Origin: Planctomycetota bacterium | GTDB lineage: Bacteria > Planctomycetota > Phycisphaerae > Phycisphaerales > SM1A02 | Assembly (NCBI GenBank): GCA_003671055.1 | Contig: QWPV01000027.1 | Location: forward strand, 1-33,234 | DNA: 33,234 nucleotides | Direction: 5' to 3' | In this document: positions 1 to 33,234 of the stretch, piece by piece | Position numbering within the stretch: position 1 is the stretch's first letter | How the letters are laid out: the number at the start of each line of letters is the position of its first letter | Position numbers and translations under genes: made by a program | The notes under the pieces: model-generated | Told to the model about the DNA's origin: nothing | Seen by the model: the letters and a program-made list of their open reading frames with translations, nothing else | Database searches by the model: none

Positions 1-816
1 CTTTGGAAGACGAATACAGAAATCGCTGCCTCGGCCGATTTCGCCTTGGATCTCGATGGTTCCACCGTGCTCTTCGATGATGCGGCGGGTGACCGCGAGT
101 CCGAGACCCGAGCCGCCACCGGTGCGTGTGCTGACATAGGGGCGGAAAATTTCTGCGCGGCGGTCGAGAGCGATGCCGGGGCCGGTGTCAACCACGTGCA
201 GCACGACGGTTTCGCTTTCGCTGGCAGGTTCAAGGATGAGTAGCAGTTCGCGCTGCACATTGGTCGGCATTGTCGCGAGTGCGTGGAGCGCGTTGATCAT
301 GAGGTTGAGCAACGCTTGCTTGAGAAGGCGCTCATCCACGATTGCTTCGACCGCGCTCTGCGGCGCACTCACGCGAAGGACAACATTGGCGCGTTCGGCT
401 TGTGGACGAAAGAACTCTGCGAGATCTGCGAGTGTGCTCGCGAGATTTGTTGTGGTTGGCGCGAGATGAATGCGGCCTGCGAACTTAAGGAAGTCTTCGA
501 GGATGTGCTGCAAGCGCGCGGCTTCGCGACCGACGCTCGCAACCTTGCGCGAGAGTTGTTCGCGTTCTTCGATGGCGAGTGCGGAGAAGTCGATCTCTTC
601 GAGCGCGAGTTGCACGTTGAGTTGAATCGTCGAGAGTGGGTTCTTGATTTCGTGCGCGAGTCCGCCTGTCATCGACCCAAGTTCAGCGAGTCGTTCTTGT
701 CGACGCGCGCGTTCTTCTGCGAGTCGCAGTCTGCGCAATCGTCGACGCACCACGATCGCCGTCGCGCTGAGTGCGACGACTGCACCGAGCGCAAGACCGA
801 TGAAGAAACTATCCAT
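1..816 (-). CDS. Sensor histidine kinase, C-terminus cut by window edge
   Basis: Membrane-anchored two-component sensor kinase. The minus frame is open for 272 codons from the ATG at 816 to base 1 with no stop, so the C-terminus lies outside the window. One membrane segment covers about residues 4-23, followed by a basic stretch. The DHp motif GGLAHEIKNPL has the phospho-accepting His at residue 55. The ATP-binding domain shows an N-box (NLMINALHAL), a G1 box (DTGPGI) and a G2 box (GGGSGLGLA), so the catalytic core looks intact. No periplasmic sensor domain and no PAS domain are visible between the membrane segment and DHp, so it probably senses through a partner or the membrane. There is no clear Shine-Dalgarno before the ATG. 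The first 14 codons and upstream bases are duplicated at 3683-3732. The response regulator is not in the window. Confidence 0.9.
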   Translation of the reverse strand, partial: MDSFFIGLALGAVVALSATAIVVRRRLRRLRLAEERARRQERLAELGSMTGGLAHEIKNPLSTIQLNVQLALEEIDFSALAIEEREQLSRKVASVGREAARLQHILEDFLKFAGRIHLAPTTTNLASTLADLAEFFRPQAERANVVLRVSAPQSAVEAIVDERLLKQALLNLMINALHALATMPTNVQRELLLILEPASESETVVLHVVDTGPGIALDRRAEIFRPYVSTRTGGGSGLGLAVTRRIIEEHGGTIEIQGEIGRGSDFCIRLPK

Positions 817-826
817 GGAGTGAAGA
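777..826. repeat. 50-bp direct repeat, copy A (start of kinase gene)
   Basis: Bases 777-826 match 3683-3732 at 49 of 50 positions, in the same orientation; the only difference is A793 versus G3699. Copy A covers the first 13-14 codons of the histidine kinase and 10 bases upstream of its ATG. Weaker similarity continues for about 15 bases beyond the kinase start, then disappears. The two copies bracket a 2.86-kb island with two unrecognised genes. Confidence 0.9.
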
Positions 827-1508
827 ATGACGCGGACAGGCTAGCAGGTCGCTGAGCAATCCCGCCACTCTGCGCGTTGAGGTCGCCACAGGCCTGCGGT
901 TTGAATGTTTCGACTCGCGCCTCGCTTCACCGCGATCCCAAGCACGAGACCCTTGACGATTCTCCGTCAATGCGTGCATCGCGTACGAGAGAAATGCCCC
1001 GACGCCAGAAGACTTTCGATAGAACCGAGCCTCGGAATCCGTGCTGCTGCGGTGCGTGTCATGCACACGCCGCTTGCGACTGTGTGTGAAGACGATGGGG
1101 ACGAACACCGCGTCGACGGGCGACCCGTGCGCGAGTACGCGTTCCGGAAATCCCGGTTCATTCCGCGGAGCGCGTCGTCCGCCACGCGCTTGGTCGCGCG
1201 AAGCAGATGGTCTCGCTCGTTGAGGTTTTCAACATCAAGTCTGGACTAGAAGTTGCCATGAGACTCGCGGTGTCCGCGCCGCGCAGGGCACTGGCACACA
1301 GGTGCGCAGCGGGTTTTTGACGCGCAAGATTTCGTCGGAGTTTTTCAGCGAGCTGTTAAAAATCGGCGATGGGCATTGACAAGCCCGCAACCACTTGTCA
1401 CGATGATGCAAACTGCTGGTTGTGCCATTGAGATATCGCGCTTGGGGGATCGACGATCTCGGCGCGAGCGAAGAACACCGTACAACGGTCAGTTTCAGGA
1501 ATTGCACT
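817..1508. other. Intergenic region between kinase and island gene
   Basis: About 690 bases with no gene I can defend. Short open frames exist on both strands, but none has a recognisable motif, a good ribosome site or plausible protein composition. It holds a small dyad (GCGTGT at 1054-1059 with ACACGC at 1065-1070) and a promoter/operator candidate at 1376-1404 in front of the next gene. Confidence 0.6.
1376..1404 (+). promoter_or_regulatory. Promoter candidate with overlapping dyad
   Basis: A perfect TTGACA at 1376-1381 is followed, after 17 bases, by CACGAT at 1399-1404, which matches the -10 consensus at 3 of 6. The inverted repeat TGACAAG (1377-1383) / CTTGTCA (1394-1400) overlaps the -35 element and most of the spacer, as an operator would. 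It lies about 105 bases before the start of the gene at 1509. No transcription start is visible from sequence alone. Confidence 0.35.
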
Positions 1509-2966
1509 ATGAAGATCAAGTCAATTGTTGGGATACTGGGGGTGTGGAGCGCATTTCTCGCTGCTGGGACATGGATTGCGCCAGTTGCAGCCTGGTCTCT
1601 GCAGATAGCACCGGTTCACGCGATGACCGAATCGCCGCCTGTGGAACTAGATCAGCAATTCGCAGACGAGTTCACGGCACTGTTCGGAGTCACGCCGAGC
1701 GAAAGCGGTTTGGTTCTATCAGCGCCTGCGCCATTTGATGCAACCGGAAGATCCGAGGTAGCGCTTCAAGAGACCGCCGCGCGGCTACTCCCTCGGATCT
1801 TCACTGAGATCACCGAATCCCCTGAGATTCAGAGCCATCGATCCCCCAACGAGAGGGTTTTCTCGGTCTACGCTGATGTCTACACATCGAGCGGGGTTGT
1901 GCTCGCGCAGTTCCTTGTGCGTTCATTTGAAGACCGCAGCGAGTTCTGGTTCACTGGAATTGCGTCCGGTGCGTTCGTTGACGCACTCATGTCGACCAAG
2001 GAGCCCGAACTCCGATCCGCTCTCTCGCACCTTGCACCGTATCTTCAGGTGAACCTTGACGGGATGTGGGATGAGTTGATTCCGCCTGGATCCTACGAAG
2101 GACCGCAACCGACATCTGATTGCGCTCGCCTCGCGCGAAGCATTGAAATCTGTCGCGCCAGCTTTGCGGCGCGTGCTCGCGAGGCGCAGTCTGGGTTGAT
2201 GGAACAACTTGAACTGTTGGGTGAGTTGCATCGGCAGCGTATCGCAGCGTGCGATGCGGGATACTCCGCTTCCTTGCTTGAGTGTGCCCAGGGGCGCGGT
2301 GCTGCAATCATTGCGGCCGAGGGCGCCTTTGCAAGCGCTAGGGCCGCCGCTGAAGACGCGCGAGACATCGCTTATGAATCGGCGGCGCAATCGCGGAGTA
2401 CCGCCATTGCGCTCGCCGTGGCAGGCGAGCTGAGTTGCATCGCCGCAGCGCACATCGGTTTCTATGCGTGTCTTGCGGCCGCAGGGTGGACGGGACTTGG
2501 AATTCCTGCATGCGTCGCTTCGTTTCTGGCGTTGCAACTTGTTTGTCACGCGGCCTTCGTCGCGGCGGTGCTGATCATCGACAATGCCTATGAGGACGCC
2601 ATCGCTCTTGCGAACATCGCATTCAACCAACAATTGCTAGCCGCCGCGCAGGCGCGAGATGCAGCGATCCTCGCAGCGGATCAGGCGTATGCAGACTGTG
2701 TCAACGCGGCGACCGCTCAGCGAGATGCCTGCATGGACGCGGCGGGTCGGGAGTTTCTCTCAGCTGCCTGCCTTGCATTGCAGGGAGCGAATGCTGCATT
2801 CCGTGAGGCAGTGATTCAGTTCAGGGAGTGTGTTGCGATGGCTCAGAATGAGTTTGGGGAGCTTTGCCCAAACCCTGCGGGGATCCAAGTCACGCCGGAG
2901 CTCGGTTTTCTTGAAGGGGTCGGGGTGGAGGGCTGCGAGTTCGAATGGCCGCCACGGCTTCCATAA
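1509..2966 (+). CDS. Secreted Ala/Cys-rich helical protein, unknown function
   Basis: Not recognised. 485 residues from the ATG at 1509, chosen because CAGGA lies about 9 bases upstream and the N-terminus is then a good signal peptide (basic MKIK, hydrophobic 5-28, with possible cleavage near VAA or VHA). Residues 45-200 look globular. From about 205 to 450 it is strongly helical and alanine-rich, with a hydrophobic stretch near 299-357. It has 14 cysteines after residue 200. Four pairs are spaced exactly C-x10-C (248/259, 310/321, 335/346, 397/408), plus one C-x9-C (205/215). A spacing of 11 keeps both cysteines on one helix face, which suggests disulfide-stapled helical hairpins outside the cytoplasm; that is inference. 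It lies in the repeat-bounded island, upstream of a small membrane protein that may be its partner. Confidence 0.75.
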   Translation: MKIKSIVGILGVWSAFLAAGTWIAPVAAWSLQIAPVHAMTESPPVELDQQFADEFTALFGVTPSESGLVLSAPAPFDATGRSEVALQETAARLLPRIFTEITESPEIQSHRSPNERVFSVYADVYTSSGVVLAQFLVRSFEDRSEFWFTGIASGAFVDALMSTKEPELRSALSHLAPYLQVNLDGMWDELIPPGSYEGPQPTSDCARLARSIEICRASFAARAREAQSGLMEQLELLGELHRQRIAACDAGYSASLLECAQGRGAAIIAAEGAFASARAAAEDARDIAYESAAQSRSTAIALAVAGELSCIAAAHIGFYACLAAAGWTGLGIPACVASFLALQLVCHAAFVAAVLIIDNAYEDAIALANIAFNQQLLAAAQARDAAILAADQAYADCVNAATAQRDACMDAAGREFLSAACLALQGANAAFREAVIQFRECVAMAQNEFGELCPNPAGIQVTPELGFLEGVGVEGCEFEWPPRLP

Positions 2967-3060
2967 TGCTGAACTCTCGCAGCCACGGCGTGAGTCCGAC
3001 CTTTTGAAGTTTGTTGGCTACAAGTGCTTGTCAATACGACTGCTCACCGAGGATTCTCTG

Positions 3061-3528
3061 ATGGCCATTACATCAATCCAGAACGCGCGCGGCGTTCATC
3101 AAGGTCTCGCAATTTCGCTTTTGGGGCTCTACGCGCTACTGCCGATGCTCGTGCTTCTCGTCTGGCTGACTCGCGAGCCGAACGCGTTGATCGGTTGGGT
3201 CGTCGCAATTGGTGCGTTGTATCTTCCGCTCCCTCTGGTCGTGGTTGTTTGGATCTGCGCCGTTCGAGCGCAGCTCGGACTGAGCCAGCCGATGAGGTTC
3301 AAGCGGCGCCCGCAAGTCGTGCTTTGCGTCTCAGGATGCCTCGGACTGGTTCAGATCGCGGCAATAAACGGGGCATTGTGCTGGGCTGTGTGGGCGTCGA
3401 GCACGGATCTCCTTGTGCCTGCAACGATCATCACGGCCGTGTCAGTGGGATTCATGGTGTGGTCGACATTGAGCTTCGTCCGCACGCTGCGATGGGTGCA
3501 CGCGTGCACACAGCCGATCGCCGCGTGA
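3061..3528 (+). CDS. Small four-helix membrane protein, unknown
   Basis: 155 residues, no family recognised. The ATG at 3061 is preferred over an upstream in-frame ATG at 2830 because GAGG sits 9 bases before it and the longer version would overlap the previous gene and add an unstructured basic tail. Four hydrophobic segments lie at about 16-37, 43-67, 85-108 and 118-141. A basic loop (MRFKRR, near 78-83) lies between the second and third, which places that loop in the cytoplasm by the positive-inside rule. It starts 94 bases after the helical secreted protein on the same strand, so the two may be co-transcribed. Function is open; the pairing with a secreted Cys-rich partner is the only clue. 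Confidence 0.65.
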   Translation: MAITSIQNARGVHQGLAISLLGLYALLPMLVLLVWLTREPNALIGWVVAIGALYLPLPLVVVVWICAVRAQLGLSQPMRFKRRPQVVLCVSGCLGLVQIAAINGALCWAVWASSTDLLVPATIITAVSVGFMVWSTLSFVRTLRWVHACTQPIAA

Positions 3529-3682
3529 AAATTGTGTTGTTGCCCTGAGCTTGCCCCGATTCCGTGCCGACCCAAATTGGCGAGAACGCTCGCAAGGAGA
3601 GTGTCATGCCGAGAAACGAACGGAAGCGAAGATCTGACTTCAACTGCCGGCAAAGTTCGCGCGCCGAGCGAATCGTGTAGAG

Positions 3683-3732
3683 CGACTGCACCGAGCGCGA
3701 GACCGATGAAGAAACTATCCATGGAGTGAAGA
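3683..3732. repeat. 50-bp direct repeat, copy B (kinase-start remnant)
   Basis: Second copy of 777-826, 2906 bases away. Read on the minus strand it encodes the same first residues as the kinase (MDSFFIGLALGAV), then runs into unrelated sequence. It is therefore a fragment of a kinase start with no kinase behind it. It sits in the gene-free stretch 3529-3824, where I see nothing else. No transposase, integrase or terminal inverted repeats are visible in the segment between the copies. Confidence 0.9.
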
Positions 3733-3824
3733 CTCAAGCCGACGGACTATGCGTGGCGAATCGGACCGCAGAGCGATCCGCGAAACCATCCGCAAAAAGT
3801 TGCAGCAGATTCACGCGCCGCGCG

Positions 3825-4142
3825 TCAAGCTTCGGTCGTGTCTTTCGACGGCGAATTCACGCGTTCTGCACGAGGAACGCGCGATCCGAGTGAACGCACC
3901 AATGTCGCGGACCAACCTTTTTCTGACTCGCGCGCGGAGTACACGACGCGTTCACCATCGCGTACTGTCTTGAACCCTTCAGACTGTTCGATCACTGTGA
4001 AGTGCAAGAAAATATCTTGATTCTGGGGACCGATGATGAATCCAAATCCCTTGCGAGGATCGAACCATTTGACAACGCCTTCGAGTTCATCGATAGATGC
4101 GGATGGGATCGAGTTGCTGTCAGCTTCTTGTTGAGTCGCCAT
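3825..4142 (-). CDS. Cold-shock domain protein (CspA family)
   Basis: Single-stranded RNA/DNA-binding protein of the cold-shock family, 105 residues. The domain covers about residues 20-85. It shows GVVKWFDPRKGFGFI (containing RNP1, KGFGFI) and DIFLHF, a variant of the usual RNP2 (V)FVHF. There is a polar N-terminal tail of about 20 residues and a basic C-terminal tail of about 20. The family is usually near 70 residues, so both ends are extended. The ATG at 4142 is chosen because GGAG lies 8 bases upstream; an in-frame TTG at 4166 is less likely. It lies downstream of pnp on the same strand but behind a hairpin. Cold-shock proteins and PNPase are functionally linked through RNA unfolding and decay in other bacteria. 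Confidence 0.88.
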   Translation of the reverse strand: MATQQEADSNSIPSASIDELEGVVKWFDPRKGFGFIIGPQNQDIFLHFTVIEQSEGFKTVRDGERVVYSARESEKGWSATLVRSLGSRVPRAERVNSPSKDTTEA

Positions 4143-4209
4143 CGCACCACTCCGGTAAGAGTTCAAACTACGGGGCCAGGGACTCCTCAGTACCTAGTCA
4201 GGGTGGGTG

Positions 4210-4238
4210 ATTGTGCTGCGTAAATGAACTTCGTGCAA
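4210..4238 (-). promoter_or_regulatory. Weak promoter candidate for the cold-shock gene
   Basis: Reading the minus strand, TTGCAC (4238-4233) and CACAAT (4215-4210) are separated by 17 bases, about 68 bases before the cold-shock ATG. They match the sigma-70 consensus at 3 of 6 and 4 of 6. Position between the pnp hairpin and the gene makes it plausible, but the match is modest. Confidence 0.25.
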
Positions 4239-4243
4239 GCGAA

Positions 4244-4272
4244 GAGGGCCGAGGTTTTTACACTCGGCCCTC
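4244..4272 (-). terminator. Hairpin after pnp
   Basis: Perfect 10-bp stem GAGGGCCGAG / CTCGGCCCTC with a 9-base loop, 79 bases past the pnp stop and before the cold-shock gene. The stem is strong, but no run of U follows on the minus strand, so it could be a 3' end stabiliser or a Rho-assisted end rather than a classic intrinsic terminator. Confidence 0.55.
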
Positions 4273-4350
4273 GAGAAGGTGCTTTGATTGCTGATGCGGA
4301 TATTGCTAGCTCAAGCGAATCTTGAGCAGAAGCATCGTCTCAGGCTCGGT

Positions 4351-6513
4351 TTACGCACCTGCTGGTGCGGTCTCGGGCTTCTGATCGCGGAGGTATGCCT
4401 TGCGAGAAAGTTTGATGCGACCGTTCTCGTCGACCTGAACCACCTTCACGGTGATGGTGTCGCCGAGTTTCACGACCTCGTTGACGTTCTTCACGAAGCC
4501 GTCTGCGAGTTCAGAAACATGGCACATGCCGTCGGTTCCTGGCGCGAGTTCGACAAAGCAGCCGAACTCCTTGATCGCCACGACCTTGCCCACATACACG
4601 GCGCCGACGCGGATTTCCGCGCCGAGAGCTTCGACTGCCGCTTTCGCGCGCATCGCTGCTTCCGCATTCGAGCACGCGATGAAGACGGTGCCGTCTTCTT
4701 CGATGTCGATCTGCGCACCAGTGGACTCTTGGATGCCACGAATTGTCTTGCCGCCAGGACCGATGAGCTTTCCGATCTTCTCTGGATCGATCTTCACAAT
4801 GGTGATGCGAGGAGCGAGTGGTGAGATGTCGGCGCGTGGTGCTGGGATCGCCTCTTCCATCAACTTGATGATGTGGAGTCGACCGCGAAGTGCTTGCGCG
4901 AAGATCGTCTCAATCTCAGCCACGCCAAGGCCGCGCGCCTTGAGATCGAGCTGAATGCCGGTGATGCCCTCGCGGGTACCGGAGACCTTGAAGTCCATCT
5001 CGCCGAAGAAGTCTTCTTCGCCAATGATGTCAGTGACGTGCGTCACCTTGCCATCGGTGTCGGTGAAACGACCAACCGAGATGCCAGCGCATGTGCCCTT
5101 GATAGGGACGCCTGCATCCATGAGCGCGAGGCAACCGCCGCAAACGCTTGCCATGCTCGACGAACCGTTGGACTCCGTGATGTCGCTCACGATACGAATC
5201 GTGTAGGGGAAATCTTCTGGTGAAGGAAGAATTCCGAGCAGTGAACGCTCAGCAAGCGCGCCGTGACCAACTTCGCGTCGGCCTGGACCAGCGATACGAC
5301 CAGCTTCGCCTGTGCAGAAGGGAGGGAAGTTGTAGTGGAGGTAGAACTTCTTCGCGTACTCAGCGAGAAGACCATCGACGATCTGCTCGTCCTTCTTCGT
5401 GCCGAGCGTGCATGTCACGAGGCTCTGTGTTTCGCCGCGTTGGAAGAACGCGGAACCGTGGGTGCGCGGGAAAATTCCGGTCGACATATCGAGCGCGCGG
5501 ATCTCGTCAAGCCCGCGACCATCGGCGCGAATGCCGTACTGGGACACGAGCTTGTGCGTGATCTTCTTCTCGAGCTTCTGGAACGCTTCCTTCGCTTGAC
5601 GCTGACGCTTCTCCGCCTTCATGTGCTCGGAGTAAGTGAGTCCATCAGCAATCGCGAAGTGCGTCTTGAGGAGTTCATCCTTGAGCGCGCTGACAGCCGC
5701 ATTACGCGCTGCCTTGCTGTGAATCTTGCGTGCTTCGATCATCTTGTCATATGCCTTCTCGGTGACGAGGGCAGTGACTTCTGGTGCAGGGAGTTGAAGT
5801 TCACCCATGCGCTTCTCAGGAGCGCCGCACTTTGCGCGGAGTTCTTCCATGAGATCGAGGATGGGCTTCACGCCTTCTTCGTATGCGAAGCGAATCGCGC
5901 GGAGCATGGTTGCTTCGTCGACTTCAGCAGCGCCGACTTCGATCATGTTGATGCCGTCCTTGTGTCCAGAGAGCACAAGGTCGAGATCGCTGTAATCCAT
6001 CTGCGCCTGCGTGGGGTTGAGCACGAACGCTTCGCCGCTCTCGGTGATGATGCGTCCAACGCGCACCGTCGCGACTGGGCCGAGGAACGGCGCGTCGGTG
6101 ATGTGCAGTGCAGCAGCCGCAGCGCAGCACGCAATCATGTCCGCATCGTTCTGACCATCGTGACTGAACACGATCGTTTGCAGTTGGATCTCATCGAGGA
6201 ATCCCTCTGGAAACAATGGACGAATCGGTCGATCCATCATTCTCATCGTGAGGACTTCCTTCTCAGAAGGCTGACCTTCACGCTTGCGGAAGCCACCTGG
6301 GTACTTACCCGCAGCTGGGGTTTTCTCGCGGTAATCGCAGGTAAGTGGGAAGAAGTCGATACCCAAACGTGGGTTCGCGCGGACTGCTGTCGCGAGGACA
6401 ACAGTGTCTGCGTAGGTTGCGAGGACTGCGCCGTGCGCGAGCTTCGCGACGCGGCCAGTTTCAAAGCGGAGCGTGCGCCCGCCGACGAGTTTCTCAACGA
6501 TTGTGACTGCCAT
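4351..6513 (-). CDS. pnp: Polynucleotide phosphorylase (PNPase)
   Basis: 3'-to-5' phosphorolytic exoribonuclease, also able to add nucleotides; a core enzyme of mRNA decay. 720 residues, the usual size. Two RNase PH-like cores are joined by a helical region. The second core carries TESNGSSSMASVCGG and IGEEDFFGEMDFK, which retains both aspartates equivalent to E. coli D486 and D492. A KH domain lies at about 570-630, with GxxG as IGPGGKT near 584-590, and an S1 domain at about 637-707. The start is the ATG at 6513, where AGGAAG lies about 14 bases upstream. It follows rpsO on the same strand, the conserved rpsO-pnp order. The 259-base gap between them holds two hairpins, which fits the family habit of leader-mediated autoregulation. 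A perfect CGCACC/GGTGCG mini-dyad overlaps the last codons. Confidence 0.97.
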   Translation of the reverse strand: MAVTIVEKLVGGRTLRFETGRVAKLAHGAVLATYADTVVLATAVRANPRLGIDFFPLTCDYREKTPAAGKYPGGFRKREGQPSEKEVLTMRMMDRPIRPLFPEGFLDEIQLQTIVFSHDGQNDADMIACCAAAAALHITDAPFLGPVATVRVGRIITESGEAFVLNPTQAQMDYSDLDLVLSGHKDGINMIEVGAAEVDEATMLRAIRFAYEEGVKPILDLMEELRAKCGAPEKRMGELQLPAPEVTALVTEKAYDKMIEARKIHSKAARNAAVSALKDELLKTHFAIADGLTYSEHMKAEKRQRQAKEAFQKLEKKITHKLVSQYGIRADGRGLDEIRALDMSTGIFPRTHGSAFFQRGETQSLVTCTLGTKKDEQIVDGLLAEYAKKFYLHYNFPPFCTGEAGRIAGPGRREVGHGALAERSLLGILPSPEDFPYTIRIVSDITESNGSSSMASVCGGCLALMDAGVPIKGTCAGISVGRFTDTDGKVTHVTDIIGEEDFFGEMDFKVSGTREGITGIQLDLKARGLGVAEIETIFAQALRGRLHIIKLMEEAIPAPRADISPLAPRITIVKIDPEKIGKLIGPGGKTIRGIQESTGAQIDIEEDGTVFIACSNAEAAMRAKAAVEALGAEIRVGAVYVGKVVAIKEFGCFVELAPGTDGMCHVSELADGFVKNVNEVVKLGDTITVKVVQVDENGRIKLSRKAYLRDQKPETAPAGA

Positions 6514-6531
6514 AGGACTACTAATCTTCCT

Positions 6532-6606
6532 GCTCCGATTTCAACGGAGCGTTGTGGGACGAACTCATGCGCGAATCTCGTGAGTGGGATCCGAACGATC
6601 ACTCAC
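6532..6606 (-). promoter_or_regulatory. pnp leader with two hairpins
   Basis: Two perfect inverted repeats lie just upstream of pnp. GCTCCG/CGGAGC (6532-6537 with 6545-6550, loop 7) ends 18 bases before the ATG. GTGAGTG/CACTCAC (6580-6586 with 6600-6606, loop 13) lies further out. In enteric bacteria the pnp leader forms a hairpin cleaved by RNase III, after which PNPase represses its own mRNA. These stems are candidates for an analogous control, by analogy only. Confidence 0.4.
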
Positions 6607-6772
6607 ACGCGCATGAAGCGCCGCGTTGGAACGGAAGCAGGCATGAAACAGAGAGCGGGGGCAGTCGTGCCAAGGGCGCATGACCTTCCAACCTCGCGCG
6701 AATGCGTGAGTGCAATCTGTTCGATGCCCGCTGCCGAACCTAAATCTGGTTGCGGCGCGAAAACGAAACGGA

Positions 6773-7042
6773 TTACTTACGCAAGCCGAGTCGCTTGATA
6801 AGGTCTTGGTAGACCGAGCGATCGGTGCGAGCGAGGTACTTGAGAAGGCGATTGCGCTGGCCCACCATGAGGAGGAGTCCGCGACGCGAAGCATGATCCT
6901 TCGCGTGGGTGCGGAAATGCTCTTGGAGGCCAGTGATGCGCTCGGTAAGGATCGAGACTTGAACTTCTGGTGAACCAGTGTCCTTCTCGTGTCGAGCGCC
7001 ACCCTTGATGGTTTCAATCTTTTTGGCTGCTGAAATGGTCAT
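6773..7042 (-). CDS. rpsO: 30S ribosomal protein S15
   Basis: Binds 16S rRNA early in assembly of the small-subunit platform. 89 residues, the standard length. Family signatures seen include the GDTGSPEVQ-type region (here [17 protein letters not shown]), [23 protein letters not shown], and a C-terminal LIKRLGLRK. The ATG at 7042 is set by alignment to the family N-terminus. No good Shine-Dalgarno is present, but a hairpin ends 12 bases before it. It is immediately upstream of pnp, the classic pairing. S15 represses its own translation in several bacteria by binding a leader structure. Confidence 0.97.
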
Positions 7043-7053
7043 TGATCGGTCTA

Positions 7054-7071
7054 GACGGCAATCCCGCCGTC
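7054..7071 (-). promoter_or_regulatory. Hairpin in rpsO leader
   Basis: Perfect 6-bp stem GACGGC / GCCGTC with loop GGGATT (minus-strand sense), ending 11 bases before the rpsO ATG and taking the place of a Shine-Dalgarno. The position fits S15 autoregulation, but the fold differs between known lineages, so this is only a candidate. Confidence 0.35.
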
Positions 7072-7267
7072 GTCTCCTATGCTGTTGGTTGCGAATCGAG
7101 AAGGATAGTGAATCCTTTGCTTTCCTGCAAGCAGCGGTGGAGTTTCTTGCGGAGATCGTTACGCGGTCGATGAACGTCCGTAGTTGGTTATTCTGCGAGT
7201 CGGAGTCTGCTTCCCATCCGCGCCTTCTCACTCTGACTGCCGTTCTTCATACCCTGCACCGCTCCCA

Positions 7268-8962
7268 ATGGCTTCTTCGAGCACCTCCGTTCCCTCGTCC
7301 TCCACTCCTGCGTCCACTTTAGGACTCGCGACCGCGGAATATCTCGCCGAGGCAGCGATCATCGCGCAGGGCGGCGGCACGAGCGGGATCAAGCGGCAGC
7401 ATTCGAACGGGAGGCTCACTGCTCGTGAGCGCATCGCCCAACTTGTGGATGCTGGATCGGAACTTTTCGAGTGCGGACTCTTCTCCGCACGCAAGATGTA
7501 CACCGAATATGGCGGCGCAGCGGCGGCGGGTGTTGTCACGGTGATCGCGAGGGTCGATGGTCGGTTGTCGATGATCGTCGCGAACGATGCGACGGTAAAG
7601 GCTGGTGCGTTTTTCCCGATGACTTGCAAGAAGGTCATTCGCGCGCAAACGATTGCGGAGCGTGCGCGGCTTCCGTTGCTCTATCTCGTTGACAGCGCGG
7701 GCGTGTTTCTTCCGTTGCAAGAAGACATCTTTCCTGACACCGATGACTTCGGGCGCATCTTCCGCAACAACGCAGTGATCAGCGCGAAAGGGATTCCGCA
7801 AATCGCGGCGATCATGGGCAACTGCGTCGCGGGCGGCGGCTACTTGCCTGTGATGTGCGACACGCTGTTGATGACGGAGGGCAGCGGTCTCTATCTCGCA
7901 GGACCTGCTTTGGTGAAGGCTGCAATAGGTCAAGAAGTCACGAGTGAAGAACTCGGCGGTGCAGCGATGCACGCTCAGATCGCAGGCACGATTGATTTCC
8001 GCGAGAAGGATGATCCTGCTTGCATCGCGCGATTGCGCAAGGTGGTGGAAGCGAATCGCTCTTCGCCCGCTGCAGCGACGCCTCCGTTTGCTGCACGCGC
8101 GCCGCGCCGAGCGCAAGAGGATGTGTACAACGTATTCAAGAGCGAACCAGGCACGCAGTACGACGCGGTCGAGCTTCTCGCTTGTGTTGTTGATGAAGGT
8201 GCGTTCGATGAGTATCGCGCGGAGTACGGCATGAGCATGGTGTGCGCGTATGCACGCATCGGCGGATTTCCCTGCGGCATCATTGCGAATCAGAAGAAGC
8301 TCACGCAGCGCAAATTACCGGGTGGTAAGGCTGGCCCATCCGTTGCGGCGAATATGCCCGCGGTGATTTATGACGACAGCGCGGACAAGGCAGCGCGCTT
8401 CATCATGGACTGCAATCAGAAGCGCTTGCCGATCATCTTCGTCTCCGACACCACAGGGTTCATGGTGGGTCGCGATAGTGAACAGGGCGGCATCATCCGA
8501 GCGGGCGCGAAGATGGTGAATGCAATGGCGAACTGCGCGGTTCCGAAGATCACGCTCGTTGTCGGTGGTTCCTACGGCGCTGGAAATTACGCAATGTGCG
8601 GACGCGCGTTTGATCCACTCTTCACCATCGCGTGGCCTGGTGCGAAGTTTGCAGTGATGGGCGCAGCGCAAGCCGCGGGCACGTTGTTGCAAATCGACTT
8701 AGCAGCGCGGGAAAAGCGCGGTGAAACCGTAGACGCCGAACTGCGCGCGCAATTGCATAAGGCGGTGAGCGCGAGTTACAACGAGCAGCAAGATATTCGT
8801 TACGCAGCGAGTCGAGGATGGGTTGATCGCATCATCGAACCACAGCACACGCGCGACGAATTGATCCTCGCGTTGCGCGTTGCTGCGCAGGCGCCGTTTG
8901 AATCTCCTGCAGGCACGATGGGCGGCGAAGCGTCGTTTCGCACTGGCGTGATTCAAACCTAA
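7268..8962 (+). CDS. Acyl-CoA carboxylase carboxyltransferase (beta) subunit
   Basis: Transfers CO2 from carboxy-biotin to an acyl-CoA. 564 residues with two crotonase-fold carboxyltransferase halves. The N-terminal half has HSNGRLTARERI, LVDSAGVFLPLQED and GNCVAGGGYLPVMCD; the C-terminal half has GFMVGRDSEQGGIIRAGAKM, GGSYGAGNYAMCGRAF and VMGAAQAAGTL. GAGNYxMCGRA and the LQEDIFPD region point to the methylcrotonyl-CoA/geranyl-CoA branch more than to propionyl-CoA carboxylase. Substrate is inferred. The biotin carboxylase/BCCP alpha subunit is not adjacent, so it must be encoded elsewhere. The ATG at 7268 is chosen as the last start before conserved sequence; no clear ribosome site is seen. 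Its stop overlaps the stop of the convergent PEP-CTERM gene. Confidence 0.9.
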   Translation: MASSSTSVPSSSTPASTLGLATAEYLAEAAIIAQGGGTSGIKRQHSNGRLTARERIAQLVDAGSELFECGLFSARKMYTEYGGAAAAGVVTVIARVDGRLSMIVANDATVKAGAFFPMTCKKVIRAQTIAERARLPLLYLVDSAGVFLPLQEDIFPDTDDFGRIFRNNAVISAKGIPQIAAIMGNCVAGGGYLPVMCDTLLMTEGSGLYLAGPALVKAAIGQEVTSEELGGAAMHAQIAGTIDFREKDDPACIARLRKVVEANRSSPAAATPPFAARAPRRAQEDVYNVFKSEPGTQYDAVELLACVVDEGAFDEYRAEYGMSMVCAYARIGGFPCGIIANQKKLTQRKLPGGKAGPSVAANMPAVIYDDSADKAARFIMDCNQKRLPIIFVSDTTGFMVGRDSEQGGIIRAGAKMVNAMANCAVPKITLVVGGSYGAGNYAMCGRAFDPLFTIAWPGAKFAVMGAAQAAGTLLQIDLAAREKRGETVDAELRAQLHKAVSASYNEQQDIRYAASRGWVDRIIEPQHTRDELILALRVAAQAPFESPAGTMGGEASFRTGVIQT

Positions 8963-9720
8963 TTGCGGTTCGTTCTTCGGCGAGCAGCGAGCATTATTCC
9001 CGCGCAACCGAGAAGCGCGAGTGCGCCGGGCGCTGGAATGAGCGTGTATTCAAGTTCGAGTGTGGGCAAGTAGCCGCCAGCTGCAGCGTTTGCGCTGTCG
9101 AGCCTGCGTGCTGTGCCGACGGTCGACTCATCGCCGAGCAGGAACCATCCGAAGTTTTCTGTTGGGTTCGTCAGCCACGCTTGCGCATCAGCAGCAAGCG
9201 CTGCGCTCTCCCAGTTCTGCAAGCCCGTGACTGTGGTGCTACTCGTTGCGCTCGCGATGGATGCGAAACTTCCGCCCGCTTTATTCCACGCAGTTCCCGC
9301 GAGTGCGCCGTCTGAAGAAGACCAATTCCATGTGCAATCGCTGAGCAACGCTGCGACACCGACAGATTCCGTTCCGCTTGGATCGCTCGCGCCAGTCGTC
9401 CATTGTTGCGTTGCTGCATGCAGAGACATCGGGCGCACGCCGCCGTTGCCTTGCAGCACGACAAGACTCACGCGCGCGGAAAGAAGGACTGCGCCTTCAG
9501 GAAGATCACTGAGATCGAAACGCAGGATGGATCGGCGCGTGTATCCCTGATTCGTTCTACCCGCGAGTACATACTGCCCACTTCCATTGGCGGCGTTCGT
9601 GTCTTCGGAATAGATGGTCGCACTCTGCGTTGCGGCAAGTGTGACGAATGCAGCATGTGCGCTAGTGACGATTGCGCATGTAGTACCCGCAAGAATTGAG
9701 TGAAAAACGAACTGCTTCAT
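8959..9720 (-). CDS. Secreted DNRLRE-like protein with PEP-CTERM-type anchor
   Basis: 253 residues, exported. The signal peptide ends near residue 23 (SAHA). The body resembles DNRLRE-type extracellular beta domains: TIYSEDTNAANGSGQYVLAG, then RRSILRFDLSDLPEGAVLLSARV. The C-terminus is a sorting tail with PAPG, one hydrophobic helix and RRRTNR, the PEP-CTERM variant common in Phycisphaerae. In that system an exosortase cleaves the tail and the protein is displayed or released with exopolysaccharide. The ATG at 9720 has AGGAAG about 8 bases upstream. It is divergent from rdgB (61 bases between starts) and convergent with the carboxyltransferase. No exosortase is in the window. Confidence 0.85.
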   Translation of the reverse strand: MKQFVFHSILAGTTCAIVTSAHAAFVTLAATQSATIYSEDTNAANGSGQYVLAGRTNQGYTRRSILRFDLSDLPEGAVLLSARVSLVVLQGNGGVRPMSLHAATQQWTTGASDPSGTESVGVAALLSDCTWNWSSSDGALAGTAWNKAGGSFASIASATSSTTVTGLQNWESAALAADAQAWLTNPTENFGWFLLGDESTVGTARRLDSANAAAGGYLPTLELEYTLIPAPGALALLGCAGIMLAARRRTNRN

Positions 9721-9781
9721 GCTGTGCTTCCTGTCGAACTTCCTGAGAGGCTGCGTGCTACTCTGACACAGAGTTCGCTCT

Positions 9782-10408
9782 ATGCAAACGACACTTCTCA
9801 TCGCGACTTCAAATCCGCATAAGGTCGAAGAGATCGCTGCAGTTCTTGGTCCTCTCGGAATAACCTGCACATCGCTTTCTGCATTGCCCATGAGCATCGA
9901 CGAACCGGAGGAGACAGGCACAACATTTGAGGCCAACGCGTTTCTCAAGGCGAACTGGTACGCCAAGCACAGTGGTTGCATTGCGCTCGCAGATGACTCT
10001 GGACTCGAAGTTGACGCACTCGGCGGCGCGCCCGGCATTTTTAGCGCGCGCTATGCGGGCATTGGCAACACGCGGCAAGAGCGCGACGACGCGAACAATT
10101 TGAAACTCCTTGCAGCGCTCGAAGGCATTCCCGTGGAGCAGCGAGCCGCGCGCTTCGTGTGTGCGCTTTCGATCGCGACGCCAGAGGGCAATGAGATTGC
10201 CTCCGCGCGCGGGGATTTTCCTGGCGTTATTGGCGCGGCACCGCGTGGCGTCAACGGCTTCGGGTACGACCCACTGCTCGTGCTTGAAGATGGGCGAACG
10301 AGCGCGGAACTTTCGTCTGCTGAAAAGAACGCGCGGAGTCATCGAGGCGTCGCGCTTCAAATTCTTGCGGTGGCGCTAGGCCACCAGTCCAAGGCGCTGA
10401 GTCGCTGA
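9782..10408 (+). CDS. rdgB: Non-canonical purine NTP pyrophosphatase (RdgB/HAM1)
   Basis: Hydrolyses ITP, dITP and XTP to the monophosphates, keeping deaminated purines out of DNA and RNA. 208 residues, normal length. Motifs seen: ATSNPHKVEEI at the N-terminus (substrate loop), FEANAFLKA, ADDSGLEVDALGGAPGIFSARYAG (metal and catalytic region), GFGYDPL, and SAEKNARSHRG (purine contact). The start ATG at 9782 is the only one that gives the conserved N-terminus. It is followed 25 bases later by the Cys-cluster protein on the same strand. Confidence 0.96.
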   Translation: MQTTLLIATSNPHKVEEIAAVLGPLGITCTSLSALPMSIDEPEETGTTFEANAFLKANWYAKHSGCIALADDSGLEVDALGGAPGIFSARYAGIGNTRQERDDANNLKLLAALEGIPVEQRAARFVCALSIATPEGNEIASARGDFPGVIGAAPRGVNGFGYDPLLVLEDGRTSAELSSAEKNARSHRGVALQILAVALGHQSKALSR

Positions 10409-10433
10409 AACCTCACTAAAACCGCGCTAAAAC

Positions 10434-11696
10434 ATGGATCGCCCGCTTCCCATTCTTTCACTCCCCGTGCGTGAGCAGCGCTACAGCTGTCACGGGTGCG
10501 GCAATTGTTGCAAAGACTTCACAGTGCAATTGCGCGAGCGCGATTTGCAGAAGTTGCGCGAGCAGCGTTGGGAAGAACGCCTTGGCGAACCGGTGACAGT
10601 CGAGTTTCGTGATCGCATCTGGCTTCGACAGCGCGAAGACGGTTCCTGCGTGTTCCTTCAAGAGGACGGCAAGTGCAGGATCCACGCCGAGTTTGGTTTC
10701 GCGGAGAAGCCGACTGCGTGTCAGTTGTTTCCGTTCGTGTTGGTGCCTGATGAAACACGCACGCGCGCTGGACTGAGCTTCGCATGCCAGAGTGTGCGTG
10801 AAAACAAGGGCGCGCAACTCTCGACCCATCTTGCGGAACTCGAGCGCATGAGCGCAGATATTCCCGAGACGCGTCGAGCAACGGATGTGCTCTTGCTCGC
10901 GGAAGCGTTGCACGCGAAACCTGGTGAAATCGCGTGTCTTGAAGCAGTCGTGGATGTCTGGTTCTCGCGCACCGACATCACGCTGCGCGATCGATGGGAT
11001 GGATTCGCGTGGTTGAGTACATCGCTTGCGCGAGCCCAGTTGAGAAGCGTGCGCGAGACTCGTTTCAAGGATCTCGTACAACTCCTTGCGTCGGCGTTAC
11101 CCGAAGAACTGCATCAACTCGGCGTGGATCGTGCAACCAAACGACAATCGAAATTGCTGCGTCAAGGCGTATTCGCGCGACTTGAGGATGTGAAGATCAG
11201 CAGCGCAAAGTCCAAGGGGCGACTGCGCGTGGTGCTCGGTCAGTTACTGCGCTCAGCGAGATTCTCGCGCGGCAAGGGTGTCATCCCGAACGTCGCGCAA
11301 GGATTCTTAGAAGGTGTGCGATTTGAAGTTGTCGCTGCGAGTGCGCCGCTGTCCGATTCACCTGACGCAAATGAAATCGACATGCTCTTCTCCCGATACG
11401 CGCGAGCAATGGTGCTCGGTGGTCGCGCGTGGGGCGCGGGCTACTACGGATGGCCTGCAGTGCGCGGGATGCAAGCGCTCGCGTTGAACATCGCATGCAC
11501 AGCGTGGGTCGCACGCGCGCGCGCCGCGAAGCAAGGGCGCAGCGTCGCATTGATCTCCGATGTCGAAGACGCACTCGGTCGCATAGATCGCGCCGCTGGT
11601 CGAGCCCCGTGGCTGGGCGCGGTCGGTGAACGCGTCCGACTCGACTACCTCCGCCTCGACGACGGCCTGCGCCGGATCTTGCGCGATTCGATTTGA
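10434..11696 (+). CDS. YkgJ-family cysteine-cluster protein
   Basis: 420 residues. The N-terminal 120 residues carry the family's putative zinc or iron chelating cluster: C19-x2-C22-x2-CC (25-26) in CHGCGNCC, then C72, C81, C96 (TACQLFPF) and C118. The family is widespread, but its biochemical role is not firmly known; some members are annotated as Fe-S or Zn-binding. The remaining 300 residues are mainly helical with no motif I recognise, so this is a long member (many are 100-250 residues). It lies in tandem with rdgB and probably shares its transcript. Confidence 0.8.
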   Translation: MDRPLPILSLPVREQRYSCHGCGNCCKDFTVQLRERDLQKLREQRWEERLGEPVTVEFRDRIWLRQREDGSCVFLQEDGKCRIHAEFGFAEKPTACQLFPFVLVPDETRTRAGLSFACQSVRENKGAQLSTHLAELERMSADIPETRRATDVLLLAEALHAKPGEIACLEAVVDVWFSRTDITLRDRWDGFAWLSTSLARAQLRSVRETRFKDLVQLLASALPEELHQLGVDRATKRQSKLLRQGVFARLEDVKISSAKSKGRLRVVLGQLLRSARFSRGKGVIPNVAQGFLEGVRFEVVAASAPLSDSPDANEIDMLFSRYARAMVLGGRAWGAGYYGWPAVRGMQALALNIACTAWVARARAAKQGRSVALISDVEDALGRIDRAAGRAPWLGAVGERVRLDYLRLDDGLRRILRDSI

Positions 11697-11804
11697 GGAG
11701 ATCGGCAACGGGCACGCTAGGAAGGGGGTTTTTGCGCCACAGGGTGGGTTTTTGGCTCAGAGAGTTCAATTTCATAAAATTGGCCCAGAAGCGCTGGCTT
11801 AATG

Positions 11805-11821
11805 ATCGTATCATATACGAT
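11805..11821. promoter_or_regulatory. Operator-like palindrome before the HTH gene
   Basis: ATCGTAT-CAT-ATACGAT is a perfect 7-bp inverted repeat with a 3-base centre, ending 6 bases before the ATG of the HTH regulator. It is AT-rich in a GC-rich neighbourhood and overlaps where a -10 element or ribosome site would be; TTGGCC at 11780-11785 could be a -35. It is a good candidate for autorepression by the adjacent HTH protein. Confidence 0.5.
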
Positions 11822-11827
11822 ACTAAA

Positions 11828-12220
11828 ATGGCTATGTCGCTCCCGGCTCCCAATACCATGTACGAACTAGCCGCTCGCCGCGAAGCCTTGGGGATGAATT
11901 TCGTCGATCTTGCCCTCCGAAGCGGCGTATCGGAACCAACCGTGAAACGCATCTTCGGTGGACGCATCGGCGAAGCATCGTTCTCGAACATCATCGCAAT
12001 CATGAGTGCCTTGCAATTGTCGATGGAGTTGACCGGTCCGAGCGCGACGGAGGCCTGCCGAGCGCAAGCGCGTGAGAAGGCCAAACAAGTTGCACGATTG
12101 GTGCAAGGCACGAGCGCGCTTGAGAACCAAGCAGTGGATGCAGTGCAGTACAAACGGCTCGTCGAGCGAACCCGTCGATATCTCCTCGCAGGATCGCGAC
12201 GAAAGCTCTGGTCAGCGTAG
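11828..12220 (+). CDS. HTH regulator, mobile mystery protein A-like
   Basis: 130 residues. An XRE-type helix-turn-helix spans about 12-50 (ARREALGMNFVDLALRSGVS, then EPTVKRIFGG). A helical tail has AREKAKQVARLVQGTSALE and N100-Q, as in mobile mystery protein A, the regulator encoded beside the Fic protein 'mobile mystery protein B'. The ATG at 11828 follows a palindrome that it may bind. Its TAG overlaps the GTG start of the Fic gene (TAGTG, 12218-12222), so the two would be translationally coupled. By analogy with HTH/Fic pairs it would be the antitoxin or repressor. That is inference: this family's toxin-antitoxin behaviour is not something I can show here. Confidence 0.8.
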   Translation: MAMSLPAPNTMYELAARREALGMNFVDLALRSGVSEPTVKRIFGGRIGEASFSNIIAIMSALQLSMELTGPSATEACRAQAREKAKQVARLVQGTSALENQAVDAVQYKRLVERTRRYLLAGSRRKLWSA

Positions 12221-12816
12221 TGCTCTCTGAACATCTCATTCCTGGCCAAACTCCACTCGATGACTTGTCGGGTCTGCTGAATCGGCGAATCCGCACAAAA
12301 ACTTAACTTGATGCTGCGGAGGCGGAAAACATCCGCAAGGCAACGGTGAAGTACTTGAGTGTTCGCCCGACGAAGCGTTTCGCGCGATTCGATGTTGCGT
12401 GGTTCTTCAAACTCCACGTCGAGATGTTTGGTGACACTTGGACATGGGCTGGGCGACTGAGAAAGACGGAGTTGAACATCGGGTCACCCGTGCATCAACT
12501 CGAAGTGGACCTTCACAATCTCGTTGCAGATCTCCGCGCGTGGGAGCGTTCGAGCATGCCGCTCTTGGAACAATCTGCTCGACTGCATCATCTCGCAGTG
12601 CAGATCCATCCATTTCAGAATGGCAACGGCCGTTGGTCGCGCATGCTCGCCAACATCTGGTTGATGCAACATGGCGCACAGCCGATCGAATGGCCGGAGA
12701 AAACCATCGGCGCCGCGAGCGAGATTCGCGATTACTACCTCGACGCGGTGAAGGCAGCCGATCGCGGCGACATCGTTCCACTTCTCGCGCTGCACACGCA
12801 GTTTGTCCGTGGATGA
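12220..12816 (+). pseudogene. Fic protein, mobile mystery protein B-like, with in-frame stop
   Basis: Fic-domain enzyme, a fold that usually transfers AMP or another nucleotide moiety to a target protein. Read from the GTG at 12220, the frame holds the family's N-terminus (PGQTPLDDLSGLLNRR), then TAA at 12304-12306. It continues in the same frame with LDAAEAENIRKATVKYL and the whole Fic domain: MFGDTWTWAGRLRKTELNIG, then the active-site motif HPFQNGNGRWSR, fully conserved. Homologues have a residue such as Glu or Asp at the stop, so a single GAA-to-TAA change would explain it. Translation could restart at the GTG at 12346, giving a 156-residue protein that keeps the active site. It is therefore either a very young pseudogene, a restart product or a readthrough case. 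Confidence 0.85.
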
Positions 12817-12823
12817 ACCCCCT

Positions 12824-12869
12824 TCTACGGGCAGATGTGTACATAGAAGTGTGCTCATCTGCCCGTAGA
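12824..12869. terminator. Perfect 14-bp dyad between convergent genes
   Basis: TCTACGGGCAGATG (12824-12837) pairs perfectly with CATCTGCCCGTAGA (12856-12869) around an 18-base loop. GTACA/TGTGC inside the loop can pair further. It lies between the Fic gene stop (12816) and the stop of the minus-strand glycosyltransferase (12870-12872). Position suggests a bidirectional terminator, though no U-run flanks it. It could instead be the edge of the mobile HTH/Fic cassette. Confidence 0.6.
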
Positions 12870-14549
12870 TCAGGTGTGTTTCGTGCGCGCGATTTTTTTG
12901 GCGCACCAGATGGTGCCGAGGATGCCGAGGGGGATGGTGAGGGCGGCTTCGCCGGCGCTTTCGAGGAGGGCGAGTTGAGAGGTGAGCGCGTGGAGTTCGT
13001 CGGTGGAGTTGTTGCTTGTGATGATGTACGGGGCGACCAATGCGACGAGGGCTTCGCGCCAGCCGAGTCGGCCGAGTGGGTTTCCTGCGCCGATGATTGC
13101 GACTGCGGCGAGGAGTGCGGCTTGCGCAGGCGTGAGTGCGACGCCGACTATCTTCGCGGCCGCCCACATGCGGATCGCCCACATCGAAAGATCGATGGTG
13201 CGGAACGCAAGGCTCTCGCCGAGGATTCGTGGATTCGTGAGGACGCGCTCGCCGCCCTTGAGGAATCGACGCAAGAGTGGGGCGCGACCGACGAGGAGCA
13301 TCGCGATGGAACTGAGCACGATGCAGAGGGCGTAGGTCGCGAACCACATCCAGTCGAGGAGAATCTCCTTGCGACCGAGTGGGATTTGAATAAGTCCGGC
13401 AGCGAGTGCGGAGCCGAGTGATCCGAGCGTGACAATCGCAACACCCGCGATCCATGCCCCGATGTCGATCGCGCTCATGCGTTCGACGCGCCAGTGAAAC
13501 ACGAAACGCAGTATGAGGCCGAGACGGATAGGCGCGTAGTTGAACAACGACGCCATGAGATTCACGGACTGCATCTCGAGCACGCTGAAGCGATGCAATG
13601 GGCGCGCGAGGCACCAGAAGGTGAATCCCGAGCAGATGATCGAACCGAGCGTGCTTGCGAGCAGAAGCACGACGAGCATCGGATCAGCTTGCTGTAGTTT
13701 CGTGAGTCCATCCGAGCCGCCCTCGAACGCGCGCTTTGCGCACCATGCGACGAGGACGCATCCGAGCAGGAAACCGCATAATTGCAGCACGATTCGTGCG
13801 CCTGTCATCTTCGGCACGAGTCGTTGCCAGGTTCGTACGCGTTCCTTCGCAAGCACCACGAACACGCGCACGCCATCCTTCGCGCGGATCTTTTTCCCTT
13901 CGCTGAATCCGCGCGGCGCGTATGTCACTGGCGCTTGCGCGATGGTGATGCTGTGACGCGCTGCGGCACTCACGATCTGCGGCTCGATGCCGAATCGATC
14001 TTCGTCGAGGTCAGGAAGAATTGTCGCGAGTGTGTCGCGCGTGAACAACTTCGTGCAGCACTCCATGTCGCTTACGCGCACACCAGTCATGATGTTGCTT
14101 GCGAGGGTGAGCAAGCCGTTCGCGAGACGGTGCAGTCGTCGATGCGCGGTCGCTGGAACACCCGCAGCCCATCGATTGCCGAGGGTGAGTCCTGCGGATG
14201 TGTCGCGTTGTTGTGCGAGCACGCCTGTCCAATCAGCGGGGTCGTATTCAGAATCCGCGTCGTGGATCACAACGAGATCGTCTGCGTGCATGCGACGAAG
14301 CACTTCGGCGAATCCAGTGCGGATCGCTGCGCCTTTGCCTCGGTTGCGTTCATGCACGAGTAGCGTGACTCGCGTTGAAGTTGCGGCGATGCGTTCGGTT
14401 GCCGCGCGGGTTGCTGCATCCGAGCCGTCGTTCACGAGGACGACATGCACATCAAAACCATGCGGTTGTTGCGCGAGCACACGATCGATGCACGACTGCA
14501 GCGTGTCGGGTTCGTTGTAGACCGGAACAACCGCAAAGAGCGTTGGCAT
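12870..14549 (-). CDS. GT2 glycosyltransferase fused to multi-pass membrane domain
   Basis: 559 residues. Residues 1-235 are a family 2 glycosyltransferase of the dolichol-phosphate-mannose synthase type: VVPVYNE, VNDGSD (39-44), NRGKGAAIRTG (69-79), the DxD-type DADSEYDP (97-104), and DMECCTKLF. Residues about 250-555 hold 7-8 hydrophobic helices that resemble the UPF0104/lysyl-PG-synthase-like membrane region. This architecture is known from archaeal AglD. It likely moves a sugar from a nucleotide donor to a lipid carrier or surface glycan at the cytoplasmic membrane; the sugar is unknown. It lies 27 bases after floA on the same strand, the last gene of the nfeD-nfeD-floA operon. Confidence 0.85.
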   Translation of the reverse strand: MPTLFAVVPVYNEPDTLQSCIDRVLAQQPHGFDVHVVLVNDGSDAATRAATERIAATSTRVTLLVHERNRGKGAAIRTGFAEVLRRMHADDLVVIHDADSEYDPADWTGVLAQQRDTSAGLTLGNRWAAGVPATAHRRLHRLANGLLTLASNIMTGVRVSDMECCTKLFTRDTLATILPDLDEDRFGIEPQIVSAAARHSITIAQAPVTYAPRGFSEGKKIRAKDGVRVFVVLAKERVRTWQRLVPKMTGARIVLQLCGFLLGCVLVAWCAKRAFEGGSDGLTKLQQADPMLVVLLLASTLGSIICSGFTFWCLARPLHRFSVLEMQSVNLMASLFNYAPIRLGLILRFVFHWRVERMSAIDIGAWIAGVAIVTLGSLGSALAAGLIQIPLGRKEILLDWMWFATYALCIVLSSIAMLLVGRAPLLRRFLKGGERVLTNPRILGESLAFRTIDLSMWAIRMWAAAKIVGVALTPAQAALLAAVAIIGAGNPLGRLGWREALVALVAPYIITSNNSTDELHALTSQLALLESAGEAALTIPLGILGTIWCAKKIARTKHT

Positions 14550-14576
14550 GCGTTGATCCGTCAGCCGCGGCGCGGC

Positions 14577-15650
14577 TCAGTGCTTGTCTTGCGGATTTCC
14601 GCCGATAGCAGAGCGCATACCAGTGTCCGCTTGCAAGTTCTGCATGCGGTAATAGTCCATGATTCCCAACTTGCCAGAGCGAAGCGCTTCGGCGATGGCC
14701 TTCGGCACTTCACTCTCCGCAAGCACAACGAGCGCGCGGTTCTTTGCAGCATCAGCATCGTGCTCGGCCGCGAGCGCAATGGCCAACGCGCGGCGTTGTT
14801 CTGCTTGCGCTTGGAATCGCTTGGTATCTGCTTCGGCTTGCGCGGTTTGCAGATTGGCGCCGATGTTTTCGCCAACATCAATGTCTGCGATGTCGATGGA
14901 AAGAATCTCGAAGGCGGTGCCGCTATCGAGTCCCTTCGCGAGCACAGTCTTGGAAATGCGATCAGGGTTTTCAAGCACACTCTTGTGATCGAGTGCAGAA
15001 CCGATGGTGGAGATGATGCCTTCGCCGACGCGCGCGATGATCGTCTCTTCCGTTGCACCGCCGACGAGCCGCGCGATGTTCGTACGCACAGTCACGCGTG
15101 CGCGAGCCTTCAACTGAATGCCGTCCTTCGCAACAGCATCAATCGTCATGCGTCCAGATTGCACGCTCGGGCAATCGATGACTTTGGGATCAACGCTGGT
15201 CTTCACTGCTTCTTGAATGTCGCGACCTGCAAGATCGATCGCGGTGGCGCGATCCCAGGTGAGATCAATCTGCGCCTTGTCCGCAGCGATCATGGAACGC
15301 ACAACACGCGTGACATTGCCGCCCGCGAGGAAGTGTGCTTCGAGCATATTTGTGGCGATGTCGCGACCAGCCATCTTCGCGCTGATGCGGTTGATGACGA
15401 TGAGTTCAGGCGGCACTTTACGGAAGCGCATCATGATGAGATCGAGCAGCGCGACCTTCGCATCACTGAGCAACGCTTGCACGTAGAGCTTCAGCACCTG
15501 CAGGATCATGAACAGAAAGATCAATCCAACGATTGCGATCACAATCAAGACCGCCCAGAAGACGATGTCGCCTGGCGTGGGAGCCTTCGCGCCCGCTGTT
15601 TGAGCGAGTGTTTGCGTCAGCGGTGAAGAGATGGAGGAGAGTGTGTGCAT
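14577..15650 (-). CDS. floA: Flotillin-like membrane scaffold FloA
   Basis: SPFH-family protein that oligomerises under the cytoplasmic membrane and organises fluid membrane domains. 357 residues, slightly longer than the roughly 330 of Bacillus FloA because of an N-terminal extension. One membrane helix lies at about 29-52, followed by the SPFH/band-7 region ([36 protein letters not shown], then [11 protein letters not shown]). A helical C-terminal part has [19 protein letters not shown] and [13 protein letters not shown], the EA-rich oligomerisation region. Preceded by two nfeD genes, the classical partners of flotillins. The ATG at 15650 keeps the full membrane helix; ribosome site weak. 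Confidence 0.95.
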
Positions 15651-15689
15651 GGTGGAGTTCCGATCTGCAGCGTGCAGAATATCCGAGAG

Positions 15690-16208
15690 TCACGCCGTTG
15701 GATTCTGCGTCTTTGCGCGGCGAACGCGAACGGCGCCTTCGCGGTGGGCGGTGACTTCAACCCATTCGCCAGCGTCGACAAAGTCCGTTTCGGTCGTCGC
15801 ATCGCAGCGCGCGCCGTTGAAGTCGACGAATCCAATGGGGCGGAGCGCGGTGAGTGCGAGGAGACGTGTGCCAATTGGTGCGAGCGCTACAACGCCGCCT
15901 TGCGCGACGTCCGTGTGCCCACCATCTTGCGCAGTCAGGATCATTTTCTTTCCAAGCGGAGAGCGCGCCCAGAATTTCAACCCCACCACAATCAGAACCG
16001 GCGCAGCGATGGCATAGACCGCGAGGAGGATCATGCCGAAGCTCGGCGAGTACAAAAATCCGACGATGATCGATGCGATGCCGAGTGAACCGCACAGCAA
16101 TGCGAGCACGCCGCCGGTGGGAATGAACAGTTCGATCATGAAGATAGCGAGCGCTGCGCCGCCGAGAATGAGCGCGAGGGCGGGGAGCATGGAATCATCT
16201 GGTGTCAT
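15690..16208 (-). CDS. Short NfeD-like membrane protein
   Basis: 172 residues. Three membrane helices (about 8-29, 32-52, 57-78) precede a C-terminal beta-rich OB-like domain (GVVALAPIGT, RPIGFVDFNGARCDA, GEWVEV), which is the NfeD C-terminal fold. It lacks the serine-protease domain, so it is the short NfeD type. Its ATG overlaps the stop of the long nfeD (ATGA at 16205-16208), implying coupled translation and a roughly equal partner. It lies 39 bases before floA. NfeD OB domains are thought to interact with SPFH proteins. Confidence 0.88.
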   Translation of the reverse strand: MTPDDSMLPALALILGGAALAIFMIELFIPTGGVLALLCGSLGIASIIVGFLYSPSFGMILLAVYAIAAPVLIVVGLKFWARSPLGKKMILTAQDGGHTDVAQGGVVALAPIGTRLLALTALRPIGFVDFNGARCDATTETDFVDAGEWVEVTAHREGAVRVRRAKTQNPTA

Positions 16209-17836
16209 TGCGAGCTCTCTGAAGATTCTCGTGCAGCATCCACGATAAGTGTTCCTGTGTTCATCCCGAGCACGACGATAGTCGCGCCGCGCTCGATGTA
16301 TCCACCAGTGGATTGCACATCGAATGCTTCGCCAAAGAAATCCGCGCGTCCTGCAGGGCGAAGATCAGTGAGTGCAATACCGAGCGCGCCAACACGTGGC
16401 GTGGGGACGATGGGTCCGCCGTCTTGCGGCCCACCGATTGCGGTGGTGAGCACTGCGCGACGAAAGAGCGGCGATTCGCGAAACGTGCGTGAAATGAACC
16501 AAAAGAGGAGCACGCCAATGACGCTGCCTGCGGTGAGTGTGGCAAGTCCATCTGTCAACGCGCTTCGTGTCGGCGCGGATTCAGGATCGGTGGATGCGAA
16601 GGTCAACACAAGTCCGACGATGAGCATGCCGCTGCCCGCAATCGCAGCAACACCAATGCCTGGCGCGATGAAGATTTCAGCAAGCAGAAGCAGCACCCCC
16701 GCAGCGACGAGTAGTACGTGCCACCACGCAGCGAGTCCCACCAGCGCGGGCGCGCCAACGAGCAACACGAGGCACGCAGCGCTCAGCACGCCGAACACAC
16801 CAAAGCCTGGGTGAATGAACTCAATCGCGACGAACACTAAGAACGCAGCGACGAGCAGGATGCGAATCGGCCAACTCATGAGGAAGCGTGCAACCGGCTC
16901 CATCCAACTTTCAGGAAATCGCGTAACGGTTTTCGCGCCGAAGAACGCTTGGAGTTCAGCGTCGGTGTTGACGACGCCCACTGTGAGTCCGTAGCGCATC
17001 GCTTCAGACTCACGCACGACCAACAGCGACTCGGCGTTGACGATTTTTTCGACGATGCGCCATGACTCTGCGTCACTGGTGTTGTGCGAGTCGAAGTCCG
17101 CACTCAGCATGCGCGAAGGCCTGCGAAGCGATGATGGAGCGGGCGACTTCACTGTCGGTGTCGTGCTCGGATCGAGCGCGAGTCGCTCGAGATCTGCCGC
17201 ATCAACGAAGCGGCGCGCACCATCGCTCTGCCGTTCCACGAGCCAGAGACCCGAGCCGAGTTGCACGAACGCGTTGAGCATCCGAACGTCATCGCCGCGT
17301 TTCTCTGCGGCCTCCGTGAGCACTTCGAGCAGCGGGGATTCAAGTTTCGCGCGCTCGGTGTCGGGCAGCGCTTCGAGTCCAGTGAATGCACCGATCGCGA
17401 TCGGCGCAGCATCGCCGAACACGCCGCCAGTCGAGACGATGATCTCGCGGCAACTGAGCGCGATGAGCGTGCCGGCGGAATACGCCTTCGGATGCACCCA
17501 CGCAATCGTGTTCGCGGGTGCATCGGAGCGGATGCGTTGAATGATGTCGAGTGTCGCGCCGACTTCACCGCCTGGCGTATCGAGCTCGATGACAAATGCG
17601 TCAAAGCCTTGCTCACGCGCAGCCTTAAATCGCCGTTCGATGGACTGCAGTGTGAGATCATCGATCGCGCCCGTGATGGTGATGATCGCAACTTGCGTGG
17701 CTTGTCGGTCGGAAGGCACGCTCGCGATGCCTTGTGCGTGGATGTGCGCTGATGCGAGGCACCACACGCACAGCACGACGCACGACACAGCGAGTTGCTT
17801 CCACCAAGGCGCAGGTTCTCGCGTGTGACTCTTCAT
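16205..17836 (-). CDS. Long NfeD: ClpP-class membrane serine protease
   Basis: 543 residues from the ATG at 17836, chosen because it begins a proper signal peptide (hydrophobic 14-31, ending AHAQ near 35); earlier in-frame starts at 17875 and 17893 only add sequence. The protease domain has VIELDTPGGEVGATLD (82-97) and HPKAYSAGTLIA, with the nucleophile Ser near 120. A Lys near 164 (TERAKLESPL) fits the Ser-Lys dyad of the family. Then come four to five membrane helices (about 320-450) and a C-terminal OB-like domain (PRVGALGIALTDLRPAGRADF, then FDVQSTGG). Family members cleave hydrophobic regions of stomatin-like proteins. It heads the operon nfeD-nfeD-floA-GT2. Confidence 0.9.
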   Translation of the reverse strand: MKSHTREPAPWWKQLAVSCVVLCVWCLASAHIHAQGIASVPSDRQATQVAIITITGAIDDLTLQSIERRFKAAREQGFDAFVIELDTPGGEVGATLDIIQRIRSDAPANTIAWVHPKAYSAGTLIALSCREIIVSTGGVFGDAAPIAIGAFTGLEALPDTERAKLESPLLEVLTEAAEKRGDDVRMLNAFVQLGSGLWLVERQSDGARRFVDAADLERLALDPSTTPTVKSPAPSSLRRPSRMLSADFDSHNTSDAESWRIVEKIVNAESLLVVRESEAMRYGLTVGVVNTDAELQAFFGAKTVTRFPESWMEPVARFLMSWPIRILLVAAFLVFVAIEFIHPGFGVFGVLSAACLVLLVGAPALVGLAAWWHVLLVAAGVLLLLAEIFIAPGIGVAAIAGSGMLIVGLVLTFASTDPESAPTRSALTDGLATLTAGSVIGVLLFWFISRTFRESPLFRRAVLTTAIGGPQDGGPIVPTPRVGALGIALTDLRPAGRADFFGEAFDVQSTGGYIERGATIVVLGMNTGTLIVDAARESSESSQ

Positions 17837-17893
17837 GCAGCGGAGAAGGATACGCGCTTGCGGGGTGGGAGCCATGAAAGGTACGAAGGACAC

Positions 17894-17927
17894 AAAAAAA
17901 CTCCGAGCGGCTTGCGCCGCTCGGAGT
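17894..17927 (-). terminator. Strong intrinsic terminator of the prepilin operon
   Basis: Perfect 10-bp stem CTCCGAGCGG (17901-17910) / CCGCTCGGAG (17917-17926), loop of 6, followed on the minus strand by seven U. It lies 49 bases past the prepilin stop and 57 bases before the nfeD ATG, so the nfeD operon must have its own promoter in this short gap or live on readthrough. Confidence 0.92.
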
Positions 17928-17975
17928 GGATAGACAGTTGACTTTCAAACAGCCGTTGGAATCAATCCCAAAGAA

Positions 17976-18827
17976 TCAATCCCACGTGATGTTATAGGTG
18001 TAGCTGGTTCCGCCGCCGGTCACGCCACGGCAAACCGTGAGGAATGCGTCGCCGCCGGTGTCGCCTTCGTCAGCCTTGAAGATGTTGTCATCGATGTTCG
18101 CGTTGTTGACGCGAGCTGGCTGATGCGAAACAGGGGTGAAGCCTTCTTCGTATGTGACGTGATTGTCGTTCCAGACAATGCCGCCCTCCCAAGACTTATC
18201 GTTACCGTGAATACCAAGGGTGCGCGACGCGTTGTAGATGGCGTCAGTGAGATCGCCGTTCTGCACGCCACGGTTTCCAACTACTGCGTAACGGGAGTTC
18301 TTGGTGTCCTTCCACTCGCGAGCCTTGCGCGTTCCACCGAGGAGGTGGGTGCCGTACGAGACATGCGAGAGGGCGGTGAGGTCAGCTTTGAGGTTGGAAT
18401 CCCACCAGATGTCTTGCGCGACGTTCTTCGCTTGGTAGTTGTAGTTCGCCATCGAGAGAACGTTTGGGCTGACTTCAGAAGGAGAGACGAGGATCTGTGG
18501 ATCGAACGCATTCTCCATAACGCACACGGAGTACAGCGCGCCGTGATCGTTCTTGGTCTGATCTTCAGCGCCACGACCTGGCACGGTGCCGAAGCGGTTC
18601 TTGAGGCCTGGGGTCGGGAACGCGCCGTTGTTGTCGAGTGACAACACGAGGAAGCCCTTGTGGAGCTGTTGAACTTGCGTTTGATCCTTCACGCGACGGG
18701 TTGTCGCGCGTGCCTTGTTAAGAGCGGGGAGAAGGATCGCGAGGAGAAGGGCGATGATGCCCATCACGACGAGGAGCTCGATGAGCGTAAAGCCCTTCGA
18801 TGTTCGAGGATTTTGATTCTGATTCAT
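17976..18827 (-). CDS. Prepilin-like secreted protein 1
   Basis: 283 residues. A type IV prepilin/type II pseudopilin N-terminus: KG followed by FTLIELLVVMGIIALLLAIL, with cleavage after Gly12 and Glu at mature position 5, then a helix ending LPALNKAR as in planctomycete families. The C-terminal domain has NRG (VVGNRGVQNGDL) and SWEGGIVWNDNHVTYEEGF, a variant of the H/DG box of planctomycete prepilin-like proteins. These are abundant in the phylum and their function is mostly unknown. The ATG at 18827 has AGGAG 11 bases upstream. It is paralogous to the gene 50 bases upstream and shares its GNRG and WEG-x5-DNH boxes. A strong terminator follows. Confidence 0.9.
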   Translation of the reverse strand: MNQNQNPRTSKGFTLIELLVVMGIIALLLAILLPALNKARATTRRVKDQTQVQQLHKGFLVLSLDNNGAFPTPGLKNRFGTVPGRGAEDQTKNDHGALYSVCVMENAFDPQILVSPSEVSPNVLSMANYNYQAKNVAQDIWWDSNLKADLTALSHVSYGTHLLGGTRKAREWKDTKNSRYAVVGNRGVQNGDLTDAIYNASRTLGIHGNDKSWEGGIVWNDNHVTYEEGFTPVSHQPARVNNANIDDNIFKADEGDTGGDAFLTVCRGVTGGGTSYTYNITWD

Positions 18828-18877
18828 ATGAGTGTGTACTCCTGAGAGAGAATGGTTGTTTGGTGAATGGTGAAGAA

Positions 18878-19810
18878 TCACTGGCAAGTTGGAGTCGTGC
18901 CGTCGGTGAGTCGTTCTGGTGCCTCAGCAACCAAGGTTGCTGTTGGGTTACCGATGACGATGCACATCCAAGTGTCGCCTTCGGTCATGCCCTTGCAGAG
19001 GCTGCCAACGTAGTCCCACTTGTAGCAGTTGTCCTTGCGGAGATTGATGCTGCCGCACTCGTACTGCACGGTGTCAGGAATCATTGACTTTTCGATCTGC
19101 GTGTGGTTGTCGCCATAGCACATGTTGCCCTCCCAGGTGGCGTCCGGCGAGATCGCCTGATTCCAGTAGGCCTTCTGGTAGTTGGGGCCGCTGAGCGCGC
19201 CGCAATAGGTGCCGCGGTTGCCCATCACTGGACGCGTGCCATCTGACTTGTTGCTCCAGTAGAACTTCTTGCGATCTCCAACGAGCGCGAGGTGCGCGTA
19301 GGAGGTGTTGCATGCACCAGCGGTTGCTTGGTGAATGTTCGCCTTGAAGCCAGTGGTCGTCGAGGTATCCCAGTAGGTGGGAGTCGTCGCGCCGGGCTGA
19401 GCGAAGTTGTAGTTGTAGATCGTGTTTTCGGCCACCGCTGGATTAGGATCGATGGGACTGACGACGAGCTTCGTATCGATGAATTGGTTCTGGATCATCG
19501 AGGCGTAGAGATTCGCGGTGTTGTTCAACGCTTGATTCTCTTCGCCCTGACCAGACACGAATCCGAGGCCAGGAATCGCGAGCCGTGCGATGCGACCTGG
19601 CAGCGGAAGACGACCCTTGTCATCCTGGTTAGACCAGGTGAGGAACGCCTTGTGGATCTGCGAGATGTTAGAGGTGTCCTGCAGAGCCTTCGCGTTGCGT
19701 TGAGCCTTGCTCAAAGCGGGAAGGAGCAGACTGATGAGGAGGGCGATGATCGCCACGACAACGAGGAGTTCAACGAGGGTGAACCCGTTCTTCTGACGGT
19801 TGGTTCGCAT
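18878..19810 (-). CDS. Prepilin-like secreted protein 2
   Basis: 310 residues. N-terminus KNG followed by FTLVELLVVVAIIALLISL, with cleavage after Gly9 and Glu at mature position 5, then LPALSKAQRNAKALQDTSNI. The C-terminal domain carries MGNRGTYCGAL and TWEGNMCYGDNH, aligned with the paralogue downstream. It is richer in Cys (five in the second half), so it may hold disulfides. The ATG at 19810 has AGGAG about 9 bases upstream. It is first gene of a two-gene unit facing the 613-bp regulatory gap. No pilus assembly ATPase, platform protein or prepilin peptidase is near, so the export machine is encoded elsewhere. Confidence 0.9.
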   Translation of the reverse strand: MRTNRQKNGFTLVELLVVVAIIALLISLLLPALSKAQRNAKALQDTSNISQIHKAFLTWSNQDDKGRLPLPGRIARLAIPGLGFVSGQGEENQALNNTANLYASMIQNQFIDTKLVVSPIDPNPAVAENTIYNYNFAQPGATTPTYWDTSTTTGFKANIHQATAGACNTSYAHLALVGDRKKFYWSNKSDGTRPVMGNRGTYCGALSGPNYQKAYWNQAISPDATWEGNMCYGDNHTQIEKSMIPDTVQYECGSINLRKDNCYKWDYVGSLCKGMTEGDTWMCIVIGNPTATLVAEAPERLTDGTTPTCQ

Positions 19811-19889
19811 ATGCGGACTCTCCTGACTTCCTGAGTATTGTCCGTTGGGCACCGAAAGACATTGATGCCATTGGACGGTTTGAGAAAAA

Positions 19890-19913
19890 GTGGTACCCAA
19901 ATAAGGGTAACCC
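19890..19913. promoter_or_regulatory. Dyad with GGGTAACCC, prepilin side
   Basis: GGTACCC, then AAATAA, then GGGTAACCC: an imperfect inverted repeat (one extra base in the right arm) about 80-105 bases before the prepilin 2 ATG. The 9-mer GGGTAACCC recurs exactly at 20210-20218 in the same gap. This suggests a shared regulator site; no regulator can be assigned. Confidence 0.35.
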
Positions 19914-20205
19914 ATGAAAGCAAACGAAAGACGAGATTGGGTGCTGAGCCGGATCCAGAACGCTGCTGAAGAATGCAGAGAGCGAGATCAGTTGCCAGCG
20001 TCAGTTGCAGCTAGAGGCAGGGATTCGTGCCCAAACTTAACAGAGCCCACTGAGACGCAACGATCGATTGACGATCCAGCAACCCTCAACGTTTGATCAA
20101 CTACCGAACTCAGATTCAAGTTAGGGTTGACCGGAGCACGAAATCCCACGACCACAGCAAACTGGTGCGGGCAGTTCAAGATGTCGGCGGCTGCGGCGGA
20201 TGAGG

Positions 20206-20222
20206 TGTCGGGTAACCCGACA
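20206..20222. promoter_or_regulatory. 17-bp palindrome with GGGTAACCC
   Basis: TGTCGGGT-A-ACCCGACA: 8-bp arms around a single base, so more like a dimeric repressor site than an RNA hairpin. It is in mid-gap, about 200 bases before the RidA gene and 395 bases before the prepilin gene. It shares GGGTAACCC with the site at 19905-19913. Confidence 0.45.
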
Positions 20223-20423
20223 ATCAGGACGGTGTGAGATCAGATCTCGGAATATTCCGCAGTCGTCAGTAACACAGAGTATTGCGTAACTCAGATCTGT
20301 CAAGTTCCCACATTCATTGAGTTTGGGAAAATTTATTTTAGAGTTCGTTCCGTTGGTACGCTTTCGCTTTGCCCTAAGGCTCCAAGTCCCGCTTTCGCGC
20401 CGCATTTGCCACAGAGGAACCCT

Positions 20424-20909
20424 ATGTCTTCCACCACTCCAACTGCTCTCGATCCCGCTGCACAACTCGCTTCTTTGGGGCTTTCACTCCCAGCGGCACC
20501 CAAGCCTGTCGCGGCGTACATCCCAGCGGTGCGTACAGGAAATCTACTTTTCGTCTCAGGTCAATTGCCGTTTTCAAACGGGCAACTCCTTGCCACAGGA
20601 CCAGTTCCGTCTGTGGTGTCCATCGAGTCAGCGCAGGCAGCCGCACGCCAGTGCTTGCTCAACGGCCTCGCCGTCATCGCGGATCAACTTGGTGGCGACC
20701 TCAAGCGGGTGCGCCGGATCGTTCGTCTTGGCGTCTTCGTGCAGTCGGATGACGGCTTTGGCGACCAGCCCAAGATTGCCAACGGCGCGAGCGAATTGTG
20801 CGCGCAAATCTTTGGCGAGGCGGGGCGGCATGCTCGCGCAGCGGTGGGGACAAACGCGCTTCCGCTGAACGCGACAGTTGAAATTGAGTTTCTCGTCGAA
20901 GTCGATTGA
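20424..20909 (+). CDS. RidA/YjgF/YER057c family protein
   Basis: 161 residues. The family's best-known members hydrolyse reactive enamines/imines made by PLP enzymes. Seen: AVRTGNLLFVSGQLPFSNGQL near the N-terminus, the subunit-interface core AAARQCLLNGLAVIADQLGGDLKRVRRIVRLGVFV, and C-terminal RAAVGTNALPLNATVEIEFLVEVD. It is longer than the roughly 130-residue RidA; the catalytic Arg region (usually xxRxxVxVxxLP) reads ARAAVGTNALPLN, so an Arg is present but moved. It therefore belongs to a divergent Rid subgroup. The ATG at 20424 has GAGG 6-8 bases upstream. It is convergent with the kinase gene, 15 bases apart. Confidence 0.88.
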   Translation: MSSTTPTALDPAAQLASLGLSLPAAPKPVAAYIPAVRTGNLLFVSGQLPFSNGQLLATGPVPSVVSIESAQAAARQCLLNGLAVIADQLGGDLKRVRRIVRLGVFVQSDDGFGDQPKIANGASELCAQIFGEAGRHARAAVGTNALPLNATVEIEFLVEVD

Positions 20910-20924
20910 CGACGCGCGTGAGGC

Positions 20925-22379
20925 TCAGAGGCTCATCGCAGCAATGAGCGCGAGGTTGAGCAGCACGCTGATGACCGCCGCGACAGCAAGCACGATGAAT
21001 CCAGTGGAAAGCGATGAGCTGACCTTGCGGACGATCTTGGCGTCGTCGCCCTGCGGCGTCACTTCCGTAGCAAGCTTCGCGAGATCAACCACTGGCCGCG
21101 CGAACTCTGGGTTTTTCCCCGCAAGCGCGCAGTCGATGTCAACAAGAAGTTGATCCGCATTCTGATATCGATCGCGAGCATCTTTGCGCAGCATCATCTC
21201 GACGATGAGCGCAGTCGGTTCGCTCAGCGAAGGATTGACATGATCCGCAGGCGTTGGCGTGACCTTGAGATGCTTGTGCATCACTTGCGAAGGCGTCGTT
21301 CCATCGAAAGGCACGCGCCCCGTGAGCATGTGATAGAAAGTTGCGCCGAGTCCGTAGATATCAGCAGGGGGACCGATGTCCACCGCGCCGCGAATCTGCT
21401 CGGGTGAGATGTAGTACGGCGTTCCGAACGCGCGCCCGGCCTCTGCTTCCGCTGCTTCGCGATCGCTCATCGCGCGCGCAAGGCCAAGATCTGCGAGTTT
21501 CGCGACGCCAGACTTCGTGAGCATGATGTTCTTCGGCTTGATGTCGCGGTGGACAAAGCCCATCTCATGTGCATGCTTGAGCGCGGAGGCGACTTGACGG
21601 AGGAGTTGCAGTGCTTCGCGCTCAGGAACACGCTTGCGCTCAAGAATCCGATCGTGCAGCGTGTCGCCATCGACATATTCCATCACGAAATAGTGGTGCT
21701 CGCCCGCTTGACCGACATCGAGCGCGCCGACAATGTTCGCGTCATTCAACCTCGCTGCTGCGCGACCCTCACGATAGAAACGATCGATGAAGGTTGGATT
21801 CGAGGAGAACTTCTTCGGCAAGACCTTGATCGCAACGAATCGGTCGAGCGAGAGTTGTTTCGCGAGGAAAACAGTCGCCATCGCGCCAGCGCCGAGCTTC
21901 CGAATGATCTGGTAGCCAGGGATTTGCTGCGTCGAACGGACGGCTTCGAGATCTGTGCGTAAGCGGTCAATCTGCCGCTTCGTGAGGAATTCGTGTTCGA
22001 GAAGTAACTCGGTGAGTGAAACGGGAACACCGTGTGCGGCGCTGCGAGTTTGCGCGATGTGCGCGCACTGTTGCAGTTCATCCGAGCTCACAAGGCCGCG
22101 TTCAACCACGATCTTTCCGATGAGCGTGTCGAAGCCTGTTGCCGAGCGACTGCTCTCGTTTGCAGAGCGATTGGAGCCATTGCCCGCCGAAGATTCGGAG
22201 GAGGGCTTCGGTTCGTCGTCACTCAGACCGATCTCAGGTTGTCCGTCTTGCGTTGTCAAAGGGGTCGTTCGAATGGGACGGGCGTACAGAGGAGCTGCAC
22301 GCACGGTGTTGGCGGAAAGGGCAATCTTGGTGATTGTCTCAGTGGATGTCAACTCGCAACCGCTTGCGCCCTGCTCCAT
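20925..22379 (-). CDS. Membrane-anchored Ser/Thr protein kinase (Hanks type)
   Basis: 484 residues from the ATG at 22379; the frame stays open upstream, so the start is uncertain. A disordered N-terminus of about 80 residues is followed by a helical module (IGKIVVERGLVSSDELQQC to about 148), often found before planctomycete kinases and resembling the GspE N-terminal module. The kinase domain spans about 155-420: glycine loop LGAGAMATVF (162-171), VAIK with K185, HRDIKPKN (277-284), DLGLA (DFG position, 297-301), GTPYYISPEQ. DLG instead of DFG is common in bacterial kinases. One membrane helix lies near 458-480 with almost nothing after it, so the kinase is tail-anchored facing the cytoplasm and has no extracellular sensor. 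Confidence 0.9.
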   Translation of the reverse strand: MEQGASGCELTSTETITKIALSANTVRAAPLYARPIRTTPLTTQDGQPEIGLSDDEPKPSSESSAGNGSNRSANESSRSATGFDTLIGKIVVERGLVSSDELQQCAHIAQTRSAAHGVPVSLTELLLEHEFLTKRQIDRLRTDLEAVRSTQQIPGYQIIRKLGAGAMATVFLAKQLSLDRFVAIKVLPKKFSSNPTFIDRFYREGRAAARLNDANIVGALDVGQAGEHHYFVMEYVDGDTLHDRILERKRVPEREALQLLRQVASALKHAHEMGFVHRDIKPKNIMLTKSGVAKLADLGLARAMSDREAAEAEAGRAFGTPYYISPEQIRGAVDIGPPADIYGLGATFYHMLTGRVPFDGTTPSQVMHKHLKVTPTPADHVNPSLSEPTALIVEMMLRKDARDRYQNADQLLVDIDCALAGKNPEFARPVVDLAKLATEVTPQGDDAKIVRKVSSSLSTGFIVLAVAAVISVLLNLALIAAMSL

Positions 22380-22485
22380 GCATGGTCGATACGCCGTTGC
22401 GCCCTCCGCGGATCCGAAGGCATCGTGAGATTCGTCCGCTTCGTCCTTCGGCGAGACGATTGGGTGATCCCTTACGCTGCTCTGC

Positions 22486-23586
22486 GTGTCGACTCCTTTG
22501 CGGATACTCCTTATTAGGCCTAGCGCGCTCGGCGATGTAGCTCGAAGCGTGCCGGTGCTTGTGTCCCTTCGGAGCGCATATCCGGAGGCCAAGATCTCTT
22601 GGCTCCTGCAGGACGGCTTCGAGGATGTGGTTCGGACGCATCCCGCGCTCTCTGCAATCGTGCCGTTCCCTCGCAAGCAGCTTGCGCGATGGTGGACTCC
22701 GCGTGGCTTGCGCGACAGCTTCGCGTTCCTAAACTCACTTCGTGGGAAGTTTGATCTCGTTGTTGATGCGCAGGGGTTGTTTCGATCCGGCCTCTTTGCG
22801 TGGTCGACGCGCGCGCCGAGGCGCATTGGGTTTCGCGATGCGAAGGAATGCGCTGCGATTTTCTACAACGAACGGATTCGCAATGAAGCCACGGAATCCA
22901 ATCGTCATGCGGTGCAACGCATGTTGTCGCTTCTTGAAGGTGCGTCAATTCCGACTGTGCGCGATAGCCGCCTCTACACACCGCCAGATGCACAAGAGCG
23001 TTGGAGCGACTTCGCGCGCCGAGAGGGCATCAGTGGTCGAACTGCGCTGCTTGCAACAACATCGCGTTGGGCGAGCAAGGACTGGCCGCGTTCGCATTGG
23101 CGATCACTTGCTGAGGCGCTGCTTGCGCGTGGCTACGAGCGAATCCTCTTCACTGGAACCGCGAGCGAACGCGCGCAAGTTGCAGCAGCGATGCCAGAAG
23201 GTCGTGCGCGCTTGTCGTCGATTGATCTTGCAGGGCGCACAGATCTTGGGATGACGATGGCGGCGATTCAATCAAGTGCGCTGGTGATCTCCAACGATTC
23301 TGCTGCACTGCACATCGCAGCGGGACTGCAACGACCGCTGCTCAGTTTGTTTGGCCCGACAGATCCAAGAGAGTCGGCGCCGTTTCAGCGACAAGCGTCA
23401 GTCGTTCAAAGTCGTCTGGCTGCGGAGTTCCTTGCGCTCGGTGGGCACTATCGCGATCGAAACATCGGGGACAAAATCATGCAGGGGATTGAAGTCCACG
23501 ACGTGCTCAGCGCGCTCGACGCTGCGCAGCATCTCGCGGGACTTTCGGAGTCGTCTGTCGCGCTTGTGGAAGAGGGCATCGCGTGA
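22486..23586 (+). CDS. Heptosyltransferase, glycosyltransferase family 9
   Basis: Adds a heptose from ADP-heptose to the lipid A-Kdo inner core, or a related step. 366 residues in a GT-B fold. The N-terminal part has ILLIRPSALGDVARSVPVL (the GD of the family acceptor motif), then WLLQDGFEDVV and FDLVVDAQGLFRSGLFAW, typical of WaaC-like enzymes. The C-terminal part has NDSAALHIAAGLQRPLLSLFGPTDP, the donor-binding signature. GTG start at 22486; no clear ribosome site. It is the first gene of a tightly packed run with maf, a membrane protein, lpxK and hldE. hldE makes the ADP-heptose donor, so context supports a heptosyltransferase rather than another GT9 enzyme. Confidence 0.9.
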   Translation: MSTPLRILLIRPSALGDVARSVPVLVSLRSAYPEAKISWLLQDGFEDVVRTHPALSAIVPFPRKQLARWWTPRGLRDSFAFLNSLRGKFDLVVDAQGLFRSGLFAWSTRAPRRIGFRDAKECAAIFYNERIRNEATESNRHAVQRMLSLLEGASIPTVRDSRLYTPPDAQERWSDFARREGISGRTALLATTSRWASKDWPRSHWRSLAEALLARGYERILFTGTASERAQVAAAMPEGRARLSSIDLAGRTDLGMTMAAIQSSALVISNDSAALHIAAGLQRPLLSLFGPTDPRESAPFQRQASVVQSRLAAEFLALGGHYRDRNIGDKIMQGIEVHDVLSALDAAQHLAGLSESSVALVEEGIA

Positions 23587-24389
23587 ACGCGAATTTTCCA
23601 CTCATTCTTGCGAGCGGTTCGCCTCGCCGCGCGTTGATGCTCCGAGAGGCGGGATTTGCGCCGCAGGTTGAAGCAGCAGACATTGATGACGCTGCAGTGC
23701 ATCTTGAAACGCACTCGGTGGAAGAGTTGACGCTCGCGCTTGCGTTGTTCAAGGCGCGCCGCTTTCCACTCATTCTTGCGAGCGGTTCGCCTCGCCGCGC
23801 GTTGATGCTCCGAGAGGCGGGATTTGCGCCGCAGGTTGAAGCTGCAGACATTGATGACGCTGCAGTGCATCTTGAAACGCACTCGGTGGAAGAGTTGACG
23901 CTCGCGCTTGCGTTGTTCAAGGCGCGCCGCGTGGAGATGATGCGTCGCGCACGCGGTGCGGAGGCTGCCGTGATTCTTGCAGCAGACACGATGTGCGCAC
24001 TTGATGGCGAACTCATCGGGAAACCAAGCGACGCTGCGCACGCAGACAAGATGATCCGCGCGTTTGAAAATCGGCCTCACGATGTGGTGACTGCGTGGTG
24101 CATCATTGCGCCCGACGGTTCGCGCGTGCTCGACTCAGATTGCAGCATCGTGCATGTTGGCGCACTGACGGATGCACAGCGCGCGCATCATCTCGACAGT
24201 GGCGCATGGAAAGGCAAGGCAGGTGGCTACAACTTTCCCGAAGCACTCGCAGCTGGATGGCCAGTGCGTTGCGAGGGATTGTGGGAAACAGTCGTCGGAC
24301 TTCCGCTCATTCGATTCGCATCGGTGCTCGAGGAAACATTGCGAACTGGTTGTACGGCGCATCTACGCGTTGAAGGTGGCACCGCGTGA
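23583..24389 (+). CDS. Maf-type nucleotide pyrophosphatase with duplicated N-terminus
   Basis: Maf proteins hydrolyse dTTP/UTP or modified nucleotides to monophosphates. This one is 268 residues, where about 190-210 is normal. The excess is a perfect in-frame tandem duplication: residues 5-60 repeat as 61-116. Both copies contain LASGSPRRALMLREAGF, the substrate-binding N-terminal motif. After copy 2 the protein continues normally: VILAADTMCALDGELIGKPSD (catalytic Asp in ADTM), DVVTAW, SGAWKGKAGGYNFPE and GLWETVVGLPL. Copy 2 plus the rest is a complete 212-residue Maf, so copy 1 is an N-terminal add-on. GTG start at 23583 overlaps the previous stop (GTGA). AEKAGGY-type residues read KGKAGGY. 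Confidence 0.92.
   Translation: MNANFPLILASGSPRRALMLREAGFAPQVEAADIDDAAVHLETHSVEELTLALALFKARRFPLILASGSPRRALMLREAGFAPQVEAADIDDAAVHLETHSVEELTLALALFKARRVEMMRRARGAEAAVILAADTMCALDGELIGKPSDAAHADKMIRAFENRPHDVVTAWCIIAPDGSRVLDSDCSIVHVGALTDAQRAHHLDSGAWKGKAGGYNFPEALAAGWPVRCEGLWETVVGLPLIRFASVLEETLRTGCTAHLRVEGGTA
23595..23930 (+). repeat. 168-bp in-frame tandem duplication inside maf
   Basis: Copy 1 is 23595-23762 and copy 2 is 23763-23930. They differ at one base only, A23675 versus T23843, a synonymous GCA/GCT alanine change. 167 of 168 identity with no frame change marks a very recent event, or less likely an assembly error. Confidence 0.97.
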
Positions 24390-24781
24390 TGGACGCTCCC
24401 GCGCCGTGGTTTCGCGTGCCCGTGTTGTTCGCAGCGCCGACGCTCCTGCTCGCACTTGTTGTGCTTGCGTGGTACGCGCGCGGATTGCTTCGGACTGAAG
24501 CCTCGCGCGTCATTCGCGCGCTTCGATTGTGTTCGCTCGGTATCGCTGCGCTCGTGTGCATCGCGATGTTCCTTGGGCTTTCAGTCTTCGATCCAGACTC
24601 GACGAGCAAGTCTGAGCGCGTGTCCTTTCTCATCGCGTGGGTCGCGGTTGGAATCGGCGTGATGGCTGCGGTGTTGCTCGCGATCGCGGAGTTTGTCTTC
24701 ATTAGTCGACGCAGCGTGCGCGAGTTTCGCGCGATGCATCGCGAGGCGTTCGGTGGACAGCGCAAGGAGGCGAAGCCATGA
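24389..24781 (+). CDS. Small three-helix membrane protein, unknown
   Basis: 130 residues, no family recognised. Three hydrophobic segments lie at about 10-28, 42-64 and 76-105, and there is a basic C-terminal tail (RRSVREFRAMHREAFGGQRKE). The ATG at 24389 overlaps the maf TGA, and its own TGA overlaps the lpxK ATG (ATGA at 24778-24781). It is locked between maf and lpxK, so it is made together with envelope enzymes and may serve in lipid A handling; that is context only. Confidence 0.75.
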   Translation: MDAPAPWFRVPVLFAAPTLLLALVVLAWYARGLLRTEASRVIRALRLCSLGIAALVCIAMFLGLSVFDPDSTSKSERVSFLIAWVAVGIGVMAAVLLAIAEFVFISRRSVREFRAMHREAFGGQRKEAKP

Positions 24782-25833
24782 CGCGCGCAACTGGACCGCT
24801 CTCGCCGCTCCTGAAGCCCATCGCGTGGATCGCTGCGCGTCTCTATGGCGTCGGGGTTTCGATGCGCAACGCGAAGTTCGATGCGGCGGATGGCATTGAG
24901 GTTCTCGAAGCGAATGGAACTCGCGTGCCGGTGATTTCCGTGGGCAATGTGACTGCGGGCGGGACGGGGAAAAGCCCAGTCGTTGCGTGGATCTGTGAAG
25001 AACTCGCGCGTTCCGGCAAGCGCCCCGTGATTGCGCTGCGCGGCTATCGATCGCATGCAGCAGCGGACGGACGTGTCGAGAGTGATGAAGCACAGGAGTA
25101 CGCGATCACTGCGCCGAGCGCGCTTGTTGTTGTCGGTGCACATCGACTCGCGTGTTTGCGCGAGGCGCTCTCGAAGCCCGAGGTTGCGTCGTGGATTCAC
25201 GATGCGGTGGTTGTGCTTGATGATGGATTCCAGCACCGTCAACTTGCGCGCGCACTCGACATCGTGCTCGTCGATGCAACGCGCCACGGTCTCGATGGCG
25301 ACCTGTTGCCCAATGGTTGGTTGCGCGAACCTGCGCGTGCGTTGCGTCGCGCAGGGCTTGTGATCGTCACGAAAGCGGAGGATGCATTGCAGCGCACTGC
25401 CGCGTCGCAAGCGGTGACAGTCGCGCGCGGCATCGCTCCCGAAGCGCATTGCACGCACGCATGGCGAAGTCTGTCGGTCTACACCGATGGCATCATGCGT
25501 CGTGAAAGTGTGGAGTGGCTCGCGACTCGGCGCGTAGTCATCGCGAGTGCGCTTGGAAATCCAGCGCAGTTTCGTGGCGCAGTTGAACGCGCGAGGGCGG
25601 TCGTCATCGACGAACTTCGCAAGAGCGACCACCGGGCATTTGCCGCGCAGGAGGTCGAACGACTCCTGCAACACGCGACCAAGGTTGACGCATGCGTTCT
25701 CACGCGAAAGGACTTCGTCAAACTCGACGCCGTGGTACGAGGCACAGTGGTGGTACCCGATCTTGAGATCGCGATGGATCCTGCCAGTTGCGCGCGCCTC
25801 CGAGCAGCGATCGACAGCGTCTCGCTACACTGA
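24778..25833 (+). CDS. lpxK: Tetraacyldisaccharide 4'-kinase
   Basis: Phosphorylates the 4' position of the lipid A disaccharide at the inner leaflet of the cytoplasmic membrane. 351 residues. Family motifs: N-terminal membrane-associated helix (PLLKPIAWIAARLYG), P-loop VGNVTAGGTGKSP (55-67), ALRGYRS, SDEAQEYA, and VVLDDGFQHRQLARALDIVLVD. The C-terminal part has SALGNPAQF and LTRKDFVKL, typical of LpxK. A strong AAGGAGG lies 7 bases before the ATG. It implies a lipid A outer membrane, consistent with the neighbouring heptose genes. Confidence 0.95.
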   Translation: MTRATGPLSPLLKPIAWIAARLYGVGVSMRNAKFDAADGIEVLEANGTRVPVISVGNVTAGGTGKSPVVAWICEELARSGKRPVIALRGYRSHAAADGRVESDEAQEYAITAPSALVVVGAHRLACLREALSKPEVASWIHDAVVVLDDGFQHRQLARALDIVLVDATRHGLDGDLLPNGWLREPARALRRAGLVIVTKAEDALQRTAASQAVTVARGIAPEAHCTHAWRSLSVYTDGIMRRESVEWLATRRVVIASALGNPAQFRGAVERARAVVIDELRKSDHRAFAAQEVERLLQHATKVDACVLTRKDFVKLDAVVRGTVVVPDLEIAMDPASCARLRAAIDSVSLH

Positions 25834-25838
25834 CGCGC

Positions 25839-27368
25839 ATGTCGAGTCGCGAAGAAAGACTGCTTGGACATCTCGCGCAGTGGTCACGCTTCAAGTTGCT
25901 CGTGGTAGGCGACTTCATGCTTGATCAGATGGTGATGGGCGCAGCGGAGCGACTCAGTCCCGACGCACCCGTCCCAGTGTTGCGCGTCGATAGTGCAAAC
26001 AACATCCAAGAAACGCCAGGCGGCGCAAGCAATGTTGCCGTGTGTGCAGCTGCGCTTGGCGGCGATGTGCGTTGCGTTGGCGTGACGGGAAATGACGCAG
26101 AAGCTCGGGCTTTGCGTGCGGCGCTTGAACGCGCTGGTTGCGAAGCTGCGCATCTGATTGCAGATCCTTCGCGACCAACCACCGTAAAGCGCTCGCTCGT
26201 TGGACTCGCGCAGCATCGACATCCTCAGAAGATGTTTCGCTTGGACTTCGAGAGCCAAGAACCACTCTCCGTGGAAATCGAGACGCAGTTACTCGCCTCT
26301 GTGGAACGCGAGCTCGCATGGTGCGATGTTGTCGCACTTGAGGATTACAACAAAGGCGTGTGTTCGCCGCGATTCTGCGCAGCACTCATGCAACTCGCGC
26401 GTGCGGCAGGCAAGCGTGTGCTTGTCGACCCTGCCGCGATTGAGTGCTACAAAAAGTATGCGGGCGCGCACCTCATCACGCCTAATCGCAGTGAAGCCGA
26501 ACTTGCCACCGGCATGAACACGCCGCTTGATGCAAGTGTTCCGCACACCACCATGCTCGCGGAGAAGTTGCTCGCGCAGTGTGCACTCGACGCGGTGGTG
26601 TTGACACTTGATCGGCACGGCGCGCTGCTCCTTGAGAAGGGCGGCGCAGTCGTGACGGTGCCGACCGTTGCACGCACGATCTACGACGTCACTGGTGCTG
26701 GCGACATGGTGCTCGCAGCGCTCGCGGCTGCACTCGCCAATGGCGTCGTTCTCGCAGACGCGGTGTCGTTTGCCAATCATGCTGCGGGGCTTGAAGTTGA
26801 AGTCTTCGGTGTGCAACCGATTCCGCTCGCACAGATTCGACAGAGCATTCTCGCGCGCACCGCTCGTGCGCAGGGACGCGTTCGTGCGCTCGGCGATTTG
26901 CTCATCGAACTTGCGGTGCATCGCGCATCAGGTAAGCGCATCGTGCTCACCAACGGTAACTTCGATGTGCTCCACGCTGGTCATGTCGCGTACTTGCGCG
27001 AAGCACGGGCGCTCGGTGATGTGCTGGTTGTCGGCGTCAACAGCGATCGCGAAGTGCGTCGACAGAAGGGCGCGATGCGTCCGATCTTCGAAGAGAGCGA
27101 GCGCCTTGAGATGCTCGCGGAACTTCGCAGCGTCGACTATGTGACTGTGTTTGAGGAACCAACCGCGCACGAACTTATTCGCGCGGTGCATCCCGATTTC
27201 TACGTGAAGGGCGGCGACTACAAGCCTTCCGAGATCGCAGAATTCGCACTGGTGGAAGAATTGGGGATTGCGCTTCGGACGCTCGCGCACCGCGAAGGCC
27301 TCGGCTCTCGGGTCGTCATTGAGCGCCTCCGAGAGGCCGAGCGAGTCGAAAATGCTGCTCGGAGTTGA
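25839..27368 (+). CDS. hldE: Bifunctional heptose-7-P kinase / heptose-1-P adenylyltransferase
   Basis: Makes ADP-heptose for lipopolysaccharide core in two steps. 509 residues in two fused enzymes. Residues 1-325 are a PfkB-type kinase: LVVGDFMLDQM, GGASNVAVCAAALG, VALEDYNKGV, and DVTGAGDMVLAA with the catalytic Asp of GAGD. From about 365 there is a nucleotidyltransferase of the RfaE C-terminal type: LTNGNFDVLHAGHVAYLREAR (HxGH is HAGH) and GVNSDREVRRQKG, then FYVKGGDYKPSEI. Starts 5 bases after lpxK at the ATG at 25839. The whole path from sugar donor to transfer lies in this operon. Confidence 0.96.
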   Translation: MSSREERLLGHLAQWSRFKLLVVGDFMLDQMVMGAAERLSPDAPVPVLRVDSANNIQETPGGASNVAVCAAALGGDVRCVGVTGNDAEARALRAALERAGCEAAHLIADPSRPTTVKRSLVGLAQHRHPQKMFRLDFESQEPLSVEIETQLLASVERELAWCDVVALEDYNKGVCSPRFCAALMQLARAAGKRVLVDPAAIECYKKYAGAHLITPNRSEAELATGMNTPLDASVPHTTMLAEKLLAQCALDAVVLTLDRHGALLLEKGGAVVTVPTVARTIYDVTGAGDMVLAALAAALANGVVLADAVSFANHAAGLEVEVFGVQPIPLAQIRQSILARTARAQGRVRALGDLLIELAVHRASGKRIVLTNGNFDVLHAGHVAYLREARALGDVLVVGVNSDREVRRQKGAMRPIFEESERLEMLAELRSVDYVTVFEEPTAHELIRAVHPDFYVKGGDYKPSEIAEFALVEELGIALRTLAHREGLGSRVVIERLREAERVENAARS

Positions 27369-27379
27369 CGTGCGCGCCG

Positions 27380-27412
27380 CATAATCTTTGGCATTGACCC
27401 TCATAATCTTTG
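27380..27412. repeat. 11-bp direct repeats spaced 22 bp
   Basis: CATAATCTTTG occurs at 27380-27390 and again at 27402-27412, exactly 22 bases start to start, i.e. two helical turns on one DNA face. They lie just after hldE and about 105-140 bases before the lipoprotein gene. TTGACC at 27394-27399 sits between them. A regulator site or tandem -10-like boxes are possible. Confidence 0.45.
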
Positions 27413-27517
27413 TTACGGATCCTCGCGCCGCCTCTGAAGGCAGCACAGTTCGTGTTCGCGCGTGATTCCATTTGCACATGGCGAAATCTGGTGCAGATTT
27501 ACGATCGGAGAGAACAG

Positions 27518-27865
27518 ATGAAGATGAGACAACGCACGAGTATTGTGTGCATCCTGACCGTTGGTTCATTCCTGAGCGCGTGCGCGAGTTCAGTGAAACC
27601 GGATCAACCTTCGCCTGCGTACGTGCAACGAAACAGTTGCGCTGCGCGTGATCTTCCATCACTTGTCATGGCTGACTCAACGCGTCGTGACGATGCATTC
27701 TTTGCATCTCGCAACGATGCGCGACTCGGATCCAATCGCGAACCCAGCATTCGCGTCTCTGAGAGCAATCGTTACTGGGCATACGATCAATATTGGATCG
27801 TGAACGGAAGAACGTTCCAGAATTATCAGATGACGACCTTATCTCGCGAGCATCTCATTCGCTGA
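27518..27865 (+). CDS. Small lipoprotein, unknown
   Basis: 115 residues. A lipoprotein signal peptide: basic MKMRQR, hydrophobic core, lipobox FLSAC with the lipidated Cys near 22. The mature part is polar, with no recognised domain; its last third is Tyr/Trp/Asn-rich (NRYWAYDQYWIVNGRTFQNY). The ATG at 27518 has GGAG 7 bases upstream. It stands alone between hldE and the HU-like gene with its own upstream repeats and a hairpin behind it. Location would be the inner or outer membrane. Confidence 0.75.
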   Translation: MKMRQRTSIVCILTVGSFLSACASSVKPDQPSPAYVQRNSCAARDLPSLVMADSTRRDDAFFASRNDARLGSNREPSIRVSESNRYWAYDQYWIVNGRTFQNYQMTTLSREHLIR

Positions 27866-27866
27866 T

Positions 27867-27888
27867 GCGAGTCGCGCACTCGCGCTTT
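27867..27888 (+). terminator. Weak terminator after the lipoprotein gene
   Basis: GCGAGT (27867-27872) / ACTCGC (27878-27883), loop of 5, then GCTTTGA. It begins 1 base after the stop codon. The stem is short and the U-run is only three, so efficiency is doubtful. Confidence 0.4.
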
Positions 27889-27972
27889 GACAAATTGAGA
27901 ACTCTGCAAGCATTTGTCGAACGCCACTTGACTTGAGTGCATCAAAGTCTGCATACTCCACCATTGTCCCGA

Positions 27973-28022
27973 GCGATCCTCAGGCGTCCCTGAGGATCGC
28001 GTTGCATTCAAAGTCTCTTTGA
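27973..28022 (+). promoter_or_regulatory. Two successive hairpins in the HU-like gene leader
   Basis: The first is a perfect 12-bp stem, GCGATCCTCAGG (27973-27984) / CCTGAGGATCGC (27989-28000), with tetraloop CGTC. The second is TCAAAG (28008-28013) / CTTTGA (28017-28022) with a 3-base loop, immediately before the GGAG ribosome site at 28024. No U-run follows the first, so a leader element or RNA-processing site fits at least as well as a terminator of the lipoprotein gene. Confidence 0.55.
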
Positions 28023-28034
28023 TGGAGTCCCGCG

Positions 28035-28358
28035 ATGGCTACAACGACAAAGAAAGAACTCATTGACCGTGTCGCTCAGGAGACTGGGCTTGCGCGCGGC
28101 GATGTTCGAATTGCGATTCAATCCTTTCTCGATCAAGTCATTCGTGAACTTGGCACTGGAAATCGATTGGAGTTCCGTGACTTTGGTGTGTTCGAAATCA
28201 AAGATCGCGCTGGTCGCGTTGCGCAGAATCCAAAGACGCTTGAACGCGTGAGTGTCCCTCCGCGTCGGAGCGTGCGCTTCAAGGTTGGTCGCCTCATGCA
28301 AGACTCGCTCGATACGCGCGGGGAAGTTGCTGCGATGGCGTCGAAGCTCGAAGTCTGA
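28035..28358 (+). CDS. HU/IHF-family DNA-binding protein
   Basis: Bends and compacts DNA as a dimer. 107 residues, a little longer than the usual 90-95 because of a C-terminal tail (MASKLEV). Seen: TTKKELIDRVAQETGL at the N-terminus, then LEFRDFGVFEIKDRAGRVAQNPKT with the DNA-inserting RxxxNPxT arm, then SVPPRRSVRFKVG. The RNP-type arm reads RVAQNPKT, with the conserved Pro that intercalates. GGAG lies 7 bases before the ATG. It sits next to dnaB, 82 bases downstream. IHF versus HU cannot be decided. Confidence 0.93.
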   Translation: MATTTKKELIDRVAQETGLARGDVRIAIQSFLDQVIRELGTGNRLEFRDFGVFEIKDRAGRVAQNPKTLERVSVPPRRSVRFKVGRLMQDSLDTRGEVAAMASKLEV

Positions 28359-28440
28359 TTCTGCAACCGTCTCGCCGAATGCTTCGGGAGAAGCTGTCGG
28401 ATTTGATACGCGATGCGTGCATTCGGGGTACGGTGCGACT

Positions 28441-29925
28441 GTGGAAGACCTTGAATCCAAAGACAACGGCCTAGGCCGCGACAACTCGCAGCGTGGACGC
28501 TTCCGCAAGAAGCAATCACCCGCAGATGGTGTTGCGTTGCAGCAAGTCGCTGCCTTGTTTGCGTCGACGCCACCGATGGCGGTCGAGGCTGAACAGAGTT
28601 TGATCGGATCAATTCTCTGGGATCCGAAAGTACTCGGCGATGTGTTGCAGATCGTGCGAAGCGGAGCAGATTTCTCGCAGCCGCGGCATGCACGCGTGTA
28701 CGACGCGATGGTCGAGCTGTACGACAAGACAGCAACAGTCGATCCGATCTCGCTGCAAACATTGTTGCGCGACCAGAACATCCTCGAAGAAGTGGGCGGC
28801 ATCGAATATGTCGTCGGACTTGCTGAAGGTGTCGCGAGCCCAGCGCACGCGCCGCACTATGCGCGAATCGTTCGCGAGAAGGCGACCGTTCGCGAACTCA
28901 TCCAAGCAGCTGGTGAAATTCTCGCCGAAGCACATCAGAGTCGTGATCCCGCACAGCAAGTACTCGAGCGCGCAGAGCAGCGGATCTTCCGCATTGCACA
29001 GAAGCGCGAGGGCGCGAGCTTCGCGTCGATGAAGGATCTCGTCGATGAGACGATGCGAATGATCGAAGCGCATGAAGGCAAGGGCTTCATGGGCGTGCGA
29101 ACGGGATACGCCGATATCGATGAGATGACGAACGGTCTGCAGAAGGGCGAGATGATCATCCTTGCGGCACGCCCTTCGATGGGAAAGACGGCGCTCGCGC
29201 TGAATCTCATGGAGAGCATTGGATTGCTCGGCGTGCCGAGTGCGATGTTCAGTCTCGAAATGAGTCGTCAGCAACTTGTGCAGCGCATGCTTTCTGCGCG
29301 CGGCGGCATCGATGGACAGAAGATGCGTCGTCACATGCTTTCAGGCGACGATCACCGGCGCCTCATGGGTGCATGCGACGATCTCTCGAAGGCGCCGATC
29401 TACATCGACGACACGCCAGGTCTTTCGCTGCTGGCGATGCGTTCGAAGGCGCGTCGACTCAAGGAGCAGTACGACATCGGATTCATCGCGATCGATTACT
29501 TGCAGCTCATGTCGAGCGGCACCAAGGTTGAGAGTCGTCAGATCGAAGTGTCGGAGATTTCGCGCGGCATCAAGGCGATGGCACGCGAGCTTGAAGTCCC
29601 TGTGCTCTGTCTTTCGCAGCTCAATCGCGCAGCTGAACAACGCGAAGGTCATCGCCCTCGCATGAGCGATCTTCGAGAATCAGGTTCGATTGAACAGGAT
29701 GCGGACGTGGTTGCGATGCTCCATCGCGAGGCGTATTACCACCGTCAAGATCCTGATTGGTTAGACGCGAATCCTGAGAAGGAAAACTCCGCCGAATTGA
29801 TCGTGTGCAAACAGCGCAACGGCCCGACGGGTACGGTCAATCTCATCTGGGATGGCGATACCACTCGCTTCAAGCCCATGAGTTATGCAGCAAGTGATAA
29901 CGGCGTGAGTCGATACTCTGTCTGA
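28441..29925 (+). CDS. dnaB: Replicative DNA helicase DnaB
   Basis: Hexameric 5'-to-3' helicase that opens the replication fork. 494 residues from the GTG at 28441. The start is uncertain: the frame stays open upstream into the HU-like gene, and the N-terminal domain only begins near residue 44 (PPMAVEAEQSLIGSILWDP), after a charged tail of about 40. The N-terminal domain binds primase. The RecA-like domain has GVRTGYADIDEMTNGLQKGEMIILAARP, Walker A ARPSMGKT (243-250), FSLEMSRQQLVQRM, Walker B IGFIAIDYLQLM, LSQLNRAAEQR and DLRESGSIEQDADVV. No intein or other interruption is seen. Confidence 0.96.
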   Translation: MEDLESKDNGLGRDNSQRGRFRKKQSPADGVALQQVAALFASTPPMAVEAEQSLIGSILWDPKVLGDVLQIVRSGADFSQPRHARVYDAMVELYDKTATVDPISLQTLLRDQNILEEVGGIEYVVGLAEGVASPAHAPHYARIVREKATVRELIQAAGEILAEAHQSRDPAQQVLERAEQRIFRIAQKREGASFASMKDLVDETMRMIEAHEGKGFMGVRTGYADIDEMTNGLQKGEMIILAARPSMGKTALALNLMESIGLLGVPSAMFSLEMSRQQLVQRMLSARGGIDGQKMRRHMLSGDDHRRLMGACDDLSKAPIYIDDTPGLSLLAMRSKARRLKEQYDIGFIAIDYLQLMSSGTKVESRQIEVSEISRGIKAMARELEVPVLCLSQLNRAAEQREGHRPRMSDLRESGSIEQDADVVAMLHREAYYHRQDPDWLDANPEKENSAELIVCKQRNGPTGTVNLIWDGDTTRFKPMSYAASDNGVSRYSV

Positions 29926-29992
29926 GACGATCGCGAGAATTCGTGCAACCCAACGGTGGAGTTGTGCGTTTCATAGGCGCGACGAAACGCAG

Positions 29993-30658
29993 ATGGATGC
30001 ACCTTCCGACTCGAGCCCCGCATCACGACTGAAGCTCGCGCAAGCGGGTGAGCCTGTGGCGAATGCGGAGCACGATGAGAGGGGACTTGGGGGTGACGAA
30101 CTCGAACGCGTGCTTCGAAGCGCAGTAGGAGGCGATGCGCGCGCATGGGAACGGCTCGTCGCGAATTTCGCGCCTCGCATTCACGGACTTGTGCGGGCGC
30201 ATGTCGCGGACTCCGACCTTGCGATGGAGATCGTGCAATCAACCTTCACGACCGTCGCGACGAAACTCGCGGAGTATGTGGAGAGTGGACGGTTCGAATC
30301 GTGGATTTTTCGCATCGCGATGAACCGACTGCGCGACGAGATGCGTCGCCGTCGTCGCCACGCGAAGCCGATGGATCAAGGCCATTTCGACAGTGCACAA
30401 AGAGTGGGTGGCTCGAACTCTAGTGAGGAGCCCGGCGAGGGGTTCGATCGTGCGATCGCTGCCGATCGCCTCACCGCGGCGCTGTCGCAACTGAATTCAG
30501 AGGATCGTGAAATCGTCGATCTCCGTCACTTCGGCGGAATGAGTTTCAAGGAACTCGCCGCCTACTTTGAAGAGCCGCTCGGTACGCTCCTCGCTCGCCA
30601 TCACCGCGCGCTTCGCAAGCTGCGGGGCATCCTTGAAAGTCGGGGGCATGATGGCTAG
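29993..30658 (+). CDS. RNA polymerase sigma-70 family factor (ECF type)
   Basis: 221 residues. A Pro/Ser-rich N-terminal tail of about 40 residues is followed by region 2 at about 42-125 (GDARAWERLVANFAPRIHGLVRAHV, then DLAMEIVQSTFTTVATKL and SWIFRIAMNRLRDEMRRRRR). A variable linker follows, then region 4 at about 160-215 (LSQLNSEDREIVDLRHFGGMS, FKELAAYFEEPLGTLLARHHRALRKLRGIL). The architecture is that of an extracytoplasmic-function sigma factor, whose activity is usually held by an anti-sigma factor. The next gene encodes a single-pass membrane protein that fits that role. Its own target promoters are not identified. Confidence 0.92.
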   Translation: MDAPSDSSPASRLKLAQAGEPVANAEHDERGLGGDELERVLRSAVGGDARAWERLVANFAPRIHGLVRAHVADSDLAMEIVQSTFTTVATKLAEYVESGRFESWIFRIAMNRLRDEMRRRRRHAKPMDQGHFDSAQRVGGSNSSEEPGEGFDRAIAADRLTAALSQLNSEDREIVDLRHFGGMSFKELAAYFEEPLGTLLARHHRALRKLRGILESRGHDG

Positions 30659-30829
30659 GGTGTTTGGACTACGCGGGCAAGCCCGAGAATTCGTGGTTTT
30701 GTGCGTGAGAACAAGGAGTTTTTCGCTCCTCTGGCATTTCTTGCGCTTCGGGATTTCACGCAGCAATGTCGCGCATGGTTGCGCGTTCCTACAGGCTGCA
30801 GACAGTAACGTCTAGGAAGGAGTTTCGCG

Positions 30830-31420
30830 ATGACAGACCAATCAGCATTCGATGCACACGACCCTGATCTCGACTCCAATCTCGACTCCAATCTCGAGTT
30901 GGATCTCACCGCAGCGCTTGATGCGTTGGGCGCGCAATCTCGTCAACTCTCTCCTGAAGCGATCGCTCGCATCGCGCGAGTCTCTGCAGCGTCACTTCCC
31001 TCCAATCGGTCTTCTTCCGATGTCGTGAGTTCGTTGCGCTGGTTCAACGCGCGGTCAACCATGCGCTACGCCGTCGCTGCTGGCTTGATCGCCGCGGCTG
31101 CTGTGACAACTGCACTCGTGCTCGAACGAAATGCGCAGAAGAGTTCTTCGATAGTGACGCCGCGCGAAGTCGTGATGGTGACACCTTCAGACACCGTGCT
31201 TCCTCAGCATGTCGAGACTGCGCTTGCTCGCGTCGCTTCGCTTGACGAACGCTCTCGCTCAAGCGGCATGGAAGCAGCATTGCTCCAACTTGCGTCGCTT
31301 GATGTTCCCGCGATCGATTCTTCCGAGCCTTTCGCTGCAGTGCTTGGGTCACGCGCAGTGAGTTACGACGAGTTTGAAGCGGAAATGCGTGATCTTGCCG
31401 GCGATGGCTCGACCTTCTAG
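30830..31420 (+). CDS. Single-pass membrane protein, probable anti-sigma partner
   Basis: 196 residues. The cytoplasmic N-terminus is acidic with a 12-bp tandem repeat at 30869-30892 (LDSN twice, then LEL). It ends with one membrane helix at about 79-99 (RYAVAAGLIAAAAVTTALVL) and a periplasmic tail of about 95 residues. A strong AGGAG ribosome site lies 7 bases before the ATG. Position right after the sigma gene and the topology are those of anti-sigma factors. I see no HxxxCxxC zinc motif, so a ZAS-type domain is absent and the assignment rests on context. Confidence 0.65.
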   Translation: MTDQSAFDAHDPDLDSNLDSNLELDLTAALDALGAQSRQLSPEAIARIARVSAASLPSNRSSSDVVSSLRWFNARSTMRYAVAAGLIAAAAVTTALVLERNAQKSSSIVTPREVVMVTPSDTVLPQHVETALARVASLDERSRSSGMEAALLQLASLDVPAIDSSEPFAAVLGSRAVSYDEFEAEMRDLAGDGSTF

Positions 31421-31486
31421 TCCGTGCAGACTATATAGAGCATGCGCACCATGTAGACCATGTAAACTTGGCGCTGAGGCTACCTA

Positions 31487-32275
31487 ATGGGCATCACACA
31501 AAATCTTCGAATGCAACTGCGCGTCATCATCCTTGGCGTTGCGAGCACCATTGCACTCTCTCTTGCATCGTGGGCCGCAGCTGCGCCTCCTCCGAACGCG
31601 CCACCGGATTGGCCGCGTGCAGGTGGGTTCGGTCCAGGGGGAAGTGGGACGAGCATCATCGACACGATTGTCGGAGACACGAGTCGCCGTGAGTGGAGTG
31701 ACGAAGATTTCAAGAGCATGATCGAGATCGCCACGCGCATTTCGCCACGGTGGGGAACAGCGATGGAAGAGCGATTTGCGAAAGACCCCGAAGAGATGCG
31801 CCGCTCGCTCCGTGGTGGTGCTCGACGGATGGGCGCGATGCTTGTTCTGCGGGAAAAAGCGCCGAAAGTGTTTGAAGCAAAGGTCGCGGAACTTCGTGCT
31901 GGCGCAGAGTCACAGCGCGCACTTGATGAACTCATGCAGGGGAAAGCGCGCGGCGCAACGCCAAAAGAACTCACGACGCTCGAAGCCGCGTTGACGCTGT
32001 GCGCGAGTACAGAAGTCGATCTCGCGCTCAAGACACGCACGGAAGAATTGAGCGCACTTGCTGATGCGATGGCGCGCTTTCAAGATGAACTCGCGGCTGA
32101 CGAGCAGCGGCGCGAAGAGTTGACCGCACGATTGCTCGAGCGCTTGCACGCACCCGGGCGCGAAAATCGCGAAAATCGTGAAGGTCGCGAAAATCGTGAA
32201 GGTCGCGAAGGTCGAAACCCACGACCCGAGAAGCCGCAGTTGAATCCGCAGCCAGAGCCAGCACCGAGCCGCTAA
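31487..32275 (+). CDS. Secreted helical protein with Arg/Glu/Asn repeat tail
   Basis: 262 residues. The signal peptide ends near residue 33 (ASWAAAAP). The body (about 55-215) is a long charged helical bundle resembling Spy/CpxP-like or 'periplasmic heavy-metal sensor'-type proteins encoded beside planctomycete sigma/anti-sigma pairs; this resemblance is by composition, not a motif match. The C-terminal tail has six 9-bp tandem units coding REN/REG, then a Pro-rich end. The ATG at 31487 has GAGG 7 bases upstream. It is 66 bases after the anti-sigma candidate and likely the third gene of that unit, so it may report envelope state to it. Confidence 0.65.
   Translation: MGITQNLRMQLRVIILGVASTIALSLASWAAAAPPPNAPPDWPRAGGFGPGGSGTSIIDTIVGDTSRREWSDEDFKSMIEIATRISPRWGTAMEERFAKDPEEMRRSLRGGARRMGAMLVLREKAPKVFEAKVAELRAGAESQRALDELMQGKARGATPKELTTLEAALTLCASTEVDLALKTRTEELSALADAMARFQDELAADEQRREELTARLLERLHAPGRENRENREGRENREGREGRNPRPEKPQLNPQPEPAPSR
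32159..32212 (+). repeat. Six tandem 9-bp coding repeats
   Basis: Units of the form CG(C/T)GAA(AAT/GGT), six in a row without a gap, encode RENRENREGRENREGREG. The units vary only at a few bases, so the array is prone to slippage and its length may differ between strains. Confidence 0.9.
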
Positions 32276-32299
32276 CGCGCGCTGCGGTACGCTCCACGC

Positions 32300-33234
32300 G
32301 TGAGCGCGATTTCGACTTCAGCAACACTTCCTCCGCAGGCGCGAGCGCAACCCCGTCATCGATTCGGCGTGGCAGGTCGTATTGGTTTCATCGTCTTCAC
32401 CACGATGGTGCTTGTGTGCGTCTTGAGTCTGCCGTGGAGCCTTGGTGCAGTGGGTGGAACGAGTTCAGCAGCACGCATCGCTCGCAGTGAAGCGTCGAAT
32501 CTCTCGCTCAATTTGCTTCCGCCAGCGTGGAGCACGCTCAACGAAGGCGACACCGCGCGCGTCACGATCGCCACCGACGCTGGTCAGTACATTCCTGGTC
32601 GCATACTCGGCACCGATCGACTCGGACGCGATGTGTTCGCGCGATTACTTGCGGGCGGCGCAGTGAGCCTCCTTGTCGGAATTTCTGCGGCAAGTGTGGC
32701 AGTCATCATCGGCACGCTCTACGGCGCACTCGCTGGCGCAGCCGGTGGAAAGACGGACGCAGTGCTCATGCGCATCGTCGACATTCTCTTCGGCCTTCCG
32801 TCGATCCTGCTTGTCGTGCTGCTCGCGGTCGCAGTGGATGGCTTTCTCGAAAGGCGCGGCGAAGACCTCGGGCCTGTCGCACGCCAACTCCTCAACATCG
32901 CAACGCTGCTTGCTGCAATCGGTGGCGTTTCATGGCTCACGATGGCGCGCGTGATTCGCGGTCAAGTGCTTTCGCTGCGCGCGCAACCGTTCATGGAGAG
33001 TTGTCGCGCGATCGGAGTGAGTCCGATGCGCCAGTTCTTCCGCCACCTACTTCCGAATCTCATCGGTCCGATCACCGTGTATGCGGCGCTCGCGGTTCCC
33101 GCAGCAATTCTGTCGGAAGGGTTCCTGAGTTTTCTCGGCATCGGTGTCAGAGAGCCGCTTCCAAGCTGGGGAAACCTTTGTTCAGACGCGCTTCCCGAAC
33201 TCAATCCGATTGAGAGTCGCTGGTGGCTTCTCGC
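32300..33234 (+). CDS. ABC transporter permease, DppC/OppC type, cut by window edge
   Basis: Inner-membrane permease of a peptide/nickel-type ABC importer. The frame is open from the GTG at 32300 to the end of the window (311 codons). The first helix lies at about 35-52 (IGFIVFTTMVLVCVLSLP), as in DppC/OppC. YIPGRILGTDRLGRDVFARLLAGGAVSLLVG is the family hallmark region just before the permease domain. The ATPase-coupling EAA loop reads ESCRAIGVSPMRQFFRHLLPN. The end region (SEGFLSFLGIGVREPLPSWGNL) also matches. About 180 residues separate the first helix from the EAA loop, slightly longer than usual. The partner permease, ATPases and binding protein would be outside. Confidence 0.9.
   Translation, partial: MSAISTSATLPPQARAQPRHRFGVAGRIGFIVFTTMVLVCVLSLPWSLGAVGGTSSAARIARSEASNLSLNLLPPAWSTLNEGDTARVTIATDAGQYIPGRILGTDRLGRDVFARLLAGGAVSLLVGISAASVAVIIGTLYGALAGAAGGKTDAVLMRIVDILFGLPSILLVVLLAVAVDGFLERRGEDLGPVARQLLNIATLLAAIGGVSWLTMARVIRGQVLSLRAQPFMESCRAIGVSPMRQFFRHLLPNLIGPITVYAALAVPAAILSEGFLSFLGIGVREPLPSWGNLCSDALPELNPIESRWWLL

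What the first reader, a model, noticed from the sequence alone, without database searches (positions are those of the whole stretch)
777..3732. Two-gene island bracketed by a 50-bp copy of a kinase gene start
Bases 777-826 and 3683-3732 agree at 49 of 50. Both copies carry the first codons of the histidine kinase, but only copy A continues into the kinase. The 2.86 kb between them holds two unrecognised genes: a secreted Cys-rich helical protein and a four-helix membrane protein. No transposase or integrase is visible. Either a segment was inserted with duplication of the target, or a tandem duplication of the kinase's 5' end was later filled. The island may move or be lost by recombination between the copies.
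Basis: partly seen in the sequence, partly recalled or inferred. Interest (0 to 1): 0.72.

Follow-up and report, generated by a model that had tools for sequence, protein, structure and literature searches.

The report
Gene-pair insertion flanked by gene-end copies
In one uncultured planctomycete, two unknown genes were inserted beside a sensor-kinase gene together with a 50-base copy of the kinase's start, and the same genome holds at least four similar insertions with no jumping-gene enzyme, which suggests a recurring and unexplained way of adding small gene pairs at the ends of genes.

Summary
Bases 777-826 and 3683-3732 match at 49 of 50 and occur nowhere else in the genome. The insertion reading is also right. 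In 29 other genomes of the family, including three congeners with only 68-80 bp at this spot, the cold-shock gene lies directly beside the kinase. Only this genome carries the 2,856-bp insert. Assembly error is unlikely, because contig-end overlaps of exactly 127 bp show an assembly word far longer than 50.

New here: this is not a one-off. In 1.96 Mb of the genome I found four more inserts (0.8-2.2 kb) flanked by 40-67 bp direct repeats of one neighbouring gene's end. One carries a MntA/HepT-like toxin-antitoxin pair and sits at the other end of the same kinase. Congeners show clean empty sites for that one and one other; a third also lost a neighbouring gene, and the fourth is complex. The repeats share no sequence, vary in length and hug the gene terminus. 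No insert encodes a recognisable recombinase, and the genus lacks Ku.

I favour transposase-independent illegitimate insertion that re-copies the neighbouring gene's end. An integrase acting in trans and one-sided homologous capture are rivals. Cargo function is unknown (effector-immunity-like by analogy only). Current movement or loss was not shown.

The parts
1..816 (-). Histidine kinase gene (runs off the contig end); its 5' end is copy A
   Evidence: HisKA E 1e-10, HATPase_c E 5e-21; 77-81% identical orthologues in three congeners
777..826 (-). Copy A of the 50-bp direct repeat, attached to the kinase gene: 40 coding bases plus 10 bases of leader
   Evidence: 49/50 identical to 3683-3732; only two copies in the genome
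827..3682 (.). The insert, 2,856 bp, absent from the same locus in 29 family relatives
   Evidence: composition at the 79th percentile of the genome
827..1508 (.). Left end of the insert, no recognisable gene, no other copy in the genome; must now supply the kinase's upstream region
   Evidence: no related stretch beyond 17-29 bp chance matches; no consensus sigma-70 promoter found
1509..2966 (+). Cargo gene 1: secreted, Cys-rich 485-aa protein, long helical hairpin (residues 204-325 and 332-449); possible effector (inferred)
   Evidence: one distant relative, 25% identical over most of its length, in another genus of the family
3061..3528 (+). Cargo gene 2: 155-aa helical membrane protein without convincing relatives
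3683..3732 (-). Copy B of the repeat, free copy of the kinase 5' end; at the one mismatch it carries the base of two of the three congeners
3733..3824 (.). Native remainder of the csp-kinase intergenic region
   Evidence: Position corresponds to the 68-80 bp gap in congeners
3825..4142 (-). Cold-shock domain gene (csp), native neighbour
   Evidence: CSD E 5e-17; about 80% identical and adjacent to the kinase in congeners
4351..6513 (-). Polynucleotide phosphorylase gene (pnp), native neighbour (name by recognition of the protein)
   Evidence: 93-96% identical and syntenic in congeners

Best explanation
A 2,856-bp segment with two genes was inserted between csp and the kinase in this lineage, and the event left a second 50-bp copy of the kinase's 5' end so that the kinase stayed intact (insertion and duplication: shown). 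It is one of at least five such insertions in the genome, each flanked by a different 40-67 bp direct repeat of one neighbouring gene's end (shown). The mechanism I think most likely is transposase-independent illegitimate insertion: a break or stalled fork near a gene end is repaired while foreign or displaced DNA is captured, with re-copying of about 50 bp of the flank (inferred). Selection keeps the events in which both flanking genes survive. The cargo are small, mostly two-gene modules, at least one of them toxin-antitoxin-like, which could help explain why the repeats have not recombined the insert out (inferred).
For: Empty site in three congeners and contiguous synteny in 29 family genomes. 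Four more inserts of the same anatomy in 1.96 Mb, with clean empty sites for C46 and C39. Repeat lengths vary (40, 50, 50, 63, 67) and share no core sequence, unlike one transposase or integrase. No recognisable recombinase in any insert. Two-copy unique short repeats in the genome are local and direct, and unfilled tandem duplications of 33-189 bp also occur. C34 contains an rplK fragment and DNA closer to congener G003 than the resident gene, showing patchwork capture.
Against: Repeat outer edges lie only 0-10 bp past the gene terminus (Fisher p 0.002-0.009), and at the single mismatches in C21 and C12 the gene-attached copy is the odd one; both fit a gene-end copy that came with the insert better than a plain target duplication. 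Ku is absent from the genus, so classical end joining is not available. The length range 40-67 bp is narrow for an unguided process. The five cases were collected after the fact.
Confidence: 0.5

Rival explanations
1. Site-specific integration in trans: the insert is an integrase-less (cis-mobilizable) element whose attachment site mimics the gene end and restores the gene. Copy A came with the element; copy B is the displaced original end.
For: Repeat edge at the gene terminus in all five cases; gene-attached copy is the derived one at the mismatches of C21 and C12; a precedent for integrase-less islands between gene-end repeats exists at ssrA in Dehalococcoides (PMC3146451).
Against: Five different genes, no shared core among the repeats, no integrase in any insert, no third copy of the site; would need several specificities.
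Confidence: 0.2
2. One-sided homologous capture (homology-facilitated illegitimate recombination): DNA from a close relative carrying a gene end followed by the two genes crossed over within the gene end, and the other side was joined illegitimately about 50 bp further inside the resident gene.
For: C34 holds DNA 94% identical to congener G003 where the resident gene is 77% identical; repeats end where gene homology would end.
Against: At 98-100% coding identity a donor's leader or downstream bases should align too, and they do not; the cargo is absent from the three congeners at any site.
Confidence: 0.2
3. A 50-bp tandem duplication of the kinase start arose first and the two genes were later inserted exactly between the copies.
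For: Tandem duplications of 33-189 bp exist in this genome, one in this window at 23595-23930.
Against: Insertion exactly at a duplication joint would have to happen five times independently.
Confidence: 0.07
4. Assembly artefact: a false join at a 50-bp repeat.
For: The source is a fragmented draft genome of 100 contigs.
Against: Pairs of contig ends overlap by exactly 127 bp, so the assembly word was 127 and a 50-bp repeat is resolved; insert composition is that of the genome; the two copies differ at one base.
Confidence: 0.03

Closest known systems
Integrase-less (cis-mobilizable) genomic islands between gene-end direct repeats, e.g. ssrA islands of Dehalococcoides (PMC3146451)
   Same: Insert flanked by the gene end and a direct repeat of it; no recombinase in the insert; target gene stays intact; empty sites in relatives
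   Different: There one site with one 20-bp core, served by a serine recombinase in sister islands; here five different genes, 40-67 bp, no shared core and no recombinase seen
Target site duplication by transposons and insertion sequences
   Same: Direct duplication of target DNA on both sides of the insert
   Different: No transposase, no terminal inverted repeats noted, duplication is much longer than the short ones insertion sequences make and varies between cases
Filler-DNA insertion with flank duplication during break repair (described in plants; from memory) and double illegitimate recombination during natural transformation (from memory)
   Same: Captured DNA, variable-length flank duplication, patchwork of local and donor fragments (C34)
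   Different: Bacterial case here keeps to gene ends and a narrow 40-67 bp range; Ku is absent, so the joining machinery is unknown
MntA/HepT toxin-antitoxin module (insert at C46)
   Same: Nucleotidyltransferase and HepT-like genes adjacent on one strand
   Different: Scores are below the NCBIfam equivalog cut-offs; the kinase-start insert carries unrelated proteins

Membership tests
Cis-mobilizable element / genomic island with att sites | Direct repeats (attL, attR) at both ends, one completing the target gene | tested here: met
   Copy A completes the kinase, copy B is free
Cis-mobilizable element / genomic island with att sites | Empty attachment site in relatives | tested here: met
Cis-mobilizable element / genomic island with att sites | Attachment core shared with an element that carries the recombinase | tested here: not met
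   No further copy in the genome or, as a 25-bp exact core, in viral contigs; no core shared by the five inserts. An element outside the held data is not excluded
Cis-mobilizable element / genomic island with att sites | Excision as a circle | not testable with these tools
   No reads available
Transposon / insertion sequence | Transposase gene in the element | tested here: not met
   Only two ORFs with coding character, no family match
Transposon / insertion sequence | Fixed, short target duplication | tested here: not met
   40, 50, 50, 63 and 67 bp
Ku-dependent non-homologous end joining | Ku protein in the genome | tested here: not met
   PF02735 absent from all four genomes of the genus; control Bacillus subtilis rings
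Effector-immunity or toxin-antitoxin pair (the cargo) | Toxic product neutralised by its partner | not testable with these tools
   Only analogy: secreted plus membrane protein here, secreted plus lipoprotein-like at C39, MntA/HepT-like at C46

The most novel reading that the evidence does not exclude
This planctomycete lineage has an unrecognised process that inserts small two-gene, conflict-type cassettes at gene ends and rebuilds the gene with a 40-67 bp copy of its end, without any recombinase carried by the cassette.
Probability: 0.15. Interest if true: 0.85.

Novelty: new variant of a known kind. Interest (0 to 1): 0.55.

Why it matters
Bacterial genomes gain many orphan genes in small islets whose route of entry is unknown. 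Here five recent entries in one genome keep the same kind of scar, a duplicated gene end of 40-67 bp with the gene intact. The scar can be searched for in any genome with close relatives, which makes the entry mechanism testable. It also singles out orphan gene pairs that may be addictive modules.

Tried and rejected
Homology of the flanks beyond the 50 bp, tested with dinucleotide shuffles: not significant. Cargo proteins searched in Pfam, PHROGs, NCBIfam, PADLOC and viral contigs, gene 1 also in phages, plasmids and PDB sequences, gene 2 also in phages: no significant match. Fold search of gene 1 gives only generic coiled-coil matches at low TM-score, so the SMC-like and pore-former names in that list are not evidence. 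The gene downstream of the distant homologue in G029 is not homologous to cargo gene 2, and no gene-end repeat flanks that locus. RNA families and tRNA attachment at the site: none. A GGACAGGC motif near some insert ends belongs to a genome-wide REP-like family and is not specific. Ku-based end joining: no Ku. Paper searches gave no direct precedent for small inserts with gene-end repeats outside integrase islands.

Full report
Check of the observation. Bases 777-826 and 3683-3732 are a direct repeat with 49/50 identity. The chance expectation in the window is about 4e-19. The genome (2.85 Mb, 100 contigs, 95.8% complete) has no third copy. The repeat consists of the first 40 bases of the kinase gene (minus strand, ATG at 816-814) and 10 bases of its leader. 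Copy A continues into the kinase; copy B does not. The edge inside the gene is sharp. Past 826, 11 of 17 further bases match, but alignment of the flanks does not exceed shuffles.

Is the insert real and specific to this lineage? The window is contig C21 of a planctomycete draft genome; a same-family relative is titled 'uncultured Planctomycetia bacterium'. In three congeners the kinase start and the csp stop are separated by 68-80 bp, with pnp, csp and kinase in the same order. In all 29 other family genomes whose csp locus was fetched, those three included, pnp, csp and kinase lie together within about 3 kb. The window genome alone has about 3 kb between kinase and csp. The empty site is therefore the ancestral state. 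An assembly artefact is unlikely: eight pairs of contig ends overlap by exactly 127 bp, the signature of a k = 127 graph, in which a 50-bp repeat is resolved.

The cargo. Gene 1 (1509-2966) encodes 485 aa with a signal-peptide-like start, a small alpha/beta part and two helices of about 120 residues that form a hairpin with cysteines along it (the hairpin is confident, the N-terminal half is not). It has one distant relative, 25% identical over most of its length, in another genus of the family. No other convincing relative was found in samples of 400 genomes of the order and 392 of the phylum. Gene 2 (3061-3528) is a 155-aa helical membrane protein without convincing relatives. Neither gene has a significant family match. 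Base composition is that of the genome (79th percentile of tetranucleotide distance).

It is not a single case. I read 1.96 Mb of the same genome and looked for local direct repeats. After setting aside REP-like families, paralogous or internal coding repeats, adjacent tandem duplications and two complex regions that I did not resolve (C1, C60), four more inserts of the same anatomy remain. C46: 40 bp, identical copies, the 3' end of the topoisomerase VI-A gene; between the copies an 811-bp insert with a nucleotidyltransferase and a HepT-like gene. In congeners this topoisomerase gene ends right beside the kinase's 3' end, so C46 and the window contig are neighbours and the kinase carries such an insert at each end. 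C12: 50 bp, 98%, the 3' end of a PDZ-peptidase gene, two genes between; in congeners a gene with a UVR-like C-terminus lies downstream, which this genome lacks at the site. C39: 67 bp, 91%, the last codons of a gene that in congeners directly precedes a tRNA-dihydrouridine synthase gene; between the copies a secreted 447-aa protein and a lipoprotein-like protein. C34: 63 bp, 98%, the 3' end of an amidohydrolase gene; a complex locus with a nucleotidyltransferase-like ORF, a second 126-bp duplication and an 89% fragment of rplK. There the second copy and about 110 bp beyond it are 94% identical to congener G003, although the resident gene region is only 77% identical to it.

What the set says about mechanism. 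Repeat lengths vary (40, 50, 50, 63, 67) and the repeats share no core, which argues against one transposase or one integrase. Two-copy unique repeats of 32-80 bp in this genome are nearly all local and direct, so the duplication belongs to the insertion event or to local tandem duplication, which also occurs (about a dozen non-REP cases). The genus has no Ku, so classical end joining is unlikely. The outer edge of each repeat lies only 0-10 bp beyond the gene terminus; under a simple placement model this is unlikely to be chance (Fisher p 0.002-0.009), but the set is small and was assembled after seeing the data. At the single mismatch in C21 the free copy carries the base of two of three congeners, and in C12 the free copy shares its base with one congener while the gene-attached base is in none. 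These last two points favour a gene-end copy that came with the insert (attachment-site mimic, or a donor's gene end) over a plain target duplication. C34 shows that fragments closer to a congener have entered.

Conclusion. Shown: a lineage-specific insertion, a duplicated gene end, recurrence in the genome, no recognisable recombinase in the inserts, no Ku in the genus. Inferred: illegitimate, repair-associated capture with re-copying of the gene end as the most likely route (0.5), against integrase action in trans (0.2), one-sided homologous capture (0.2), duplication first (0.07) and artefact (0.03). Not shown: mobility, excision and the function of the cargo. Reading the cargo as effector-immunity pairs rests only on analogy with the MntA/HepT-like insert and on the secreted-plus-membrane or secreted-plus-lipoprotein layout. 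One likely consequence is that the kinase, which in relatives follows csp on the same strand at 68-80 bp, is now cut off from csp transcription by two oppositely oriented genes (inferred).

Comparison with known systems. Integrase-less islands between gene-end repeats are known, for example at ssrA in Dehalococcoides (PMC3146451), but there the site is single, its core is 20 bp, and sister islands carry a serine recombinase. The search for a shared core failed here, so I do not file the insert as a cis-mobilizable element; it may still have entered in a similar way.

Noticed in passing
L158:14868-15758 (genome contig C46:74868-75758): MntA/HepT-like pair flanked by identical 40-bp copies of the 3' end of the topoisomerase VI-A gene; in relatives this gene adjoins the kinase of the window, so C46 and the window contig are neighbours.
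   Followed up: yes
L132:2361-4302 (genome contig C12): Two-gene insert flanked by 50-bp copies (98%) of the 3' end of a PDZ-peptidase gene; a gene with a UVR-like C-terminus found there in congeners is missing.
   Followed up: partly
L185:959-3319 (genome contig C39): Secreted-protein plus lipoprotein-like insert flanked by 67-bp copies (91%) of a gene's last codons; empty site in three congeners. The following dus gene has a short internal tandem duplication near its start that appears to shift the frame.
   Followed up: partly
L180:6150-10648 (genome contig C34): Patchwork locus between an amidohydrolase gene and rplK: duplicated gene end, second 126-bp duplication, stray rplK fragment, and DNA closer to congener G003 than the resident gene.
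   Followed up: partly
23595-23930: Tandem duplication of 168 bp (99%, 56 codons, in frame) that doubles the N-terminal part, with its LILASGSPRR motif, of a Maf-like protein (ORF 23583-24389).
   Followed up: no
L152, L155 and other genome contigs (C24, C46, C16, C33, C40): REP-like palindromic family around TTCTGCCCCAAGCGGCAAAATCATCA, and a second family around TTGGACAGGCAAGCC / GGGACAGGCACAATT, in many copies.
   Followed up: no
L060:5698-7812: The only relative of cargo gene 1 is also followed on the same strand by a small membrane-protein ORF, but one unrelated in sequence to cargo gene 2.
   Followed up: partly
L100-L146 (C1 about 69.9-76.0 kb) and L233 (C60 about 2.0-8.9 kb) of the same genome: Two regions with several local direct duplications of 38-1170 bp that were not resolved.
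   Followed up: no
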